DNA of 64,000 nucleotides from Actinomycetes bacterium. GTDB taxonomy: Bacteria > Actinomycetota > Actinomycetes > S36-B12 > GCA-2699445. The notes below the pieces were generated by a model. That model did not search any database. It was given only the letters and a program-made list of their open reading frames with translations, and was not told where the DNA came from. Position 1 is the stretch's first letter; every line of letters begins with the position of its first letter. Made by a program: the position numbers and the translations under genes. Of the stretch, positions 1-64,000 are shown in pieces. The DNA lies in assembly GCA_022599915.1 (NCBI GenBank), contig JAHZLH010000053.1, positions 1 through 64,000 of the forward strand, read 5' to 3'.

Positions 1-162
1 CACTCGCGGGGACACCACCGTGTGCAGATGATTCGGCGGTCGTAGGCCGGCGGCGACTTCGACTATCCCCTGAGACAACTGGGTCATCAACAGTACTGCG
101 TCCTCGAAGTCACGGCGGGCCCCGCTTGCTGGGGTACCGTCTCGAGTTCTTGTTTTCGCCAT
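1..162 (-). CDS. Rv3235-like protein, N-terminal part (runs off the window)
   Basis: Only the first 54 codons are present; the gene continues beyond base 1. The readable part contains a stretch resembling the Rv3235 family core: a helix ending QLSQGIVEVAAGLRP, then HLHTVVSPRV. The family is conserved in Actinobacteria near secA, and its function is not established. The start is uncertain. The ATG at 160-162 has no convincing ribosome site, whereas a strong GGGAGG site precedes an ATG at 198-200 in a different frame, which reads 37 codons and stops at 87-89. Either translation starts at 162 or a frameshift separates the true start from the conserved part. Confidence 0.5.
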   Translation of the reverse strand, partial: MAKTRTRDGTPASGARRDFEDAVLLMTQLSQGIVEVAAGLRPPNHLHTVVSPRV

Positions 163-264
163 TCCAACGACAACGGCTGTTCCACTGCACGTTTGGTCAT
201 ATTTTCCTCCCACATCTGATCCCAATCACGCACCGCATGGAGTGGCCGCGCCAGCCAAACTATG

Positions 265-290
265 CGATTTGATCCGATTTGATCCGATTT
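265..290. repeat. Short tandem repeat, 10-bp unit
   Basis: The unit GATCCGATTT occurs twice in tandem at 271-290 and is preceded by a partial copy (CGATTT at 265-270). It lies in the 224-bp divergent gap between the Rv3235-like gene and the next plus-strand gene, so it may touch a promoter. Nothing else was recognised between 201 and 424. Confidence 0.7.
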
Positions 291-424
291 ACCTTGATTC
301 GAGAGACTACATCTAGCCTCCGCGTTCCCGTCAAGCCCCAGATGCTGTGTTCCGGATCACCAGTGAGTGTGGGCGACGTCAGGCAGGCTCGGCGACGGCG
401 GATGCTGGAGGGGGGGAGGTAGCC

Positions 425-982
425 ATGACTGAGTTGCCACAGCTGTGGGAGTTGGCGGCCTATCGCCAGGCAGCTGAGATCGCCGAATCCGAGGAGCAGG
501 TACAGCTAGCGGCCGCGGTAGCCCAGGCGGGGGTGACGCTAGCCGATCGCGCCCGAGGTGCGACTGGGCACCCGGTCTCGGTTCGGGTCTTGGGCGGAAC
601 TGAGCTGTCCGGGACCGTCGAACTGGCCACCGACGAGTGTCTGGTGCTTGCCGATGGCGACGACCATCGTTTGATTCCAGCCCCGGCAGTGGTGTCACTG
701 GCCGTCGCACAGTTACCGAGTGCGCTCCCCGCTCGGGGGTTGGAGCGAACTGGGATTCGAGCCATCGTGCGGGCACGTCTGGGAGCGGCCGTGCGGGTGG
801 AACTAGATGGTGACCGCAGTATCGTCGGGGTTCTCGTGGCAGTGGGGCGAGATTACATTGCCGTTGAGTCATTATCGGCCCAGCGGGAGGGTGGAATCGA
901 ACTCATTCCCACCGATCAACTGCGTTGGTTGGGATGGCGCGAAACTGCGCCGCCTGCGGCACCGGATCAATCAATGAATTGA
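425..982 (+). CDS. Conserved actinobacterial hypothetical protein with Sm-like segments
   Basis: A 185-residue cytoplasmic protein. The ATG at 425 was chosen because it follows a purine-rich GGAGGGGGGGAGG ribosome site; an upstream in-frame extension has none. The first 50 residues are helical and charged. Residues 55-175 contain two similar beta-rich segments, VSVRVLGGTELSGTV and VRVELDGDRSIVGVL, each reminiscent of an LSm/Hfq-type strand pair, suggesting a duplicated small barrel. This arrangement is typical of uncharacterised actinobacterial proteins found near ssd. No catalytic motif is visible and the function is unknown. The small-barrel reading is inference. Confidence 0.75.
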   Translation: MTELPQLWELAAYRQAAEIAESEEQVQLAAAVAQAGVTLADRARGATGHPVSVRVLGGTELSGTVELATDECLVLADGDDHRLIPAPAVVSLAVAQLPSALPARGLERTGIRAIVRARLGAAVRVELDGDRSIVGVLVAVGRDYIAVESLSAQREGGIELIPTDQLRWLGWRETAPPAAPDQSMN

Positions 983-1021
983 TCGTCCCGCGAGTGCATT
1001 ATGGGCGAGGCCGACAGGCAA

Positions 1022-1240
1022 CTACTGCGACTTGCGCGCCTCTTCAGCGATGCTTTCTTGGGTTTGGGCATACATCCGCTGGATGTAGTCCTCGAGGTCA
1101 GTTTCACCAACCCGCCATTGACCACGGCCTCCTACCTTGATGGCTCGCAGTTCACCGCTGCGGACTAGGGCATAGGCCTGGTCCGCTGAGATGTTGAGCA
1201 CATCCGCAACATCCGCCAGCGTCAGAAATCGATCGACCAC
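1022..1240 (-). CDS. Excisionase/MerR-type helix-turn-helix protein
   Basis: A 72-residue protein made almost entirely of one winged-helix DNA-binding domain of the excisionase type. The segment LTLADVADVLNIS forms the first helix-turn-helix, SADQAYALVRSGELRAIKV the recognition region, and GGRGQWRVGETDLEDYI the wing and final helix. Such small HTH proteins are common in Actinobacteria next to ssd, and BldC is a well-known relative in fold. It starts at a GTG and is divergent from the ssd-like gene with 65 bp between starts, so it may regulate that promoter (inference). Confidence 0.85.
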   Translation of the reverse strand: MVDRFLTLADVADVLNISADQAYALVRSGELRAIKVGGRGQWRVGETDLEDYIQRMYAQTQESIAEEARKSQ

Positions 1241-1305
1241 GTTCTAATGCTGACAGGTGAATCTGTTTGGTGGTGGATTCTGAGGCGGTTTGGAGGAGAT
1301 CGCTC

Positions 1306-2433
1306 ATGCGACCAGTTCCAGTAGTAGTCGCGGTAGCGGGGGAGCCCGAGTGGCTGCTAGCGCTGCGTAAGTCCGATTCTGGCTTCCTGATCTTGCACGA
1401 AGTTGCCGATCCGGTAGACCTAGCCGCCCAAGTTGAAACGCTTCGTCCGCGGGCAGTGTTACTCGATACCTCGTTTCGCGGTGGCTCACCGTCGCTGATC
1501 GCCCGGCTAGCGGCCGCCGGCGGCCGGTGTGTCGCAGTCGGTGCTGACTCAGCGGCCAATGCGCTGATCGCCCGAGAGTGGGGCCTATTGCTCAGTAGTG
1601 GTGAAACGCCTGAGTTGCGGCAGTTACTCCAGGCTTCAACCTCCGCCCGCCACGGCTCGGGTGAGGTGATTGCCGTGTGTGGCCCGACCGGCTCGCCCGG
1701 GGTCTCCACGATTGCCGCCAACCTCGCCGCCGAGCTGCCCGAACTCACAAGCTTGATAGACGCCGATCCCAGAGCCGCATCGCAATCTTTCCTACTGGGA
1801 GCGCAAGACGAGCCAGCGGGGCTGCTAGCGGCTCTCGCACAAGCTCAGGTAGGCACCATCGATGAAGCAGGGTGGTCAGCCAGTCAGGTATCGATAGCCA
1901 GGGATCTGCAACTGGCCACCGGGGCAACGGATCCGTCGGCATTATCGGCAGTCGCAGGCGGGTTGCCAGTAGTTGTAGACGTTAGTCGTCACACCGCGAG
2001 ACATACCGTGGTGGACTGCGGCAGCGGCGATCTGCCGGACTGGCTCAGCGGAACGGTGGCGACGGCTGATGCGGTCGTTGTGGTTGCGCTGCCCACTGCG
2101 CTGGGAGTGCAGCGGCTGACCCGTTGGTGGTCTCGGCATGACTCGGTGTTGGGCGGTCGGGTCCTCCTAGGGTGGAATCGGCTAGGCGGACTAGGCAGTG
2201 CTGCCTTAGGGGAAGACCCAACGCAGCGACTGCGCCAGGCCGCGACACTGACCGCTGGCGATGTCGCAACGACGTACGTGGCTGAAGACGATGACGCGGC
2301 GGTAGCGATGAATCGGGAGCGCGGGCCACTTCGACAGGTGGCGCCCCGTTCGCAACTGCGCCGCGAGATTCGGGAACTCTCGATAGAACTCCAGCGACCA
2401 ACTAGGCCCGACAAGCGTGTCAAGGCGAGTTGA
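1306..2433 (+). CDS. ssd: Septum site-determining protein Ssd / CpaE-like
   Basis: A 375-residue protein of the Ssd (Rv3660c-like) family, related to MinD/ParA and the CpaE pilus-localisation proteins. Residues 1-110 form a receiver-like domain (VVVAVAGEPEW, LRPRAVLLDTSF). From about residue 115 a ParA-like domain begins with VIAVCGPTGSPGVST, followed by SLIDADPRA and VVDCGSGDLPDWL. The P-loop is degenerate: valine stands where the Walker lysine belongs, so ATP hydrolysis is doubtful, in line with the divergent loops of this family. The ATG at 1306 follows GGAGGAGAT at a good distance. In other Actinobacteria ssd often precedes tad pilus genes, but none follows here. Confidence 0.85.
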   Translation: MRPVPVVVAVAGEPEWLLALRKSDSGFLILHEVADPVDLAAQVETLRPRAVLLDTSFRGGSPSLIARLAAAGGRCVAVGADSAANALIAREWGLLLSSGETPELRQLLQASTSARHGSGEVIAVCGPTGSPGVSTIAANLAAELPELTSLIDADPRAASQSFLLGAQDEPAGLLAALAQAQVGTIDEAGWSASQVSIARDLQLATGATDPSALSAVAGGLPVVVDVSRHTARHTVVDCGSGDLPDWLSGTVATADAVVVVALPTALGVQRLTRWWSRHDSVLGGRVLLGWNRLGGLGSAALGEDPTQRLRQAATLTAGDVATTYVAEDDDAAVAMNRERGPLRQVAPRSQLRREIRELSIELQRPTRPDKRVKAS

Positions 2434-2556
2434 CCACAAGCCCGCGCGTCGGGTCGGCGGACCATCTAAGGCGGTGAGTCTGACGAAAGGCGGCAACGCT
2501 GGTATCGGCAGGTTCAGCCTGAGTTCGTCACTGACTCAGTGTCAGAAAAGCCGAAA

Positions 2557-2591
2557 CCGGAGCCCCCATTCTACGGGCAGGAGGGCTCCGG
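2557..2591 (+). terminator. Stem-loop downstream of ssd, probable terminator
   Basis: CCGGAGCCC (2557-2565) pairs perfectly with GGGCTCCGG (2583-2591) around a 17-base loop. It is followed at 2601-2616 by a tight second hairpin, AGCGGG-AACT-CCCGCT. There is no T run, as is common for actinobacterial terminators. A small structured RNA is an alternative. Confidence 0.45.
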
Positions 2592-2946
2592 CCTCAGTGC
2601 AGCGGGAACTCCCGCTACGGGAATCGTTCGCTAGCGCAAGACTGCAGCGTGGCCTCGATTGCCTTCTCTGGCTACCTGATCATCCTGCGATCCCGGTATC
2701 TGTTGAGAGTCACCATTTCTTCCGGGACATGTTCACAGGACCGTCGGCTTAGTGATCAGTCGGCCCAAGGCAGGAGCCATATCGTGCTCTGCGGGCGTTG
2801 CACTATGAACTTGTCGTCCTCTCGATCGGGCCTGGAGATGGGTGTCGGGGCTGCGATCGATGAGGTCAACTCAACGGTGCTCGGATAGGCCCTCGGAAGC
2901 AATGCGGAAGACCAGGAAACGAGTGGATTCACCCGTTATGCCGATC

Positions 2947-2964
2947 CGGAATCCGCAGATTCCG
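2947..2964. promoter_or_regulatory. Perfect inverted repeat, candidate operator
   Basis: CGGAATC-CGCA-GATTCCG is a 7-bp-arm inverted repeat 76 bp upstream of the WS/DGAT start. Its position suits a repressor site. The regulator is unknown. Confidence 0.35.
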
Positions 2965-3039
2965 CCAGAATCGATGCCCACGTGAGGAGTTACCGGTGGG
3001 CGTGACAGCATTAGGGGTCGAAAAGACAGGAGGATCGCT

Positions 3040-4458
3040 GTGGCAGATCGGCTGAGTCCACTTGATGCGTCGTTCCTATATCTGGAGGAGTCGACGACGC
3101 CGATGCATGTCGGCAGCGTCGCCGTCTTCGAGGCGCCCGACGGCGGCTTCGATCATGACCGGTTGGTGCAGTTGATTAGGACGCGCATTGCGTTCGTGCC
3201 GCGCTATCGACAACGCGTGCGTTCCGTGCCAGGTCGTATCGCCAATCCAGTATGGGTTGATGACGAACATTTCGATGTGACCTATCACGTGCGGCGCTCG
3301 GCGCTGCCTCGGCCGGGTACCGAAGCGCAGTTGCGGGAACTCGTTGCCCGCATCATGTCTCGGCCGTTGGACATGAAACGGCCGCTGTGGGAGATGTACC
3401 TGATCGAGGGTCTGGAGGACGGCAGATTCGCAATCCTGACCAAGAGCCACCACGCCATGGTGGACGGGATGGCTGCGGTCGATATCGGACAGGTGATCTT
3501 GGATGTGACGCCAGAGCCGCGGCCGATGGGGACCGATGTGTGGCGGCCTGCCCGGGAGCCCACGTCCTTTGAACTGTTGGCTGGCGGGGTAGCCGATGCG
3601 ATCCGTTCCCCCGCTGGACTGGTGGAGACGATGCGTTCTGGTCTGGGAGATGTCCGCGAGAGCGCGGTGGGTCTAGGGCGCAACGTGGCTGGTGTGCTGA
3701 GTGCAGCCGCCACGGTGGTCCGACCACCTGACGGCAGTCCGCTCAACGTTGAGATTGGTGAACAGCGTCGGTACGGCACCGCTGACACCGACCTCGACGA
3801 CTACAAACGGATTCGCAAGGCACATGGGGGCACCATCAACGATGTAGTGCTAGCGGTTATCGCGGGAGCATTACGTGAATGGTTGATGACTCGCGGCGAG
3901 AATTTGACGCAGCGCAGCACCTTGCGGGCCTTGGTGCCGGTCAGTGTGCGGCCGGAGACCCCTACGGCCGAGGGCAACCACATTGCAGCATTTTTGTGCG
4001 ATTTGCCGGTCGGTGAGCCAGATCCGATTGTGCGGTTGCAGCGAGTCGCTTTCGAGATGGGTCAGCTCAAATCCAGCGGCCAGGCCATGGGCGCGCAAGC
4101 ATTAGTGGGTTTGACCGGATTCGCTCCGCCGACATTGCACGCCGCCGGGGCGCGAGCGGCGAGTTCGCTGACCCGCCGGGTATGGAATCTGGTGGTTACC
4201 AACGTTCCTGGGCCGCAATTCGCCCTGTATGCAGGCGGTTCGAAGATGATAGCGGCCTACCCGGTCGTCCCACTGGCGAAGAATCAGGCGGTAAGCGTGG
4301 GACTGACTTCTTACGATGGCGGTGTCTACTACGGGTTGAACGCGGATCGAGACGCGATGCCTGACGTCGATGTTCTGGCGGACTGCATTGTCGCAGCTTT
4401 GTCCGAATTGCTGGATACCACCACGCCCAGCGGGCGGAGGCGTACCGTAAAAGCATGA
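3040..4458 (+). CDS. Wax ester synthase / diacylglycerol acyltransferase (WS/DGAT)
   Basis: A 472-residue acyl-CoA:alcohol/diacylglycerol O-acyltransferase that makes wax esters or triacylglycerol storage lipid at the cytoplasmic membrane. Near the N-terminus is the family signature PLDASFLYLE...TPMHVG. The catalytic HHxxxDG motif is intact as HHAMVDG at about residues 137-143. Further family landmarks are NDVVLAVIAGALR and TNVPGPQFALYAGG in the C-terminal half. Full length for the family. The GTG start follows AGGAGG by eight bases. The downstream patatin-like lipase, 67 bp away, suggests a pair for storage-lipid synthesis and turnover (inference). Wax ester versus TAG preference cannot be read from the sequence. 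Confidence 0.95.
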   Translation: MADRLSPLDASFLYLEESTTPMHVGSVAVFEAPDGGFDHDRLVQLIRTRIAFVPRYRQRVRSVPGRIANPVWVDDEHFDVTYHVRRSALPRPGTEAQLRELVARIMSRPLDMKRPLWEMYLIEGLEDGRFAILTKSHHAMVDGMAAVDIGQVILDVTPEPRPMGTDVWRPAREPTSFELLAGGVADAIRSPAGLVETMRSGLGDVRESAVGLGRNVAGVLSAAATVVRPPDGSPLNVEIGEQRRYGTADTDLDDYKRIRKAHGGTINDVVLAVIAGALREWLMTRGENLTQRSTLRALVPVSVRPETPTAEGNHIAAFLCDLPVGEPDPIVRLQRVAFEMGQLKSSGQAMGAQALVGLTGFAPPTLHAAGARAASSLTRRVWNLVVTNVPGPQFALYAGGSKMIAAYPVVPLAKNQAVSVGLTSYDGGVYYGLNADRDAMPDVDVLADCIVAALSELLDTTTPSGRRRTVKA

Positions 4459-4513
4459 GCTAGCGCAGTGCGCTTCGTGTCCTATTGTCACGCACTGGGG
4501 TGGAACATGAGCG

Positions 4514-4519
4514 TAAGGT
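4514..4519 (+). promoter_or_regulatory. Probable -10 box of a leaderless promoter (patatin gene)
   Basis: TAAGGT lies exactly six bases before the ATG at 4526, placing the transcript start at or next to the start codon. Confidence 0.45.
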
Positions 4520-4525
4520 GAAGTC

Positions 4526-5521
4526 ATGGCGAATTACCGCCCGCGACGTCGCGGCCTCGTCCTAGGAGGCGGCGGAGTCCTCGGCGCCGCGTGGATGGTC
4601 GGTGCGCTCAACGCGCTACGTGATGTTCATGGCTTTGATCCGCGCGATAGCGACATCCTGGTGGGCACTTCGGCTGGCTCGGTTCTCGCTGCCCTCTTGG
4701 GTGCTGGGGTCTCGGTTGAGCAAATGCTGGACCATCAGCGTGGCCATCCGATTACCGAAGGACCGCTCACCGGTTATTCCTTTGACTATGAAAAAGCCAC
4801 CGGCGGCAGTCGCCCGGGCCGACCGAAACTCCTGGGACCCGGCTCCGCCAAAATGATCGGTGCAAGTCTGCGGCGGGTTCGGACAATGCCTCCGACCGCA
4901 GTGCTCAGTGGCTTTGTGCCGCTCGGGACGGGCTCACTTGCCAGAGTTGGACATTTGATCGAAGCGGTCACGCCCATGGATGAATGGTCACCGCACCCTA
5001 ATGTCTGGACGGTGGCTATGGACTACTCCGATGGCCGGCGGGTGGCGTTTGGTCAGCCGGGCGCACCGGTGGCTCCACTATCGGATGCCGTCATGGCCTC
5101 GTGCGCCATCCCCGGATGGTTCAGCCCGGTCCGCATTGGGCAGCGGGAGTATGTGGACGGTGGCACCTGGTCAGCGACCAACCTGGATCTGCTCGTCGGG
5201 CAGGGTCTCGATGAAGTGTTCGTCTTAGCGCCGATGGTCTCCTTCCACCTTGATCGACCGCAGCAGTTGCTGACGCGGTTGGAGCGTCGCTGGCGACTTC
5301 AGGTCACCAAGCGAACTCTGCGTGAGGCCGAAAAAGTCCGCTCTGGTGGATGCAATGTGACCTTGATTGGTCCGGGTCCGGAAGATTTAGAAGCCATGGG
5401 TGGCAACGTGATGGACCTTCCCCGGCGGATTCAGGTCCTAGAGACCTCGCTAAAGACGAGTGTGCAGTCGCTGCGAGATCCGGAGAACGTCGGTCCAGAT
5501 CACCTTTCTGAGGTTGGCTAG
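4526..5521 (+). CDS. Patatin-like phospholipase
   Basis: A 331-residue serine lipid hydrolase of the patatin family. The oxyanion-hole loop GGGGVLGAAW lies at about residues 13-22, the nucleophile elbow GTSAGS at 47-52 with Ser49 as nucleophile, and the dyad aspartate in VDGGTW near residue 211. All three elements are intact, so activity on phospholipid or neutral lipid is expected. The C-terminal third resembles other actinobacterial members. No signal peptide is visible, so it is probably cytoplasmic or peripheral on membrane or lipid droplets. It follows the WS/DGAT gene on the same strand. Confidence 0.93.
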   Translation: MANYRPRRRGLVLGGGGVLGAAWMVGALNALRDVHGFDPRDSDILVGTSAGSVLAALLGAGVSVEQMLDHQRGHPITEGPLTGYSFDYEKATGGSRPGRPKLLGPGSAKMIGASLRRVRTMPPTAVLSGFVPLGTGSLARVGHLIEAVTPMDEWSPHPNVWTVAMDYSDGRRVAFGQPGAPVAPLSDAVMASCAIPGWFSPVRIGQREYVDGGTWSATNLDLLVGQGLDEVFVLAPMVSFHLDRPQQLLTRLERRWRLQVTKRTLREAEKVRSGGCNVTLIGPGPEDLEAMGGNVMDLPRRIQVLETSLKTSVQSLRDPENVGPDHLSEVG

Positions 5522-5697
5522 CCCACCCACTCGCATGTCCCTGGGTGTCATCTGTCGGGTGCGTTATCACCAGTTCACAGCCGCGACTCGCCGAGCCCAC
5601 AGGATTTCTGATGGCGATCTGCGATACGCATGCCGACACCGTGCGTTCCAACCCGTGTCGATGCAAGGATGAACGAAAAGCGAGTACGGAGGAACAG

Positions 5698-7326
5698 GTG
5701 GACGCTGTCAGCAACACCCCGCGACCGGTCAATGAGCCGATTCGCAACTACGAACCGGGTAGCCCGCACCGAGAATCTCTCCAGCAGCGGCTAAGCGAGT
5801 TGGATGGGGAAGCTGCGCGCGACTTCCCCCAGTACATCGCCGGGGAATGGCGAGCGGCCAAAGGCGAGGAGTTTGAGGTCGTACAGCCGCACCGGCATGC
5901 TGGCGTGCTCGGTGTCGGTCGGGAAACTATGCACTCCGACGCAGAGGCCGCAGTTGCGGCGGCAACTGCTGCTGCTCCCGACTGGCGAGACATGGATTTC
6001 GATGACCGAGCCGGAATCTTATTGAAAGCCGCCGACCTGCTTTCCGGGCCGTGGCGCGACACCCTCAACGCAGCAACCATGCTGGGTCAGTCCAAGACCG
6101 CGATTCAGGCCGAGATTGACTCAGCCTGCGAGCTGATTGACTTTTGGCGCTTCAACGTCGCATTCGCTCGCGACATTCTGGCTGAGCAGCCGATCTCCTC
6201 CCGGGGGGTGTGGAACCGTACCGATCATCGCCCCTTGGAAGGGTTTGTCTACGCAGTTACGCCGTTCAATTTCACCGCGATCGCCGGCAATCTTCCTACG
6301 GCCCCAGCGCTGATGGGCAATACCGTTATTTGGAAACCGGCGCCTACTCAACAGTTCGCGGCTTCGCTGTTAATGGAGTTACTACATGAGGCTGGGCTGC
6401 CGCCTGGCGTCATCAACATGGTCACGGGCTTCGGCCCGCCCACGTCCGAGGTGTTACTGGATCACTCAGATCTCGCCGGGATCCACTTCACGGGGTCAAC
6501 CCCGGTATTCCAAATGCTGTGGCGAAGCGTAGGGAACAACATTGACCGCTACCGTAGTTACCCGCGCATCGTGGGTGAAACCGGTGGCAAGGACTTCATC
6601 ATGGTGCATCCCAGTGCGGATCCTGCGGTAGTAGCTACCGCCATGATTCGCGGTGCCTTCGAGTATCAGGGCCAGAAGTGCTCGGCAGCCTCGCGGGCCT
6701 ACATCCCGCGCAGTATCTGGAATCAGATTCGCGATGAGGTTGTTGGGACAACTGATTCATTGCCCATGGGGAACGTGATGGATTTCAGCAACTTCATGTC
6801 CGCGGTGATCGACAGACGTGCCTTCGACAAACTGGCTGCGGTGCAGCAACGAGCAGCGGCGGATGACAGCGCTACCGTGCTCGCAGGCGGCACAGCCGAC
6901 GACAGCGAGGGTTTCTTTGTTCGGCCAACCGTCGTGGAGTGCGCCGACCCAACCGCGGAATACTTCACCACCGAGTACTTCGGTCCGTTCCTCGGGGTCC
7001 ATGTCTTTGATGATGCTGACTATGACCAAGTCGTGAATCAGATGGAGAGTATTGCTCCCTACGCGCTTACCGGGTCAATAATTGCCCAGGATCGCGCCGC
7101 GGTTGCCGACGCGATGCACCGGCTTCGGTTCGCAGCCGGTAACTTTTACATCAATGACAAGCCGACTGGAGCCGTGGTGGGGCAGCAGCCGTTCGGCGGC
7201 GCCCGCGCCTCGGGAACGAATGACAAGGCAGGTGCTGCCCAGAACCTACTGCGGTGGAGCAGCACTCGCTCGATCAAGGAGACGTTCGATCCGCCGACGG
7301 ATCACCATTATCCCCATATGGACTAG
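5698..7326 (+). CDS. pruA: 1-pyrroline-5-carboxylate dehydrogenase (L-glutamate gamma-semialdehyde dehydrogenase)
   Basis: A 542-residue NAD-dependent aldehyde dehydrogenase that oxidises glutamate semialdehyde (P5C) to glutamate, the second step of proline breakdown. The GTG at 5698 follows GGAGGAACAG, and the protein then begins DAVSNTPRPVNEP as in actinobacterial PruA, so upstream in-frame residues are excluded. The general-base glutamate lies in VGETGGKDF and the catalytic cysteine in QGQKCSAASR at about residue 328. The PruA-type ending FGGARASGTNDKAG...STRSIKE is present. No proline dehydrogenase is adjacent. The NAD-GDH gene 3 kb downstream would take the glutamate on to 2-oxoglutarate. 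Confidence 0.95.
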   Translation: MDAVSNTPRPVNEPIRNYEPGSPHRESLQQRLSELDGEAARDFPQYIAGEWRAAKGEEFEVVQPHRHAGVLGVGRETMHSDAEAAVAAATAAAPDWRDMDFDDRAGILLKAADLLSGPWRDTLNAATMLGQSKTAIQAEIDSACELIDFWRFNVAFARDILAEQPISSRGVWNRTDHRPLEGFVYAVTPFNFTAIAGNLPTAPALMGNTVIWKPAPTQQFAASLLMELLHEAGLPPGVINMVTGFGPPTSEVLLDHSDLAGIHFTGSTPVFQMLWRSVGNNIDRYRSYPRIVGETGGKDFIMVHPSADPAVVATAMIRGAFEYQGQKCSAASRAYIPRSIWNQIRDEVVGTTDSLPMGNVMDFSNFMSAVIDRRAFDKLAAVQQRAAADDSATVLAGGTADDSEGFFVRPTVVECADPTAEYFTTEYFGPFLGVHVFDDADYDQVVNQMESIAPYALTGSIIAQDRAAVADAMHRLRFAAGNFYINDKPTGAVVGQQPFGGARASGTNDKAGAAQNLLRWSSTRSIKETFDPPTDHHYPHMD

Positions 7327-7376
7327 TCGAGCTAGCCAGTCAAGGCCCGGTGTTCCAGCCCACCTTGGAAGTCGCC

Positions 7377-8591
7377 ATGGCGGCTAGTCAACGCTGGGAC
7401 TGGCGAGATGCGGTGTGGTTGCTGCTCTCGTGGCTGGCCACCCGGGGACTGTTGATCTTCCTAGGGGTTGTTGCGGTGTCGTGGTATCCCGGCGGCACCA
7501 TCGTGCAAGCAGATTTGGATGTCTACGCCGAATGGCTGCCCGTCATCGAGTCGGGTGCGCTGCCCACCGACGACATGTGGCAGTACCCACCTGCGGCAGC
7601 CTTTTTCTTTTCGATCGGACTGTGGGGATCGAATCCCCAGCTTGCCCTGCTGGTGGGAATCCTGTTGACGGATGCGCTGTTGACGGCGGTGCTCTACCGG
7701 CACAGTCGACTGTCCGGATGGTTTTGGGTTGCAGCGGGCGTTCTGATTGGCCCGGTGTTGGTGTTCCGGTTCGACGTTGTGCCTGCGCTTTTTGCTGCGC
7801 TGGCAGTCCTCGCAGCGGGTCGACCGGTTCGTGTCGGCGTATGGGCGGCGCTGGGTGCCGCTGCCAAAGTGTGGCCGGTCCTGCTGCTGGCGATACTGCC
7901 GCGACGAGAATTGCTGCGCGGTGCTGTTGCCTTCGCAGTCACGTCCTTGGCAGTCCTTGCGGGATGCTCGGTGGTGTTTGTTGATCTGGGCGGCTTCTTG
8001 ACCGGACAACGGGATCGCGGTCTACAGGTGGAATCGGTAGCTGCACTACCGTTCATGGTCGCCAACGCTGCCGGTTTAGAAGTCGAGATCAGCTATCGCT
8101 ATGGCGCAATGGAAGTGGCTAGTGCCGGCACTGGCCTTGCGGCTGCTGCGCTCACCGTAGGTCTGCTGACGGTGCTGGCGTGGCTGGGGTGGTGCTGGTG
8201 GCGTGGTGTTTTGGCCACGCACCCGCCAGCGGATGTCGCCTTCACTTTTGTGCTGGCAAGTGTGATTTTTTCTCGAGTGTTTTCGCCGCAGTACTCGGTG
8301 TGGCTGTTGGCGTTGGGCTCGATCTGTCTCGCCGTGACTCGCTCGCGAATGCTACTTCCGGTTGTACTGGTCGCGGCCGCCGCTGTCCCAGCCCAGGTGG
8401 TCTATCCCATCGGATATGGCGAGTTCCTAAGCGGTAACTGGTTCTTTGTTGCGGCACAGTTGCTTCGGGTTGGACTGGTGGTTGCTGCCGGAGTGATAGC
8501 AGTGGTGCGGATATCACGTCCGGCGGAACACCGGACTGGCGAGCCGGCTGAAACCAACTCCCGACCCTCCGCTGTGGTCAATGGTCGCTGA
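7377..8591 (+). CDS. GT87-family membrane glycosyltransferase (DUF2029)
   Basis: A 404-residue polytopic membrane protein with about ten hydrophobic segments. It belongs to the GT87 group, polyprenyl-phosphate-mannose-dependent mannosyltransferases such as PimE. Family landmarks are the first-loop acidic residues (QADLDVYAEW), WQYPPAAAFFF, RFDVVPAL, AAKVWPVLLL, RDRGLQVESV and FSPQYSVWLLAL. These enzymes add mannose or arabinose to lipid-linked glycans on the outer face of the membrane. The ATG at 7377 was chosen after a GGAAG motif; a GTG at 7350 is possible. The 3' end overlaps the convergent DUF2505 gene by 14 bp. Substrate unknown. Confidence 0.85.
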   Translation: MAASQRWDWRDAVWLLLSWLATRGLLIFLGVVAVSWYPGGTIVQADLDVYAEWLPVIESGALPTDDMWQYPPAAAFFFSIGLWGSNPQLALLVGILLTDALLTAVLYRHSRLSGWFWVAAGVLIGPVLVFRFDVVPALFAALAVLAAGRPVRVGVWAALGAAAKVWPVLLLAILPRRELLRGAVAFAVTSLAVLAGCSVVFVDLGGFLTGQRDRGLQVESVAALPFMVANAAGLEVEISYRYGAMEVASAGTGLAAAALTVGLLTVLAWLGWCWWRGVLATHPPADVAFTFVLASVIFSRVFSPQYSVWLLALGSICLAVTRSRMLLPVVLVAAAAVPAQVVYPIGYGEFLSGNWFFVAAQLLRVGLVVAAGVIAVVRISRPAEHRTGEPAETNSRPSAVVNGR

Positions 8592-9072
8592 GCCACTCGT
8601 TGCCAACTTTGTTTTCCTTGTCCAAGTACTTCTCAGTCCACTCCACGGCAACTGACTCGATCTTTCCCCCTGCGAACGGCACGGTGCATTTCACCTGTCC
8701 CGTGGTGTGGACCTGAGCTCCGTTCCCGTCTGGCTCGATCTTGATCTTGCCCTTCAGCGAGATGGGTTGATCTCCGAAGTCCACGATGAAATCAGCCGAT
8801 CGAGTCTCCCCATCGGGATCCTGCCACCGTTGGGTTTCGATCAAAGTCAACTCATCACCAGTGAACTTGCGTACGAATGCGGGTAAATCTGCCGGGAGTA
8901 CTCGGCGAGAGACCAAGGTAGTGGCGTCACCCTCGCGCATCGTCTCGGCGGAGGCATCGGTCGCCCCAGCCGCGTGCAGTTTTGTCTCCACGAACTCGGT
9001 GTTCAACAACATGTCCCAGACCTGCTCGCTGGTTGCGTCGTAGTGCTGCGTCTTGTCGAGCTTCTTCGCCAC
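8578..9072 (-). CDS. DUF2505 (START/SRPBCC-like) protein
   Basis: A 164-residue protein of the DUF2505 family, which has the helix-grip ligand-binding fold of the SRPBCC superfamily. Landmarks are AKKLDKTQHYDATSEQVWDML at the N-terminus and a C-terminal amphipathic helix after VKCTVPFAGGKIE. The GTG at 9072 follows a strong GGAGG site; longer in-frame starts lack one. No ligand or enzymatic role is known. It converges on the GT87 gene, and their 3' ends share 14 bp. Confidence 0.85.
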   Translation of the reverse strand: MAKKLDKTQHYDATSEQVWDMLLNTEFVETKLHAAGATDASAETMREGDATTLVSRRVLPADLPAFVRKFTGDELTLIETQRWQDPDGETRSADFIVDFGDQPISLKGKIKIEPDGNGAQVHTTGQVKCTVPFAGGKIESVAVEWTEKYLDKENKVGNEWLSDH

Positions 9073-9306
9073 ACGTCCTCCAAGGTCGGTTGTGCTGAGG
9101 GATAGCATGCCGCAACTTAGCGAAGATTGCGCGTGCACCACGACGGGTGGCGCCACCTGGTGTGAATCATGCGGCCAGTGGCGATGAGTCAGTTCGGTCT
9201 AACGTTGCGGCGACTGAGCGCCAGGTTGTGAGAAATTGACTCTTGCGGGTTAACATTTTGTGCCGAATCAGAACTTGCTGCGTCGGTTTTCTGATCGGAG
9301 AGACTC

Positions 9307-10467
9307 GTGACTAGCACCTCTCATGCGCCACCGGCAGTTGCCGCAAAGCCCACCTACCGACAGCGCTTCATGTCCCGCGAGCCGCGGCGGTTGATCGTGG
9401 TCGTCCTTCTTGTCCTGGGGCTGTCCGCGGCACTGTTGCAGTTCTTCAGCGGAGTGACTGCCTCTCGTGCGGCCCCGGGCGACCCAGTAGTCGTGCGAGC
9501 CCTAGGAGATTCCATTACCGCAGGCTATGGTTTCTACGGCTCCGGCGACCCCATGAAACTCAAGGACCTGGCCCGCTGCGGCACGATTGACTACCCCAAC
9601 CTCAATGATCGTTGTTCCTCCAACTCCTCATTGGGTAAAGGTGACCGAGATCCGGTGACTTTTCTGCCTGACTACGGCTTAAGTAACGGCATTGCCTGGC
9701 CAGCTCAAGTAACCGAGCAACTGGGGATCACCGATGACGTCGACTATGCCAACCGAGCAGTAACTGGTGCCGACCCCAAGGACCTGCTGGCTGTTGATCC
9801 TGCGACCGAGAGTGGGCAATTGCAACAACTCTTGGAGGATACGGTTGCTGATCAGCCGGACCTGACGTTGATGACCATTGGTGCTAATCCGCTGTTGGGT
9901 GACTTTCTCGCCGGGGAGGGTACGAAGTGTCTGCTGGCGAAGCGAAATACGAAGTTCCGCACCTGCTCAGCGAAACTCATCGCTTCGGAGCAGGTGACTC
10001 CTCGGGTATCTCAGATCATCGATCGGTTGCTAGATGTCCCCGATAACACAGTGGTGCTGTCGAAGTACCCGACGGTATTGCCCAGTACCGCCATCGGATC
10101 ACCTAACCGAATTCTTAAGGTGCTGAAGATGGTCAATAACCGAGTCGTTAAGGCAGCGAAGCAACAGCCGGAGTTTCGCAAGCGAGTGTTCGTTTCCAAG
10201 CCACCACTGTTCCCCTACGGCATGGCACCTGGCAAGGTGGAATGTCCTAGTCGGCCGGAGGTAGGTCTAGTGGACGGCGCCAGTGTGCAGTCCACGATTA
10301 CTCAGCAGCGCTTCCGAAACAGCCAGACCGACAGTTTCTGCCCGTCTCCCAAGCGTTGGATCATCTCCGCTGATTTGGGTGTGCATCCCAGCGCTGCTGG
10401 CCATGAGCAGATTGCGTCGTCGGTGAGTGCGCTGATCGAGCGTAAGGGTTTGCTCCCCGCGAAATAG
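9307..10467 (+). CDS. Secreted SGNH/GDSL-type hydrolase
   Basis: A 386-residue exported esterase or lipase of the SGNH superfamily. Residues 25-55 are a signal or membrane anchor (RRLIVVVLLVLGLSAALL) ending near SRAA. Block I is RALGDSITAGYG with the catalytic serine at about residue 70, block II is NRAVTGADPKDLL, block III is MTIGANPLLGD (oxyanion asparagine), and block V is LGVHPSAAGHEQIA with the catalytic histidine. About eight cysteines lie in the mature region, fitting a disulfide-bonded extracytoplasmic enzyme. The GTG start follows GGAGAG. Substrate unknown. Confidence 0.88.
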   Translation: MTSTSHAPPAVAAKPTYRQRFMSREPRRLIVVVLLVLGLSAALLQFFSGVTASRAAPGDPVVVRALGDSITAGYGFYGSGDPMKLKDLARCGTIDYPNLNDRCSSNSSLGKGDRDPVTFLPDYGLSNGIAWPAQVTEQLGITDDVDYANRAVTGADPKDLLAVDPATESGQLQQLLEDTVADQPDLTLMTIGANPLLGDFLAGEGTKCLLAKRNTKFRTCSAKLIASEQVTPRVSQIIDRLLDVPDNTVVLSKYPTVLPSTAIGSPNRILKVLKMVNNRVVKAAKQQPEFRKRVFVSKPPLFPYGMAPGKVECPSRPEVGLVDGASVQSTITQQRFRNSQTDSFCPSPKRWIISADLGVHPSAAGHEQIASSVSALIERKGLLPAK

Positions 10468-10538
10468 ATCCGCAACTGGCGATAGCTAGTCCGGCAGATG
10501 ATCCCCGCCAATCCGGGCGAACCGCACCGCTGCGGCGA

Positions 10539-10544
10539 TACGCT
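10539..10544 (+). promoter_or_regulatory. Probable -10 box of a leaderless promoter (gdh)
   Basis: TACGCT is followed by six bases and then the ATG at 10551. No Shine-Dalgarno sequence is present. Confidence 0.45.
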
Positions 10545-10550
10545 CGCACT

Positions 10551-13500
10551 ATGACCAGCCGTTCGCTGGATTCCGAGGCCGGTGCTGCCAATAACAGCAC
10601 GGAGAAGCGAGTGCGGGCTGATGTCCTCACTGCGGCGGTCGCGCACAGTCGGGCGCTGGGTGGACAGGCCGTCGAGGATCTCACGGAATACCTCGCCGAC
10701 TACTTTGACAACGTTTCGGCTGAAGACCTGCAGGCTAGTGATCCGATCGACCTTTTGGGTACTGCGTTGTCCAACCGACAGCTGGGTCATACCCGCGGGC
10801 CCAACGAAACGCTGCTGCGGGTCTACAACCCGACAGTCGAAGAAAACGGCTGGTCCAACGGGCACACCGTGGTGGAGGTCGTCTCCGACGACATGCCGTT
10901 CTTGGTCGACTCCTTGTCCGCTGCGCTTTCCCAGCGCGGACGAGCGATTCACTTGGTGATTCATCCCCGCTTCTCGGTTCGCCGAAACGATGCAGGTGAC
11001 TTGGTGGAGGCGGTCCGAGCCGAGTGGGCCGAACCGAAACCGGACGACCGGCTGCTGGAGTCTTGGATTCATATCGACATCGACCGAGAATCTGATGCTG
11101 ACGAGTTGGTTCAGTTAGCCAGCGAATTGGAATCGGTCTTGGCCGATGTGCGAGCTGCGGTGGAGGACTGGGTTCTGATGCGGGATCAGTCGACAGCCGT
11201 CGCAGATCAGCTAGCGGCCACGGTTATTCCTGGGGTGTCGGATGCCGCACGTCGGGAGGCTGCTGATTTCCTGCGCTGGTTGGCCGTCGGGAACTTCACC
11301 TTCCTCGGTTACCGTCGCTACGACCTAGTGACGGGGGAGGAGGGGGAGGAGCTCGCAGTTGCTGCCGGCAGCGGGTTAGGAATCACCCGCGGTGGTGATG
11401 ATCGCCGTCGACTTCTCGTTCAGTTCCCGGAAGCAGTTCGGGAACGAGCTCGCGAGGCGGCACCCTTACTGCTGACCAAAGCCAACTCGAAATCCCGAGT
11501 GCATCGTGCTGCCTATTTGGACTATGTCGGCCTGAAGATCTTCGATGACTCCGGCGCGGTGGTGGGCGAGCACCGGTTCCTCGGGTTGTATGCGGCTGCG
11601 GCCTACACCCACAGTGTGGAAGGTATTCCGGTTTTGCGGGCGAAGGTGGCGGAGGTTACCCGGCTGTCTGGCTTCAGCCCGGATTCCCACAGCGGTAAAG
11701 ATTTGCAGCTGTTCCTCGAGACCTACCCGCGTGATGAGTTGTTCCAGATCGATGTCCCGGAACTGTACGACACCGCGCTAGCGGTCTTGCAGTTGCAGGA
11801 ACGACGTCGAGTTCGGTTGTTCCTCCGGGCAGACCCCTACGGGCGATTCATGTCGTGTTTGGTCTATCTACCGCGTGACCGCTACACCACTGGGATCAGA
11901 TTGCGGGTGGAACGGCTATTGCGCGAGGCACTGAATGGTGACTCGGTTGAGTATCAGACCCGAGTCTCCGAAAGTGTACTCGCCAGACTGCACTACGTGA
12001 TTCGGGTGCGTGCTGGTGCCACGTTGTCTCATCCCGACCAGCATCTGTTGGAACGCGAAATTGCTGCGGTGGTTCGATCGTGGGAAGACTCCTTCGATGA
12101 AGAGTTGACCGAGGCGGTCGGTGAGGAAGACGGTGCCCGACTGGCAAGTGTTTTTCGGCACGCTATCCCCGAGGCGTACAAGGAGGCTTTTCCCGCCCGC
12201 ACCGGGGTCGCTGATGTTCGCCAGTTAGATGCACTGGCGGATGGCGACATGGTGTTGAACCTGTATCGGCCTTACGAAGTGGGGGAGCACTACCGACGGC
12301 TGAAGATTTACCGATCCGGGGACGCGCTGTCGTTGTCGTTGATTTTGCCGATTCTGCAAAATATGGGAGTCCACGTCATCGATGAGCGGCCCTTCACCCT
12401 GGCTACCGATCACGGTGGGCCTTACCGGATCTATGATCTCGGTCTGGAGCTACCGAATGACCCCCGTGTCGACGATGAATCCCTCAAGCACCGATTCGAA
12501 GAGTGCTTCTTGGCGGTGTGGTCTGGGCTGGCAGAAAATGACGGCTTCAACTCGCTTGTGCTCCATGCAGCACTGGACTGGCAGCAAGTGGTGCTGTTGC
12601 GGGCGTTTGCCAAATATCTGCGACAAGTGAAGCCTTCGTTCTCGTTGTCCTACATCGAGGAAGTCTTGATCCATAATCCCGATCTCACCGCTTGTCTCGT
12701 TGCGTTATTCCGCGCGCGATTCGATCCGGCGGCTCCGCAGGGTGGCGATGAGGCGGAGTTGCTGCACGGTGAAGTCCTGCGGCGCATCGATGACATTGCG
12801 GCGCTGGATGCGGACCGAATTCTGCGAATGCTGCTTTCGCTCATCACCCACTGCGTCCGCACCAGCTACTTCCAGCGTTACGACGGGGAGGTGCCCTTCC
12901 AGATTTCGTTCAAGTTTTTACCTCGTGACATCACCGGGCTGCCAGAGCCACGACCGATGTTCGAGATTTGGGTGTACTCCCCGGTCGTGGAGGGAGTACA
13001 TCTGCGCTATGCGGCGGTAGCGCGAGGCGGGTTGCGGTGGAGTGACCGACGGGAGGATTTCCGTACTGAAATCCTCGGGTTGGTAAAGGCCCAGGAAGTC
13101 AAGAACACGGTCATCGTTCCGGCTGGGGCTAAGGGTGGCTTCATCGCTAAACAGTTGCCCAGCCCCCAAGATCGCGAGGGTTTCGCCGCCGCTGGGCGCC
13201 ATGCTTATGTCAGATTCATTTCCGGGTTGCTAAATCTGACTGACAATCGGGTGGCCGGCGAGATCGTGCCACCGCCGGATGTGGTCCGCTACGACGAGGA
13301 CGATCCCTACTTGGTGGTGGCTGCAGACAAAGGCACCGCAACCTTCTCTGATCTAGCAAATAGTGTCTGCGCGGAATACGGGTTCTGGCTCGGTGATGCC
13401 TTCGCCTCAGGCGGGTCAGAGGGCTACGACCACAAAGGTATGGGCATCACCGCCCGTGGCGCGTGGGAGTCGGTCAAACGACATTTCCGAGAACTCGGTA

Positions 13501-15434
13501 TCGACACGCAAACCGAAGACTTCACCTGTGTCGGCGTTGGTGACATGAGCGGTGATGTTTTCGGGAATGGCATGTTGTTGAGCCGTCACATTCGGTTGAT
13601 TGCGGCTTTTGACCACCGACACATCTTCCTGGATCCGGATCCCGATGCCGAAACCTCCTTCGCTGAGCGGCAACGACTTTTCGAGTTGCCGCGTTCATCC
13701 TGGGACGATTACAACCGCGAGCTGCTATCCGCCGGCGGTGATGTTTTTCCGCGGACGGCCAAGTCGATCCCGATCAGTGATGAGATCCGCACCGCACTGG
13801 CCATCACTAGTAGTGCTGCCGAAATGAGTCCAGCCGATTTAATCCGAGCAGTGCTGCGTGCTCAAGTGCAGTTGCTGTGGAACGGCGGTATCGGTACCTA
13901 CGTCAAGTCACGATCAGAGACCGACCTCGAAGTGGGCGACAAGGCCAACGATGCGGTGCGGGTAAACGGTCGGGAGTTGCGATGTGAGGTAGTGGGGGAG
14001 GGTGGCAATCTCGGCTTCACCCAACTGGGTCGGATCGAGGCCGCATTGACCGGTGTGCGGCTCAATACCGACGCCATTGACAACTCTGCTGGGGTAGATA
14101 CCTCCGACCACGAGGTCAATATCAAGATCCTGCTGAGTGAGGTGATCGAGGCGGGCGATTTGACCGTGAAGCAACGCAACAATCTGTTGCGGGAGATGAC
14201 TCCTACGGTCGCTGACCTGGTCTTGCGCGATAACTATGCCCAGAATCGGGTGCTCGGGGTGGCCCGGGCGCAAGCCTCCGCCATGTTGCCGGTCCACCGG
14301 CGCATGATTCAGCAGTTTGTTGCAGACGGTGAGTTGGATCGGGAGTTGGAGTTCCTCCCAGCTGACGAACAACTCGACGAACGAGCAGCGGTCGGTGAGG
14401 GACTAACCTCGCCGGAACTGAGTGTGCTGCTGGCCTATGCCAAGATGACGCTGGCGGAGGAGCTCCGGGGAACTGGGGTAAGTAGCGATCCGTACTTCCA
14501 GCCGGTGTTGCAGGACTACTTTCCCGACCAGTTGACCGATCAATTTGGTGGGCGCGTTGGTAATCATCCGCTGGCGGCAGACATCATCCGGACTGAGGTA
14601 GTCAACGACACCATCAACAATGGCGGTATTGCGTTCATCTTTCGGGCACGGGAGGAAACTGTCGCCAAGCCGCTCGAGGTGGTGCGCGGTTACGTGTTCA
14701 CCAGGGACGTCTTTCAACTACCGGAAATCTGGCGCGACACCGCGTCCTTAGACAACCTGGTGCCGACTGCGGCGCAGAACGCAGTACTGCTGGAAGTTCG
14801 TCGGCTGTTGGACCGCGGTACTCGTTGGATGGTGCAGACCCACGGGTCGGAGGTGGACTTAACCGCTGAGGTGGCCCGATTCCAGCCGATAGTGGCTGAA
14901 CTGGAGTCGCAACTGCCACAGATGTTGCGCGGGGGTGAACTGGCGCGTTGGGAATCCATTGCTCTTCGGCTGAACGGCCGGGGCATCCCAGACGAACTTG
15001 CCTTTCGAGCGGCCTCGCTGCTCTACCTCTTTAGTCTGTTGGACGTCGTGCGGATTGCAGATCGATTCGAGTCTTCGCCGGCGGCAGTCGCTGAGTTGTA
15101 TTTCGTGGTCAGCGAGCGCTATGAGATTGACGAGTTCTTGACCCGGATATCTGGACTACCGCGCGAGGGCCGGTGGGAATCACTGGCTCGACAGGCCATG
15201 CGGAGTGATCTCTACCAGGTGCTGGCAGCTCTGACCGCCCAGATTGTTCGCGGCAGCGCCGAAGATCGGGCCGCAGCAGACCGACTGGACGATTGGGAGT
15301 TGAGCAATCAAGCCGAAGTGTCCCGGGTCCGGGCCACGCTGCACGAGATCTCACTGTTGGAGCAGCACGATATCGCGTCATTAAGCGTTGCCTTACGAGC
15401 GCTACGTACCTTGGTTGCCCAGTCGCGGTCTTAG
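10551..15434 (+). CDS. gdh: NAD-specific glutamate dehydrogenase, 180-kDa class
   Basis: A 1627-residue enzyme of the large L_180 class, known from Streptomyces and mycobacteria (Rv2476c), which deaminates glutamate to 2-oxoglutarate and ammonia with NAD. The long N-terminal region, about 700 residues, carries ACT-like regulatory modules. The catalytic core lies in the middle (KFLPRDITGLPEPRPMFE, RYAAVARGGLRWSDR, VPAGAKGGFIAK with the active-site lysine). The Rossmann part follows (TCVGVGDMSGDVFGNGML, VVGEGGNLGFTQLGR). The helical C-terminal region is complete. Length matches the family. With PruA upstream it completes proline-to-2-oxoglutarate catabolism. Transcription is probably leaderless. 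Confidence 0.95.
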   Translation: MTSRSLDSEAGAANNSTEKRVRADVLTAAVAHSRALGGQAVEDLTEYLADYFDNVSAEDLQASDPIDLLGTALSNRQLGHTRGPNETLLRVYNPTVEENGWSNGHTVVEVVSDDMPFLVDSLSAALSQRGRAIHLVIHPRFSVRRNDAGDLVEAVRAEWAEPKPDDRLLESWIHIDIDRESDADELVQLASELESVLADVRAAVEDWVLMRDQSTAVADQLAATVIPGVSDAARREAADFLRWLAVGNFTFLGYRRYDLVTGEEGEELAVAAGSGLGITRGGDDRRRLLVQFPEAVRERAREAAPLLLTKANSKSRVHRAAYLDYVGLKIFDDSGAVVGEHRFLGLYAAAAYTHSVEGIPVLRAKVAEVTRLSGFSPDSHSGKDLQLFLETYPRDELFQIDVPELYDTALAVLQLQERRRVRLFLRADPYGRFMSCLVYLPRDRYTTGIRLRVERLLREALNGDSVEYQTRVSESVLARLHYVIRVRAGATLSHPDQHLLEREIAAVVRSWEDSFDEELTEAVGEEDGARLASVFRHAIPEAYKEAFPARTGVADVRQLDALADGDMVLNLYRPYEVGEHYRRLKIYRSGDALSLSLILPILQNMGVHVIDERPFTLATDHGGPYRIYDLGLELPNDPRVDDESLKHRFEECFLAVWSGLAENDGFNSLVLHAALDWQQVVLLRAFAKYLRQVKPSFSLSYIEEVLIHNPDLTACLVALFRARFDPAAPQGGDEAELLHGEVLRRIDDIAALDADRILRMLLSLITHCVRTSYFQRYDGEVPFQISFKFLPRDITGLPEPRPMFEIWVYSPVVEGVHLRYAAVARGGLRWSDRREDFRTEILGLVKAQEVKNTVIVPAGAKGGFIAKQLPSPQDREGFAAAGRHAYVRFISGLLNLTDNRVAGEIVPPPDVVRYDEDDPYLVVAADKGTATFSDLANSVCAEYGFWLGDAFASGGSEGYDHKGMGITARGAWESVKRHFRELGIDTQTEDFTCVGVGDMSGDVFGNGMLLSRHIRLIAAFDHRHIFLDPDPDAETSFAERQRLFELPRSSWDDYNRELLSAGGDVFPRTAKSIPISDEIRTALAITSSAAEMSPADLIRAVLRAQVQLLWNGGIGTYVKSRSETDLEVGDKANDAVRVNGRELRCEVVGEGGNLGFTQLGRIEAALTGVRLNTDAIDNSAGVDTSDHEVNIKILLSEVIEAGDLTVKQRNNLLREMTPTVADLVLRDNYAQNRVLGVARAQASAMLPVHRRMIQQFVADGELDRELEFLPADEQLDERAAVGEGLTSPELSVLLAYAKMTLAEELRGTGVSSDPYFQPVLQDYFPDQLTDQFGGRVGNHPLAADIIRTEVVNDTINNGGIAFIFRAREETVAKPLEVVRGYVFTRDVFQLPEIWRDTASLDNLVPTAAQNAVLLEVRRLLDRGTRWMVQTHGSEVDLTAEVARFQPIVAELESQLPQMLRGGELARWESIALRLNGRGIPDELAFRAASLLYLFSLLDVVRIADRFESSPAAVAELYFVVSERYEIDEFLTRISGLPREGRWESLARQAMRSDLYQVLAALTAQIVRGSAEDRAAADRLDDWELSNQAEVSRVRATLHEISLLEQHDIASLSVALRALRTLVAQSRS

Positions 15435-15453
15435 TGGTGCTAGCTATCTGACG

Positions 15454-15459
15454 TACCCT
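15454..15459 (+). promoter_or_regulatory. Probable -10 box of a leaderless promoter (prfB)
   Basis: TACCCT lies seven bases before the GTG start at 15467, and no ribosome site is visible. Confidence 0.45.
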
Positions 15460-15466
15460 GATCTAC

Positions 15467-16579
15467 GTGGCCGACCCCGATTACAGCGCTCGTATCAGCG
15501 CGCTCTCTGCAACCCTCACTTCGATCATTGATGTGCTTGACCTGGATGCGGCACGGCGGGAGATCGCCGAGCTAGAGCAGCAGGCCTCCGACCCGAATCT
15601 GTGGGACGACCAAGAGCGAGCCCAGCAGGTGACCTCTCGGCTGTCCTTTTTACAGAATGAAGTGCGCCGCGTCGAGGAACTACGAAGCCAGCTAGATGAT
15701 GTAGTGGTGCTCTTTGAACTGGCAGAGGCAGAGAATGACGAAGGGACGGCTAGCGAAGCACGTGCGGAACTGGATTCCATTGCCGAGGAGATCTCGGAGA
15801 TGGAGGTGCGCACGCTGCTGTCGGGCGACTATGACCAGCGTGGTGCCTTAGTGCACGTTCATTCCGGAGCCGGGGGTGTGGACGCCGCTGACTGGGCACA
15901 GATGCTGTTGCGGATGTACACCCGGTACTGTGAGCGGCACGGTTGGAAGCATGAGGTGCTGGATGTGTCCTATGCGGAAGAGGCGGGGATCAAATCCGCG
16001 ACCTTCCAGGTGGACGCGCCGTACGCCTACGGCACGCTGAGCGTGGAGCAGGGCACTCATCGGCTGGTGCGAATTTCGCCGTTCGACAACCAGGGCCGCC
16101 GACAGACGTCATTTGCTCGCGTCGAAGTGTTGCCGGTGACCGAGCAGACTGACCATATTGATATCCCGGAGAGCGACATCCGCATCGACGTTTTCCGTTC
16201 CTCCGGCCCAGGTGGGCAGAGCGTCAATACGACCGATTCGGCAGTGCGGATCACCCATGTGCCTTCTGGGATCGTGGTCTCCTGCCAAAACGAGAAGTCC
16301 CAGATTCAAAACCGAGCTGCTGCGCTACGGGTGTTGCAGTCTCGATTGCTCGAACTGCGGCGGCAGCAAGAAAAGGCGGAACTGGACGCACTCAAGGGAG
16401 ACGCCAGTGGTTCCTGGGGCGATCAAATGCGTTCGTATGTTCTTCATCCGTATCAAATGGTCAAGGACTTGCGTACTGGAACCGAAACCGGGAATACCTC
16501 TCAGATTCTGGATGGCGAGCTTGACGATTTCGTAGAGTCCGGCATTCGTTGGCGCCGTACCGAAGCGGCCGAGGCCTAG
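15467..16579 (+). CDS. prfB: Peptide chain release factor 2
   Basis: A 370-residue RF2 that recognises UAA and UGA stop codons and triggers peptide release. The codon-recognition SPF tripeptide is in [10 protein letters not shown] at about residue 203, and the GGQ catalytic loop is in [10 protein letters not shown] at about residue 247. The reading frame is continuous, with no internal UGA or programmed +1 frameshift such as in Escherichia coli prfB. It starts at a GTG 32 bp after the GDH gene. The order prfB-ftsE-ftsX-smpB is a conserved actinobacterial arrangement. Confidence 0.97.
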
Positions 16580-16676
16580 CCGGGGAGGTTTCCTGCCCTC
16601 GCGGCCACTGCGTGCCGCCTGAGGGGTAGCCGACTGGCTCGCTGCTAGCGGGAATGGTCTGGTGTGGGCCCAAATA

Positions 16677-16712
16677 GAGGCCCCGGGAAGGGGGGGGATT
16701 TCCCGGGGCCTC
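16677..16712 (+). terminator. Strong 13-bp stem-loop after prfB
   Basis: GAGGCCCCGGGAA (16677-16689) pairs perfectly with TTCCCGGGGCCTC (16700-16712) around a G-rich loop. It has no U tract, a form common in actinobacteria. A small hairpin follows at 16729-16745 (GCGCCG/CGGCGC). Confidence 0.75.
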
Positions 16713-16770
16713 TCACCTGGAGGGTGTTGCGCCGTCTAGCGGCGCGGCCGTGCGGGGTTGGGGGGGATAT

Positions 16771-16794
16771 ACCCGACGGCCCGTTGGGTGTTTT
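16771..16794 (+). terminator. Rho-independent terminator with T tail
   Basis: ACCCGACG-GCC-CGTTGGGT forms an 8-bp stem with one G-U pair, followed by GTTTT. It is the second terminator after prfB and isolates the ftsEX operon. Confidence 0.6.
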
Positions 16795-16833
16795 CATCAT
16801 GCCTCGTACGCCCGTGACTCGCATCACCTTATT

Positions 16834-16850
16834 GTAACGTTTTGATAACG
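16834..16850 (+). promoter_or_regulatory. Direct repeat TAACG, 11-bp spacing: candidate response-regulator site
   Basis: GTAACG at 16834 and ATAACG at 16845 are spaced exactly one helical turn, the pattern bound by OmpR-family regulators such as MtrA, which controls cell-wall genes in Actinobacteria. It lies about 145 bp upstream of ftsE. The assignment is inference. Confidence 0.3.
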
Positions 16851-16994
16851 AAAAGGATCTTGAGCGCTGGTGAGGCCGCGCTGGGGTTTTCAGAAATCAC
16901 GGGGAAAACCACGAGTCACGCATTTCTATTACCTGCTGCGGCATACACTGAAGCGCTCCTCGGCCCCGCCGGGGTAAGGCAAAAGAGGTGACGG

Positions 16995-17684
16995 ATGATC
17001 CGATTTGACAACGTGAGCAAGCTCTACACCAGTGAGCTTCGGCCAGCGCTCGAAAAAGTGAATGTTGAGATTGACCGTGGTGATTTTGTTTTCCTAGTGG
17101 GTCCGTCAGGATCGGGCAAAACTACCTTTCTGCGGCTGTGTCTGAAGGAGGACAAGCCGACCTCGGGCACCGTCTGGGTGGCCGGGAAGAACGTGGGGAA
17201 ACTTTCGTCGCGAAAGGTGCCGAAACTGCGACGCCAGATCGGAACGGTGTTCCAGGATTTCCGGCTCTTGCCCAACAAGACCGTCGCCCAAAACGTTGCC
17301 TTTGCCCTTGAAGTCATCGGTAAGCCTCGCACTCACATCCGCAAAGTTGTCCCGGAAGTGCTGGAGATGGTCGGGCTGGAAGGGAAAGAGAAGCGGTTGC
17401 CCCACGAATTGTCCGGCGGTGAGCAGCAGCGCGTCGCCATCGCACGGGCCTTCGTCAATCGCCCAGAAATCCTGATCGCAGACGAGCCCACCGGCAACCT
17501 GGATCCCAACACCAGCATCGGCATCATGAAGCTGCTGGATCGGATCAACCGCACTGGAACCACTATCGTCATGGCGACTCACGATTCCCACATCGTGGAC
17601 CAAGTGCGGAAACGAGTTGTGGAACTCGCCGATGGCTCGGTTGTGCGTGATGAAGCCCGTGGTGTCTATGGGGTGTCGTTGTGA
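16995..17684 (+). CDS. ftsE: Cell division ATP-binding protein FtsE
   Basis: A 229-residue ABC ATPase that with FtsX forms the type-VII ABC complex at the division septum and activates peptidoglycan hydrolases. Walker A is GPSGSGKTT at about residues 36-44, the Q-loop follows in [10 protein letters not shown], the signature is LSGGEQQR at about 138, Walker B is [12 protein letters not shown], and the switch histidine is in MATHDSHIV. All catalytic residues are intact. The AGAGGTGA ribosome site precedes the ATG. ftsX follows after 28 bp. Confidence 0.97.
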
Positions 17685-17712
17685 CTGAGACGGGTCAGGC
17701 AAGGAGTAGTCG

Positions 17713-18621
17713 ATGAGAATCCGATTCGTTCTCGGTGAAGTCTGGAACGGGCTGCGCCGCAACCTGACGATGACGATTGCGCTGATCATCACCATCGCGG
17801 TTTCGCTGGCTTTGTTTGGTGCTGGACTCCTCGTGCGGCAGCAGGTTGCGCAGATGAAGGGATTCTGGTTCGACAAGGTTGAGGTCTCCATCTTCCTTTG
17901 CACCAAGAACTCGCAAGAGCCCTCGTGTACCGGTGCGGCCACCACTGAGCAAAAGGAGCAGATTTCCGCTCAGTTGGAGACGCTGCAGACCGATTTGGTG
18001 GAGGAGGTTTATTTCGAGACCTCCCAGGAGGCCTACGAGCGGTTCCAGGAGCAGTTTGCTGGCTCGCCGATCGCGGAATCGGCGACACCGGAGGACCTGG
18101 GTGAGTCATATCGCGTGAAGTTGTATGACCCAGATGAATACGCGGTGATAACCAACGCCTTCACCGGTATTCCTGGGGTTGAGCGGGTCGATGACCAAAA
18201 GCAAGTGCTCGACAAGCTCTTCCGACTGCTCGACGGTCTGCAGGCCATTGCGCTCGGCATAGCGGTCACGATGTTGGTTGTGACGGTGTTGCTGGTGGGC
18301 AATACCATGCGCCTAGCCGCACATAGTCGCCGCAGAGAGACCGGAATTATGCGTTTGGTCGGGGCATCGAAGTTCTATATCCAGTTGCCGTTCGTGCTGG
18401 AAAGCGTAATTGCGGCCCTTCTCGGCGCGTCGCTCGCCATTGGGGCCCTTGTGGGGGTCAAGATGGTGCTGGTCGATAGGTTCTTGGAACCTTCGTTCCA
18501 GTTCACGCCATTTGTGGGCTGGGACGTGGTCTGGCAGGTGTCAGGCGTGATTATCGCGCTCGGCATTCTGCTGTCCGCCTTGGCAGCGCTGCTGTCGTTG
18601 CGGCGGTACCTGAAGGTCTGA
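17713..18621 (+). CDS. ftsX: Cell division protein FtsX
   Basis: A 302-residue membrane partner of FtsE. One transmembrane helix (residues 18-42) is followed by the extracellular domain (about 43-170), which contains a cysteine pair in LCTKNSQEPSC, as expected for the actinobacterial FtsX ECD that contacts the hydrolase. Three more helices lie at about 175-200, 225-250 and 270-295 with the MacB/FtsX permease signature (RRRETGIMRLVGAS). The AAGGAG ribosome site is adequate. The M23 hydrolase gene downstream is the probable partner of the FtsX domain. Confidence 0.95.
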   Translation: MRIRFVLGEVWNGLRRNLTMTIALIITIAVSLALFGAGLLVRQQVAQMKGFWFDKVEVSIFLCTKNSQEPSCTGAATTEQKEQISAQLETLQTDLVEEVYFETSQEAYERFQEQFAGSPIAESATPEDLGESYRVKLYDPDEYAVITNAFTGIPGVERVDDQKQVLDKLFRLLDGLQAIALGIAVTMLVVTVLLVGNTMRLAAHSRRRETGIMRLVGASKFYIQLPFVLESVIAALLGASLAIGALVGVKMVLVDRFLEPSFQFTPFVGWDVVWQVSGVIIALGILLSALAALLSLRRYLKV

Positions 18622-18678
18622 ACTCCAGATCGGCATCGGATGTGCCGATGAAGTCAGTGGAGTGGGAGGACTGACGCA

Positions 18679-19965
18679 ATGAGCGGACGTGCGCGCCTTG
18701 CCGGGCGTACCGCCCCGGCGGCCCTACTAGTAGCGACAGCGCTAGGTATGGGTCTCATCGCGGGCGCTCCGGCGTCGGGCAACGATTTGGACCAAAAGCG
18801 GGCTCAAAAGTCTCGGGTTGATCAACGGGTCGATGACGCGCACGAAGAAGTGCTGGCCTACAACAAGAAGGTTGCTCGAGCAACCCGGCAGGTTATGGAC
18901 GCGCGGGGACAACTTCCCGCTGCGCGGGCAAATCTGGCCAAGGCCAGAGAAGAACAGGCCACGGCAGAAGCCGCCGACGCAGCCGCCAAGAAAGAATTGG
19001 ATGAGGCGGTAGCGGCAGTCCTGCGGATGGAGCAGCGGATTGTTGAGTTGGAAGCTCGGATCGCCCAGTTGGAGTTGGAGGTGGGCGACTTCGCCCGGCG
19101 TGCCTATCAAATGGGTCCGTTCGCCGAGATCGAGATCGTACTCGAAGCCAAGGACCCGTCAGAGTTCACCGAGCGGTTGGCCGCCATCCGATCTGTTTCG
19201 GCCGCGAATAATGCCCAACTATCCCGGATGGGGAACAAGCAGATTGAGTTGGACCAAGCCAGGGTCGCGCTTGCCAAGTTGCGACGAAAGGCCAAACAGG
19301 CCAAGGCCGAGGCGGAACAGCTGGTGCAAAAAGCCGAAGAAGCTGCCCGTGGCGCGGTAGCCGCTAAGCAGGTGGTGCAACGTCTGGTTCGGCAGGAGGA
19401 GCAGGCACTCGCGGCCGCCCAAAAGCATCGCAACCAGGTCAAACAGCGGTACGACCAACTGGCCACGGAACAGGCCCGATTGCAGCAGCAGATTGCGCGG
19501 GCGGTGGCGAAGTTGGAGCGTCAGACGGGCATTGCCACCGGCACGCCGAATGGCACCTGGACCTTCCCGCTTCCTGGCTATTCGATTGGGTCGGACGCGG
19601 GTTGGCGACTGCACCCGATTTTGAACTACACCCGTTGCCACGCGGGTGCCGACGTCAGTGCCCCCACCGGCACCTCGATTCGAGCCGCCGATAGCGGTGT
19701 GGTGGCGATCGCTGGCTGGAACGGTGGCTACGGAAACTTCGTAACGGTGGCCCATGGGGGTGGCCTCACTTCAAGTTATGCGCACTTGTCGCAGATTGGC
19801 GTGAAGGTGGGCCAGCGAGTAGAGCGGGGACAGCATCTGGGTGCGGTCGGTTCTACCGGACTGTCCACTGGGCCACATCTGCACTTTGAGGCTCGGATCA
19901 ATGGTCAGCCGTATTCGCCACGCGGCTGGTTTGGTCAGGGCGGCAAGAACCCGGTCTGCGTCTAG
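18679..19965 (+). CDS. Secreted coiled-coil M23 (LytM) peptidase, probable FtsEX-controlled murein hydrolase
   Basis: A 428-residue exported protein. The signal peptide covers residues 1-34 ([26 protein letters not shown]). A long coiled coil spans about 35-285, rich in Ala, Glu, Gln and Lys, followed by a C-terminal LytM/M23 metallopeptidase domain. The zinc ligands are intact: HAGADVSAP gives the H-xxx-D pair and GPHLHFEAR the HxH motif. The architecture equals EnvC, but EnvC has a degenerate domain, whereas this one should be an active endopeptidase. Its place between ftsX and smpB argues that FtsEX gates it during septal peptidoglycan splitting, the job RipC does in mycobacteria (inference). 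Confidence 0.9.
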
Positions 19966-20011
19966 GCCACCCGGCGCGCGGGATGGCACCCGTGTTGGAG
20001 ACACTAGGCAA

Positions 20012-20488
20012 ATGTCGAAGGAGCCAGGTCGCAAACTGATTGCGGCTAACCGCAAGGCACGCCACGACTATTTCATTGACAGCACCTACGAGGCCGGCAT
20101 GGTGCTGACCGGAACCGAGGTCAAGTCGTTGCGGGCGGGACGAGCCACGATTGTCGACGGTTACGCCACGATTCGCGATGGCGAAGTCTGGCTCTACGGG
20201 GTACACATCCCGGAATATGAACACGGCTCTTGGACCAATCATGAACCGCGCCGAGCCCGGAAACTGCTGTTGCACCGGACGGAGATTAACAAGTTGATCG
20301 GAAAGACCAAGCAGTCTGGGGCCACCTTGATTCCGCTGTCGCTGTATTTTTCTGATGGCTACGCGAAGGTGGAACTGGCCCTGGCACGCGGTCGTCGAGC
20401 TGTAGACAAGCGGCACGTGATTGCTGAGCGGGAGGCGAAGCGCGAGGCTGAGCGAGCGATAGGCCGACGGGCCAAGGGGATGGAGTAG
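20012..20488 (+). CDS. smpB: SsrA-binding protein
   Basis: A 158-residue tmRNA-binding protein needed for trans-translation ribosome rescue. It begins [15 protein letters not shown], then [17 protein letters not shown], the classical SmpB core, and ends with a basic tail ([14 protein letters not shown]) that enters the mRNA channel. The ATG at 20012 gives the family's usual length. A further in-frame extension overlaps the M23 gene and was rejected. Its RNA partner ssrA lies 1.9 kb downstream on the same strand. Confidence 0.97.
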
Positions 20489-20631
20489 TCCTCCCACCGA
20501 AAAAAGTTGATTCCGGTGGCCGACTTCAATGATCTCACTGCCGGTTGCTGGCCCTTGCGGTCACGCCAACGTACTGCAATGGGATACGGGCCCCTCGGCA
20601 ACGAGGTCCGAGGACTAAATACTCGCGCTGA

Positions 20632-20665
20632 CCCGGGATTTGCTGCAGGGATCCGCAGCACCGGG
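20632..20665. terminator. Stem-loop between smpB and the HIT gene, possible bidirectional terminator
   Basis: CCCGG and TGCTGC on the left pair with GCAGCA and CCGGG on the right, 11 bp with a four-base bulge. A weaker hairpin, CCACCG/CGGTGG, lies at 20494-20519. Both fall in the 264-bp gap between the convergent smpB and HIT genes, where no gene is seen. Confidence 0.4.
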
Positions 20666-20752
20666 AACCTGCGGGGTGCTCACCAGTGGTGGGAGTGAAA
20701 GCCTAGTGACCACCATGTTCTCCCGCTGCGAGCAGAGCTAGGGCTAACTGGA

Positions 20753-21487
20753 TTAGCTGGGCAGCCGAGTTGAGGTCGTTTCCCTCATCCGTCGCTGTGG
20801 CGGCGGAACAAGCGTTTGCGCCGGGGGCGCGTCCGCCCAAATGCCGACTGCGGCGAACACGATAGCCAGATTCGCGCGAATGGCATCAGATCTGATGTCT
20901 GGTCCCTGAGTTTCCAGTCGGTCCCGCCAACTCCATTCGTCATCGCCAAGCTGATCGTTGATCATCCGATCCAGCCAGTGTTCTGGTAGATCGGCGGCAT
21001 CCCACACCGCTCCAGTTCGGGCGAACTGTTGGGCAAAGACGTAGGGATTGCCGCTCAGGTTATGCAGATCGCTCAGGTTCCAGACTTCGGCCAAGCGACG
21101 TAATCTCTGTTGCCGAAACCATCGAGTGACATCTCCTTCGGCGGGAATCAGGTGTAGCGCAGCATGCTGACCGCTGGCCCGCTCGCTGCCGTTCTCGACG
21201 AGCAGGGTGGTGCTATTGGCGATTTCATAGAAACCGTCGGCAATCCGCACCGCAAGTTGTTCTGCTTGACGTAGTCGTTGGCCGGATAGCAGCGAGTATG
21301 ACGACACGTGTTCTTCCGGGACGAGCAGTGTGTGGCCAGGTGCCAGCGGCGTGCGATCGCACATGACGAGAAAGCCGTCGATGCGCGCGACCAGATAAGG
21401 AGTGTCGGAGTCCGCGGGAGGATCTAAGTCCGTGGGCAATCGTGTCGCGAAACAGAAGCGACATTCACCAGTCGTCTGTGCACCCAT
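20753..21487 (-). CDS. HIT-family protein lacking the catalytic histidine
   Basis: A 244-residue protein with a histidine-triad domain in residues 8-130. GECRFCF opens the domain, APGHTLLVPEEHV is the typical mid-domain strand, and QHAALHLIPAEGD occupies the triad position. In active HIT enzymes the triad reads H-x-H-x-H. Here it is H-A-A-L-H, so the middle, nucleophilic histidine is alanine. Nucleotide-phosphate hydrolysis or transfer is therefore unlikely by the usual mechanism. The C-terminal 110 residues are a helical extension of unknown role. The ATG at 21487 follows GGGAGG; an upstream in-frame ATG has no ribosome site. Confidence 0.8.
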   Translation of the reverse strand: MGAQTTGECRFCFATRLPTDLDPPADSDTPYLVARIDGFLVMCDRTPLAPGHTLLVPEEHVSSYSLLSGQRLRQAEQLAVRIADGFYEIANSTTLLVENGSERASGQHAALHLIPAEGDVTRWFRQQRLRRLAEVWNLSDLHNLSGNPYVFAQQFARTGAVWDAADLPEHWLDRMINDQLGDDEWSWRDRLETQGPDIRSDAIRANLAIVFAAVGIWADAPPAQTLVPPPQRRMRETTSTRLPS

Positions 21488-21687
21488 ACGTCCTCCCAAC
21501 GAGTATGCAGCTAGCAACTCAGATTGCACTCGAAAGTCACGTGAACGTCGCTGGTGCCACCGCCTGCGCCTTGTTCTGGTTTAGTCGCCGAGGTGACCTG
21601 ATTGCAGAATTTCCCACCCGATTCGCTCGACCGGAGCAACCTTCGCAAATCGATGATCGAGAACAGTCACGCGTTGTGAATGACTCG

Positions 21688-22080
21688 CTACTCAGACCAG
21701 TTGTTATCGCTGATGGCGAGGATATTTCCGTCGGGGTCCTTGAACCAACCGACGTGTTGGCCATCAGGCAAGGTTGCAACACCGTTTTCGGTTTTCAGCC
21801 CGGGGAAGTCGTACTCCTCCATCGTGATCCCGGTTGCGGTCAGCGCCCGCACCGCCTCGGCCACATCTTCGACTCGGAAAGACAGCACTGTTGCCTGATT
21901 CGTTCCAGCGAAGGACGACGGATAGATGGCTAACATCTCACCACTTCCGGGAACGCTCAAGGCCACGCCGTTGTCGTCTTCGTTGATGATGTCGCAGCCG
22001 AGTTGAGTCGTGTAGAACTCCTTAGCCCGGTCGATATCCGATACCGCCAACGTTGCCGTGTAACTCTTTACTTTGAACAT
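21688..22080 (-). CDS. VOC-superfamily (glyoxalase/bleomycin-resistance-like) protein
   Basis: A 130-residue single-domain protein with the paired beta-alpha-beta-beta-beta modules of the vicinal oxygen chelate fold. The first module begins VKSYTATLAVSDIDRAKEFY and the second VLSFRVEDVAEAVRAL. The ending GWFKDPDGNILAISDN is typical. A C-terminal metal-ligand glutamate is not obvious, so enzyme versus binding-protein roles cannot be separated. An AGGAGG ribosome site lies just upstream of the ATG. The 200-bp gap before the HIT gene contains nothing recognised. Confidence 0.85.
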   Translation of the reverse strand: MFKVKSYTATLAVSDIDRAKEFYTTQLGCDIINEDDNGVALSVPGSGEMLAIYPSSFAGTNQATVLSFRVEDVAEAVRALTATGITMEEYDFPGLKTENGVATLPDGQHVGWFKDPDGNILAISDNNWSE

Positions 22081-22224
22081 GTTGTGCCTCCTAGCCCGAA
22101 CCTACGCCTCGATGGCATCGGAGTTGCGCTGGGCAAGGAAGTCGCTCAAAAAAGCCGTAGCAATATGACCGACCGCGATCTCATCGACACCCTCCGCTAT
22201 TTCGTGGGCTGTTTGGGAACACAG

Positions 22225-22247
22225 TTGTCGGTCGGTACGTTTATGCT
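22225..22247 (+). promoter_or_regulatory. RecA-NDp/PafBC-type promoter element upstream of ssrA
   Basis: TTGTCGGTC, eight bases, then TATGCT. The published LexA-independent damage promoter of mycobacteria (TTGTCRGTG-N8-TANNNT), later linked to PafBC, is matched at all but the last base of the first block, with exact spacing. Transcription would start near 22254 and run into ssrA 130 bp downstream. The match is visible; the regulation is inference. Confidence 0.5.
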
Positions 22248-22382
22248 GGGGAGTGCCCCGCTGGGAGAACCTCGACTCGGATGAGTTCAGTGGTTCGCAA
22301 GAAGGAGCGGCGTTCCGTATGGAGCGGTCACCTACTTGCCTGGCTGGGAGAAAACAACTGAACAGCGGATTCACTCCGTCAA

Positions 22383-22745
22383 GGGGGTGACAGGTTTCGA
22401 CAACGAATGTCGAGACGGGAGAAGCGAGCCGAGAAACCACTGTGATCTCGTAAACCTTCGGTGGAAAACTATAGGTGCCAAACAAAACAAGGGCACCGTC
22501 GCTCTCGCTGCCTAACAGCGAAAAGTGACGCGTTCGGCGGGAATTGTCCCCGCACCGTCGGGCGTCGTGAGGGGACTCACCAAAGGCCCGGGCCACCCGG
22601 GTCGGCGGAACATTTTTAGTGGCTGAGACCGCGTTCTCTGCGGAGTCGTAAGAAGCAGAGAGGTCGAGAACGCGCTACGCCGACTGCGCTCGGAGAAGTC
22701 CCGAATCTGCACCGTTGGACCCGGGTTCGATTCCCGGCACCTCCA
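22383..22745 (+). ncRNA. ssrA: Transfer-messenger RNA (tmRNA)
   Basis: A one-piece tmRNA of about 363 nt. The 5' arm GGGGGTG (22383-22389) pairs with CACCTCC (22738-22744) to form the acceptor stem, and the T arm CCGGG-TTCGATT-CCCGG lies just before it. The tag reading frame is 22477-22515: GCC resume codon, tag AKQNKGTVALAA, then TAA. The ending ALAA is the standard proteolysis signal. CCA is not encoded: the acceptor stem is followed by ACAA. SmpB is encoded 1.9 kb upstream. Confidence 0.95.
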
Positions 22746-22752
22746 CAACGAC

Positions 22753-22781
22753 AAACCCCCAGGGTGTTCCCCTGGGGGTTT
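22753..22781 (+). terminator. Terminator of ssrA
   Basis: AAACCCCCAGGG pairs perfectly with CCCTGGGGGTTT (12 bp, five-base loop), beginning eight bases after the tmRNA 3' end and followed by a T/G-rich tail with TTTTT near 22799. Confidence 0.85.
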
Positions 22782-22952
22782 GGTGTTGTTTGGGTTTGTT
22801 TTTCGGGTGGTTGTCCCTGAAGAGCGCGACTTGCCGCACGCCTAAGTTTCAACTGCCGAGAGCTGGCTTCGCTCACTGCGGCCGGAATAGTCGAAACGGC
22901 CTCAAACGTATTCCTCGGTCGCTATCGTCGGCAGCAACAGAGGAGGCGGTAG

Positions 22953-23105
22953 ATGTTTGCCCTCGCCGTTGTCGGTTTTCTCGTGGCGTTCGGATTGGTC
23001 CTATCCGGTCGCCGCAAGCCCGCTATCGCGATAGCAGTGGTGCTCATGGGGGTCTGCATTGCTTTCTACTATCTGCATAACTATGAAGTGGACTGGCCAT
23101 GGTGA
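22953..23105 (+). CDS. Small membrane protein, DUF5993-like
   Basis: A 50-residue protein with two hydrophobic segments, residues 1-17 (MFALAVVGFLVAFGLVL) and 25-40 (IAIAVVLMGVCIAFYY), separated by the basic loop SGRRKPA and ending HNYEVDWPW. An excellent GAGGAGG ribosome site precedes the ATG. The stop overlaps the next start in ATGGTGA, so the two genes are translationally coupled. Size, topology and the adjacent DsbB-like gene fit the DUF5993 family, which I recall beside disulfide-formation genes; the family name is not proven by the sequence. Confidence 0.7.
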   Translation: MFALAVVGFLVAFGLVLSGRRKPAIAIAVVLMGVCIAFYYLHNYEVDWPW

Positions 23106-23776
23106 ACGACGAAGTGGCCTCGGCCGGGAGTAACGAAAATAGTCAGTCCGGCGAACGCAGCCTGTCAGCTCTTTTCAGCGACAACAAGAAGTTTGAACTG
23201 CTTTCCGATAGTCAGGCCAACAGCCTCTTCAGGTTTTTCAACTACTTTGGCTTGATCGTTCCCATGCTCGTGGTGCTAACCGCCATGGGATATCAAGTCA
23301 TCGAAGACGACCTACCTTGTTCGCACTGCAACATGCAAAGACTGGGCTACTTCATGCTTGCTCTGGGCCCAGCACTGAACCTGAGGTTTGGCTTTCGGCC
23401 AAGTCACTATGGCATCAGCCTGGCGGGTGCATTCTTCTTGGGTGCTGTCGCTCTGGACATGATGGTTCGCATCGCGAATCAAAACCTTCCGGGGTGGGGT
23501 CCCAAGGCGCTAGGGCTGCACATGTATGGCTGGTCACTGGTTATCGCGATCATCGGTGGGATTGCTCTGGTCATCATGCTGCTGTGGGATCGGCAGTTTG
23601 AGCTCAGCCGTATGAAGGAACACCGACCAAGTAAGAAAGCATCTGGGCTGTTGATCGCGGCTTTCGTCATCGCCTTCATCGTTATCGGTTTGGATGTAGT
23701 GTCAGTCGTTCTTGAGTGTGGCCCTGGGATTTGTCCAGACACACCACCCACCAACTACCCCTTCTCGCCCTTCTAG
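23099..23776 (+). CDS. DsbB-like disulfide bond formation protein
   Basis: A 225-residue membrane protein with a 47-residue cytoplasmic leader and about five transmembrane helices. After the first helix comes LPCSHCNMQRLGYF, the DsbB signature PCxxCxxQR, with Cys74 and Cys77 as the quinone-linked redox pair. DsbB proteins normally carry a second cysteine pair in the second periplasmic loop. That loop (residues 122-142) has none. Instead Cys207 and Cys212 (LECGPGICPD) follow an extra fifth helix at the extracytoplasmic C-terminus. The protein probably reoxidises a thioredoxin-like partner not encoded here. It starts inside the stop of the preceding small gene. Confidence 0.85.
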   Translation: MVNDEVASAGSNENSQSGERSLSALFSDNKKFELLSDSQANSLFRFFNYFGLIVPMLVVLTAMGYQVIEDDLPCSHCNMQRLGYFMLALGPALNLRFGFRPSHYGISLAGAFFLGAVALDMMVRIANQNLPGWGPKALGLHMYGWSLVIAIIGGIALVIMLLWDRQFELSRMKEHRPSKKASGLLIAAFVIAFIVIGLDVVSVVLECGPGICPDTPPTNYPFSPF

Positions 23777-23867
23777 GACTAGCGAGGATTCACTTGCCGA
23801 GGTCTTCGTGGCGTCGGCTTCGATTGGCTCTGGTGTGAGCTGAAGCGTCGCCTCGACGAGGGACAGG

Positions 23868-25526
23868 CTATGCGTCCGAGGTGGCTTCCTGTTTACCTTC
23901 GTAGTCCTCTTTGCGATCTCTCGGCAGAGCGAAGGAAACAAGAAGTCCGAAGAAGACGAGTCCGCCGGCGACCCACGCGGCATTTCGTGCGGCCTCGGTG
24001 TAGGACTCCTTGGCGTCCTTAACCACTACTGTGAGCCCGGGAATCTCTTCTAGACCACGAATAGCCTGTCCGGCAGACCCCTGCACCTCATCGACTATCT
24101 TTTGTCGCTGTTCGTCAGTGATCCCGGCTTCTTCAGCCAACGTCTTGTCCAGAATTGTGCCTAACCCGGTAAAGAGAACCGCGCCAATAACGGCGGAACC
24201 GAGTGCTGTCCCCACCTGGCGGAACGTAGAAGTCACGGCTGACGCCTGCCCAGACTTTATCGGTGGCACGTCGGCAAGAACCACATTCGTGAGTTGTGCA
24301 GAAGCAAAGCCAACGCCAAGTCCGTAAACCACAAGGGGGATAGCGAGCAACCATGGGTTGCGGTCGACTCCCAAAGTCAGGCCAACCCAAACGATTCCGA
24401 CGACTTCCAGCACCATGCCCAGCCGCACGACGCGAGTTGGGCCCAGTAGTGCTGATGCTTTTCGGGCGAGGCCGCCGGAGACGATTGCGCCTACTGCGAG
24501 GAAAGCCAGAATTGCTCCCGTCTCGAGCGGATTCAAGCCATGCACCGACTGAATCCACAGTGGCAATACGAAGAGCACGCCAAACTCACCCAGGCTCACG
24601 ACGAGAGCAACAATATTGCCGAATCCGTAACGCCTGATGCGGAACAAAGATAGGTCCAACAGACTGGCTTTACCGAGTTCGCTTCGCCGCTTTTCCCATG
24701 TGACGAGAAGTAGCAACAGAACGCAACCGGTCACGAGAGCAATGGGTACGACCGAGAGGCCACCTACCGGGATCGTGATGGGTCCCAGATCGAACTCCGC
24801 GATTGCCGTCCACCAGCCAAACTGCTGACCTTCGATGAGTGCATACACGATGAGACCAAGGCCACTAGCGGAAAGAATCACTCCCACCGGATCGAGGCCT
24901 GCTACCTTCGGGCCCTTATTTTCCGGCACAAAGCGCAACACCATGATTGCGGAGATAAGGCCGATGGGGATGTTGATCAGGAAGGCCCAGCGCCAACTGA
25001 AGTATTCCGCCAGAAAACCGCCAAGCAGGGGACCGATGGCAGCAGCGCCAGCGAAAATCGCACCCCACAAGCCGAAGGCCACGGCCCGATTTCGGCCAGT
25101 GAAGAGAACGTTGATGACTGCGATGGAGGAGGGCAGCATCATGGCCCCACCGATAGCTTGTACCGCGCGAGCGGCAATGAGGAATGACGGGTCTTGAGCG
25201 ACACCGCTTGCCAGGGACCCGAGAGCAAAAATCACCACACCAGAAAGGAACAACAGCCGGCGACCGAATCTGTCAGCGAGGAGACCGATGGTGATTAACA
25301 AAGCCGCAAAGACTAAGGCATAGATGCTGTTGACCCATTGTGTCTCCGTCGCATTCAAGCTGAGGTCATCGACCATGTCGGGTAGCAGGACATTAACGAG
25401 GCTGCCGTCAATGACGATCATGCTCACGCCGATTAACAACGCGACAAGAGCCCACCACGGGTGAGCAATCTTGGTGCTTGTGGGCTCCTCGTTTTTGGTG
25501 GAGTCAGCAGACTTCTCAGTGGCCAT
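23868..25526 (-). CDS. MFS drug exporter, DHA2 (14-TM, EmrB/QacA) family
   Basis: A 552-residue proton-driven exporter. Fourteen hydrophobic helices are apparent. The motif-A loop between helices 2 and 3 is GLLADRFGRRLLFL. The N-terminal signature VIDGSLVNVLLPDM corresponds to the DHA2 motif D1. A typical large extracytoplasmic loop (residues 440-510) precedes the last helix. Probable substrates are hydrophobic drugs or cations. The ATG at 25526 is preceded at seven bases by TAGGGT, supporting a leaderless transcript and this start over a GTG three codons upstream. No regulator is adjacent; the 282-bp gap beyond the GGDEF gene's 3' end holds nothing recognised. Confidence 0.9.
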   Translation of the reverse strand: MATEKSADSTKNEEPTSTKIAHPWWALVALLIGVSMIVIDGSLVNVLLPDMVDDLSLNATETQWVNSIYALVFAALLITIGLLADRFGRRLLFLSGVVIFALGSLASGVAQDPSFLIAARAVQAIGGAMMLPSSIAVINVLFTGRNRAVAFGLWGAIFAGAAAIGPLLGGFLAEYFSWRWAFLINIPIGLISAIMVLRFVPENKGPKVAGLDPVGVILSASGLGLIVYALIEGQQFGWWTAIAEFDLGPITIPVGGLSVVPIALVTGCVLLLLLVTWEKRRSELGKASLLDLSLFRIRRYGFGNIVALVVSLGEFGVLFVLPLWIQSVHGLNPLETGAILAFLAVGAIVSGGLARKASALLGPTRVVRLGMVLEVVGIVWVGLTLGVDRNPWLLAIPLVVYGLGVGFASAQLTNVVLADVPPIKSGQASAVTSTFRQVGTALGSAVIGAVLFTGLGTILDKTLAEEAGITDEQRQKIVDEVQGSAGQAIRGLEEIPGLTVVVKDAKESYTEAARNAAWVAGGLVFFGLLVSFALPRDRKEDYEGKQEATSDA

Positions 25527-25533
25527 AACAAGC

Positions 25534-25539
25534 ACCCTA
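25534..25539 (-). promoter_or_regulatory. Probable -10 box of a leaderless promoter (MFS gene)
   Basis: On the minus strand TAGGGT is followed by seven bases and the ATG at 25526. Confidence 0.4.
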
Positions 25540-25808
25540 GTGGTGGTCGAGCCCAGTGGCCTTATGTCTTGATGAACTCTTGCTACGGACGAAGTGCACT
25601 CATTCTCGATGTCGTATACCTACCGAGGTGTCGATCGAATACGTGGTGCGGATGGCAAGAGACTGTGGGGATCGTGGTTCTGTAGGCGGTATCCAGGCAG
25701 TGCGCTATCGGGCGGGAGAACCAATCGGGGCGGCCGAATACCAGAGAGCTGAATGGTAGGTCGAAGTCCTAAGGCCTGCAGCAGAGTTGGTGGTAGTCCA
25801 CGGTGCTG

Positions 25809-26804
25809 CTACGGCGTCCCTGGTCGTTTTCGAGATTTCTCCACGTACATTGCCTGATCGGCGAGTGCAAGGATTTCGTCAGGGTTAAGCCCATCTTTCA
25901 AATCAGCGTGGGCCACCCCCACACTGATCGTCACTTCAAGAGAAAGACCACGAACCCGGATAGGTTGCGACACTGCGCCGACGATTCGCGCAGCGAGTTT
26001 AGCGGCTTCAGCCGGAGTGGTATTTGAGGCGACCATCGCGAACTCGTCACCACCGAGGCGTGCCACGGTGTCACCGCTTCTGATCTGGGACTGGATCCGC
26101 TGGGCGACGACCCGAAGAACTTCGTCGCCCACCAAATGCCCATGGTTGTCATTGAGTCCCTTGAAGTCGTTGAGGTCCATAAACAGGATTGCTAAATGCT
26201 GATTGTTCCTCTTGTCGCTCTCGAGCGCCGCCGCAAGTTGGTCGAAGAAAAGAACTCGGTTGGGAAGCGAGGTGAGTGGATCGTTGATCGCGCCTCTTCG
26301 CAAGTCTTCCACCGCTGAGGAATCGTGAATCCAGAAGATGAAACTCTCTTGGTCACCCCACACAGTTTCCGAAAATGTGATGGTGAGCGTCGGTCCGGGC
26401 GTAGTTAGCGACAACTCGTATGCTCCAGCAGCTATCGGATTGGGTATGGCCGAAGAGTTGAACCGTTCGCCTTCCTGCACTGCTGGGTACAACTCGGTAG
26501 CAGTGTGATTGGCCCAGATGATCTGGCCGTCATGATCACATACGCCAACTCCGGAACTCACGGTGTCGATGAGAGTCTCAAGGTTTTCTTGGGTCTTCTT
26601 CAGTTCTCTTTCACGATCTTTTAGGTCCTCATCTAAGAAAATGAGCCCCGCCATGAGCTCCTGCATTCTTGGATTAGGCTCCTCGGCGAGATCTTCATCG
26701 CTTATCGACAGTTTGTTCATCTCAACTGCCAGCATTAGCTCAAGTAGTCGGGACGACTCCTCGTGCGAGATCGTTCCTTGAGCGTAAAGACGAATATTGG
26801 TCAT
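25809..26804 (-). CDS. Diguanylate cyclase (PAS-like plus GGDEF)
   Basis: A 331-residue cytoplasmic protein without transmembrane helices. Residues 1-60 are helical, about 62-85 form a coiled coil (LKDRERELKKTQENLETL), 85-160 a PAS-like sensor (SSGVGVCDHDGQIIWANHTATEL), and 170-325 the GGDEF domain. The active-site motif RLGGDEF is intact, and the inhibitory I-site RxxD (RSGD) sits five residues before it, so c-di-GMP synthesis with product inhibition is expected. The start ATG overlaps the stop of the upstream small gene by four bases. No EAL or HD-GYP gene is in the window. Confidence 0.93.
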   Translation of the reverse strand: MTNIRLYAQGTISHEESSRLLELMLAVEMNKLSISDEDLAEEPNPRMQELMAGLIFLDEDLKDRERELKKTQENLETLIDTVSSGVGVCDHDGQIIWANHTATELYPAVQEGERFNSSAIPNPIAAGAYELSLTTPGPTLTITFSETVWGDQESFIFWIHDSSAVEDLRRGAINDPLTSLPNRVLFFDQLAAALESDKRNNQHLAILFMDLNDFKGLNDNHGHLVGDEVLRVVAQRIQSQIRSGDTVARLGGDEFAMVASNTTPAEAAKLAARIVGAVSQPIRVRGLSLEVTISVGVAHADLKDGLNPDEILALADQAMYVEKSRKRPGTP

Positions 26805-27223
26805 AGGGATGCTCGGGCTATCGCGAGGGCCTCATTCTCACTGGCAACGACCTCAACGCGCACACCACTCCTGCCCAAAACGAACCGAGCTGCGGCCCGA
26901 AGAGCCATGTTGGTATCCGCGAAAGCCACTAGCGCGAGTAGCTTGTTTTTGGCGGCGTCAATCTCGTGGGTCAATGCACGTCTTACATCAGGACTGGGGC
27001 GCCTGGCAGCCCGTAAATCGGCCACTACGACGAAGGAATACCATTTTGCGGCTAGTTTCCTCACCCGTTCCCACTCAGCGCTGACGCTCTGCGGGGTGGC
27101 ATCCGACACTTCCCTCATCATGACAATGCGATCAGACACCACCGAGACGCGCGACTCTAGCTTGGCTAACTCCTGATGAGAGAGGCTCCCCGTCGCGATC
27201 AGAATCCGACATCGCGGTCTCAA
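26801..27223 (-). CDS. Unknown 140-residue protein coupled to the GGDEF gene, STAS-like
   Basis: An alpha/beta protein of 140 residues. Strands are apparent at RILIATG, WYSFVVVADLR, KLLALVAFAD and VRVEVVASENE, alternating with helices. The ending ENEALAIARASL resembles the last helix of STAS or SpoIIAA-like folds that bind regulators. No known motif was identified and no function is claimed. It is the first gene of a two-gene operon (4-base overlap with the GGDEF start), so it probably modulates or senses for the cyclase. The TTG start is preceded by CATAAT six bases upstream; an internal start near residue 34 is possible. Confidence 0.65.
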   Translation of the reverse strand: MRPRCRILIATGSLSHQELAKLESRVSVVSDRIVMMREVSDATPQSVSAEWERVRKLAAKWYSFVVVADLRAARRPSPDVRRALTHEIDAAKNKLLALVAFADTNMALRAAARFVLGRSGVRVEVVASENEALAIARASL

Positions 27224-27634
27224 CCTGTGATTATGGCCCAGTGTGGGGCAGTCGCGGAGAAATCGCCCGGTCCAGAGATGAAGCGAATTTCAGTGGCGTG
27301 GCAACTGACGTTTTTTGCTGGTGTTCCCCTCGCGCCAATGAGGGGCGTGAGGATTTTCGCTTTGTACTTTACCCGTAGAGAAACCATGTGCTTCTCCCTC
27401 CCGCTACCAGCATGCGGTAGGGGTGGTCTGGGTGCAACCTGCTAGAAGGCTCCATTATTGCGAGGGTCTCCCTAGCGAAGTTGAGGGTTATCTCTCGGAG
27501 GACGCTGACTTCACCGACAAGGCAATGCCATGTTTTGAGCCCACTACCGAGGAAGTTCAGAGACCGATCGGTCGGGCTGGCGGTCTACCCCGACACTTCC
27601 GAGTCTTTTGTCGGTGATAGCGGTCCGATCCAGC
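27224..27634. other. 411-bp gap without a recognised gene
   Basis: It holds only a small hairpin (CTACC-GGTAG near 27407-27421) and a GACCGATCGGTC palindrome around 27561. Open frames here have no ribosome site and no recognisable content. Confidence 0.55.
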
Positions 27635-28363
27635 TTACGCAGCCATTTCGGTGGTGGAATTCTTGCGCTCGTCTCTGAGCGAAACAATCGCGGCGATCAG
27701 TATGCCGATCCAGAGGAACCAGTGGGTGTATTCGTAGAACAAACCACCTAGGATGCCGGTTTCCAAACAGACCAAGGCCGGGCGGAGGTACACCCTGCCT
27801 GCCAGCCGGTAGTCGTCGCCAGTCTTGCAGAGCCTTCCTGGTTTGTGAGCAGCTCGTTTTGCTATGGCAAAGAGGGCGGCAAAGGACAGGGCCAGGACAA
27901 GCCAGTAAATGACGAAATTCTGCAGGTTATAGCCATCGTCGCCCCGGACCATGAAAACCCGCAGCGTGAAATCGAAGGCCCCCTGCAACGGTGGCCGTTC
28001 TTCTGCGGACGGAAGATTCGCGAGGGTGAGAACGGGAAGCGAAACAATGCAGAACAGCCAGAGAAAGTTCAGCCAGATGATGATTCGGTCGTAATCACGC
28101 AAGTACTCAAACAATACGTGGTGATAGCGCCAACAAACTACTAGAACGATGAACGTGGTGATCACCCAGGTGAGGTCGGCATTTCGCTCAGTGAGGATCG
28201 TGCTCCAGTCGTCCAGCGGGTACCGGCGGATAGTTTCCACGGTGGGTAAGAAGAGCAGCGTGAGCGATATCGCCACGGCAGCATCGGTGAGGTAGGTGAG
28301 CCGGGTTATGTCACCTCTGGGTTCGGCAACGCTCATATCAGAACCTGATGATCCCTCAGTCAT
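27635..28363 (-). CDS. TMEM175/DUF1211-type potassium-channel-like protein
   Basis: A 242-residue protein with six hydrophobic segments. The first helix carries RLTYLTDAAVAISLTLLFL, where TMEM175 channels have R-x3-FSDAVFAI; the phenylalanine-serine-aspartate filter signature is changed to LTD. The second signature, WRYHHVLFEYLRDYDRIIIW, and N-x3-W at LNFLWLF match the family well. Bacterial TMEM175 proteins form tetrameric potassium channels at the membrane. The altered filter segment makes conductance uncertain. It stands alone, with about 180 bp of unannotated sequence on its 5' side. Confidence 0.8.
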   Translation of the reverse strand: MTEGSSGSDMSVAEPRGDITRLTYLTDAAVAISLTLLFLPTVETIRRYPLDDWSTILTERNADLTWVITTFIVLVVCWRYHHVLFEYLRDYDRIIIWLNFLWLFCIVSLPVLTLANLPSAEERPPLQGAFDFTLRVFMVRGDDGYNLQNFVIYWLVLALSFAALFAIAKRAAHKPGRLCKTGDDYRLAGRVYLRPALVCLETGILGGLFYEYTHWFLWIGILIAAIVSLRDERKNSTTEMAA

Positions 28364-28542
28364 CGCAACATCAATCTTGTCCTCTGGTCAGGTGGTAACG
28401 ACAGACGTCAGCATAGTCGGATTTGGGTCCAAAGGTGGTGCAGATTGTTACCGCCAAGACTTGAGAATCTGGTGCCCTCTGGTTGGTCGATTGCTGAGTT
28501 CCCCTGCCAGTAGCGGATCACCGAGTGGTCGCGACGTGTGGG

Positions 28543-29559
28543 CTAACTGACTGCGATCTGTACCGCGATAAGTGCCAGTACCGCCATGACGATCGTGACG
28601 ATGCCGCCGACCGCGAGGGCCGGTAGACCCTGCTTTGCCAGCTTTTTGAGGACCACGCCGGTGCCCAAACCGAACATCGCCGCGGCCAGCAGGATGTCTT
28701 TGGCTATCGCAGCAGAATCCAGCAGCCACTCTGGAAGCGCCAACACCGATCCGAGAAGCACGAGTGCCACAAATCCCAGCAGGAAGGGTGGCAGTAGGGT
28801 GGTCCAACCGTTCTGGTTCTCGGTGGCGGTGGTGTGCTCGTTCACTTCTGCGCGCACCATGAGACTCACCAAGATCACCAGCGGTGCCAACAGCAGCACT
28901 CTGGTCAGTTTTACGATGATGGCTGCGCTGGCTGCGGTGTCTCCGACGGGTGCAGCAGCTGCGACCACCTGTCCAACTTCGTGAACTGAGGCGCCGACCC
29001 AGGCGCCGTAGGCGATATCGGACAGACCCAGTGGCACTGCGAGTAGTGGCATGATCAGCAGCGCTAGCGTGCCGTACAAAGTGATGGAGGCAACCGCCAC
29101 GGTGGCGCCGTCATCCACATCTTCTTCCTTGTCCGGTAGTACCGCTGACATCGCCGCAATCGCACTGGCACCGCAGATTGCGGTACCGGTAGCGAGCAGA
29201 ATCCCGGCCGCACGTTGCAGTCGAAACACTCGAGCCGCAGCCATACCTGCCAGAAAAGTCAACGACACCACGGCGATCAGCAGCAGCAGACCGTCCCAGC
29301 CGAGTTGCGCCACCTCCGAGAACGTCACCGACAAACCCAGCAGGACCACACCAACCCGCAGCAATTTTTTGGCGCAAAACCGTAAGCCCGGTCGCATTGA
29401 TTCCGGTAGCGGAAAAACGTTGGCAATAGCAACACCCAAAAGAATGGCCACCGTGAGTGGGCCGAGAGCGGGACCCAAGGCCCATGACAATGCGATCGAA
29501 AGCGCAACTGCCGCTGTTGTTAACAGCAATCCCGGCGCATAGGTTCGGGCAGTGGACAC
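28543..29559 (-). CDS. YeiH/UPF0324-family putative sulfate exporter
   Basis: A 338-residue membrane protein with about ten helices of the UPF0324 (YeiH) family, tentatively called sulfate exporters. Landmarks are GPLTVAILLGVAIAN, LLRVGVVLLGLSVTFSEV, TGTAICGASAIAA, AYGAWVGASVHEVGQV and the closing KDILLAAAMFGLGTGV. Length is normal. The GTG at 29559 is preceded by TAGGGT six bases upstream on the minus strand, suggesting leaderless expression. Transport substrate unproven. Confidence 0.9.
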   Translation of the reverse strand: MSTARTYAPGLLLTTAAVALSIALSWALGPALGPLTVAILLGVAIANVFPLPESMRPGLRFCAKKLLRVGVVLLGLSVTFSEVAQLGWDGLLLLIAVVSLTFLAGMAAARVFRLQRAAGILLATGTAICGASAIAAMSAVLPDKEEDVDDGATVAVASITLYGTLALLIMPLLAVPLGLSDIAYGAWVGASVHEVGQVVAAAAPVGDTAASAAIIVKLTRVLLLAPLVILVSLMVRAEVNEHTTATENQNGWTTLLPPFLLGFVALVLLGSVLALPEWLLDSAAIAKDILLAAAMFGLGTGVVLKKLAKQGLPALAVGGIVTIVMAVLALIAVQIAVS

Positions 29560-29565
29560 TTCGGC

Positions 29566-29571
29566 ACCCTA
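29566..29571 (-). promoter_or_regulatory. Probable -10 box of a leaderless promoter (YeiH-like gene)
   Basis: TAGGGT, six bases, then the GTG start on the minus strand. Confidence 0.4.
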
Positions 29572-29803
29572 CTGGACTGGTCGGCTGTGTCGTGTCGTGT
29601 TGGGTGAATGACTTCTCCCTCGGCAGCGATTACCTGGATCCGTTGAAAACTGTCTCCGGGCCCCGGGTGCCGCACCGAGAGAACTGCTGGTTTGGTCTGG
29701 AATCGCTGGCGCTTACATGGCTGAGTTCCGAAATGTCGCAGTGCCGTGTAAGCGTTAGACGTCGGGGCCGGTCTTTCGGACAGACGCGGAGCGACGACGC
29801 AGC

Positions 29804-29809
29804 TAGGCT
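29804..29809 (+). promoter_or_regulatory. Probable -10 box of a leaderless promoter (pentapeptide gene)
   Basis: TAGGCT is followed by six bases and the ATG at 29816. The rest of the 256-bp gap before it shows nothing recognised. Confidence 0.4.
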
Positions 29810-29815
29810 GCGACC

Positions 29816-30574
29816 ATGTCGAGCAGATTCTTACCGGCGTTCCTCGTTTCTTGTGTGGCTGCCGCCGCTTTGGCGGTTCCGATGGTGGGGCAAGCAGGAG
29901 GTCACGTCACCATCGGCAAAGGGGCCAAGATTTGTGTGATGAAGAACAAAGCCGATTGCCGCAACGTTTCACACAAATGGTCGGCTGTATTTCACGGCAA
30001 GGCGAACAAGGCCAAGTTTCAGGCAGCCAAGCTAAAAGGAGCTGACTTTCGCGGCGCCGACCTGAAGAAGTCCAAGTTCGCCGGAGCCAAAATGAGGTAC
30101 GTAAACTTCACGGCTGCCAATCTGCGCAAAACGAAATTTGGCAGCAGCGCCAAGAGCGCGGGCCGAACAAATGTCTCCTCGGATGCTTGTCCGCCGTACT
30201 GTCCCGCCGCCAACTTGGATCAGGCCAATATGACCGATGCTGATCTAACTAATGCCGACTTCGCTGGAGCATCGCTGACGCAGACAACGTTCACCGGAGC
30301 GACTGCTGAGTACGCGATATTCAGTAGCGCTAGTGGCTATGGCGCGAACTTCAATGGCGCCAACCTTATGTTCGCCGAGATGATGCTCAGTAACCTCAGC
30401 GGAGCAGACCTCAGGAATGCGGTGCTCACTGGCACGAGTTTCCGCGACGCAGACCTCAGCGATGCTAATCTCACCGGTGCCGAGATCTCAGCGGAACTGC
30501 CCGCTGATTTCAGTGGCGCCACATTTAGCAACACCGTCTGTCCAGATGGCACCGCAACGAATGACACCTGCTGA
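29816..30574 (+). CDS. Secreted pentapeptide-repeat protein
   Basis: A 252-residue exported protein. Residues 1-27 are a signal peptide (LPAFLVSCVAAAALAVP...GQAGG). From about residue 60 pentapeptides of the A(D/N)Lxx type follow (AKLKGADFRGADLKK, ANLDQANMTDADLTNADFAGASL, SNLSGADLRNAVLTG), which stack into a right-handed quadrilateral beta helix. The two repeat blocks are separated by an insertion with cysteines (SSDACPPYCPAA), and further cysteines lie near the ends (ICVMKNKADC, VCPDGTATNDTC), suggesting disulfides. Function unknown; pentapeptide proteins range from gyrase protectants to surface scaffolds, and export favours the latter. Confidence 0.88.
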   Translation: MSSRFLPAFLVSCVAAAALAVPMVGQAGGHVTIGKGAKICVMKNKADCRNVSHKWSAVFHGKANKAKFQAAKLKGADFRGADLKKSKFAGAKMRYVNFTAANLRKTKFGSSAKSAGRTNVSSDACPPYCPAANLDQANMTDADLTNADFAGASLTQTTFTGATAEYAIFSSASGYGANFNGANLMFAEMMLSNLSGADLRNAVLTGTSFRDADLSDANLTGAEISAELPADFSGATFSNTVCPDGTATNDTC

Positions 30575-30616
30575 CGTGTGAGCTGACGCGCCTCCGGCAG
30601 CGGAATATGTCACGAA

Positions 30617-30635
30617 ACCTCAAGGCCACCTCAAG
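30617..30635 (+). promoter_or_regulatory. Direct repeat ACCTCAAG, 11-bp spacing: candidate response-regulator site
   Basis: ACCTCAAG at 30617 and again at 30628, one helical turn apart, upstream of the delta-60/FN3 gene. This spacing is typical of OmpR/PhoB-type regulators. No regulator is named. Confidence 0.35.
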
Positions 30636-30758
30636 ATTTGCCATGAGAGATTGCTCCGCAACGGGCATGTACCTAACGTCAAGTCATAGCCACGCTCGGT
30701 AGCCATTTCGTCGACGTTGATGCGCGTCACAGTACCGGGCCAAACGAGAGATGACGCG

Positions 30759-32942
30759 ATGTTGATGAAGAAGATAAGTTCCTTGTCGTTGGTGGCCGCT
30801 TTGGCTGTTGCGTTGTTGACTGCGGTGGGGGTTTCACCGGCTCGGGCTGCGGCGACGGATGGCACTGCTGATACTGCGTTCGATACGAAGGTGGGCACCA
30901 CCCTTAATGCCGCCGTGGTGGACGTAGCGGAGCAGGAGGATGGCAAGGTGCTCGCGGGCGGGTGGTTCAGTAATAGAGTTGCGCGGTTTAAGGCCGATGG
31001 CACGCCGGATGATGATTTTAATACCAATGCGGCCAATGCAATCACCGGTTCTTCAGGCCAAGGCCCGTACCCGTCGGCGATATTGGTGCAAGATGACGGC
31101 AAGATTGTTGTGGGGGGATATAAACTTACGGATTCACAGGAGTCTTTGATGCGTCTGAATCCTGATGGGACGCGCGACTTATCGTTCACTGAGTCAGTGA
31201 ACAATGAGGTAATGACTCTGGCTCAGGATGCCAGCGGGAACATCCTCGCGGGCGGTCATTTCACTAGCCCTGGTCAGAAACTTGCTCGCTTGGACAAAGA
31301 TGGAAACTCCGATGCTGGGTTCAATAATCACTTCGCTACGGGCGTCTTTAATAGCTACGTGTGGGACGTGGCCGTGAAGCCCAACGGCAAGATTGCTGTG
31401 TCGGGCGCGTTCTCGCTCCCAGCCGACGGTATTGCACAGTTCAACTCCGACGGAACCCCTGACACGACGTTCAACGATGACGTCGAAGGTGCGCGGGATA
31501 CTATTTACAAAAAGTACGTCGTTGCCACACCGAATAATGATGTCATCGTGGGCGGTCATTTCACTAGCCCTGGGGTGCGAATAGCGCGGTTCACTGATGC
31601 GGGTGCTACCGATACTACGTTCAACGGCAACGTCGGTTCCACGTTTAGTAGCAAGGTGCAGGCACTTGCTGTTCAGGCCGATGGGAAGGTGCTGGCCGGC
31701 AACAGTGACGGCGTGTATCGGTTCAACTCTGACGGCACGCCTGACACGACGTTCAACGGCAACGTTGCGGCCCAGAGCATTAAGAGTGTGAAGACGCTTG
31801 CGACGCAAGCCGATGGGCAAATCCTGGTCGGCGGAAGCAACCTTTCTTCCAGTTTGAGCTCCCATTATTTGATGCGACTGAACTCCGCCGCGCCGCCGCT
31901 TGCGCCGGTGTTGGATTCGGTGACCGCTGGTGATTCCGCTGCGGTGTTGTCGTGGACTGCGCCAACGTCTGATGGTGGTGCGGATATCACTGACTATGAG
32001 TACCGGTTGGATGGGTCCGGAGGCTGGACATCACTATCGACCACGGGGACTTCGGCGACCCTCACAGGTTTGACCAACGACACCACCTATGCGGTGGAAA
32101 TCCGAGCGGTGAATGGCGAAGGCAGCGGGGCAGCATCCAACAGTGTGAATTTCACGCCGGTGGCGACGCTGCCGGGTGCGCCGGTGTTGGATTCGGTGAC
32201 CGCTGGTGATTCCTCGGCGGTGTTGTCGTGGACTGCGCCAACGTCTGATGGTGGTGCGGATATCACTGACTATGAGTACCGGTTGGATGGGTCCGGAGGC
32301 TGGACATCACTTTCGACCACGGGGACTTCGGCGACCGTCACAGGTTTGACCAACGACACCACCTATGCGGTCGAGGTGCGGGCAGTGAACTCAGCCGGAA
32401 ATGGTGCGGCGTCGAACAGCGTGAACGTTACGCCCGCTGCACCTGCACCTGCACCTGCTGCACCGGCTGCGCCTGCATCGGCTGCGCCTGCGCCGGAGGC
32501 TTCCACGCCGTCGCAGCCGGCGATTGCGGCACCGCTCGTGCTGCTTAACGCGCAAAAAGTGCTGACCAAGTTGAAGCGGCAGCTGAAGCAGGGTCGGGAT
32601 AGTGCGAAGCTGTTGCGGTTGAAACTGAAACTGGGTGGTGATGCCAACGCGCGTCCGACCGAGATTCGGTGGCGATTCAAGATGGCGGGATCGCAGAACA
32701 AACAGCGGGCCAAGAATGGTTGGGCTAGTTGGCGTTCAGTCGCGGTGGCGCCAAGTGCTCAGCGAGTGCGACTGGACTTCGCTGATGCCGGCAAGGTGCG
32801 CAAAGCGCTGACCGGCAAGTTCGCCGACAACTCACCGGTTAAACTGCAGGTGCGTGGCGTCAATGCTGCTGGCGATGGGCCGATGAGTTCGGTGCGGCTG
32901 AAGCCAGCCACTCGCGCGGCCACGCTTCCCGCCAACGGCTAG
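30759..32942 (+). CDS. Large secreted delta-60-repeat protein with two FN3 domains
   Basis: A 727-residue exported protein. The signal peptide (MLMKKISSLSLVAALAVALLTA...ARA) covers about residues 1-30. Residues 35-375 contain about seven delta-60 repeats with the pattern VAVQ-DGKIVVGG...RFNSDGTPDTTFN, likely a beta propeller. Two fibronectin type III domains follow (about 382-474 and 474-560), then an Ala/Pro linker and a basic C-terminal beta domain (residues 600-727). No sortase motif or membrane anchor is visible, so it is secreted or wall-associated non-covalently. The ATG at 30759 was chosen for its GAGAG site and because it gives a clean signal peptide. Probably adhesive or structural (inference). 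Confidence 0.85.
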   Translation: MLMKKISSLSLVAALAVALLTAVGVSPARAAATDGTADTAFDTKVGTTLNAAVVDVAEQEDGKVLAGGWFSNRVARFKADGTPDDDFNTNAANAITGSSGQGPYPSAILVQDDGKIVVGGYKLTDSQESLMRLNPDGTRDLSFTESVNNEVMTLAQDASGNILAGGHFTSPGQKLARLDKDGNSDAGFNNHFATGVFNSYVWDVAVKPNGKIAVSGAFSLPADGIAQFNSDGTPDTTFNDDVEGARDTIYKKYVVATPNNDVIVGGHFTSPGVRIARFTDAGATDTTFNGNVGSTFSSKVQALAVQADGKVLAGNSDGVYRFNSDGTPDTTFNGNVAAQSIKSVKTLATQADGQILVGGSNLSSSLSSHYLMRLNSAAPPLAPVLDSVTAGDSAAVLSWTAPTSDGGADITDYEYRLDGSGGWTSLSTTGTSATLTGLTNDTTYAVEIRAVNGEGSGAASNSVNFTPVATLPGAPVLDSVTAGDSSAVLSWTAPTSDGGADITDYEYRLDGSGGWTSLSTTGTSATVTGLTNDTTYAVEVRAVNSAGNGAASNSVNVTPAAPAPAPAAPAAPASAAPAPEASTPSQPAIAAPLVLLNAQKVLTKLKRQLKQGRDSAKLLRLKLKLGGDANARPTEIRWRFKMAGSQNKQRAKNGWASWRSVAVAPSAQRVRLDFADAGKVRKALTGKFADNSPVKLQVRGVNAAGDGPMSSVRLKPATRAATLPANG
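31902..32095 (+). repeat. FN3-coding direct repeat, copy 1
   Basis: A 194-bp segment nearly identical to copy 2 at 32178-32371, offset 276 bp or exactly 92 codons. Only a few bases differ, mostly at TCCGCTGCG/TCCTCGGCG and ACTATCG/ACTTTCG, indicating recent duplication or gene conversion within the FN3 gene. Confidence 0.9.
32178..32371 (+). repeat. FN3-coding direct repeat, copy 2
   Basis: Partner of the copy at 31902-32095. Protein differences are limited to a few residues (for example SAAVL to SSAVL, SATLTGL to SATVTGL). Confidence 0.9.
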
Positions 32943-33034
32943 GTGGGGTCAGAGAGATCGCAGGCCTAGCAGCACGGCCCAAGGCTCAGCCGAGAGTCGA
33001 GGTTGCCACACCGGATAAGTTTCCGGAGTTTCGC

Positions 33035-33817
33035 TCAGTTGGGCGGAACGAGTGTGCCCGCAAAGACCTGCCAGGCAAGTGCGGTTTTGGCGACCAAGCT
33101 CAACACTATGTAGGTCTTCTCGCCGCGCAGGTATTCGGTCCACTTTCTGGCCGGCTTGTATTGCAGGTACTGCACCAGCGCGAAGCAGTTGAACAGCACG
33201 AACAGCGAGAACACGATGCCGTAAACGAATCCTGGTGTCTCGACGCCGACGGGCGAGTTGGGGGCAATCAGCAGGATTGCGATGATGATCCACGGCACGA
33301 TGCCGGCGATGCAGCCAAACCAGAATGCGGTGAGGCCGCCGCCCGGACTGACGTATTTTTCCTGCAGCCAGCCGAATAGAATCATGGCCACGTTCACGCC
33401 GAAGATCGCAATGATTGCAGCCACATCGCTGATGCCACAAATCTGTGCGATCAGCACAATCATGATCGAGGAACTGAGTGAGTACTCCACCCAGCGGAAG
33501 TAATTGTGGCGCTCCTGCAATCCTGCCGCGTACCGCGGGTAGAACCAGGGGCTGGCGACCAGGAAGTGGAACAGTGCTGACAGACCAAAGAAAGCTGCGA
33601 CTCCCCAGGCGACCCGCACATCAACTAGCGTGACCGGGTCGGTGAACGTGCTTCCGGGTGGTCCTTCCATGTAGGTCGCAGTCACCGGCAAGGTGAAGTC
33701 AGTCGCCAACACTAGAATCAGAATCATCTGGACGAGGTGGAAAATCCCCGCGATGAAGTTGAGCCGCCGTAGCTTGCTCAGCGTGGTGTCAGGGATGGTG
33801 TCAACGGTGGTAGCCAT
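33035..33817 (-). CDS. Heliorhodopsin
   Basis: A 260-residue seven-helix retinal protein of the heliorhodopsin family, which sits with its N-terminus in the cytoplasm, opposite to other rhodopsins. The Schiff-base lysine is Lys244 in VLSLVAKTALAWQVFAG and the counterion Glu111 in RWVEYSLSSSIMI. His27 (GIFHLVQ) and His84 (ALFHFLV) match the conserved His pair (His23, His80 in 48C12). Heliorhodopsins have slow photocycles and no proven pump activity; roles in light sensing or enzyme regulation are proposed. The ATG at 33817 gives the standard N-terminus and follows CACACT by six bases. No retinal synthesis gene is nearby. Confidence 0.93.
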   Translation of the reverse strand: MATTVDTIPDTTLSKLRRLNFIAGIFHLVQMILILVLATDFTLPVTATYMEGPPGSTFTDPVTLVDVRVAWGVAAFFGLSALFHFLVASPWFYPRYAAGLQERHNYFRWVEYSLSSSIMIVLIAQICGISDVAAIIAIFGVNVAMILFGWLQEKYVSPGGGLTAFWFGCIAGIVPWIIIAILLIAPNSPVGVETPGFVYGIVFSLFVLFNCFALVQYLQYKPARKWTEYLRGEKTYIVLSLVAKTALAWQVFAGTLVPPN

Positions 33818-33910
33818 GAGCACAGTGTGATGATTTTGAGGACCGTTTGCACGGAAGCGTCAACAGCGGTGTGGTCGACCGTATAACAATTCGCCGAAAT
33901 CGTTGCCCCG

Positions 33911-33962
33911 TCAGTGCTGCCGAAGGGGGGATAGCCCCGGCTACCCCGCGTGCTAATTCTTA
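33911..33962. repeat. 52-bp dispersed repeat with internal hairpin, copy A
   Basis: It begins TCAGTGCTGCCGAAG and continues through GGGGATAGCCCCGGCTACCCC, which folds as a hairpin with one bulge. It matches the element at 34802-34853 at nearly every base in the same orientation. It lies upstream of the heliorhodopsin start in a 275-bp gap with no gene. Confidence 0.85.
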
Positions 33963-34092
33963 GGGACCAGGCTTCTTGGTGGGCTTGCGGGGCCGCAACC
34001 TAGACGAGAATCGAGGTTACGGGATCCTTGGTGAAATAAGGTTGGGTCAGGGCCCTGATTGCATCGACAAAGCAAGATAGGACACTTGAGAA

Positions 34093-34758
34093 ATGGCAGA
34101 CCAGCGGATGAAACCGTTCGATCGTTTGACCAGACGGTGGTATCGAGAGTTCTACCCAAGGTTCTATCGGCAAGTCGACAAACTTTGGCGTACAGCACCA
34201 CCCGAAGTGAAGGCCTCCGATGGTCGCCTTGTTACGCAGGGAGAATCATGGGCCGTGCATATGGTTAGGGGGGGTGAACTTCCTGCCTGGGGAAGAGTGC
34301 AGCTGCGGTCTTGGTTGGCTGTCGTTCATGCTTGGCAGGACAGATGGGCAAAGTTTGACGCCTACGCGTTGGGGATTGAGGATGATCGATTAGTAGCCAT
34401 TGGTGGCGTGGCTCTTCGAGAGGCAGTGACTGAAGCCGGAGCGATCAGGATTGCTTTGTTCGGCGGGATGTATGTGGACCCTGCTTATCGGACCACCCCT
34501 GGCCGCGGGCTCATGCTACAGCGAGCTCGAGTGGATTTCGCCAAGCAGAATGACTGTGATTTCGCGCTGTTGATCTGTCGTCCCGAACTCGTGCCGTACA
34601 ACGAAAGAAGTGGATGGCGAGTGTTCCAGCACGATGTCTATTACGAGCGATACGGCCAACGGGAAGCGATGGGTGGGTCTGTTGCCACCTTGGTGCTTCC
34701 GCTCACTGAGGCTGACCTCGTTGACGCCGACATCGACCTGTGTGGACTACCGGCCTGA
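34093..34758 (+). CDS. GNAT-family N-acetyltransferase
   Basis: A 221-residue acetyltransferase. The first 60 residues are a basic extension (RRWYREFYPRFYRQVDKLW). The GNAT core spans about 75-205, with beta4 and motif A in LFGGMYVDPAYRTTPGRGLMLQRARVDF; the acetyl-CoA loop is the variant TPGRGL in place of R-x2-G-x-G. LLICRPELVPYNERSGWRVF is the beta5-beta6 part and resembles NodA/AAC(2')-like members. The substrate is unknown. The gene lies between two copies of a 52-bp repeat, which raises the possibility that it arrived as an insertion (inference). Confidence 0.82.
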   Translation: MADQRMKPFDRLTRRWYREFYPRFYRQVDKLWRTAPPEVKASDGRLVTQGESWAVHMVRGGELPAWGRVQLRSWLAVVHAWQDRWAKFDAYALGIEDDRLVAIGGVALREAVTEAGAIRIALFGGMYVDPAYRTTPGRGLMLQRARVDFAKQNDCDFALLICRPELVPYNERSGWRVFQHDVYYERYGQREAMGGSVATLVLPLTEADLVDADIDLCGLPA

Positions 34759-34801
34759 CGCGAGGGCGTCCCACCGCCAACTGACCGCGGCTGCGGCAGC
34801 C

Positions 34802-34853
34802 TCAGTGCTGCCGAAAGGGGGATAGCCCCGGCTACCCCGCGTGCTAGTTCTTG
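34802..34853. repeat. 52-bp dispersed repeat with internal hairpin, copy B
   Basis: Partner of the copy at 33911-33962. It spans the stop codon of the secreted-protein gene (minus strand), and its hairpin GGGGTAGC-CGGG-GCTATCCCC lies just after that stop, as a terminator would. Two or three bases differ between the copies. Confidence 0.85.
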
Positions 34854-35836
34854 ACTGCGCTGCAGCGTAGGTGGGCGTTGACCATGGTGGTCATGCTCAA
34901 TTTCTTGGTCTTGACGGTGAAGACCGCTTTCTTTCCTTTGTGAGCACGAGAGGTGAGTTTGACCTTGTTCTTCTTGATCTTCTTCTTAGTAGGAGCTTTC
35001 ATGTTCTTGGGCGCATGCTCGGGAGTTAGTTGGATGTGCCCTAAGCGCTCGTAGCCGGCGGGGCACTTGACCGTGACTTTGCGCTTGTCCTTGGGGACCA
35101 GGGTGATGCGTCGCCACTGCATGACGTGATCATCGGAAGCTTTACTCACCTTCACGGTGTGCTTGCGTTCAGCAGGGCGGGGATTATGGGAAACCCGCAA
35201 CGTCGGTTGACCGAGCGCTGCCACGGACAACGAACTGGCGTAGGTGCCGTAGGGCTGGACGCCTACGGACTGCGCCTCCAAACAGGCAAGTGCGTACTGT
35301 GCGGTGTGAGTCTCGAACAAGTCGGGATTCCCGAAGGCAGTGATTCCGGTTCCCCAACTGGGAGTCACCGCTAAGTTTCCGTCCCAGTTGCCGTAGAAGG
35401 CGTCGATGTCCTCGGCCATGTCGGAGTCAATCCCGTTGCCCTGCCAGGCTGCTCCCGCACCGCCTAGCGCTGCGGCAACGGACTGGTCCATGCCGGCGCC
35501 GTTGTACCAAGCTTGTCCGGAAAAGACCCACTGAGGCTCATCGGTGTTCGCCCAGGTGGGGTAAAGCGAGGACACCGGATACGGCCCGTCGAGGGTGTCC
35601 TCGCAGGTGGGGGTGGCGTTGTAGATAGTCCACGGCTTCACCGAGACCCAGCCAGACAGCGACTGAACGCAAGCTCCGAAACTTTGGTCGGAGAATGTGG
35701 AGTTCCCTAAGGAAGTGCAGGCACCGAAACCGTTATCCCCCCAGTTGTTGGAACCCGCCTGGGCTGAGCTGGCGCTTGCGGCCATCATTCCCAGGATCAA
35801 AGCAGCGGTGGCGGAGGCAGCGACCGCTTTGTTCAT
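34844..35836 (-). CDS. Orphan secreted protein with basic C-terminal domain
   Basis: A 330-residue exported protein I do not recognise. Residues 1-27 are a signal peptide (AVAASATAALILGMMAASASSAQA). Residues 28-215 form a globular part rich in Trp, Gly and Asn with about five cysteines (FGACTSLG, FGACVQSL, TCEDTLDG, LACLEAQ). The last 110 residues are lysine-rich beta strands (TVKCPAGYERLG, KKKIKKNKVKL, MVNAHLRCSAVKN), perhaps a wall- or glycan-binding domain. TAAACT lies six bases before the ATG on the minus strand, suggesting a leaderless promoter. It is not related by eye to the FN3 protein. Confidence 0.75.
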   Translation of the reverse strand: MNKAVAASATAALILGMMAASASSAQAGSNNWGDNGFGACTSLGNSTFSDQSFGACVQSLSGWVSVKPWTIYNATPTCEDTLDGPYPVSSLYPTWANTDEPQWVFSGQAWYNGAGMDQSVAAALGGAGAAWQGNGIDSDMAEDIDAFYGNWDGNLAVTPSWGTGITAFGNPDLFETHTAQYALACLEAQSVGVQPYGTYASSLSVAALGQPTLRVSHNPRPAERKHTVKVSKASDDHVMQWRRITLVPKDKRKVTVKCPAGYERLGHIQLTPEHAPKNMKAPTKKKIKKNKVKLTSRAHKGKKAVFTVKTKKLSMTTMVNAHLRCSAVKN

Positions 35837-35842
35837 ACCGCG

Positions 35843-35848
35843 AGTTTA
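35843..35848 (-). promoter_or_regulatory. Probable -10 box of a leaderless promoter (orphan secreted protein)
   Basis: TAAACT, six bases, then the ATG at 35836 on the minus strand. Confidence 0.4.
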
Positions 35849-36040
35849 GGCGTCAGCCAGACACTGGAAAAGTCCAGCTATGACTTTTTTGCAGGGCCGT
35901 TGAGGTACTAATCTCCACGCACCAGCTGCAAACCCCGTTGCCATGGTGGGTCTTGGTGACCGCGAGCCCTCACAGGTCTACTCTGGAAGTGGAGCATTGC
36001 GGCGCTGCATGACGGCTCGCCCCGATGCGGAGGTGACGTT

Positions 36041-36937
36041 ATGACGGTGGCAATCAGTACTCAGCGGCTTACGAAGCATTACGGTGATGTAGCTGCATTG
36101 GTCGACCTGGATATTGCGGTCGGTCCGGGTGAGGTTTTCGGTTTCTTGGGGCCCAATGGTGCCGGCAAGACCACCATGATTCGCACGATTCTGGATGAGA
36201 TTCGACCCACCTCGGGTACTGCCCAGATCTTGGGAATGGATACCCACCGCGAAAGTGTCGAGATCCGTGGCCACATTGGCTATCTTCCCGGTGACCTCGT
36301 GCTCTATCCGAATCTCACCGGTCGAGATGTACTCACTTACTTCGCCAACCTGCGCGGTGGTGTCGATTGGAACTACGTCGCGGAACTGCAAGAGCGGCTC
36401 GGCGTAGACCTGGACCGCAAATCTGGCGATCTGTCCACCGGCAATCGGCAGAAGGTCGGCATCATTCAGGCCTTCATGAATCAGCCAGAATTGCTGGTGC
36501 TGGATGAGCCCAGCACTGGGCTCGATCCCTTGGTGCAGCGGGAGTTTCAAACCATGATGCGCGAGGTCGCCGAGGCCGGTCGCACCGTCTTTCTCTCCAG
36601 CCACACGCTGTCGGAAGTGCAGCGCGTCGCCGACCGAGTCGGCATCATCCGTCACGGCAAACTCATCGCTTTGGAGACGGTGGCCGATCTGCGACACAAG
36701 GCGATTCGTCGCATCGAGTTGGAGTTCTTCGATGGTGTGCCCCGCGACGAGCTTGCTGCCGTACGTGGGGTGGGTGAGATCGAGGTCGACGGCGAGCGAG
36801 CCATCATCTCGTTTGATGGCGAAATGACTGATCTTTTGGGGGCGGTGGACGGCCACCGACTGCGCGACATCAGCACCGAAGACGCCGATCTGGAAGAAAT
36901 CTTCCTGACCTACTATCACGACGAGGCGGCTGGCTAA
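36041..36937 (+). CDS. ABC transporter ATP-binding protein (DrrA/CcmA type)
   Basis: A 298-residue ATPase of the ABC-2 exporter class. Walker A is GPNGAGKTTMI at about residues 38-48, the signature loop is DLSTGNRQKVGI (LSTGN replacing LSGGQ), Walker B is LLVLDEPSTGLD, and the switch is SSHTLSEV. The C-terminal 70 residues are the usual accessory domain (IRRIELEFFDG). GGAGGTGACGTT precedes the ATG. Its stop and the permease start overlap in TAATG, so the two are coupled. Such systems export drugs, lipids or polyketides; the substrate is unknown. Confidence 0.93.
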   Translation: MTVAISTQRLTKHYGDVAALVDLDIAVGPGEVFGFLGPNGAGKTTMIRTILDEIRPTSGTAQILGMDTHRESVEIRGHIGYLPGDLVLYPNLTGRDVLTYFANLRGGVDWNYVAELQERLGVDLDRKSGDLSTGNRQKVGIIQAFMNQPELLVLDEPSTGLDPLVQREFQTMMREVAEAGRTVFLSSHTLSEVQRVADRVGIIRHGKLIALETVADLRHKAIRRIELEFFDGVPRDELAAVRGVGEIEVDGERAIISFDGEMTDLLGAVDGHRLRDISTEDADLEEIFLTYYHDEAAG

Positions 36938-38595
36938 TGTGGGCCAACGTCTTCACCAAAACCACCGTTGACCGGTGGCGAGGTGTCGTGATCGGTGCCG
37001 TCACCATGGTGCTGTTTTTGTGGATGGCTATGGCCGTCTACCGGGACATCGATCTATCCATCTACACGGACTTGCCGGAAGTCTTTCGGTCGGTGGTGGG
37101 GATTGATGAGACCACTGACGTGGGCAGTCTCGCCTACAGCGCGGTGTACTCCTCCTACGGGGCGTTGGTGATGTTTTCACTGGCGCTGGCGATGGGATCG
37201 GCAGCCATTGCCGGAGAGGAACGCAAAGGCACCATCGGTCTGCTGCTAGCCAACCCAACCAGCCGAACCGGGGTGCTGCTGGCCAAGGCAGCCTCGCTAG
37301 CGCTGCTGCTGGCGGTCGGCATTGGCTTGCTCTGGCTCGGTGGGCTGTTGGTGCCGCAGTTACTCGATGTGGGCATAGCTGGGCAAGATATCGGTGCGCT
37401 GATGCTGCACATGTTCGCTGGCGCACTGTTCTTCGGTTTTCTTGCGCTCGCGGTGGGAGCGTGGACAGGGAGCACCGGGGCTGCCATCGGGGTATCTGCA
37501 GGCGTCATGGTGCTGTCGTTCTTCGCGGTTGGCTTCCTGCCGTTGTTTTCCGACTACGCGGAGTTGGCCCGAGTATTTCCCTGGTATTACTTCAGCAGTA
37601 GCGATCCACTGGCTAACGGAATCGATGCCGGACACTTGGCTGTTCTCGGCTTTGGTGCTGCGAGCCTCCTGACACTTGCAGTGGTCGGGGTACGACGCCG
37701 TGACCTGCGGCAGAGTTCTACCGGCGTCACGTTGCTCGATCGGCTCCGTGTGCTGCCTGCCACGAAAGCGGTGATGAATCGGTTAGCGGGTTCGGCGCGA
37801 GTGTCGGCGATCTGGATCAAGACCGCCGCTGAGTACCAGGCCCTGTTGCTGATCGTGGGTCTGTCCATGTTCCTGGTGATGGGCGTCCTGATCGGAGTCA
37901 TGTATTCCCAACTCGACGATGAACTGTTGGCGCTCGGCGACAGTTTCCCTGCGGAGCTACTGGCGCTGTTCGGTGGCGGAGACCTGTCGACCATTGAGGG
38001 TTACTACCAGCTGGAGACCTTCGGCTTGATGGCCCCGATCGCAGTCATGATCGCGACCATCCTGATCGGTGCGCGAGCGGTTGCGGGGGAAGAACAGCGC
38101 CGCACGATGGGCCTGCTGCTGGCCAATCCGGTTCCGCGCTCGCGGGTGCTGTTGGAAAAGGCATTCGTCATGGTGCTGTTCGGTCTCGCGATCGGACTTA
38201 TTACCTTTCTCGGCGTGGCCGCAGGTGATGCGCTCGGTCAACTCGATATGAACATCGGTAACATCGCCGCCACGAGTTTCCTGGTTGCGTTGATGGGCAT
38301 CGTGTTTGGTGCAGTGGCACTACTAGTGGGAGCCGCTACGGGCCGCAGTCGAATCGCAATCTGGACCGCCGTGGGTTTAGCGCTACTGTCCCATCTGGGA
38401 GAAGCGTTCCTGCCGTTCAGCGAGGGCTTCGCTGATCTGGCTCGGTGGCTGCCCAATCACTACTACCTCTCGACCGACCCACTGCTCACCGGCATGGACT
38501 GGGGTAGTGCTGCGGTGCTGACGGTCATTTCCGCAGTGTTGATCGCATTGTCCGTGCCAGCCTTTAATCGGCGCGATCTGCGCGAACACGACTAG
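36937..38595 (+). CDS. ABC-2 transporter permease, two fused modules
   Basis: A 552-residue membrane protein with about twelve helices made of two similar halves. Each half has the same cytoplasmic loop: AGEERKGTIGLLLANPTSR near residue 90 and AGEEQRRTMGLLLANPVPR near residue 380. Each ends with a similar segment, PWYYFSSSDPLANGID and PNHYYLSTDPLLTGMD. It therefore looks like an internally duplicated ABC-2 permease able to act as a monomer with two ATPase subunits. Partner of the overlapping ATPase gene. Confidence 0.9.
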   Translation: MWANVFTKTTVDRWRGVVIGAVTMVLFLWMAMAVYRDIDLSIYTDLPEVFRSVVGIDETTDVGSLAYSAVYSSYGALVMFSLALAMGSAAIAGEERKGTIGLLLANPTSRTGVLLAKAASLALLLAVGIGLLWLGGLLVPQLLDVGIAGQDIGALMLHMFAGALFFGFLALAVGAWTGSTGAAIGVSAGVMVLSFFAVGFLPLFSDYAELARVFPWYYFSSSDPLANGIDAGHLAVLGFGAASLLTLAVVGVRRRDLRQSSTGVTLLDRLRVLPATKAVMNRLAGSARVSAIWIKTAAEYQALLLIVGLSMFLVMGVLIGVMYSQLDDELLALGDSFPAELLALFGGGDLSTIEGYYQLETFGLMAPIAVMIATILIGARAVAGEEQRRTMGLLLANPVPRSRVLLEKAFVMVLFGLAIGLITFLGVAAGDALGQLDMNIGNIAATSFLVALMGIVFGAVALLVGAATGRSRIAIWTAVGLALLSHLGEAFLPFSEGFADLARWLPNHYYLSTDPLLTGMDWGSAAVLTVISAVLIALSVPAFNRRDLREHD

Positions 38596-38681
38596 CTGCG
38601 GTTGAATAGCCGCAGGCAACGTTGCGAGACCGGCAACTGACAAGGCAGTGGCGGCTGAAGATCACGGTAGGAGTGGACACC

Positions 38682-39488
38682 ATGGCGGAAATCGAAGTCA
38701 AAGATTCGAGGTTGTTTGTTACTGACACTGGCGGCGACCTACCACCGGTCGTTTTTCTGCACGGTTTCCTCTACGACGGACGCCAATTCGATGCACAGAT
38801 CGCGGCACTATCGGATCACTATCGCTGCGTCACCATCGACTTCCCAGGACAAGGCCGATCTGGGCGATCAACCGTTGGGTACAGCACCGAAAACTTGAGC
38901 GCACTGATGGCGTTGGCGTTGCAGCAGTCGGAGTTGGGCCCGGTGCATCTCGTGGGACTGTCGATGGGTGGGTTCGCCGCGATGCGCATAGCGGCGCGTC
39001 GACCTGACCTGCTGAAGTCGCTGACCCTGGTGAACAGTAGCGCTGCTCCTCACGACCGCGCCAAGATTCCGAAGCAGCTTGCGCTGGCTGGGGTGGCTCG
39101 CGTCGCCGGACTGGGTTTGCCGCCAGTCTTGGACGGGGCGGAAGAGGAAATGTACGGCGAAGCTTTCCGCACTGATCCCGACAGCGTTCAACTGCGTGAT
39201 CTGTGGCGGCGGCGGTGGAGTTCCGGCGATCGATCCGGGCTGGTGAACACCCTGACATCGATGATGAAACGGGATGATTTCCGCCCGTACCTTCCGGCTA
39301 TCACTGTTCCCACGATGATCATTGCTGGCGGTGCCGACGTATCGCTGCCACCAGAACACTCGCAGCAGATGCAGGGACTGATCACTGGTTCGAGTTACGT
39401 GGAGCTGCCTGGTGTGGGTCACAGTAGCCCGATAGAAGATCCAGCACAGGTGACCGCTGCACTGGAGCGATTCCTGTCACACAACTAG
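38682..39488 (+). CDS. Alpha/beta hydrolase
   Basis: A 268-residue alpha/beta hydrolase. The oxyanion strand is VVFLHGFLYDG, the nucleophile elbow GLSMGG with the catalytic serine at about residue 95, the acid probably in IIAGGADVSLPPEHS, and the catalytic histidine in LPGVGHSSPIE near the end. The ATG at 38682 has AGGAG ten bases upstream. An earlier in-frame start was rejected for lacking a site. It ends overlapping the convergent DUF4436 gene by four bases (CTAG). Substrate unknown. Confidence 0.88.
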   Translation: MAEIEVKDSRLFVTDTGGDLPPVVFLHGFLYDGRQFDAQIAALSDHYRCVTIDFPGQGRSGRSTVGYSTENLSALMALALQQSELGPVHLVGLSMGGFAAMRIAARRPDLLKSLTLVNSSAAPHDRAKIPKQLALAGVARVAGLGLPPVLDGAEEEMYGEAFRTDPDSVQLRDLWRRRWSSGDRSGLVNTLTSMMKRDDFRPYLPAITVPTMIIAGGADVSLPPEHSQQMQGLITGSSYVELPGVGHSSPIEDPAQVTAALERFLSHN

Positions 39489-40507
39489 GTTGTCGACGAC
39501 TCGCTCTGCTCGCGTTGGCCGTTTGCGCCGTCGGAGGCGAGGTCGGACTGACCCGGAGATTCGGGGTCGGGCGAACTGTCGCTCGTGACCGGCGGCGGTC
39601 CGTAGCGCAGCCACGTCATGATGAATGCGGCCAAGGCAAACATCAGCAGCAGTTCTACCCACAGCACCACTAGAAAGTCGATCCACACCCCAATGGGTGG
39701 CGCTCCCGGCATGTTGGTGCGCAGCGGGATGATGGCGAACATCATGGCAGCGAACCAGCCAGCCATTGTGGCCTCGACTTGCCGCCGTCGCAGGACCACT
39801 GATCGGGCCACGAGGATTGCCAAGATCGCGAGCAGGGCCATGGCCGCGAGGAGTAGTAACACCACGGCGATCACTGAGGCGGAGCGGTTGATGGTTGCGA
39901 TTTCAATGGCGACAAATTCTGATTGCTGGGATTGTGTCTTCTCATCAAAAGTCACCCGGAATCCTGGTGCAGATTCAAAGCCGTCCATGGATACCTTCAG
40001 CGGGGTGCGGCTGCCGTCCTCATCGACTGCGCTGGCGATTGCCGTGATAGCGATGCGAGTGCCGTCGAGCGGATAGTCAAAGTAGGAGATCGCCGGGACC
40101 GGGCGCAATCGCAACTCTGGCACTGGATTTATTTCGCCTGGCTCTAGCACCAGTGTCGAACTGTCCGTTGGTTCGATATAGATCTCAATGGTTCGACGGA
40201 GACGGAGGCCGTCAACAAGTTCCTCTTCTGGCAACTTGACCACGACGTCCAGCACAACCAAGTTTTGGTTGGGGTCAAGCGATCTGGGTATCAGACCTAG
40301 CCAAATTTCACCGGGGTTTGGTGGAATGAAGTCGCTGGCATCTTCGGTGCCGTAAGTATCAAGGAAAACATCTAGCTCGTCGTAGTCTCGGACGTTGAGG
40401 CCGTAGCCAATGATTCCCAGAAGGTAGACCACACCAACGGCAATGAGGGTTACCCGGACGGCACGGGCCCTTCGTCTTCGCTTTGGTTGGTCGACCGGGG
40501 GTGCCAC
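39485..40507 (-). CDS. DUF4436 family membrane protein
   Basis: A 340-residue protein with one N-terminal helix (residues 18-36), an extracytoplasmic beta-rich domain (about 40-210) and three C-terminal helices. The family signature occurs as IIPLRTNMPGAPPIGVWIDF between helices 3 and 4. A Ser/Asp/Gln-rich tail follows. Function unknown. The GTG start is preceded by TAAGTT and six bases on the minus strand, fitting a leaderless promoter. Confidence 0.85.
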   Translation of the reverse strand: MAPPVDQPKRRRRARAVRVTLIAVGVVYLLGIIGYGLNVRDYDELDVFLDTYGTEDASDFIPPNPGEIWLGLIPRSLDPNQNLVVLDVVVKLPEEELVDGLRLRRTIEIYIEPTDSSTLVLEPGEINPVPELRLRPVPAISYFDYPLDGTRIAITAIASAVDEDGSRTPLKVSMDGFESAPGFRVTFDEKTQSQQSEFVAIEIATINRSASVIAVVLLLLAAMALLAILAILVARSVVLRRRQVEATMAGWFAAMMFAIIPLRTNMPGAPPIGVWIDFLVVLWVELLLMFALAAFIMTWLRYGPPPVTSDSSPDPESPGQSDLASDGANGQREQSESSTT

Positions 40508-40513
40508 GGCCTC

Positions 40514-40519
40514 AACTTA
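40514..40519 (-). promoter_or_regulatory. Probable -10 box of a leaderless promoter (DUF4436 gene)
   Basis: TAAGTT on the minus strand, six bases before the GTG at 40507. Confidence 0.4.
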
Positions 40520-40536
40520 GCGAACTCGGGGCCAGC

Positions 40537-41025
40537 TCAGGTGGTTTGGGGTGGCGCCTGCCCGACGATAACTGGTCCGGCTGGTAGCGGTTCTCCCTGG
40601 GCAACACACATGCGAGCCTGAGACAACCAGTCCAGTATCGCTGCCGCATCTACTGGGGGTGGTAGCGCCACCCCGCCATCGACCAGCCGACTCGTTGCTC
40701 GCTGGAGGAGTCGTTCAGTGCCGTGCCGGTTTCCGCGACCGTCGTGGGTGATGGCGACTGCCAGTTGGGCCAGACCCTGCCAGCCGTCGCGTTGCGCTGG
40801 TGGGCAGGTGTGCCACATCTCCTCCAAGACCTCGTGCGCTTGAAACGGTCGCCCCTGATCGAGAAGGGACTGGGCTAGCCCCACGGCAGCAGCGGGTTTC
40901 CTGGGAAGTGGCTCCGGAAGCGGCGGCACTCCGGTGGCACCGTAGGGGAGGGGTCGACCCAATGCGTCTCGGGGTCGAGATTGTTCTGGTCTGCCGCTGC
41001 CGTCGCGGTCTCGCTCGGTAGTCAC
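40537..41025 (-). CDS. DUF309 domain protein
   Basis: A 162-residue cytoplasmic protein with a Pro/Arg-rich N-terminus and a DUF309 helical domain at about 45-130. The conserved core is FQAHEVLEEMWHTCP and GLAQLAVAITHDGRGN, holding the family's His-Glu-Glu cluster. The role of DUF309 is not known. The GTG overlaps the stop of the upstream lipoprotein gene in GTGA, so the two are co-translated. Confidence 0.82.
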   Translation of the reverse strand: MTTERDRDGSGRPEQSRPRDALGRPLPYGATGVPPLPEPLPRKPAAAVGLAQSLLDQGRPFQAHEVLEEMWHTCPPAQRDGWQGLAQLAVAITHDGRGNRHGTERLLQRATSRLVDGGVALPPPVDAAAILDWLSQARMCVAQGEPLPAGPVIVGQAPPQTT

Positions 41026-41975
41026 TCCCAGCGCGGATTCTCGATCGGTTGATCGCACAGTTGGTAGCCCCATTCCACGGGGGTGATTTCCACGTCATTA
41101 GTGGTGTCTGCGTTCTCACCGCTGTAACGAGCGATAGTCACCGCAGCCCCACCCGGTGGCTCTTCAGTTGCTACTGGAGCAAAGACGATTTTGTTAATTG
41201 TTCCTGCTTCGGGGTCTGGGTCGTAACGTCGGCCGCGAGTGTCAACGAGGGCGACTGGCGCCCGGCCATCTCCCTTGGCAAGGCGAACTGTGATCCGCAG
41301 GTCCACCACACCGTTGGTGGTAAAGCCACAGCCATTGCCGCGAGTGGTGACAATTTCTCGGTCAGCCGCTGTCGGCGTCGGGCTAGCGGAGTTGCTGTCG
41401 CTGGGGCTTGGCGTGCCGCTGGCAGTAGGTGCCGCGCTGAGTGTTTCGCTCGGCGTTGGTGTCGGGCTGGGACTAGCCCTAAGAGTTGGCGACGCTACCG
41501 GACTGGCAAGACTAGGGACAGGTTTGGGGCGGCCCTTGATGATTTCGCGGGGCGGTGCCCCCGAGCCTTTCTTGACCGTGGTTGTGACTGTGGGTCCACG
41601 GACGCCATTGGCGACAGCGGCCACCTTTATCTCGTAGTTCAAACCGGGGAAGATTGATGTGAACCTAACCTTAGTGTCGGGCACGGCGTACCAGGCGTCG
41701 TCGATAGCAACGACGTAGCCGTCAGTTGCGCCATCAACCGTAAGCCAGGAGATGAAAAGTCCTCGCTTGCTCACCGATGCGATGATGCCTGGCGGGGCTT
41801 CCAGCGGCTCGGCTGGCGCTGCTGCTTCGGCAGACGGCCCTCGTGCTTCCATTTCCGCCAGCGTTGGGCTGGGAACTGCAGTCGGCAGCCCGACAGTTGC
41901 GCAGGATGCAGTGACCAGCGACGCCGCCACCGAGATAGCCATCGCTGGGAGTTGGTGCGCTCTACCTCCCGCCAC
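41022..41975 (-). CDS. Putative lipoprotein with an FN3-like domain
   Basis: A 317-residue exported protein. The N-terminal hydrophobic stretch ends LVTASC, an acceptable though not ideal lipobox, so attachment through that cysteine is likely. An FN3-like domain follows at about residues 55-125 (GIIASVSKRGLFISWLTVDG...FTSIFPGLNYEIKVAAV). Then comes a long Ser/Pro/Thr linker (SPTLRASPSPTPTPSET) and a C-terminal beta domain resembling extracellular DUF4352-type modules, with a cysteine pair. The GTG at 41975 was taken because it provides the basic residue of a signal peptide; an ATG at 41942 is the alternative. Longer in-frame extensions are antisense to the amidase gene. Confidence 0.7.
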   Translation of the reverse strand: MAGGRAHQLPAMAISVAASLVTASCATVGLPTAVPSPTLAEMEARGPSAEAAAPAEPLEAPPGIIASVSKRGLFISWLTVDGATDGYVVAIDDAWYAVPDTKVRFTSIFPGLNYEIKVAAVANGVRGPTVTTTVKKGSGAPPREIIKGRPKPVPSLASPVASPTLRASPSPTPTPSETLSAAPTASGTPSPSDSNSASPTPTAADREIVTTRGNGCGFTTNGVVDLRITVRLAKGDGRAPVALVDTRGRRYDPDPEAGTINKIVFAPVATEEPPGGAAVTIARYSGENADTTNDVEITPVEWGYQLCDQPIENPRWE

Positions 41976-42078
41976 AGCAATATTGTGCTGCGAAATTGGT
42001 GTTTTGTGTGGAAATCCACCTGATTGGTCGCGCTGCTGCGTTCGATCCTTCCCTAGGGTGCGGGGATCGAAGTTCGGA

Positions 42079-42084
42079 TAGCAT
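42079..42084 (+). promoter_or_regulatory. Probable -10 box of a leaderless promoter (amidase)
   Basis: TAGCAT is followed by six bases and the GTG at 42091. Confidence 0.4.
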
Positions 42085-42090
42085 CCATCC

Positions 42091-43506
42091 GTGAGTTCAT
42101 GGTCGATGACAGGTGAGGTCGTCGACACCACCTGCGATGACGCGCTGGGCGATAGTGACATGACCGACCTGCTGCATCGGTTGGAACGGCGCGAAGTTAA
42201 TGCGGCTGAGTTGCGTGCGGCGGCATTACGTCGCGCACAGCTAGCCGACGCCAGCCTGAACGCGCTGACCGTATCGATATCCGAACCGCGGTCTGATGCG
42301 AACGTGGGTGGGCCATTGGCCGGGATTCCCACGGTGGTGAAAGACAACGAGCAGTTAGTAGGAGAACTCACCGCGATGGGCTCAATGGCGGTGGCTGCGC
42401 AACCAGCAGAGCATGACGCGCCGTTTGTCGCGCAACTGCTGGACTTGGGGCTGCAGCCGATCGGGAAAACCACGATGCCGGAGTTTGGGCTGACCGCGAC
42501 TACCGAGTCGACCCGCCACGGTGCTACCCGCAATCCGTGGAACACCTCGCGGTCTACTGGTGGCTCCAGTGGTGGGTCAGCCGCGGTGGTAGCCGCCGGA
42601 GTAGTCCCCGTGGCGCACGCCAATGATGGTGGTGGCTCCATTCGAATTCCAGCCTCCTGCTGCGGGCTGTTTGGGCTGAAGCCATCTCGGGGTCGGTTTA
42701 TCGATGCGCCAGAGCTAGAGCGCTTGCCAATCAACATCGTCACCCAGGGCGTGGTGACGCGCACCGTTCGGGACACTGCTCGGTTCTTTGCGGAAACCGA
42801 GCGGCTATATGCCAATCCGAAGTTGCCGTCAGTGGGGCAAGTGGCCACTGCCTCATCCCGAAGGCTCCGGGTTGCGGTTGTGCTGGATTATGACGACCGT
42901 TTTGTTTCTCCGGACACAATGGGGGCTCTGACTGAGACCACAAATCTGTTGCTGGGGCTGGGGCACATGGTGGACGAAATCGAGTTTCCGTTTAGTCGCC
43001 AGGACGGTCGTGATTTTCTGCGCTACTGGGCGCTGATGGCCTACTCGATGAAAAATTTCGGTAGTCAAATGTTCGGAGTGTCCATGGATGCTGGTCGAAC
43101 GGAGCGATTGACTAATGGGCTGAGTTCGCTGTTGGCCGGGATGGCTGAGCGGATTCCGTTGTCGCTGTGGCGGTTGCGCCGGCGAGCAGCCCGGCCGGGC
43201 GCTGGCTTGGATTCCTACGACGCCCTACTTATTCCGGTCCTCGGTCATGAGCCGCCGCCCATCGGCTATCTGGGACCTGAGGTGGACTTTCCTACTCACC
43301 TGGGTCGGTTACTGCGCTTTGCCGGCTTCACTGCCATGAGTAACGTCACGGGAGCTCCGTCCATGTCGATGCCGTTAGGTCGCTCGGAGGCTGGTGTGCC
43401 CATCGGCGTACAGTTTGTCGCGCCGATAGGCCATGAACGGACATTGCTGGAGTTGGCCTACGAACTGGAAGCGGCGCACCCATGGCGACGCACCCCGGCG
43501 GCGTAG
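42091..43506 (+). CDS. Amidase (amidase-signature family)
   Basis: A 471-residue amidase. The catalytic triad is visible: lysine in PTVVKDNEQL (about residue 88), cis-serine and nucleophile serine in STGGSSGGSAA (about 150-163). The signature continues HANDGGGSIRIPASCCGLFGLKPSRGR. The closing SMPLGRSEAGVPIGVQFVAP is typical. It hydrolyses an unknown amide; it is not a GatA, because no gatB or gatC is adjacent. Nei2 follows after 15 bp, possibly co-transcribed. Confidence 0.92.
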   Translation: MSSWSMTGEVVDTTCDDALGDSDMTDLLHRLERREVNAAELRAAALRRAQLADASLNALTVSISEPRSDANVGGPLAGIPTVVKDNEQLVGELTAMGSMAVAAQPAEHDAPFVAQLLDLGLQPIGKTTMPEFGLTATTESTRHGATRNPWNTSRSTGGSSGGSAAVVAAGVVPVAHANDGGGSIRIPASCCGLFGLKPSRGRFIDAPELERLPINIVTQGVVTRTVRDTARFFAETERLYANPKLPSVGQVATASSRRLRVAVVLDYDDRFVSPDTMGALTETTNLLLGLGHMVDEIEFPFSRQDGRDFLRYWALMAYSMKNFGSQMFGVSMDAGRTERLTNGLSSLLAGMAERIPLSLWRLRRRAARPGAGLDSYDALLIPVLGHEPPPIGYLGPEVDFPTHLGRLLRFAGFTAMSNVTGAPSMSMPLGRSEAGVPIGVQFVAPIGHERTLLELAYELEAAHPWRRTPAA

Positions 43507-43521
43507 CCGTAGTGATTCGCC

Positions 43522-44322
43522 ATGCCTGAAGGCGACGCCGCCCGACGTGCCGCCCTCCGGTTGGATGCGGCGCTGCAAGGGCAAGAGTTGCTACGTGCCG
43601 AACTGCGGGTGCCACGGTTCGCCACGGTCGATCTGACCGGTGGTGTGGTGACCGGCACTGGCACGGTCGGCAAGCACCTGCTCACTCGAGTGCTGCGTGG
43701 TGACGAGGAGTTGACCGTGCACTCCCACATGCGTATGGACGGTCGGTGGGTGATGGGCAAGGCTGGAGCGAAACCGTGTGCCGGGCCGGGTCATCAGATT
43801 CGGATGTGGTTAGTGAACGCGACCCAGCAGGCGGTCGGGCTGCGATTGGCGGAGGTCAAAGTGGTGCGAACCCGCGACGAGGCACAACTGGTGGGCTACT
43901 TGGGGCCGGACATTCTCGCGGCAGATTTTGATGTGGCGGCTGCCGCTCACCGCATCGCAGATCACGATGGTCAACTTGTAGTCAAGCTGCTGAATCAGCG
44001 CATTGTCTGCGGACTCGGAACCATGTGGGCGGCGGAGTTTGCCAGCCATATCCGCACTAATCCATACGCCACGGATCTGGACCTAACTCAACTTGAGCGA
44101 GGCCTGAGCTATGTGCGCAAAGAAATGCTCACCGCCGTCGACGCTACTCCGCGGGAGTCGCGATCCCGGCTGGTGGTCTTCGAGCGCAACGGTCAACCGT
44201 GTCGGGTGTGCGGTGCTGCGATCAAGAAGGGTCGAGTTGGCGCGGCGCCGCAGCAGCGGGTCACCTACTGGTGCACCAGTTGTCAGCCAGCCGTACCCGA
44301 AGATGGTGCCGTCCTGCCATGA
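43522..44322 (+). CDS. nei: Fpg/Nei-family DNA glycosylase (Nei2-like)
   Basis: A 266-residue base-excision repair enzyme that removes oxidised bases and nicks the strand. After Met removal the protein begins PEGDAARRAALRL, placing the catalytic Pro1 and Glu2. The helix-two-turn-helix lies around KLLNQRIVCGLGTMWAAEF. The C-terminal zinc finger is CRVCGAAIKKGRVG...YWCTSCQ with four cysteines. Length and motifs fit the actinobacterial Nei2 group. It lies 320 bp upstream of pafBC, the damage regulator pair. Confidence 0.93.
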   Translation: MPEGDAARRAALRLDAALQGQELLRAELRVPRFATVDLTGGVVTGTGTVGKHLLTRVLRGDEELTVHSHMRMDGRWVMGKAGAKPCAGPGHQIRMWLVNATQQAVGLRLAEVKVVRTRDEAQLVGYLGPDILAADFDVAAAAHRIADHDGQLVVKLLNQRIVCGLGTMWAAEFASHIRTNPYATDLDLTQLERGLSYVRKEMLTAVDATPRESRSRLVVFERNGQPCRVCGAAIKKGRVGAAPQQRVTYWCTSCQPAVPEDGAVLP

Positions 44323-44325
44323 CTA

Positions 44326-44349
44326 GGCCCCCGCCGATCGGCAGGGGCC
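44326..44349. terminator. Bidirectional terminator between nei and the 44-residue gene
   Basis: GGCCCCCGCC-GATC-GGCAGGGGCC is a 10-bp stem with one mismatch and a four-base loop, between the convergent stops at 44322 and 44370. Confidence 0.75.
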
Positions 44350-44369
44350 AGAAGTCAGTAGGTATTGGG

Positions 44370-44504
44370 TTACTTTGCCTTCTTCTTCTCGGGAACATGC
44401 TTTTTGGCCTTGATGGCTGCGGCCTGAGTGGCCTTGTAAACGCTGTGGTTTAGCGACTGCTGGTTGCTGTCCGCCGCGTTGCCGAGAATCTTGGTGCCGT
44501 ACAT
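44370..44504 (-). CDS. Small lysine-rich protein, 44 residues
   Basis: It begins MYGTKILGNAADSNQQ and ends KKHVPEKKKAK. Strong evidence for expression is an AAAGGAG ribosome site just upstream of the ATG and a terminator hairpin just downstream of the stop. The C-terminal third is highly basic, so nucleic-acid or ribosome binding is possible (inference). No family was recognised. It is divergent from pafB, with 138 bp between starts. Confidence 0.65.
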   Translation of the reverse strand: MYGTKILGNAADSNQQSLNHSVYKATQAAAIKAKKHVPEKKKAK

Positions 44505-44642
44505 CGTGTACTCCTTTCGCCTCTCCCAGCATGACATATTTGTGTATATACGCATAACTTTTCTGGTGCGGCAAGGAGTGAGTTCGCTCACCTGGTCGCA
44601 TAGCCTGGGGCTCTGCGTGCTGTAAACGGAGGATGCCCAATC

Positions 44643-45533
44643 GTGAAGCCGGAAGAGCGCTACGTAAAGCTGCTGGCCATCCTGCCCGTTACCCGCCCCG
44701 GTCGTTCGGCGCTGGAGTTGGCGGAGTTACTTGAACTCAAGGGAACGGATGAGAGCAAGCGCGAGGCGCTGGCGCGCGACGTTCGCTCCCTGAGCAAACT
44801 CGGCATCGTGATTAGTAACGTAGCTGAACCCGGTGGTGAAGCCACATACATTTTGGTGCCGGGCGACAGCAGAATCAGACGAGAATTCCCCGAGAACGAA
44901 TGGGCAGAACTGCTGCGTGCCCAAGAACTGGTCACTCGCCCGGTAGCGTCGGATGTAGCGGGAGCAGCTGCCAGTTCCGCACCCCAGGTTCAGATGGCGC
45001 CTCCAGCGCAGCATCTGGGTTTGGTGCAACGGGCGCTGACCGCTAGATGTGTGCTGTGTTTCAACTACAACGGCAAAGCCCGGCGGGTGTCGGTGGCAGT
45101 TCTGCATCCAGGTTCGTCTGGATGGATGGTCTCGGGGATCGATATGGACGTCTCTGAGGAACGCACGTTTCTGTTGTTGCGAATGTCAGCGGTACATCTC
45201 GAGGAACCCGGTTCAGCCATTCGCACTGAACAGCCGGCGCGGGGCAGCCCGGACCCACTGACTTGGCAGGTGGATCCGCCGCTAACCGCCCACCTCATGG
45301 TGCCGATGGAGTTTGTGGCGGATGTCGAGCAGCAGTTGGGGGCCACTGCTGCACTGGCTGAGTCCACGACTTCTACGGTCCCCATGACCGTAGAAGTCGT
45401 CAATCGATGGCCATTCCTCGCTCGCTTGGTGCAGTTAGGGCCACGCGTGCGGTTGCTGGGTCCGGCTGACCTGCGTGCCCAGTTAGACAGCCAGATGTTG
45501 CTTCCGCACATTGCCGGGTTGGAGCCCACATGA
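44643..45533 (+). CDS. pafB: WYL-domain transcriptional regulator PafB
   Basis: A 296-residue regulator. The N-terminal winged helix (ERYVKLLAILPVTRPGRSALELAELLEL) is followed by WYL-type ligand or single-strand DNA sensing domains (about 125-296, with RALTARCVLCFNYNGKAR as the WYL start). In mycobacteria PafB and PafC together activate LexA/RecA-independent DNA-damage genes by binding RecA-NDp-type promoters. Here the two genes overlap by four bases (ATGA), so the heterodimer is probably made in equal amounts. Proteasome genes, the usual neighbours, are not in this window. Confidence 0.85.
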   Translation: MKPEERYVKLLAILPVTRPGRSALELAELLELKGTDESKREALARDVRSLSKLGIVISNVAEPGGEATYILVPGDSRIRREFPENEWAELLRAQELVTRPVASDVAGAAASSAPQVQMAPPAQHLGLVQRALTARCVLCFNYNGKARRVSVAVLHPGSSGWMVSGIDMDVSEERTFLLLRMSAVHLEEPGSAIRTEQPARGSPDPLTWQVDPPLTAHLMVPMEFVADVEQQLGATAALAESTTSTVPMTVEVVNRWPFLARLVQLGPRVRLLGPADLRAQLDSQMLLPHIAGLEPT

Positions 45534-46501
45534 GCGCATTGGATACGTTGGCTCGAATTCAACGGGTAATCGCCATCTTGTCGTTGCATCCTGACGGCTT
45601 ATCGCTGGCTGTCCTGGCCGAGGAACTGGAGGTTGCCGAGCCCACCTTGCGGCGAGAGATTCTGAACTACTACAGCGTGGACGTGCCGGCAGATCAGTCT
45701 CGGGTGGGGCAGCGCCCAGAAGTTGTCGAGTTCATTTCCACCGAGGGGGAGTCGGTCGAGCCGCAGGAAGCTCCCGTGGTGCGACTGGCGGGTGACGCCG
45801 CTGAAGCGGAACTGGCTGGTAATCAATTCAGTGACGAGGATCTGGCGCAGTTGTTGCAGGCGGCGATCAGTCTGGCGGAAATGGAGCCGGACAACGAGGT
45901 GTTGAGTGCTGGGATTGAGCGACTCAACCAACTGCTTCGCGTCGAATCCGCAGAATCTTTTGATGAAGCAGTAGTGAGCCTTCGCCGGGCTATCGAGGAG
46001 CAGATTCCGGTCGAGATCGAGTATTCCCGAGAATGGCAGCCAGGGGTCAGGACCAGAGTCGTCCACCCCTATTCCTTGTTGCGTACCAACCGAGGATGGG
46101 AACTCGACGCCGGTCCGTTCGTTGCTGGTCATGCTCGCACTTACATTCTGAGTCGGATTCGTTCCCTGCAACTGCAGTCGGGCCAGCGCTTCGAACGCCC
46201 GTCAGACGTCGACCGAATACTGAAGCGGGATCGTCGTGCGGAGAGGGTGCAACTGCTGTTGCCGCAGGGGAGTCATTGGGTGGCGGATCGCTTCGCGGAG
46301 CGCACCGAAGTGGTGGATGCCGACAGCGACGACCTGGTCTTGGATGCCTTTTTCTTGCCGCCAGTGGCCGAACGCGTGGGGTTGGTGCTACTCATCGCTG
46401 GCCCCGATGCCGGTGTGCTCAAGCCGGAAAGGCACGCTGGTGCCGCTGCCGAGCTCGCCGAAAGGTTGCGGGAGCATCACGGTCTCGCGGACCGTTCCTG
46501 A
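45530..46501 (+). CDS. pafC: WYL-domain transcriptional regulator PafC
   Basis: A 323-residue partner of PafB. The HTH is at the N-terminus (LARIQRVIAILSLHPDGLSLAVLAEELEV). The WYL domain begins at about residue 150 (LRRAIEEQIPVEIEYSREWQPGVRTRVVHPYSLL), and the WCX extension at about 225-315 ends AERLREHHG. Domain order and length fit PafC. It starts inside the pafB stop. Confidence 0.85.
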   Translation: MSALDTLARIQRVIAILSLHPDGLSLAVLAEELEVAEPTLRREILNYYSVDVPADQSRVGQRPEVVEFISTEGESVEPQEAPVVRLAGDAAEAELAGNQFSDEDLAQLLQAAISLAEMEPDNEVLSAGIERLNQLLRVESAESFDEAVVSLRRAIEEQIPVEIEYSREWQPGVRTRVVHPYSLLRTNRGWELDAGPFVAGHARTYILSRIRSLQLQSGQRFERPSDVDRILKRDRRAERVQLLLPQGSHWVADRFAERTEVVDADSDDLVLDAFFLPPVAERVGLVLLIAGPDAGVLKPERHAGAAAELAERLREHHGLADRS

Positions 46502-46600
46502 AATGTGATTCTTCGCCGCGGCGTGTCCAGGGACGGCGCCGGGCCATCTCCACCAATATGGCCAGGGGCATCTGATGGAGTCGCGAGCAAGGAGGTAGTG

Positions 46601-47146
46601 ATGACCACCGTGAATACGGTCGCCACCACTGACGTTCGTCGATCTCGCGGCGGAATGGCGCTTCCGGCGCTATTGGGCATTACATGTTTGCTTGCAGGAG
46701 TGTCGCTGATGGTGACCCTGGCTAGCGGTCTACGAGATCTCAGTGCCAACTCCGGCCAGATGCAGCACCTACTGGCTCTCAACGCCCCCGCAACCGGCGA
46801 GCTGGTGGAAAGCCTCGGCCCGGCAGGCCCGGGGGTGGACAACATGGCCTTTTACGCCGCCCTGTGTGCTGCGGGCTTGGCTGCAGCGTTGTTGCTCGTG
46901 GCCGGTGCTATGCACCTATCCGCGAGTCATCTCAAGCACCCAGATGCGGCCCGACGGGTGGCTGCCACCGGGCTGTCTGTGGGATTGCTCACCTCGTTGG
47001 TGGCGATGGTGCCGCTGGAAGGTGGCTGGGGTCAGACGGGGATTGATGGGATCCGAACCGGTGTTGTGGTGCTCATCGGGCTGCTTTTGCTGCAAATTTC
47101 TGCCCCGCAGTGGCGAAATACCCTGCGAGAAGCCTTTCGCGACTAA
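46601..47146 (+). CDS. Four-helix membrane protein of unknown function
   Basis: A 181-residue membrane protein with four hydrophobic segments (about 18-40, 78-102, 118-138, 148-168) and an extracytoplasmic loop after the first. In many Actinobacteria tatA follows pafC; this is not TatA. No family was recognised. The ATG at 46601 follows AAGGAGG; an earlier in-frame start lacks a site. It may be in the pafBC operon (100-bp gap). Confidence 0.75.
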   Translation: MTTVNTVATTDVRRSRGGMALPALLGITCLLAGVSLMVTLASGLRDLSANSGQMQHLLALNAPATGELVESLGPAGPGVDNMAFYAALCAAGLAAALLLVAGAMHLSASHLKHPDAARRVAATGLSVGLLTSLVAMVPLEGGWGQTGIDGIRTGVVVLIGLLLLQISAPQWRNTLREAFRD

Positions 47147-47213
47147 CCCTGATTGGGCGGATTCGCGCAATCAGGGGATACTAATGTCAGTCACCACCTG
47201 AGAGGACTTATTG

Positions 47214-48419
47214 ATGTCTCGTTTGGCACAGACCGAAGACTTGACCGATGTGCAAAGCCACATCCTGGATGCGGTTCGCGACTTCGTCGAAAAGGAGATC
47301 ATTCCTAACGCGAATGCCCTGGAACACGCTGACGAATACCCCACCGACATCGTGGAAGGGCTTAAGGAATTAGGTGTATTCGGCCTGATGATCCCGGAAG
47401 AGTACGGCGGGCTCGGGGAGTCACTACTCACCTATGCGCTAGTGGTTGAAGAGATTGCCCGCGGCTGGATGAGTGTCTCAGGTGTAATCAACACTCATTT
47501 CATCGTGGCTTACATGCTCATGCAGCACGGGACTGAGGAGCAGAAGCAGAACTACTTGCCTCGGATGGCCACCGGCGAGGTGCGCGGTGCATTCTCCATG
47601 TCGGAGCCTGGTTGCGGCTCGGACGTGGCCGCCATCCGCTCCAAGTCTGTGCGCGATGGTGACGATTACGTACTCAACGGCCAGAAAATGTGGCTGACTA
47701 ACGGTGGCTCCTCCACCCTGGTCGCGGTACTGGTCCGCTCCGATGATGAGGCGGACGAGAATGCCTCGGTCTATCAGAAGATGACTACCTTCCTGATCGA
47801 GAAGCCCACTGGTTTTGGTGAGGTCAGCCCTGGCCTGACTATCCCCGGCAAGATTGACAAGATGGGTTATAAGGGGGTCGATACCACCGAACTGATCATG
47901 GAGAACCTACGGCTCCCCGAGTCGGCCGTGTTGGGTGGCAAGACCGGCAAGGGCTTCTATCAGATGATGGACGGCGTCGAGGTCGGTCGAGTAAACGTGG
48001 CGGCCCGCGCCTGTGGCGTCGCACTGCGAGCCTTCGAGCTAGGCGTGGATTACGCGCAGCTTCGCGAGACTTTCGGTAAGCCGATCGCACAGCATCAGGC
48101 GGTACAGTTCCGCTTGGCTGATATGGCGGTCAAGGTGGAAGCCGCACACCGGATGATGGTCATGGCTGCCCGCAAAAAGGATTCCGGTGAGCGCAACGAC
48201 CTCGAATCCGGCATGGCCAAGTATCTCGCCAGCGAATACTGCAAAGAGGTCGTGGAGGACTCCTTCCGCATTCATGGCGGCTACGGCTACTCCAAGGAAT
48301 ACGAGATCGAGCGGCTCTACCGTGAGGCGCCGATGCTGATGATCGGTGAGGGTACGGCGGACATCCAGCGGATGGTCATCGGGCGTCGGCTTCTGGAGGA
48401 CTACAAGCTGCGCCTCTGA
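47214..48419 (+). CDS. Acyl-CoA dehydrogenase
   Basis: A 401-residue FAD-dependent dehydrogenase of fatty-acid or amino-acid acyl-CoA oxidation. Signature 1 is GAFSMSEPGCGSDVAAI, the FAD-binding loop is MWLTNGGSS, and signature 2 is IHGGYGYSKEYEIERLYREAPMLMIGEGTADIQRMVIGR with the catalytic glutamate in GEGT. The N-terminal FGLMIPEEYGGLGES is typical. The ATG at 47214 follows GAGAGGA. No electron-transfer flavoprotein is adjacent and chain-length specificity is unknown. Confidence 0.95.
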   Translation: MSRLAQTEDLTDVQSHILDAVRDFVEKEIIPNANALEHADEYPTDIVEGLKELGVFGLMIPEEYGGLGESLLTYALVVEEIARGWMSVSGVINTHFIVAYMLMQHGTEEQKQNYLPRMATGEVRGAFSMSEPGCGSDVAAIRSKSVRDGDDYVLNGQKMWLTNGGSSTLVAVLVRSDDEADENASVYQKMTTFLIEKPTGFGEVSPGLTIPGKIDKMGYKGVDTTELIMENLRLPESAVLGGKTGKGFYQMMDGVEVGRVNVAARACGVALRAFELGVDYAQLRETFGKPIAQHQAVQFRLADMAVKVEAAHRMMVMAARKKDSGERNDLESGMAKYLASEYCKEVVEDSFRIHGGYGYSKEYEIERLYREAPMLMIGEGTADIQRMVIGRRLLEDYKLRL

Positions 48420-48435
48420 TTTCGCCATTCAGCGG

Positions 48436-48441
48436 TACCGT
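48436..48441 (+). promoter_or_regulatory. Probable -10 box of a leaderless promoter (stress-type gene)
   Basis: TACCGT, six bases, then the ATG at 48448. Confidence 0.4.
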
Positions 48442-48447
48442 TGAGGT

Positions 48448-48984
48448 ATGGCTGAGCGAAACCGAGTTGGCGACGAGATCGCCCAGCGCCCGGTGCTCAC
48501 CTCGTACGACAGCTACGAAGAAGCCCAAAAGGCGGTGGACGCCTTAAGTGATGCCCACTTCCCGGTGCAACATGTCGCGATCGTTGGCGTGGACCTAAAG
48601 CTGGTCGAAAGCGTCATCGGCCGAATGTCTTGGGGTCGGGCGGCCTTCTCGGGTATGGGCACCTTCGCTTGGTTTGGCGTACTGATCGGCCTGTTCGTCA
48701 GTTTCTTCGGCAGTGACGAATACGCACTTGGTCAACTGGTCTTGATCGGGCTGCTCTTCGGGGCGGCGTTTGGCATTATTTTCGGTCTGGTCTCCTACGC
48801 CTTCACGGGCAGGAAGCGTGACTTCGTGTCACGGCAAGCGCTCAAAGCTAGTCGGTACGACCTGCTGTGTGAGTCGGAGCACCTAGCTGCGGCACGGCGA
48901 ATCCTCGGGATGGGGTCGGTTTGGCCGCCGCCACTGCCTGAGCCACTCGATACCCCAGCGGAAGGGGAACCGGATGCCCGCTGA
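48448..48984 (+). CDS. General stress protein 17M / YflT-like membrane protein
   Basis: A 178-residue protein. Residues 15-60 form a YflT-like fold (PVLTSYDSYEEAQKAVDALSDAHFPVQHVAIVG), as in heat- and general-stress proteins, followed by two membrane helices (70-92 and 98-118) and a helical tail that returns to the ferredoxin-like motif. Function unknown. The 3' end overlaps the DUF6758 gene by 11 bp. Confidence 0.82.
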   Translation: MAERNRVGDEIAQRPVLTSYDSYEEAQKAVDALSDAHFPVQHVAIVGVDLKLVESVIGRMSWGRAAFSGMGTFAWFGVLIGLFVSFFGSDEYALGQLVLIGLLFGAAFGIIFGLVSYAFTGRKRDFVSRQALKASRYDLLCESEHLAAARRILGMGSVWPPPLPEPLDTPAEGEPDAR

Positions 48985-49618
48985 GCCAGAATGTCCCCGC
49001 TGCGGCAACTTGTTGCGGCCGCCCAATGTGATGCACGAGTCCTACCTTTGTCGACAACACGGCCAGGTGGCGCCACTGCAGCCAGCAGTGCTGCCTGATC
49101 CCGACCAGATGCACAACCTACTGGCATCGGCAGCCGTGCCAGCGTGGTTACCGTGGCCGCTGCCGACAACCTGGGTCTTTACTGGCCTGCGAATCGTGGG
49201 TGGCGGTTCCGGCCCGATTCGGGCGGTGGCTGTCGGGCTGACCGGAACGTCATTGGCGACCGGGCCGGCAGACCTCATCATCGTCTCCGAACAACCGGGA
49301 ACCGGGCTAGGAGCACGACTAGCGGGCCTTGCTAGTCCCGATCCCGACCAGGGGCTGTTCGCGGAGCCAGCCACGATCAGCCTGACCGCAGCTGGCTGGC
49401 CGACGCCACTGTGGTCACTGCCGGGGGACGCCGATCGCACCAGTTATGTCGGGGAAGCCGCCGGCGAGTGGTTGTGGCTAGTTGGTTGGCCGGAGTTGAC
49501 CTGGTCAGTGATTCACGACGATTTACGTCTCATCGACGTACGCAAAGCAGATCGATTAGCGGATCTGCCACGAGGAGCGCTGATGCCACGCTTGCAGCAG
49601 CTCGATCACGCCGATTAG
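48974..49618 (+). CDS. DUF6758 family protein
   Basis: A 214-residue cytoplasmic protein. The N-terminus is a zinc-ribbon-like element CPRCGNLL...YLCRQHGQVAPL, typical of the family. The rest is beta-rich and conserved only in Actinobacteria. Function unknown. It overlaps the previous gene by 11 bp and, at its 3' end, the convergent TetR gene by 4 bp. Confidence 0.8.
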   Translation: MPAEPECPRCGNLLRPPNVMHESYLCRQHGQVAPLQPAVLPDPDQMHNLLASAAVPAWLPWPLPTTWVFTGLRIVGGGSGPIRAVAVGLTGTSLATGPADLIIVSEQPGTGLGARLAGLASPDPDQGLFAEPATISLTAAGWPTPLWSLPGDADRTSYVGEAAGEWLWLVGWPELTWSVIHDDLRLIDVRKADRLADLPRGALMPRLQQLDHAD

Positions 49619-50289
49619 CGCGAGTCGGCAGTCGGCTCTGCGGGAGTGTGATCCCGTCGCAATCCCTGCAGCACCAACTGCAGGCCGTAGACAAACTCTT
49701 CGCTGTAGTTATAGCCAGGTTGCATGACGTGTTCCATGGTGAATGCGGTGAGGTAGGGGAAGGCTGCTGCCATGTCCGCCATCCCCGCCATGATGTCCTC
49801 GGCGAGGTCCTGGCTCTCCTCCGGAGTGTCGAACGGCAGTTGAATCTCTTGAATCACAAAGCCGAAGACGTAGGCGTCGATGAGTGAAAACGCGTGCGCG
49901 GTCATCGACCAGCTGAAGTTGGCTTCGCGCAGATTGCGAATGATCGCCTCGTGGTGAGTCAGCGTTGCTGCTCCGGGCGTTTTGCGGGAATCCAACAGTT
50001 CGACGGCCCACGGGTGGCGCAGTAGGGCCGCTCGCAGTGACTCGGCTCTGCGTTGCATCGCTGGCTGCCACGGTTCCCCGGGTCGCGGGAGTTCCACCTC
50101 GGCGAAGACCAGGTCCACCATGCCGTCCAGCAGCGCGTCTTTGTTCGGGAAGTGGTAGTACAGCGACATTGCCTCGACGCCAAGCTGTCGGGCGAGTTTG
50201 CGCATGGTCAGCCCGCTCAAGCCGTCGGCATCTGCCAGGGTCATCGCCTCGTCCAGTGCCCGATCCGGGGTGAGTGCGGTACGGCTCAC
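49615..50289 (-). CDS. TetR/AcrR-family repressor
   Basis: A 224-residue repressor. The HTH lies at residues 8-52 (ALDEAMTLADADGLSGLTMRKLARQLGVEAMSLYYHFPNKDAL). The C-terminal helical domain (about 70-215) resembles the tetracycline-repressor C-terminal type. The GTG at 50289 was chosen for its GGAG site; an ATG six codons upstream is possible. It is divergent from an oxidoreductase gene, and the shared intergenic region carries two identical operator palindromes, so it probably represses both. Confidence 0.92.
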   Translation of the reverse strand: MSRTALTPDRALDEAMTLADADGLSGLTMRKLARQLGVEAMSLYYHFPNKDALLDGMVDLVFAEVELPRPGEPWQPAMQRRAESLRAALLRHPWAVELLDSRKTPGAATLTHHEAIIRNLREANFSWSMTAHAFSLIDAYVFGFVIQEIQLPFDTPEESQDLAEDIMAGMADMAAAFPYLTAFTMEHVMQPGYNYSEEFVYGLQLVLQGLRRDHTPAEPTADSR

Positions 50290-50310
50290 AACAACTCCAA
50301 TTTGCATTTT

Positions 50311-50323
50311 CTTACAACGTAAG
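50311..50323. promoter_or_regulatory. TetR operator, site 1
   Basis: CTTAC-AAC-GTAAG, a perfect inverted repeat near the regulator start. It has the same arms as site 2, with centres 34 bp apart. Confidence 0.75.
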
Positions 50324-50344
50324 GTTACTGTAGCAGCAGTCAGA

Positions 50345-50357
50345 CTTACGGCGTAAG
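50345..50357. promoter_or_regulatory. TetR operator, site 2
   Basis: CTTAC-GGC-GTAAG, the same arms as site 1, ending just before the ribosome site (AGGAGGAG) of the oxidoreductase gene. Confidence 0.75.
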
Positions 50358-50370
50358 GCTAGGAGGAGCC

Positions 50371-51369
50371 ATGTTAACTACTATCGAAACCACAACCATG
50401 CGAGCCATCACTCAGGAAAACTACGGCGGTGCCGAGCAGATGCAACTAATGCAGCGCTCAGTGCCACAGCCCAAGGACAACGAGGTACTACTGGAGGTAG
50501 CGGCTGCCGGATTGGACCGTGGCACCTGGCATCTCATGCATGGGTTGCCCTACATCATTCGTCCCGCATTCGGGATGCGCGGTCCACGACAGCCAGTGCC
50601 AGGCCTTGATGTCGCTGGTACCGTCGCGGCCGTCGGCGCGAAGGTGACCGACTTCGCAGCCGGCGATGCGGTTTTCGGTTTTGCCAAAGGTTCCTTCGCG
50701 GAGTACGCGGTAGCGGATCCGGGCAAGTTGGCACTGATGCCGGCTGGGATCGAGCCGACTGCGGCGGCAGCCCTGGGAGTCTCTGGGCTCACTGCCCTAG
50801 GGGCGGTCCATGACAAAGCCCAAGTCAAAGCCGGCCAGCGAGTGCTGATCACTGGCGCCTCTGGTGGCGTGGGCAGCTACGCCGTGCAGATGGCGGCTGC
50901 CCTTGGGGCGGAGGTCACCGGCGTATGTAGTGGCAGCAAGTCCGGCTTCGTGCGCTCGCTGGGAGCGACACGAGTCCTGGACTACACCGCCGGTCCCATC
51001 ACCGCAGATCAGCCCTTTGACGTCATCATCGATATCGCTGGACTGACCAAGGTGCGGCAACTGCGTAAGTTGCTCACCAAGACCGGCACCATCGTGATGG
51101 TCGGCGGCGAAGGAGACAATCGCTGGACCAGCGGTTTCGGTCGCACCGTGCGGGCCGCTTTGATCTCCCCCTTCATCAAACAGAACATCGTCATGTTCCT
51201 CGCTTCCGAGCGACACGAGGACCTGGTGCGGCTGGCTGAACTGGTCGAGCAAGGTGTAGTGACCCCGCAGTTGGACCAAGTCCTTCCGCTGGAACAGGCC
51301 CCGGCTGCGATGGAGTTGCTGGAGAAGGGTCAGGTTCACGGCAAGGTTGCCCTGGCCGTTCAGAACTAG
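50371..51369 (+). CDS. NAD(P)-dependent medium-chain dehydrogenase, quinone-oxidoreductase type
   Basis: A 332-residue MDR enzyme without the structural-zinc cysteines of classical alcohol dehydrogenases, hence of the quinone oxidoreductase class. The GroES-like half contains PGLDVAGTVAAVGAKV and the nucleotide-binding half LITGASGGVGSYAVQMAAALGAEVTGV. The ending GKVALAV is typical. The AGGAGGAG ribosome site is strong. Under control of the divergent TetR repressor it may detoxify a reactive carbonyl or quinone inducer (inference). Confidence 0.9.
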   Translation: MLTTIETTTMRAITQENYGGAEQMQLMQRSVPQPKDNEVLLEVAAAGLDRGTWHLMHGLPYIIRPAFGMRGPRQPVPGLDVAGTVAAVGAKVTDFAAGDAVFGFAKGSFAEYAVADPGKLALMPAGIEPTAAAALGVSGLTALGAVHDKAQVKAGQRVLITGASGGVGSYAVQMAAALGAEVTGVCSGSKSGFVRSLGATRVLDYTAGPITADQPFDVIIDIAGLTKVRQLRKLLTKTGTIVMVGGEGDNRWTSGFGRTVRAALISPFIKQNIVMFLASERHEDLVRLAELVEQGVVTPQLDQVLPLEQAPAAMELLEKGQVHGKVALAVQN

Positions 51370-51438
51370 CGCTGCTAGGTGGTTCGATTGATGGAGCCAG
51401 GGCGGTGGCAAGTGGCCACCGTCGCCGCCCGGTTCGGC

Positions 51439-51444
51439 TACCGT
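51439..51444 (+). promoter_or_regulatory. Probable -10 box of a leaderless promoter (marC leader ORF)
   Basis: TACCGT lies six bases before the ATG at 51451. Confidence 0.4.
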
Positions 51445-51450
51445 GAAGTC

Positions 51451-51486
51451 ATGCCAGCAACATCGTCGCTGATCATGAGCGCGTGA
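51451..51486 (+). CDS. 11-codon leader ORF overlapping the marC start
   Basis: MPATSSLIMSA then TGA. The ATG sits where a leaderless transcript should begin, and the TGA overlaps the GTG of marC (GTGA). Ribosomes finishing the leader would be placed to restart at marC. It could be regulatory or a simple coupling device. Confidence is moderate because the peptide is short. Confidence 0.4.
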   Translation: MPATSSLIMSA

Positions 51487-52100
51487 CGATGGACGCTGCT
51501 CTCTTTGGGTCGGTTTTCGTCACGTTGTTCGTGATCATGGATCCGATCGGAATCATTCCGGTTTTCCTTGGTGCGGTCGGCAATCGACCACAACGAGAAG
51601 TGCGGCGGCTGGCCTGGCAGGCAGCGCTGACCTCGCTGTTACTGATCACGGTTTTTGCGATCTTTGGCGATTGGATTCTCGACTACCTGAACATTTCGCT
51701 GCCTGCGCTGCGAGTAGCCGGTGGACTGCTGCTGTTGCTGGTGGCGCTGCGGTTACTCACCTCCGGCGAGGTGGCCAAAGTCGACGCTGATGACGCTGCC
51801 AACGTTGCCCTCGTTCCCCTCGGGACACCGCTGCTAGCGGGACCGGGCGCGATTGTCGCAGCGATCCTATTTGTGCGTTCGGCAGATCAGACAGCCGACT
51901 ACCTGGCTATCACTTTGGGGATCGTGGCGATTCATCTAGTGATCTGGCTATCGCTGCGGTTCTCGACCGGAATCCTGCGAGTGCTGCGGCCCGCTGGTGT
52001 CACCGTGCTGTCGCGCATCGCGGGAATGCTGCTGGCAGCTATTGCCGTGCAACTCATCGCCGATGGGGTGCACGAGTTCATTTTGGAATGGCAGGAGTAG
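51483..52100 (+). CDS. MarC-family inner membrane protein
   Basis: A 205-residue membrane protein of the MarC (UPF0056) family with six helices. The signature VIMDPIGIIPVFLGAVGNR is at residues 18-36, VALVPLGTPLLAGPGAI is the mid-protein motif, and ILRVLRPAGVTVLSRIAGMLLAAIAVQLIADG is the closing segment. Function unknown despite its early link to antibiotic resistance. The GTG overlaps the stop of a leader ORF; an ATG two codons later is possible. Confidence 0.9.
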   Translation: MTMDAALFGSVFVTLFVIMDPIGIIPVFLGAVGNRPQREVRRLAWQAALTSLLLITVFAIFGDWILDYLNISLPALRVAGGLLLLLVALRLLTSGEVAKVDADDAANVALVPLGTPLLAGPGAIVAAILFVRSADQTADYLAITLGIVAIHLVIWLSLRFSTGILRVLRPAGVTVLSRIAGMLLAAIAVQLIADGVHEFILEWQE

Positions 52101-52140
52101 CCCGCTCGGCAATGGCTCGGGACCACTGAGCAGATCGGTA

Positions 52141-53640
52141 CTACGAGGCGCAGCCACGCTCGGTGGGCTCAGTTTGTGGCCGCTCATCGCCGCGGCCGAT
52201 TTTGTCGGCCACAATCTCGGCCCCAATGCCTACCAGTGGTAAACCTCCGCCCGGGTGAGCGGTACCGCCCACGAGGTAAAGACCGGGAATCGCGCCGGTA
52301 TTGCTAGGTCGGTGCAGTACCGACATCGCGCCGTGGGAAGCCGTGCCATAGATCGCGCCATCACCGGAGCCATCAGTACCGGCCAAGTTCACCGGGGTCT
52401 GAACTTTCCGCCAGCGGATGCGATCGCGGACGTCACAGCCACGCTCTGCTAGTAGTTGCAGCAGGTGATCGGCGTACTGCTCGACCGTTGCCGGATCGCT
52501 GTAGTCGAAGGTGTCTCTGCTGCCATCGCCATGCCGCGGCGCATTGACCAACAGGAACCAGGCCTCACAACCCGCAGGCGCCATGGTCGGGTCCGGTGGT
52601 CGGCACACGTAGATCGCGGGATCCTTCGGCAGACGACCAGCGGCGAGATCGGTGAACTCAACGTCGTAGTTGTCCGGCAACCATACGTTGTGGTGATGCA
52701 GATCTTCCGAAACTCCGTCTAATGCCAGCAGTAGTGCGAAGCCGGAGTAGGAGTGATCGCGGGTGCGGGGAGGTTTGGCACCCAGCAGTTGTGGCAGGCC
52801 ACGGGCATCCGAGTCGGAGACCACAATGTCAGCGCCGATCAGTTCACCGTCGGTCAGCCGGACTCCGGTCACGCCAGCGTCGTTGTGCTCGATGGCCTGC
52901 ACCTCGGTATTGGTGCGAATCGTGCAGCCCACTTGCTCCACCCGCCGGTGTAGCGCGGCGGCGAGTTGCCCCAGTCCGCCGCCGATATGCCACAAACCGA
53001 AGGTCTGTTCTACGAACGGAATCGTGATCAGTGCGCCAGGTGCTTTGCGTGGCTGGGAACCGCTGTAGGTGGCGTAACGATCCAGGATGCGCGGTAGGTG
53101 GTTGCCGGGCAGATACTTATGGCCGGTGCGATGCAATGACCGCCACGGTGCCACCGTGCGTAGCCGTTGCGGGGAACGCGCCATGCCAGCAAGTTGCCGA
53201 GTGCTCACCTCGGAACCCAGTACGTCCTCGCGGGTCAGGGCCCAGACCTCACCGGCACGACGCATCAACGTCCGCCAGGCGTCGCCTTCCTCAGTGCTGA
53301 ACTGATCCGTGACCGCAGCCGCAGTACGGCCAACACTCGAGCCCGGCAGTCGCAGTACGCGATCGGTGAACCCGTAACGGAAGCCTGGTTCCACCTCCTG
53401 CAGGTCAACCTCATGTTCCAGTGGTCGACCGGTCTTGAGGAATAAATCCAAATACACCGCGGGCAGGGTGAACAGGCTCGGTCCGACGTCAAACGAAAAA
53501 CCCTGATCGGACCAGGTGTGTAGTTTGCCGCCAACCCGATCACTGCGTTCCAGTACGGTCACGGCATGGCCCTTGGCACCCAGGCGCGCCGCAGCGGCCA
53601 AGCCGCCAGCCCCAGCACCTACAACGCAGATTCTTGCCAC
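52141..53640 (-). CDS. Carotenoid desaturase/oxygenase of the CrtI/CrtD family
   Basis: A 499-residue FAD enzyme. The N-terminal dinucleotide fold is VVGAGAGGLAAAARLGAKGH followed by ERSDRVGGKLHTW. The CrtI C-terminal signature appears as YLVGGTAHPGGGLPLVGIGAEIVADKI. Phytoene desaturase, C-3',4'-desaturase (CrtD) and CrtO-like ketolases cannot be told apart by eye. The position after cruF and cruG genes favours CrtD-type end-group desaturation. It starts at a GTG 109 bp after the glycosyltransferase. No crtE or crtB is in the window, so the backbone is made elsewhere. Confidence 0.85.
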   Translation of the reverse strand: MARICVVGAGAGGLAAAARLGAKGHAVTVLERSDRVGGKLHTWSDQGFSFDVGPSLFTLPAVYLDLFLKTGRPLEHEVDLQEVEPGFRYGFTDRVLRLPGSSVGRTAAAVTDQFSTEEGDAWRTLMRRAGEVWALTREDVLGSEVSTRQLAGMARSPQRLRTVAPWRSLHRTGHKYLPGNHLPRILDRYATYSGSQPRKAPGALITIPFVEQTFGLWHIGGGLGQLAAALHRRVEQVGCTIRTNTEVQAIEHNDAGVTGVRLTDGELIGADIVVSDSDARGLPQLLGAKPPRTRDHSYSGFALLLALDGVSEDLHHHNVWLPDNYDVEFTDLAAGRLPKDPAIYVCRPPDPTMAPAGCEAWFLLVNAPRHGDGSRDTFDYSDPATVEQYADHLLQLLAERGCDVRDRIRWRKVQTPVNLAGTDGSGDGAIYGTASHGAMSVLHRPSNTGAIPGLYLVGGTAHPGGGLPLVGIGAEIVADKIGRGDERPQTEPTERGCAS

Positions 53641-53749
53641 GACGCCAGCCTAGGCGGTCGCGCGGTGCACCGTTGGGTGTAGGTGGTCTGGTTAGTTGCG
53701 ACACCGGTAATCTGCAGCTCGATCGCCGCGTTGCCGGTGTGCTGCTGGT

Positions 53750-54910
53750 TCAGTTCGGAACTGGTTGTGGCGTGACCGGTCGACCGCGCCAGGTATTGGT
53801 GCCGCGGCGGTGTTGTAGTACTGAACGGGTCGTCAGCGCGGCGAATGCGGCCACCGATAGCGGATGCAGCGCCACATCTGGCCAGCCGCGGCTACCGGTT
53901 GCTTGGGCGGCTATCGTCCGATTGGCCACTCCGGCCAGGTAGCCGGTGACTGCCAGCGTTTGTAGTCGCCAAGAGCGGCTCACCAATCCCGCCAATGGCA
54001 GCACATAGATCGCAACCAATCCGGCGCTGACGGCCAGACCTCGTTTCGGTCCACCAAAGGCTCGCCACAGCGACTTGCTGTAGCCGGCCACAACCTCGGC
54101 ATCGCTGCGATACATCAAACAATGAGCGACCGTTGCGGCATCGGCTAGCCCGGCGCGATAGCCGCGGCGCTTCACTGCTCGGGCGAGTTCGATGTCATCG
54201 AGCACCTCACCGCGGACCGCGGCATGGCCACCAATGGCGTGATAGGCAGCTGCATCAAAGATCAGGAATTGACCGTTAGCTGCGGCCAGGCTGGGATCTG
54301 ATCGAGACTCTGCCAGATCCAGTGGCAGCGTGGTGAGCCATGACCACTGCTGCAGCGGCTGCAAGAGTCGAGCAAGAGGGGTGGTGGCTTGTTGCTGCGG
54401 CCAGGCAGATAGTAACTGCAGGTCTCGTTGCCGTAGTTCGCCCACGGCGGCAGCGACCGCTGTGGGTTTCAATCGAACATCTGCGTCCACGAACACAACT
54501 ACCGATGCGTCAGTAGTGGCTGCGAGTCGGTGACAAGCCCACGGCTTTCCTAACCATCCTGCCGGCGGGTCCCCGGTGCCGCGCTCAATCTTGATACGGG
54601 GATCGTCAGCGGCCGTCTGTCGTGCTAGTTCGGCAGTGCCGTCACTGGAGTCATCGTCGAGTACTCGAACAGTCAGGTTCGCGATCCCTTGCTGCTGGCG
54701 CAGTGACTCGATACAGCCAGCAATGTGGGTTGCCTCATCGCGAGCGGGGACAAGAACTGCGACCGGTTCCGCAGTGGTTGCGGGCGGCGCAGTGGCTAGG
54801 TGTCGCAGCAACTTCGAGTTACGCCTTGCGTGGAGCAGGCCGGCGCTAGCCACTGCTGTGGCAGTGGCTATTAACGCGACGGCGGTGCGCCCGCCCCATC
54901 GACTAGCCAT
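53750..54910 (-). CDS. cruG: CruG-like carotenoid glycosyltransferase (GT2)
   Basis: A 386-residue family-2 glycosyltransferase. An N-terminal helix (residues 8-28) is followed by the GT-A domain: VAVLVPARDEATHIAGC, the acidic motif VVVFVDADVRLKP (DxD-like), the acceptor-site EVLDDIELARAVKRRGY, and two C-terminal helices. In cyanobacteria CruG attaches a sugar to the 2'-hydroxyl of myxol-type carotenoids. The ATG at 54910 overlaps the cruF stop by eight bases, so the two genes are coupled. Sugar and acceptor are unknown. Confidence 0.8.
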   Translation of the reverse strand: MASRWGGRTAVALIATATAVASAGLLHARRNSKLLRHLATAPPATTAEPVAVLVPARDEATHIAGCIESLRQQQGIANLTVRVLDDDSSDGTAELARQTAADDPRIKIERGTGDPPAGWLGKPWACHRLAATTDASVVVFVDADVRLKPTAVAAAVGELRQRDLQLLSAWPQQQATTPLARLLQPLQQWSWLTTLPLDLAESRSDPSLAAANGQFLIFDAAAYHAIGGHAAVRGEVLDDIELARAVKRRGYRAGLADAATVAHCLMYRSDAEVVAGYSKSLWRAFGGPKRGLAVSAGLVAIYVLPLAGLVSRSWRLQTLAVTGYLAGVANRTIAAQATGSRGWPDVALHPLSVAAFAALTTRSVLQHRRGTNTWRGRPVTPQPVPN

Positions 54911-55712
54911 CGTCAAGTTGCAGGGTTCGTAGTCGCAGTACCAGTATCGCCATCGGGATTCCCAGCGCGACGCCACCGACTAGCGCAACTGCCGGGCGAC
55001 CGAGGAATACGGCGTTGGCTATGACATTTCCGACATATACCCACGTCAGCGCGGTCATGGGTTGCGCGATCGGTGCTCCTGGTCGCGCCGGGAGCAGCAT
55101 CGTGAGCAGCGACATGAGAATCAGTGCCGCGATGACCCAGCCCAGGTAGTTACTTATCGGGATGCCCGGCAGTCCCGGGATCGCTGGTTCGGTACTACTC
55201 CATACCCAGTGACCTTCCGCAACCATCTGCGGGTCGAGAAACAGGTCCCAGGTCGCCAGAAGTCCGGCACCCAATGCGATGCGTGCCAGTCGATTCCAGC
55301 CAGTACGTTCGACTACTGCATGGATGGGGTAGGCCATCATCGCCCACGCCATCGGGATGAGTAACGGCACAGCGCCTAGGTGTGGCCCCAATCGATCGGT
55401 GTATTCGTACTCACCAAACGGCCACCCGGTATTGGTGCCTAGTGCCTCAATCGTCCAGCCGAAACTGCAAGCAATCGCGAAGCAGGCCAGCGTCCATGCT
55501 GCCCCTCGACTGCTCAGGCTGTGGGTCAGTGACGCGGCGAAGAGCAGTGTGACCCCCGCGATGGTTAGCGCATCACGGGTCGTGCCCTCGGTGAGAATCC
55601 ACAGAATGTTCGAAAGTACCCACAGCGCGGTCAGTGTCCAGCCAATAATGCTGCCCACCCGCTTACCGCGGTGGGATCGCTGCTGCTGGATGGCGGGGGA
55701 GGTGGTGCTCAC
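54903..55712 (-). CDS. cruF: CruF-like carotenoid 1',2'-hydratase
   Basis: A 269-residue membrane protein with seven or eight helices. The signature NTGWPFGEYEYTDRLGPHLGAVPLLIPMAWAMM (glycine-proline rich, about residues 96-128) and WDLFLDPQMVAEGHWVW are diagnostic of the CruF/DUF422 family, which adds water to the psi end of acyclic carotenoids. The product is then glycosylated by CruG. The GTG overlaps the stop of the YbaK gene (GTGA), placing it in the middle of a four-gene minus-strand run. Confidence 0.87.
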   Translation of the reverse strand: MSTTSPAIQQQRSHRGKRVGSIIGWTLTALWVLSNILWILTEGTTRDALTIAGVTLLFAASLTHSLSSRGAAWTLACFAIACSFGWTIEALGTNTGWPFGEYEYTDRLGPHLGAVPLLIPMAWAMMAYPIHAVVERTGWNRLARIALGAGLLATWDLFLDPQMVAEGHWVWSSTEPAIPGLPGIPISNYLGWVIAALILMSLLTMLLPARPGAPIAQPMTALTWVYVGNVIANAVFLGRPAVALVGGVALGIPMAILVLRLRTLQLDDG

Positions 55713-56221
55713 GATGCTGGTGGTGTTCGGTCCTGGTTGGTTGGTAGGTCACCTACTTCTGCGGCGGTGCCAGCAGTAAGGCGTAGAAGTTGAGCGTAGT
55801 TGCTCGGGAATACCCAATTGGGGTCGCCCGCCGGAACCCACATGGTGGTGGAGCGTGACAGTGAAATATCCAAGACGACGTGACTGCGGGTTTCGGTTGC
55901 GACTGGGGCGATTCCACCGGCGACGTGGCCAGTGCGTTCCTCGACTGATTCGGGGGTCATTTCGACAAGGCCTGATTCACCAAGCACTCCGTTGAGTTGG
56001 ATGGGATCTGCATCGTGCCCCTCGGGTAGTAGCACTAAAAAGAAGTGATCAGCGTTGCTGTGAAACAGGTGGCTGGTCACTATTAGTTGACCGGGGGAGT
56101 TGCTGACAATCTCGCGGGCCTGACTGATTGGTGTCGCGTCACCGCGCCAACCGAGCTCTGTCAGTCGAGCCACAACTCGCGTCACCACTGCTGGTGGCGC
56201 GGCTGACTCCCGCTCATCCAT
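55709..56221 (-). CDS. YbaK/aminoacyl-tRNA deacylase-domain protein
   Basis: A 170-residue YbaK-type editing domain. Landmarks are VSNSPGQLIVTSHLFHSN, the GLVEMTPESVEERTGHVAGGIAPV loop that holds the substrate site, and GDPNWVFPSNYAQLLRLTG-like closing helices. Free-standing YbaK/YeaK proteins hydrolyse mischarged tRNA. The catalytic lysine of E. coli YbaK is not obvious here, so activity is uncertain. The ATG at 56221 is preceded by TACGCT and six bases on the minus strand. It is first in the run leading to cruF. Confidence 0.8.
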   Translation of the reverse strand: MDERESAAPPAVVTRVVARLTELGWRGDATPISQAREIVSNSPGQLIVTSHLFHSNADHFFLVLLPEGHDADPIQLNGVLGESGLVEMTPESVEERTGHVAGGIAPVATETRSHVVLDISLSRSTTMWVPAGDPNWVFPSNYAQLLRLTAGTAAEVGDLPTNQDRTPPAS

Positions 56222-56227
56222 GATCGC

Positions 56228-56233
56228 AGCGTA
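56228..56233 (-). promoter_or_regulatory. Probable -10 box of a leaderless promoter (YbaK-cruF-cruG run)
   Basis: TACGCT on the minus strand, six bases before the ATG at 56221. It is 58 bp from the divergent damage promoter. Confidence 0.45.
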
Positions 56234-56290
56234 GTGGGTACTGGGGAGAAAAGGGACCAATCGGGTGTTCCCGACAGTAGGTCTTGACCG

Positions 56291-56313
56291 TTGTCGGACC
56301 ACTGACGTAGCGT
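56291..56313 (+). promoter_or_regulatory. RecA-NDp/PafBC-type promoter of the dnaE2 operon
   Basis: TTGTCGGAC, eight bases, then TAGCGT. The RecA-NDp consensus is TTGTCRGTG-N8-TANNNT: seven of nine bases of the first block match, spacing is exact and the -10 fits. The expected transcript start (about 56320) lies beside the LexA box. Confidence 0.6.
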
Positions 56314-56321
56314 TCACTACA

Positions 56322-56337
56322 TCGAACATATGTTCGA
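56322..56337. promoter_or_regulatory. LexA operator (SOS box)
   Basis: TCGAACATATGTTCGA is a perfect 16-bp palindrome that matches the Gram-positive/mycobacterial SOS box (TCGAAC-N4-GTTCGA). It lies at about +1 to +20 of the promoter above and would block it when LexA is bound. Confidence 0.9.
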
Positions 56338-56485
56338 TAAAACCCAGGTACTCATCGGGCAGATACCAAGTATCACGCCACGGTGATCACCATCGGATGC
56401 AGTCACTGAACATGCGTCTGGGCCGACCTTCCCCGGCGGGGCCTAGCCCCACCGATCGACCCGTCATGCCTAAAAGGAGGTAGTC

Positions 56486-56785
56486 ATGAGTCGTCGCTAT
56501 AGCGACCAAATCCGAGTCATGGTTTCCCCACCGGCGGATCCAGTCGAACCGGAACCGCCGCAGTCTTTTCACTGGCGTGGTCGCCGCTACCGAGTGACTG
56601 AGGTGCTAGCTCGTTGGACTGAGGCGGAACAGTGGTGGCGCTGGGCAGAGCACGGCTCCGACCGATTTCCTGCCGATGCGATGGTCTGGCGAGTAGCCGC
56701 ATCCCGTAGGGGCACCGCCACTGGCGTGTTTGAACTCCGTCATCGACCTGGTTCTGCCTGGTTTCTCATCCGAGCATTCGATTGA
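56486..56785 (+). CDS. DUF6504 protein, first gene of the dnaE2 operon
   Basis: A 99-residue protein of the DUF6504 family. FHWRGRRYRVTEVLARWTEAEQWW is the core, followed by VWRVAASRRG and VFELRHRPGSAWFLIRAFD. The family occurs in Actinobacteria beside dnaE2 and Y-family polymerase genes, but its role is unknown. The ribosome site AAAAGGAGG is very strong. It starts about 165 nt downstream of the predicted transcript start. Confidence 0.85.
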   Translation: MSRRYSDQIRVMVSPPADPVEPEPPQSFHWRGRRYRVTEVLARWTEAEQWWRWAEHGSDRFPADAMVWRVAASRRGTATGVFELRHRPGSAWFLIRAFD

Positions 56786-56837
56786 ACAGTTCACATGAAC
56801 AACCAGCACTTAGTCGGAACTACCTAAGGAGGAATAG

Positions 56838-57266
56838 ATGAGAGCACCAGATTCTGCCGTGCCTGGTCGAGCGATCCCGCTGGCCAGTGCGGAGTTACTA
56901 ACCTCGGCGGTTAACGAGGTGGAAGCGGCATTAGTTGAACCGTCTGCAACGTTGCGTTACTCCCGGGCGCAACTAGCCGCTCGTCGAGCTGCGGCTGCGG
57001 TCTTAGCAGCATGGGCGCAGCCAGTGGGAGTTCGGGGACATCGACCGCGTGATGTCTGGCAGTTACTGCCGGAAGTAGCGCCAGGGCTTAATGAATGGGC
57101 ACAGTTTTTCACTGCAACCGCAGGAGTGTGCATCGCGGCAGAGGCTGGAGTGCTGAATGCGGTGTCTACTCGGCAAGCCGACGACATGATTCGTGATGCC
57201 CACCTGTTTCTCGAACGAGTAGTGGTCACGCTGTCGCGCGGCCCTCGTAGCACCGAATTGGTGTGA
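56838..57266 (+). CDS. SAV_6107-type HEPN-domain protein
   Basis: A 142-residue all-helical protein like the SAV_6107 HEPN family. YSRAQLAARRAAAAVLAAWAQP is helix 1-2, GLNEWAQFFTATAGVCIAAEAG the middle, and STRQADDMIRDAHLFLERVV the last helix. The RNase motif R-x4-H of toxic HEPN proteins is not seen, so an RNase role is not supported. It overlaps the dnaE2 start by four bases (GTGA), so co-translation with the polymerase is expected. An AAGGAGG ribosome site precedes the ATG. Confidence 0.83.
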   Translation: MRAPDSAVPGRAIPLASAELLTSAVNEVEAALVEPSATLRYSRAQLAARRAAAAVLAAWAQPVGVRGHRPRDVWQLLPEVAPGLNEWAQFFTATAGVCIAAEAGVLNAVSTRQADDMIRDAHLFLERVVVTLSRGPRSTELV

Positions 57267-60200
57267 TCGCGGTGGTAGTAGGAGAGCCGTTCGCGCATCT
57301 GCACACGGCATCGGCATATTCGCTGCGATATGGCGCCTCTCAGCCCGCAGCGTTAGTGGAACGAGCTGCCGAGCTAGGGCAGCCACTGCTGGCATTGACT
57401 GACCGAGGCGGCTTATATGGTGCAGTGCGATTCGCGATTGAGTGCATGGCGGCTGACATTTCGCCGGTGCTAGGAGTAGACCTGGCGGTCGCCCCCAGTG
57501 GGTTGCTGCGTCGATCCACACCGCAGCCATCGTCACGTCGCACTCCAGCTAAGGGCGGCGCCTGGGTTGAGCCCGATCATCCGCGGGTAGTGCTGCTCGC
57601 CCAAGGGCAACAGGGCTGGGCATCGTTATGCCGGTTGGTCTCGGCAGCGCATTTATCGGGTCAGCGGGGAGAACCGGTGGCAGATGTAGCTCAGATCGCC
57701 CGACATAGTGAGGGGCTAGTGCTGCTGTTGGGGGCAGAGTCGGAATGTGGTCGTGCGGTAACTGCGCATCGACTCGATCTCGCCGACCGACTACTGCGTC
57801 GATGGCGAGAAATCTTTGGCGATCGGATGCATGCTGCGGTGGCATGTCACTTGGTGCCGCAGTCGGGGGAGTCGATGGCGGGTCGGACCGGTCCAGGAGC
57901 AGATGGATTATCACTGCCGGCGGCGTCTCGGTTCTATCGCTGGGCAGTGGAACGGAATGTCTCGCCAGTTCTTACCAATGCAGTCCGTCACGCCCACCGC
58001 GAGCAGGCCCCAGTAGTCGATGTCTTGGATGCCATTCGGCGGCTAGTCCCGTTGAGCAGTCGGCATCTCAGTCGGGGGAATTCCGAGGGCTACCTCAAAT
58101 CGGCGGCGCAGATGTTCCAGATGGGAGAGCAGGTTGTTACTGCGGCGGGGTACGCCACTGATCGGGTTCAGCAGTTATTAGCGAACACCATGGCACTGGC
58201 GCAGCAGTGTGCCTTAGACCCGGTAGCGGATATGGGTATCGGATCAGTTCATGTCCCCGAATTAGATGTACTCGTGCCGGACCTGAGCCCTGGCGCTGAT
58301 CATCGAAGTGCGGCTGCACGAATGCTGCGCCAACGATGTGAGCAGGAACTACCTCATCGCTATCAGGGTGAAAGGGAGCGGCGGGAAGCGGCAATCCGGT
58401 TGGAGCAGGAGTTAGACACCATCGTGCAGTTGGGGTTCCAAGGCTATTTTCTTACTGTCGCTGAAGTTGTGGATCTGATTCAAAGCATGGGGGTGCGAGT
58501 TGCTGCTCGCGGATCAGGCGCCGGCAGTCTGGTGAACCATCTGCTGGGTATCTCAGGAGTAGAGCCAATGCGACATGGCTTGATTATGGAGCGCTTCCTC
58601 TCGCCGCTACGCCGCTCATTACCCGATATCGATATCGACGTGGAATCTGCCCGACGTACCGAGGTGTATGAGCAGATCCTGCAACGGTTCGGTGGTGAAC
58701 GCTGCATCTGCGTATCGATGATGGATACCTATCGAGTTCGTCATGCGATTCGAGATACTGGCGCCGCACTAGGGCTACCGCCAGCCGATATCGATTCTTT
58801 TGCCAAGGCTTTCCCCCACATCGCGGCCCGGGACATTCGATCGGCGTTGGCGGATCTGCCGGAGCTACGCACGAGTGGGCTAGGTCAGCTCGCTGCGACC
58901 GGTGGGATGGATCGATTCTTAGATCTGGTGGAGGCGTTAGACGGCTTACCACGGCACGTGGCGCTTCATCCTTGCGGTGTGCTGTTGTCAGACGCTTCAT
59001 TGCTTGACCGGACCCCGGTGGAAGCCTCATGGCAAGGGTTCCCCATGAGCCAGTTCGATAAAGACGATGTGGAAGAAATGGGCTTTCTCAAACTGGACGT
59101 GTTGGGTATTCGCATGCAATCCGCTATGGCTCACGCCGTCACCGAGGTGCAGCGAGTTACCGGCGCAGAGGTAGATATTGATCGCGCCCCGCTAGACGAT
59201 GACGACACTTTCCAACTGATCCAGTCCGCCAAGACCTTGGGCTGTTTTCAGATTGAGTCACCTGGACAGCGAGAGTTGGTGGGGAAGTTTGCTCCGGAGA
59301 ATTTCGACGACATCATCATCGACATTTCACTGTTCCGGCCAGGACCGGTAAAGAGCGACATGATCAGCCCATTCTTGCGGGCCCGACAGGGCTGGTCGCT
59401 GCCGGAGTATGTGCACGAAGATCTAAGACCGGTATTAGCCGAGACCGCCGGTGTGGTGGTGTTCCACGAACAGGTAATCAAGTTGGTGTCGATCATGACC
59501 GGTTGCACCTTGGCGCAAGCGGACGAAGTCCGCCGCACCATGGGCAGTCCGGAAGGGCAGCAACGGGTGCGGGGCTGGTTCTATCCGACAGCCATGGCGC
59601 AGGGCTATTCGCTAGCTACGGTCGAGGAGATCTGGGATGTATTGCAGGCCTTCGCATCTTTTGGCTTCTGTAAAGCGCATGCGGCAGCCTTCGCGCTGCC
59701 GACCTACCAGTCAGCATGGCTCAAGGCGCATTACCCAGCAGCCTTCTTGGCTGGGGTGCTTACTCATGATCCCGGTATGTATCCCAAGCGACTGATTCTG
59801 GACGATGCTCGCAATTTTGGAATTCCTATTCTCGGCTTGAACATCAATCAATCTGATCGGGTGTATCGAGTGGAGCAGGTAGGGGAGTCTTGGGGTATCC
59901 GACTGCCACTCGCTGAGGTGAAGGGGATTTCGGCGGCGGAGGAATCTGCGATTGTCGCTGGTCAACCGTATGCCTCGCTGACAGAGGTCTGGCAACGCAG
60001 TGGGTTGTCTCGGCCGGTCGCAGAACATCTGGTGCTAGCCGGAGCATTCGATGATTTGCATGGGCTCGGTAGTAGCAGACCAGGCCGGTTAACTCGACGG
60101 GACTTACTGCTGCAAATCATCGAGTTGGAGCGACATACCCGGGCAGCGCAGGGTGGACGTGGCACGAGGCGCGCCGCTCGGCGCGCCACGCCACCAGCCG

Positions 60201-61036
60201 AAACGAGTTCGATCGACCCCGCGATCGCTGCGCGACAACAATCCTTAGCGCCAGCTCCGGCGCAGGACCCAGATCAAGTTGAGGTGCAGTTCGCGCTGGA
60301 TCTGTTCCAGCCACCGGAACCGATGCCCAGCGGTCTGCCAGAAATGGGTAGTGGCGAGAAGGTACGGGCTGAGGTGGAAGTTTTGGGGATGGATGTCAGC
60401 AGCCACATTGTGTCGTTCTACAACCGGATGCTGGCCGACCTGGCAGTAGTACGTTCCCAAGACCTACTTAACTGCCGCTCCCAGTCCGAGGTTTTAGTTG
60501 CTGGGGTCAAAGCGGCAGTGCAGACGCCACCGGTACGGAGTGGCCGGCGAGTGGTTTTTCTGACGCTAGATGATTCCACCGGTCCGGTGGACGCCACCTT
60601 CTTTGAGGATGTGCAAGGTGACTATGCGACGACGGTGTTTCACTCCTGGTTATTGCTAGTCCGCGGAAAAATTCGCCGTACCGGCCGACGAGGCATTTCG
60701 TTACGAGCCACTGGTTGTTGGGAGTTAGGTGAGGTTTGGCAGCTGTGGCGGGAGGTCGGTGCTGAGGGAGTGCAGCAGATGTTGGCTGCGGCGCCAGCGC
60801 CGGATAGCGCTGGTCCAGCCGCCGCGAACGACTCCGATCCCCGGCGGCGGACTGCTGCTGGTGGCATGGGGCAACGCCGCCGCGTGTTGGTGCACGCCAG
60901 CGGATTCCGAATGTCGCCTTACGCTGATGTCAGGCCAGCAGGCGAGGAAGCGGGTAAGCCGCAGCCGCGGAGGACCTCCCGGGGCGGTGCCCCCGGAAAG
61001 TTATGGCACTCCAGTCCAGGCAGTAGCGGATGGTGA
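57263..61036 (+). CDS. dnaE2: Error-prone DNA polymerase DnaE2
   Basis: A 1257-residue C-family polymerase for translesion synthesis and damage-induced mutagenesis. The PHP domain opens FAHLHTASAYSLRYG. The catalytic palm carries RSLPDIDIDVESARR with the aspartate pair, after VRVAARGSGAGSLVNHLLGI. Helix-hairpin-helix and OB parts lie near the C-terminus, ending HASGFRMSPYAD and KLWHSSPGSSG, the DnaE2 signature. QFALDLF at about residue 1005 is a candidate beta-clamp-binding motif. It is about 150 residues longer than typical DnaE2, mostly through linkers in the PHP region, around residue 970 and near the end. dinB follows after 10 bp. Confidence 0.93.
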   Translation: MIAVVVGEPFAHLHTASAYSLRYGASQPAALVERAAELGQPLLALTDRGGLYGAVRFAIECMAADISPVLGVDLAVAPSGLLRRSTPQPSSRRTPAKGGAWVEPDHPRVVLLAQGQQGWASLCRLVSAAHLSGQRGEPVADVAQIARHSEGLVLLLGAESECGRAVTAHRLDLADRLLRRWREIFGDRMHAAVACHLVPQSGESMAGRTGPGADGLSLPAASRFYRWAVERNVSPVLTNAVRHAHREQAPVVDVLDAIRRLVPLSSRHLSRGNSEGYLKSAAQMFQMGEQVVTAAGYATDRVQQLLANTMALAQQCALDPVADMGIGSVHVPELDVLVPDLSPGADHRSAAARMLRQRCEQELPHRYQGERERREAAIRLEQELDTIVQLGFQGYFLTVAEVVDLIQSMGVRVAARGSGAGSLVNHLLGISGVEPMRHGLIMERFLSPLRRSLPDIDIDVESARRTEVYEQILQRFGGERCICVSMMDTYRVRHAIRDTGAALGLPPADIDSFAKAFPHIAARDIRSALADLPELRTSGLGQLAATGGMDRFLDLVEALDGLPRHVALHPCGVLLSDASLLDRTPVEASWQGFPMSQFDKDDVEEMGFLKLDVLGIRMQSAMAHAVTEVQRVTGAEVDIDRAPLDDDDTFQLIQSAKTLGCFQIESPGQRELVGKFAPENFDDIIIDISLFRPGPVKSDMISPFLRARQGWSLPEYVHEDLRPVLAETAGVVVFHEQVIKLVSIMTGCTLAQADEVRRTMGSPEGQQRVRGWFYPTAMAQGYSLATVEEIWDVLQAFASFGFCKAHAAAFALPTYQSAWLKAHYPAAFLAGVLTHDPGMYPKRLILDDARNFGIPILGLNINQSDRVYRVEQVGESWGIRLPLAEVKGISAAEESAIVAGQPYASLTEVWQRSGLSRPVAEHLVLAGAFDDLHGLGSSRPGRLTRRDLLLQIIELERHTRAAQGGRGTRRAARRATPPAETSSIDPAIAARQQSLAPAPAQDPDQVEVQFALDLFQPPEPMPSGLPEMGSGEKVRAEVEVLGMDVSSHIVSFYNRMLADLAVVRSQDLLNCRSQSEVLVAGVKAAVQTPPVRSGRRVVFLTLDDSTGPVDATFFEDVQGDYATTVFHSWLLLVRGKIRRTGRRGISLRATGCWELGEVWQLWREVGAEGVQQMLAAAPAPDSAGPAAANDSDPRRRTAAGGMGQRRRVLVHASGFRMSPYADVRPAGEEAGKPQPRRTSRGGAPGKLWHSSPGSSGW

Positions 61037-61046
61037 GGAGAGAGCG

Positions 61047-62306
61047 GTGAGTCGTAATCAGTTGCGTCGGCCCAACGCAGCGACGATCTCGGCATCTGAT
61101 GACAGCGACTGCAGCATCCTGCATGTCGATATGGATGCTTTTTATGCTTCGGTGTCGCTAGTAGATCGTCCGGAGCTGGTGGGAACCCCTGTCATCATCG
61201 GTGGGGCAACGAATCGAGGGGTGGTGCTGTCAGCCACCTACGAAGCGCGGGAACTAGGAATCCATTCGGCTATGCCGATGTCCCGCGCACGGCGACTTGC
61301 ACCGCAGGCGGTGGTGTTGCCACCAGATTTCCCTCGTTACAGCGATGTCAGTTCCTCGATCATGACGCTCTTCCAATCGATTACCCCCTTGGTAGAGCCG
61401 CTCAGTCTCGATGAAGCTTTTCTGGATGTTGCCGGGGCTCGGCGTCGAGTGGGAAGCGCTCGACAGGTTGCCCAACTGATTCGGGATCGAGTACATGACG
61501 AGCAAGGCATCACCTGCTCGGTAGGTGCAGCCGCGACCAAGTTTGTGGCCAAACTCGCCTCAACTCTCGCCAAGCCGGATGGCATGCAGGTAGTGCCGCC
61601 AGATCAGGTGATCAGCTTCTTGCATCCGCTACCGACCGGATCGCTCTGGGGAGTGGGCGAGAAGACTGAGGCCACCCTGTCTCGATTTGGATTGGCCACC
61701 GTGGGCGATATCGCCGTCACCCCGGTAGCGACACTTCAGCGCATTGTTGGGGATGCTGCCGGTCGGCAACTCGCTGAACTCTCCTGGGGTCACGACCCTC
61801 GGCGAGTGCAGCCGCATGAGCCAGATCGCAGTATTGGCGCGGAGGAGACTTTCGGTGTTGATGTCGATGATCCGGATGTTGTAGTGCGGGAGTTGCTGCG
61901 GCTATCGGACAAAGTTGCTGCTCGACTGCGGCGCGGTGGCTACGTGGGGCGAACGGTGCAATTGAAAATCAGGTTTGCCGACTTCAGCACAATCACTCGG
62001 TCCCGTACGCTACGGGACCCAACGGATATCGGGCACGAGATTTATGGCACTGCAGTAGATCTCTTTGCTGGTCTCGGGCTGCAGCGGGCTCGCCTACGGT
62101 TGGTGGGGGTCCGGGTTACTGGGCTACTACCGGTTTCTGGTGCTCCACGGCAGCTGCTGCTCGATCCGGCTGAGCCCAACCGCCGCGAAGTGGAACAGGC
62201 CATGGATCGCATCTCACAGCGATTCGGTTCTGGCGCAGTTCGCCCAGCACGGCTCGTGCAATCGCCCGAGCCAGAGCCTCACAATTCGCCTGAGAGCAGC
62301 CGATAA
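61047..62306 (+). CDS. dinB: Y-family DNA polymerase IV (DinB)
   Basis: A 419-residue lesion-bypass polymerase. The catalytic acids are present: LHVDMDAFYASV (about residues 30-41) and PLSLDEAFLDV (about 128-138). The HhH fingers follow (LWGVGEKTEATLSRFGLATVGDIA), then the little-finger domain. PRQLLLDP near the C-terminus may bind the sliding clamp. It is therefore an active Pol IV, not the inactive ImuB that partners DnaE2 in the mycobacterial mutasome. The GTG at 61047 follows GAGGAGAG, and upstream in-frame sequence belongs to dnaE2 in another frame. Confidence 0.93.
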   Translation: MSRNQLRRPNAATISASDDSDCSILHVDMDAFYASVSLVDRPELVGTPVIIGGATNRGVVLSATYEARELGIHSAMPMSRARRLAPQAVVLPPDFPRYSDVSSSIMTLFQSITPLVEPLSLDEAFLDVAGARRRVGSARQVAQLIRDRVHDEQGITCSVGAAATKFVAKLASTLAKPDGMQVVPPDQVISFLHPLPTGSLWGVGEKTEATLSRFGLATVGDIAVTPVATLQRIVGDAAGRQLAELSWGHDPRRVQPHEPDRSIGAEETFGVDVDDPDVVVRELLRLSDKVAARLRRGGYVGRTVQLKIRFADFSTITRSRTLRDPTDIGHEIYGTAVDLFAGLGLQRARLRLVGVRVTGLLPVSGAPRQLLLDPAEPNRREVEQAMDRISQRFGSGAVRPARLVQSPEPEPHNSPESSR

Positions 62307-62579
62307 CTTACAGAACAACTATCTTCGTGATTGGCGGAGGGAACTCCACATGCGAATCGAACGTCACCAGCGACGCCTGCACATCATCAGCTCCAGCACC
62401 TTGGACCAGATGAGCACACTGTGTTCGGATAGTGACAAGATGTATATCTTTCCTAGGAAAGTTTGCTCGCGACGCCCTAAGAACCGACACAATAGGGCGA
62501 AGAGTTCAAATGGATTGTGTTCTCGGCTTTCCAGTCGGGGCCCACATGCCTATTCTGGGACAGACGAAGGAGGTGCGAC
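62307..62579. other. 273-bp gap between dinB and DUF3040
   Basis: No gene supported. An 86-codon open frame from an ATG at 62351 has a GGAGGG site but odd composition (Arg, Ser and Cys rich) and overlaps the next gene. Confidence 0.5.
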
Positions 62580-62981
62580 GTGCTTTCGGATCACGAACAG
62601 CGGCTACTAGAGCAGATGGAACGTGCCCTATATGCCGAGGATCCCAAATTCGCCGATACTTTGCGCAAGTCTCGCCGGGGTGGGATGAACCGTAAGGGAG
62701 TATTGCTTGGAATCGGTGGTGTCATCGTTGGCCTCGCCTTACTCGTCTCCGGAGTCGCCACCCAAATCGTAGTTTTGGGCATCGCTGGCTTCCTCGTCAT
62801 GTTGCTTGGTGCGATCTACTGCTACCGCTCCTTCGCGGGTTCTGGTAAGTCGGAAGAGGGAGAGGGCTCGGAAGCGAGCGCCGCTCCGACTGCCTCGCCC
62901 AAGGACAAAAAAGGTAATAGTGGCTTCATGGACCGCCTCGAAGAGCGCTGGGATCAGCGGCGCGACGGAGGCCAGTACTAG
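62580..62981 (+). CDS. DUF3040 membrane protein
   Basis: A 133-residue protein of the actinobacterial DUF3040 family. The N-terminal helix LSDHEQRLLEQMERALYAEDPKFA is the family signature, followed by two membrane helices (about 45-62 and 67-85) and a charged tail (SEEGEGSEAS...ERWDQRRDGGQY). In other Actinobacteria DUF3040 often lies between dinB and mraZ at the edge of the division/cell-wall cluster, but mraZ does not follow here. The GTG at 62580 follows AAGGAGG. Function unknown. Confidence 0.9.
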   Translation: MLSDHEQRLLEQMERALYAEDPKFADTLRKSRRGGMNRKGVLLGIGGVIVGLALLVSGVATQIVVLGIAGFLVMLLGAIYCYRSFAGSGKSEEGEGSEASAAPTASPKDKKGNSGFMDRLEERWDQRRDGGQY

Positions 62982-63166
62982 CTCGGCGGCGTCGGGCGCT
63001 GTCGTATGCGGTCAAAGAGTGTCGAGATGCAAGCCAACGCGCGCCATGAGAACTTACGGACTTCTATTACGCGTAACCGCGGTCAAAGCATTGGTCGGGG
63101 GCATGAAATCCAGCTGACTACAAAACAGTTCAGCATGATGAACCGCTCGGCAGAAGGGGAGAAATA

Positions 63167-64000
63167 GTCGCGAACGTTTCACGAGTCTTTGCCCCACTGA
63201 TCGCTGCCCTTGCGCTGCTGACCTTCGGCGCTTCCCCCGCGGCCGCCCACCTGGACTTTGTCAGTAGCAATCCGGAAGACGGTCAGATCGTCAAAGGTGA
63301 GCTAACTTCAGTAAGTCTCACGTTCTCTATCCCGGCCGAGCCTGCTGGCAGCGGGTTCCAGGTCTTGGACAACGAGGGTACTGAGATCCCGTTGGACGTT
63401 GCGAAACAGCGCTCAGGCGAGAAGTGGGTTCTTACCCCTCGTGATGCTCTGAATGGCGGGCGATACGGAGTCAAGTGGCGTGTCACAGCGCCGGATACCC
63501 ATCCCAAAGAAGGATCCTTCCGCTTCACGGTTGAAAATCAGGCTGGACCCACGAGTTCTCCGCAGGCGCCACCAGTCACAAGTGCACTTGATGAAGCGCT
63601 TTCACCGTCCGACACCACCGCGGCGGAGTCGATCCGATGGCTGGGGTCGGCAGCGGCCCTTTTGGGCATTCTGCTGGCACTGGGGGCGATCATCTTCCTG
63701 GCGTTCGTTATGGTCGGTCGGCCCGCAGAAGTGATCCGAATCCAAAAGATCGTCCGGTGGTCGGGGATGCTGGTGGTCTTCGGGACGCTTGTCCAGGTCT
63801 TGGGTAGATCAGCTGTGCAGCAAGAGGGTGACTGGGCTGCCGCACTCGCTCCGGAAGCTGTAATGGATCTTCTCTCGATGGCTGGCTTCGGTTGGTTTGT
63901 CCTACTGCGGATCGTGGGTGGCCTGCTGCTCTTTGCGGGTGCAACGACGGCGGTGCTGCCCCGCGATGAGGAGAATTCTGGCCCATCAGTCGATGAGCCT
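63167..64000 (+). CDS. CopC-CopD copper-resistance fusion, N-terminal part (runs off the window)
   Basis: 278 codons are visible and the gene continues. The signal peptide (VFAPLIAALALLTFGASPAAA) is followed by a CopC domain: the mature N-terminus HLDFVSSNPEDG supplies the copper-binding His1, and APDTHPKEGSFRF the D-x-H ligands. After a Ser/Pro/Thr linker come the first CopD helices (IRWLGSAAALLGILLALGAI, SGMLVVFGTLVQVLG, and a third near 63895). It would bind copper outside the membrane and pass it inward. No ATG, GTG or TTG precedes the signal peptide in frame: AAGGGGAG lies six bases before a GTC at 63167. That is taken as the start provisionally. The 185-bp gap before it holds nothing recognised. 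Confidence 0.75.

Follow-up and report, generated by a model that had tools for sequence, protein, structure and literature searches.

Where does a DsbB-like enzyme keep its second cysteine pair when the loop that should carry it has no cysteines, and what is the very small gene that overlaps its start? Textbook DsbB has two cysteine pairs, each in a fixed loop, and passes electrons from one to the other. The stretch of DNA analysed here (the window, 64,000 nucleotides) carries a gene pair for which a preliminary description had proposed a rewired electron path, with the second pair moved to the outer C-terminus and a micro-protein as a possible stabilising or quinone-site subunit.

Both open reading frames of that description exist on the forward strand. 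The micro-protein gene (22,953 to 23,105, 50 amino acids) has a strong Shine–Dalgarno sequence, AGGAGG, at 22,941 to 22,946, 6 nt ahead of its ATG, and it overlaps the start of the dsbB-like gene (23,099 to 23,776, 225 amino acids) through the 7 nt ATGGTGA at 23,099 to 23,105. The same 7-nt overlap is present in loci L074 and L075. Since the ribosome site is strong on the micro-gene, and that of the dsbB-like gene is weak at best and lies inside the micro-gene, re-initiation at the overlap is the likely route to the enzyme. RNA folding at the dsbB start was not above shuffles (z 0.66), a promoter scan at the window locus found none, and the one terminator-like site 3′ of the nearby tmRNA gene was not above shuffles.

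The 225-residue protein matches the Pfam family DsbB (PF02600) over residues 45–117, with 28 bits against a cut-off of 22.1. It contains cysteines at 74, 77, 207 and 212 and nowhere else; residues 78 to 206 are free of them, as is the TM3–TM4 outer loop. The first outer loop has the CxxC and arginine of a classical DsbB (C74, C77 and R81; the codons of C74-S-H-C77, the quinone-side motif, lie at 23,318 to 23,329, forward strand), and the classical second pair in the TM3–TM4 outer loop is absent; the CxxC and this absence are as claimed. The other pair, C207-G-P-G-I-C212 (23,717 to 23,734, forward strand), is predicted to be at the outer C-terminus. Hydropathy and charge predict five transmembrane helices and an outer, cysteine-bearing tail without lysine or arginine, although the second helix (81–95) is below the hydropathy threshold and was taken from the model and the relatives. 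An AlphaFold2 model, built from nine sequences and of low confidence (mean pLDDT 61.5), has helices at 37–69, 75–97, 101–127, 133–164 and 179–207. The C-terminus is thereby predicted to be outside and not cytoplasmic; relatives of the group called B below, which have a further hydrophobic segment after the tail pair, are consistent with an outer location.

For this low-confidence model the top rank in VIA-align went to E. coli DsbB, in two matches (Z 8.6, 121 residues, rmsd 5.5, model residues 40–167; and Z 8.3, 115 residues, rmsd 4.8, model residues 43–162). Foldseek against the PDB gave nothing at E <= 0.001, with E. coli DsbB 14th at E 0.54. A family profile aligned with E. coli DsbB over helices 1–3 (chain E 0.015), and a weak second stretch pairs LGLEMPQW of E. 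coli DsbB with LGLHLYTW of the window protein at the start of helix 4. From the VIA-align ranking and the profile alignment, helices 1–4 are read as those of DsbB, with a shortened second outer loop and an added helix 5 and tail.

The relatives fall into four groups, A–D, read from alignment A1 and a per-locus table, and a paralogue clade, E; the letters are labels of this analysis. Group A is window-like, with CSHC or CAHC and a tail CG-x-G-x-C, and contains eight further loci, mostly actinobacterial metagenome bins. Group B has CPLC and a tail CGLGMC or similar. Group C comprises Proteobacteria with CPLC or CPIC, a C-x4-C tail and a partner usually annotated as DUF5993; in the Legionella and Vibrio copies the small gene is there but unannotated. 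Group D retains CPLC and DUF5993, and has a tail EGFxWVLPDDP or similar from which both cysteines are absent. Across 32 rows spanning groups A–D, P39, C40, C43, R47, H107 and W111 (alignment A1 numbering) are invariant, the last five being C74, C77, R81, H141 and W145 of the window protein.

The C-terminal C-x4-C was found in 52 of 52 full-length matches of groups A–C and in 0 of 14 group D matches, counts that leave out L043 and L047, whose ends are cut by contigs. A tree was made from 45 A–C and 14 D rows, once duplicates and rows containing unknown letters had been dropped and L075 had been included; both tail cysteines are kept in all 45 full-length A–C rows. The claim that the C-terminal cysteines are conserved therefore holds for groups A–C and fails for group D (lost in 14/14), and the co-occurrence of gene pair and C-terminal motif has the same boundary: both are found in A–C, whereas group D has the micro-protein without the tail pair. 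The joint absence of both tail cysteines in group D is what would be expected of a pair. The tree is unrooted, without an outgroup, and does not give the direction of the change in the tail pair (gain or loss). As a side observation, the nearest congener of the window has a decayed second dsbB copy (L102, 3860–4153) whose tail reads SS instead of CG and so lacks the first of its cysteines. In two group D loci the micro-gene/dsbB pair sits between proteasomal ATPase and Pup-ligase-family genes, by Pfam in L095 (1911–6147) and by eye in L096 (2413–6645).

Group E shows the opposite arrangement. It was sampled as 10 of the longer ones among the 35 dsbB-like matches without a DUF5993 match. In these paralogues the CxxC is lost in 9/10 (PPSELGVLQR and the like), L083 keeping CALC, and the tail pair is present as C-x4-C in nine and as C-x3-C in L088. 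By eye, the otherwise invariant loop histidine is replaced in all ten. Group E is one clade and counts as one event; in the tree it joins group B, with the two-pair L083 basal, and the positions of E_L086 and E_L088, badly cut rows, were not used. In L084 the group E paralogue has, by Pfam, tail-sheath, tail-tube and DUF4280 genes from a contractile injection cluster as its neighbours, and by eye the neighbourhood is the same in L086 and L087.

What could such an enzyme do? We propose a two-gene, self-contained, quinone-linked thiol oxidoreductase, a proposal that we hold to be evenly poised between right and wrong. C74-x2-C77 and R81 would lie at the outer end of helices 1–2, beside a quinone (menaquinone is our guess), and the TM3–TM4 outer loop would be short and cysteine-free. 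C207-x4-C212, on the outer tail, would be reduced by a secreted thioredoxin-fold partner and would in turn reduce C74–C77. It speaks against this proposal that no thioredoxin-like gene adjoins the pair in the window and that the host genome already has a VKOR and a DsbA-like protein. The micro-protein, which would be made just ahead of the enzyme and coupled to it in translation, would be a subunit of two helices that gives stability to the membrane scaffold, with its outer tail near the active site. Of all this, the structure and coupling of the genes, the conservation and the homology to DsbB are shown; the topology is predicted, and the direction of electron flow, the partner, the quinone and the contact between the subunits are inferred.

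That two cysteine pairs are conserved on one predicted side of the membrane argues for the relay from the tail to the CxxC and into the quinone, and we give it an even chance. An obligatory relay is plausible for such an arrangement, yet group D, without the tail pair, and group E, mostly without the CxxC, are the chief evidence against it: either pair can be missing while the other is kept, and the tail pair may be structural. Of the rewired path, what stands is an outer-tail pair conserved in groups A–C; as an obligatory relay the path is not supported. The structural reading, in which C207–C212 would be a disulfide pinning the tail to the helix bundle and C74–C77 the sole redox centre, acting on its partner directly, by oxidation or reduction, as in DsbI-type enzymes, gains from group D, which lacks the pair and keeps the neighbouring PDDP motif, the CxxC and the micro-protein, from group E, which keeps the tail pair without the CxxC, and from DsbI itself, which has no second pair in the consulted part of PMC4460558. 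It has to explain, however, why both cysteines persist in all 45 A–C rows, on the face predicted to be outer, which is also that of the second pair in classical DsbB, and we regard it as rather unlikely.

The micro-protein has two predicted helices (2–18 and 23–47), an RRK turn and an outer tail, HNYEVDWPW. It scores 16.6 bits against Pfam DUF5993 (PF19455), under the cut-off of 27. An hhalign comparison of group A micro-proteins with DUF5993 relatives gave a probability of 85.5 and E 5.7e-6 over 40 columns, for one profile pair, and with this match and their shared position upstream of dsbB the group A micro-proteins are treated as probable diverged relatives of DUF5993, not as established members. 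A cysteine in the second helix, C35 (window 23,055 to 23,057), is common to group A micro-proteins; the DUF5993 relatives in alignment A4 have no cysteine there.

Could the micro-gene serve only as a leader, translated so that the dsbB start is opened, its protein having no function? The 7-nt overlap and the strong ribosome site on the micro-gene are what a leader would have. Against this, the micro-gene is under purifying selection (dN 0.19 and dS 2.18 between the window and its nearest relative), the outer histidine of the protein is invariant (18 rows of alignment A4 and 5 rows of A3), the gene recurs in Proteobacteria upstream of dsbB with varying spacings, and the small protein Dba stabilises DsbI, according to the consulted part of PMC3167755. 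We consider the leader explanation highly improbable. By analogy with the effect of Dba on DsbI, the micro-protein is most likely a stabilising subunit, and its proposed role as a stabilising partner has gained from this experimental precedent and from the widespread coupling of the genes.

This coupling was followed across the order of the host, where 72 of 148 sampled genomes have an enzyme match (E <= 0.001). In all 30 loci fetched with the enzyme (those returned by the enzyme search of the host's order), the ORF directly upstream is small and hydrophobic and has an outer histidine tail. Because the finder uses the tail motif and is thus not neutral, it was also run on 199 ORFs of >= 200 amino acids, where it gave 7 upstream matches, all 7 at dsbB-like genes. 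Among the loci fetched with DUF5993 (L031–L060) it recovers 29 of 30; the DUF5993 match of L035 sits further upstream. The Pfam DUF5993 profile itself finds 53 places in 49 of the 148 genomes at E <= 0.01, 50 of which are followed within 500 nt, in the same orientation, by a dsbB-like match. Seen from the enzyme, 50 of 85 dsbB-like matches have such a DUF5993 match and 35 do not, the 35 including the window, whose own micro-protein is below detection of this profile. On proteobacterial plasmids the small gene is directly upstream of dsbB in 8/8 cases; on the Legionella plasmid L063 the DUF5993-like gene (2733–2885) is unannotated in the record.

The locus is therefore not unique: the gene pair is widespread in the host's order and in Proteobacteria, and is already known to annotation pipelines. 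A DNA search of E. coli genomes with a Salmonella query found no homologues, and viral contigs gave one relative with A5 as query and none with A6. An anti-phage role was discarded, as there was no PADLOC match.

Two narrower associations were also tried. That the micro-protein tracks the C-terminal cysteines is ruled out by group D, which keeps DUF5993 and has lost the pair. That it tracks the CxxC was suggested by the lack of DUF5993 matches at group E and is weakened by shortened micro-proteins without the histidine tail, found with a custom profile upstream of 8/10 group E paralogues. The micro-protein goes with the membrane scaffold and not with the tail cysteines.

Some neighbourhoods raise the possibility that the enzyme is reductive or serves in metal stress, by maintaining outer thiols in the reduced state or by dealing with copper, and is not a general DsbA oxidase. 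In the searched literature DUF5993 was met in one paper only, where, in the part consulted, its gene is among the most copper-shock-responsive in two Erwinia amylovora comparisons (PMC12542790). Two proteobacterial copies point the same way, L067 beside phytochelatin synthase and gamma-glutamyltransferase, and L061 beside the nickel/cobalt efflux gene RcnA and a metal-sensing repressor, as does DsbI, which is probably in a reductive pathway (PMC12428200, as far as its consulted part goes). That said, metal or thiol neighbours occur at just 2 of 7 plasmid loci (L062 carries no annotation), and by eye there are none in the window. A reductive or metal-stress role thus seems improbable to us, though clearly less so than the leader.

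In some bacteria of lakes and the ocean, the gene pair also seems to be mobile as a very small DNA cassette. A tRNA or tmRNA gene lies within 0.7 kb in 6 of the 9 group A loci (the window and L074–L081), or in about 4 of 7 independent cases once shared contexts are allowed for; none was found around 33 group B and D loci, scanned together with L102 over at most 1.5 kb of flank and over less where the contig ended. In L079 (2157–3810) and L081 (2075–3810) the pair is bounded by perfect 45-nt copies of the 3′ half of the local tRNA-Arg gene, 1609 and 1691 bp apart, respectively, and in L080 (1421–3373) by imperfect repeats that start in the 3′ end of tRNA-Pro, 1696 bp apart. Between the cassettes of L079 and L081, identity is 99.0% over 1179 columns and 97.8% over 403 columns, while their left and right flanks have no similarity, their tRNA-Arg ends differ and their hosts are assigned to different genera (g39 and g27). 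No integrase gene was seen by eye in the cassette segments. In L078 a tRNA-Met end is repeated over 29 nt, with the gene pair outside the repeat, and L074, L075, L076 and L077 have no flanking repeat. These cassettes, with close relatives of the window pair bounded by tRNA repeats, are new here. In L113 (1037–3098) the same tRNA-Arg repeat surrounds a different single large ORF of 374 amino acids, by eye resembling a serine beta-lactamase-family protein, which suggests a cassette hot spot.

In the window, a tmRNA gene (22,383 to 22,746, forward strand; tag peptide AKQNKGTVALAA) ends 206 nt upstream of the micro-gene and is, by position only, a candidate old integration site. Since the tmRNA is near, yet no second repeat of its end was found near the pair, mobility of the window's own copy is only suggested.

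Taken together, a DUF5993-type micro-protein and a five-helix DsbB may form an obligate two-subunit redox enzyme with outer tails completing the active site. It would be a portable module, in pelagic actinobacteria an integrase-free cassette of 1.6–1.7 kb at tRNA genes that moves between genera, whose cysteine pairs evolve separably, one clade lacking the tail pair and another, in a contractile-injection cluster where checked, largely lacking the CxxC. We offer this joint reading tentatively, as somewhat less probable than its relay alone. The branch concerned is large and little studied; its second pair is carried by the tail that follows helix 5, and a micro-protein accompanies the enzyme in nearly every locus examined. 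Its natural members without one or the other pair are ready variants with which to study the need for a relay, the role of the second pair and the contribution of a micro-protein subunit. A pair moving alone, as a tiny cassette, suggests that no dedicated partner has to come along for it to function in a new host.

The closest characterised precedent, by analogy, is Dba–DsbI of Campylobacter jejuni. In the consulted part of PMC3167755, Dba is a small predicted inner-membrane protein whose gene is directly upstream of dsbI and translationally coupled to it; blocking or truncating dba abolishes DsbI synthesis, Dba translation being required, and in E. coli the enzyme is degraded when Dba is missing. 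DsbI has five helices, carries a CxxC and an arginine in its first outer loop, lacks a second pair in the TM3–TM4 loop, and ends in a C-terminal periplasmic beta-propeller (PMC4460558, consulted part). According to a figure legend in a 2025 review (PMC12428200), it does not interact with DsbA1 or DsbA2 and probably acts in a reductive pathway. The window has the same order of a small membrane protein gene directly upstream of a five-helix DsbB-like enzyme, and its enzyme shares with DsbI the predicted five helices, the CxxC and the lack of a loop pair. Unlike DsbI, it has no beta-propeller, but a short C-x4-C tail that ends 13 residues after C212. The NCBIfam model of Campylobacter DsbI matches residues 52–208 (E 2.9e-5) with 22.7 bits, far below its cut-off of 800, and the likeness to Dba is one of gene arrangement.

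With E. coli DsbB the enzyme has in common helices 1–4, the CxxC, the arginine and LGLxxxxW starting helix 4. The second pair of classical DsbB lies in the TM3–TM4 loop (PMC4460558, consulted part), whereas in the window protein this loop is cysteine-free and the pair is predicted outside, after the fifth helix. No paper on a C-terminal DsbB pair, or on DUF5993 with DsbB, was found in the parts of the literature searched, though a 2005 DsbB classification may hold one.

The proteobacterial pairs of DUF5993 and ‘disulfide bond formation protein B’ have the gene order of the window, on plasmids of Serratia, Pantoea, Salmonella and Pandoraea, and in Legionella and Vibrio with the small gene unannotated. 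Their enzymes are about 27–36% identical to the window protein and combine CPLC or CPIC with a C-terminal C-x4-C in 8/8 genes. The window differs in having CSHC in place of CPLC, and a micro-protein tail ending in VDWPW in place of endings such as LNLSF. Lastly, VKOR is another route to quinone-linked disulfide formation, and the VKOR of the host genome, of a different family from the DsbB-like enzyme, is encoded elsewhere (C19) next to a DsbA-like gene. Since the genome already has this VKOR and DsbA-like protein, the micro-protein/dsbB pair is, as far as gene content tells, its second disulfide system.

Follow-up and report, generated by a model that had tools for sequence, protein, structure and literature searches.

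A single promoter before an operon for error-prone polymerases combines a sigma-A-type -35 element, a PafBC/RecA-NDp-type -26 element, a common -10 element and a predicted LexA operator. It was found in the window, the whole stretch of 64,000 nucleotides analysed here, and its elements and their spacing are conserved jointly in relatives, whose recA promoters are built differently. On the sequence and its conservation we lean towards a promoter under a LexA veto that would be recognised in two ways, by sigma-A alone or with the help of PafBC; LexA cleavage would be required and PafBC would amplify.

Layout of the promoter, its operon and its regulators

On the + strand the elements follow in the order TTGACC (56284-56289), G, TTGTCGGAC (56291-56299), CACTGACG, TAGCGT (56308-56313), TCACTACA and TCGAACATATGTTCGA (56322-56337), with N8 between TTGTCGGAC and TAGCGT, 8 nt between TAGCGT and TCGAACATATGTTCGA, and a spacer of 18 nt from TTGACC to TAGCGT. 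The original prediction had placed the -26/-10 element and the LexA box exactly, and the LexA palindrome is indeed perfect in the window sequence. It overlooked a third part, the conserved sigma-A -35 TTGACC that uses the same -10. The features of the promoter and its neighbouring genes are as follows:

56284..56289, + strand: -35 element TTGACC, sigma-A type (sequence, and conservation of TTGAC in relatives; recovered by an exact-match hybrid search)
56291..56299, + strand: -26 element TTGTCGGAC, PafBC/RecA-NDp type (sequence and conserved core; motif also at recA and polA)
56308..56313, + strand: -10 element TAGCGT (TANNNT), common to the -35 and -26 modes (sequence; equal position in relatives' promoters)
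56319..56321, + strand: presumed start region of transcription, roughly 7 nt past the -10 (promoter geometry only)
56322..56337, + strand: predicted LexA operator TCGAACATATGTTCGA, an SOS box covering the bases presumed to be transcribed first (sequence; box kept in relatives)
55709-56329, - strand: divergent gene for an aminoacyl-tRNA editing domain protein (longest ORF, its ATG at 56329 inside the LexA box)
56486..56785, + strand: DUF6504 protein, encoded first in the operon (Pfam PF20114, E 6e-17)
56838..57266, + strand: HEPN_SAV_6107 protein (Pfam PF18726, E 2e-27)
57263..61036, + strand: DnaE2-like DNA polymerase III alpha (Pfam DNA_pol3_alpha and others)
60729..62306, + strand: DinB / Pol IV ORF (Pfam IMS domains; NCBIfam PRK03858 above cut-off)

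The divergent tRNA-editing gene more likely starts near 56221, so that the promoter stays intergenic. The operon runs in one direction, in the order DUF6504, HEPN_SAV_6107, DnaE2-like alpha subunit and DinB. The DnaE2-like protein scored above the cut-off of the TIGR00594 superfamily model and below those of the NCBIfam DnaE and error-prone polymerase models. The true start of DinB is probably close to 61100, as judged from its conserved domain, which begins near 61104.

No site in the window other than the LexA box comes within one mismatch of TCGAACN4GTTCGA, and the 2.44 Mb genome contains just two perfect boxes, of which it is one. Among the remaining boxes, the best lie upstream of lexA (two), recA and ruvC, indicating that such boxes mark a real SOS regulon. 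The promoter thus has an SOS box near its inferred start, in a genome that encodes both LexA and RecA.

The RecA-NDp match at 56291-56313 carries two lower-weight mismatches to tTGTCRgtg-N8-TAnnnT, with AC instead of "tg" after TTGTCRG. Judged in the window alone it is weak, the 2-mismatch consensus giving 13 matches vs 4.1 expected, and comparative evidence carries it. In the promoter, TANNNT follows the TGTCR -26 motif at the fixed spacing (TTGTCGG-N10-TAGCGT), and the strict core TTGTCRG-N10-TANNNT occurs at six sites in the genome: recA, polA (two near-duplicate contigs), the operon, a point 136 bp ahead of ssrA, and one position within a gene. The genome's recA carries both a LexA box and the RecA-NDp core.

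On the near-duplicate contigs C47 and C67 (L005, L008), an identical core sits where a promoter would be expected, just before the likely start codon of polA; the thioesterase-like neighbours of polA differ slightly, suggesting strain variants within the assembly. The ssrA gene (tmRNA, tag AKQNKGTVALAA) lies at 22383-22746 of the window, with its exact upstream core at 22225-22247. Of 30 loci only 4 have an NDp core within the 450 bp upstream of ssrA, and its distance from the gene varies; such cores are therefore not generally conserved, and the site before ssrA is probably a chance occurrence.

A candidate pafBC pair lies within the window at 44643-46501:

44643..45533, + strand: divergent pafB-like gene (position and 4 bp overlap with pafC; weak WCX match only, PF25583, E 0.016)
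45530..46501, + strand: pafC-like gene with a WYL domain (PF13280; profile top match 6sj9)

The pafC-like gene is the one recognisable WYL gene in the genome. A profile of PafC relatives matched PafBC 6sj9 best (E 4.7e-6), followed by M. smegmatis PafC 7p5x (E 2.5e-5). Single-sequence searches of the window's PafB and PafC against the PDB returned no matches, and PafB, being too divergent, matched no Pfam WYL model. Inspection by eye of the listed ORFs beside the pair revealed no recognisable pafA or tat genes. PafBC of the relatives was detected by WYL profile, since BLAST with PafC missed less divergent PafBC of other families.

Conservation and loss of the promoter elements

For 75 same-order loci, the sequences upstream of the HEPN gene were aligned on the LexA box, and 74 promoters, the window's included, were counted as having a LexA box with at most 2 mismatches before the operon; most of these boxes are perfect. 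The core TGTCRG-N10-TANNNT is present in the 70 bp preceding the box in 54 of the 74 promoters (dinucleotide-shuffle mean 0.02, maximum 1), and it is kept amid variable flanks in five families. The alignment across relatives that the original prediction had proposed as a check therefore bears out the joint conservation of the -26/-10 element and the LexA operator. When promoters were aligned by genus, with core positions fixed by construction, the -35 bases emerged unforced and most remaining positions carried low information.

TTGAC stands 1-4 nt ahead of TGTCRG in 50 of the 54 core-bearing dnaE2-operon promoters and in none of 58 at recA (Fisher p = 1.5e-27, a guide only, as related sequences are non-independent). 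Its spacer to the shared -10 is 16-19 nt, with 18 in 32 cases and 19 in 13. Of 70 same-order recA loci, 58 have the NDp core, in no case with an adjoining TTGAC, and the LexA box, where found, lies 52-178 bp upstream of it, in agreement with the earlier contrast with recA as a gene served by two separate sites. The label of RecA-NDp promoter first given to the operon's promoter holds for the conserved -26/-10 core. A plain RecA-NDp promoter is rejected, given the TTGACC at 56284-56289 beside the -26, an element absent from same-order recA promoters, and we call the promoter a hybrid.

A search for TTGAC-N1..4-TGTCRG-N10-TANNNT, with no LexA box required, matched 68 sites, spread over 53 of 99 genomes, vs 3 for the reversed control; by our own count from coordinates, 51 of the 68 precede the DUF6504-HEPN-DnaE2-DinB operon, and ten of those outside it belong to a single element repeated within genus g32. 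The hybrid -35/-26/-10 arrangement is almost unique to the dnaE2 operon. The g32 genomes G071 and G098 (L371, L372 and elsewhere) contain 6 and 4 copies, respectively, of a TTGACGTTGTCAGTGCCT-like hybrid without a LexA box, apparently as part of a repeated element.

The loss of one element from relatives that keep the operon, named at the outset as evidence that would count against the prediction, was encountered in part: genus g3 (of the window's family) and family f3 retain both operon and LexA box but have no -26 core. Most f3 members and genome G004 keep the NDp core at recA, indicating that the -26 is dispensable at the operon. The same-genus G002 (TGTCGT) and same-family G003 (TGGTCGG) are each one mismatch off the core. 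Some members of genus g10 and of f7 keep the -26 with the -35 lost or altered, composites without any -35 occur in genus g72 (L319-L321) and part of g10, and seven promoters have neither -35 nor -26 by strict patterns. Loss of the -26 did not correlate with loss of PafBC, as f3 genomes retain WYL pairs. The same-family G005 keeps the -35, the -26 and the LexA box, although neither a WYL protein nor a relative of PafC was detected in its assembly, which is 95% complete.

Class-wide, the -26/-10/LexA composite is present in 153 of 395 genomes (reversed control 0/395), and with the -35 in 57 of 395 (control 0). Many of the inspected composite sites, in many families, precede the HEPN/DUF6504/DnaE2 operon; others precede ruvCA, recA (genus g61), DUF222/HNH genes and a gene that we take to be ImuA'-like from the look of its sequence and from a RecA match below threshold. 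The full hybrid is present, among named examples, in Enemella and a Mycobacteriales MAG. The composite was not found at the Streptomyces HEPN loci examined, which are uninformative for the comparison.

In the recA composite of g61 (L338, G184 and similar sites), the LexA box abuts the -10, unlike at recA in the order to which the window belongs. In genus g39, family f9 (L322, L324, L327, L328, L330-L332), the composite precedes DUF222/HNH-type genes, and the predicted g39 start codon inside the LexA box (ACATGTTCGA) suggests leaderless transcripts. A contig labelled Spirochaetaceae (CAN_BIN15, L242) has a promoter sequence identical to that of L301 from G190, a genome placed in the window's class; the label on the CAN_BIN15 record is probably wrong.

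Regulatory logic

In the reading we lean towards, one sigma-A promoter (-35 TTGACC, -10 TAGCGT, spacer 18) would drive the DUF6504-HEPN-DnaE2-DinB operon, with the PafBC -26 element within its spacer and the LexA operator over its start site. LexA would act as a veto, blocking initiation by both routes from the first transcribed bases; because its box overlaps the promoter, LexA-independent induction is unlikely. RecA-triggered LexA cleavage would free RNA polymerase to start in two modes. Sigma-A could use the -35/-10 pair, whose suboptimal spacing would give a moderate output, or ssDNA-activated PafBC on the -26 could adapt sigma-A in the way worked out for M. smegmatis and raise that output. 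In what is termed sigma adaptation, PafBC binds the -26 motif and is positioned between sigma-A domain 4 and the DNA of the promoter (PMC11804915). RecA and PafBC both respond to ssDNA (PMC11804915), and the two inputs are hence not independent.

The original prediction proposed an AND gate here, which the sequence does not imply, since a conserved TTGAC -35 belongs to the promoter; because of it, PafBC need not be obligatory. In its strict form, TTGAC at 18-19 nt would be too weak alone, PafBC would be essential for the open complex and LexA cleavage would also be needed, with polymerases made only under both signals. The spacer is above optimal length in most relatives, and in g72 (L319-L321) and the part of g10 that lack a -35, PafBC would be obligatory if the -26 is used. 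Specific conservation of the -35 at the operon (50/54 vs 0/58 at recA) would, however, be unexpected for an inert element, and induction of the mycobacterial mutasome is reported to be partly redundant between SOS and PafBC (PMC10421592). We regard the strict AND gate as unlikely overall; its case is strongest for the lineages without a -35.

More doubtful still is a plain SOS promoter, comprising the -35/-10 and the LexA box, with the -26 unused by PafBC because the latter has diverged or the motif is a relic. Such a promoter would suit g3 and f3, where the LexA box persists and the -26 core is missing, and has a parallel in the Streptomyces venezuelae dnaE2-dinP operon, for which LexA control was reported and no PafBC motif was mentioned (PMC9380542), but it does not account for a -26 core maintained in five families while its flanks vary, or for the identical motif at the genome's recA and polA. 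That the RecA-NDp match is a mere accident of the intergenic region is very improbable despite the frequency of the 2-mismatch consensus in the window, and is rejected by the shuffles (mean 0.02 vs 54/74 relatives) and the reversed-pattern controls (0/395 vs 153/395 genomes).

The LexA-vetoed, two-mode reading can be extended, tentatively, to the class. In the hybrid conserved there, sigma-A alone (through the -35) and PafBC-adapted sigma-A (through the -26) may compete for one -10 under a single LexA veto, and lineages may differ in the recognition element kept, so that the gate would range from LexA-only (f3, g3) via dual-mode (most) to strict AND (most of g72, part of g10). We put this forward as plausible, short of probable.

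The error-prone polymerases of actinobacteria are a driver of adaptive mutation. PMC11804915 treats as an open question why these bacteria maintain two damage pathways that are both triggered by ssDNA, and one promoter reading both, together with natural variants in which one or the other element is missing, makes their division of labour testable at the level of a single promoter. The arrangement also bears on structure: PafBC goes in between sigma domain 4 and the -35 DNA, and a conserved -35 lying eight or nine bases before the -26 would be expected either to compete or to cooperate with it.

Comparison with known damage-responsive promoters

In the mycobacterial recA region, P1 is the PafBC-dependent RecA-NDp promoter and P2 the LexA-dependent one. 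The operon resembles that gene in receiving two damage circuits, through a common -26/-10 core and the same LexA box family, and differs in that its elements form one promoter instead of two separate ones. The earlier statement that most mycobacterial genes use one circuit was too strong, as several PafBC-regulon genes carry both motifs (PMC8223512).

Mycobacterial dnaE2 and imuA'-imuB are reported to be under SOS and PafBC control, with partial redundancy (PMC10421592, citing Adefisayo 2021); in biofilms, dnaE2 depends mainly on recA, not pafBC (PMC12702967). The operon is like these mutasome genes in placing mutagenic polymerases under both pathways. For the mutasome the evidence is genetic and points to partly redundant control (PMC10421592); the genes in the window's operon are DUF6504-HEPN-DnaE2-DinB.

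LexA ChIP-seq places S. venezuelae dnaE2-dinP under LexA control (PMC9380542). That damage-induced operon shares with ours the DnaE2 and DinP genes and upstream LexA boxes (PMC9380542); unlike in the window, the M. smegmatis PafBC motif is reported not to be conserved there (PMC9380542).

The M. tuberculosis lexA-adjacent operon (printed as Rv2019c-Rv2017c and taken here as Rv2719c-Rv2717c) likewise has both kinds of site, three SOS boxes and a PafBC motif, in one intergenic region, and the part of PMC8151990 consulted does not describe a single hybrid -35/-26/-10 promoter whose start site carries a LexA box. Dual control of mutagenic polymerases is already known; in the literature surveyed, to which Mueller 2018 and Adefisayo 2021 did not belong, no single conserved promoter joining -35, -26, -10 and SOS box was found for this operon class-wide.
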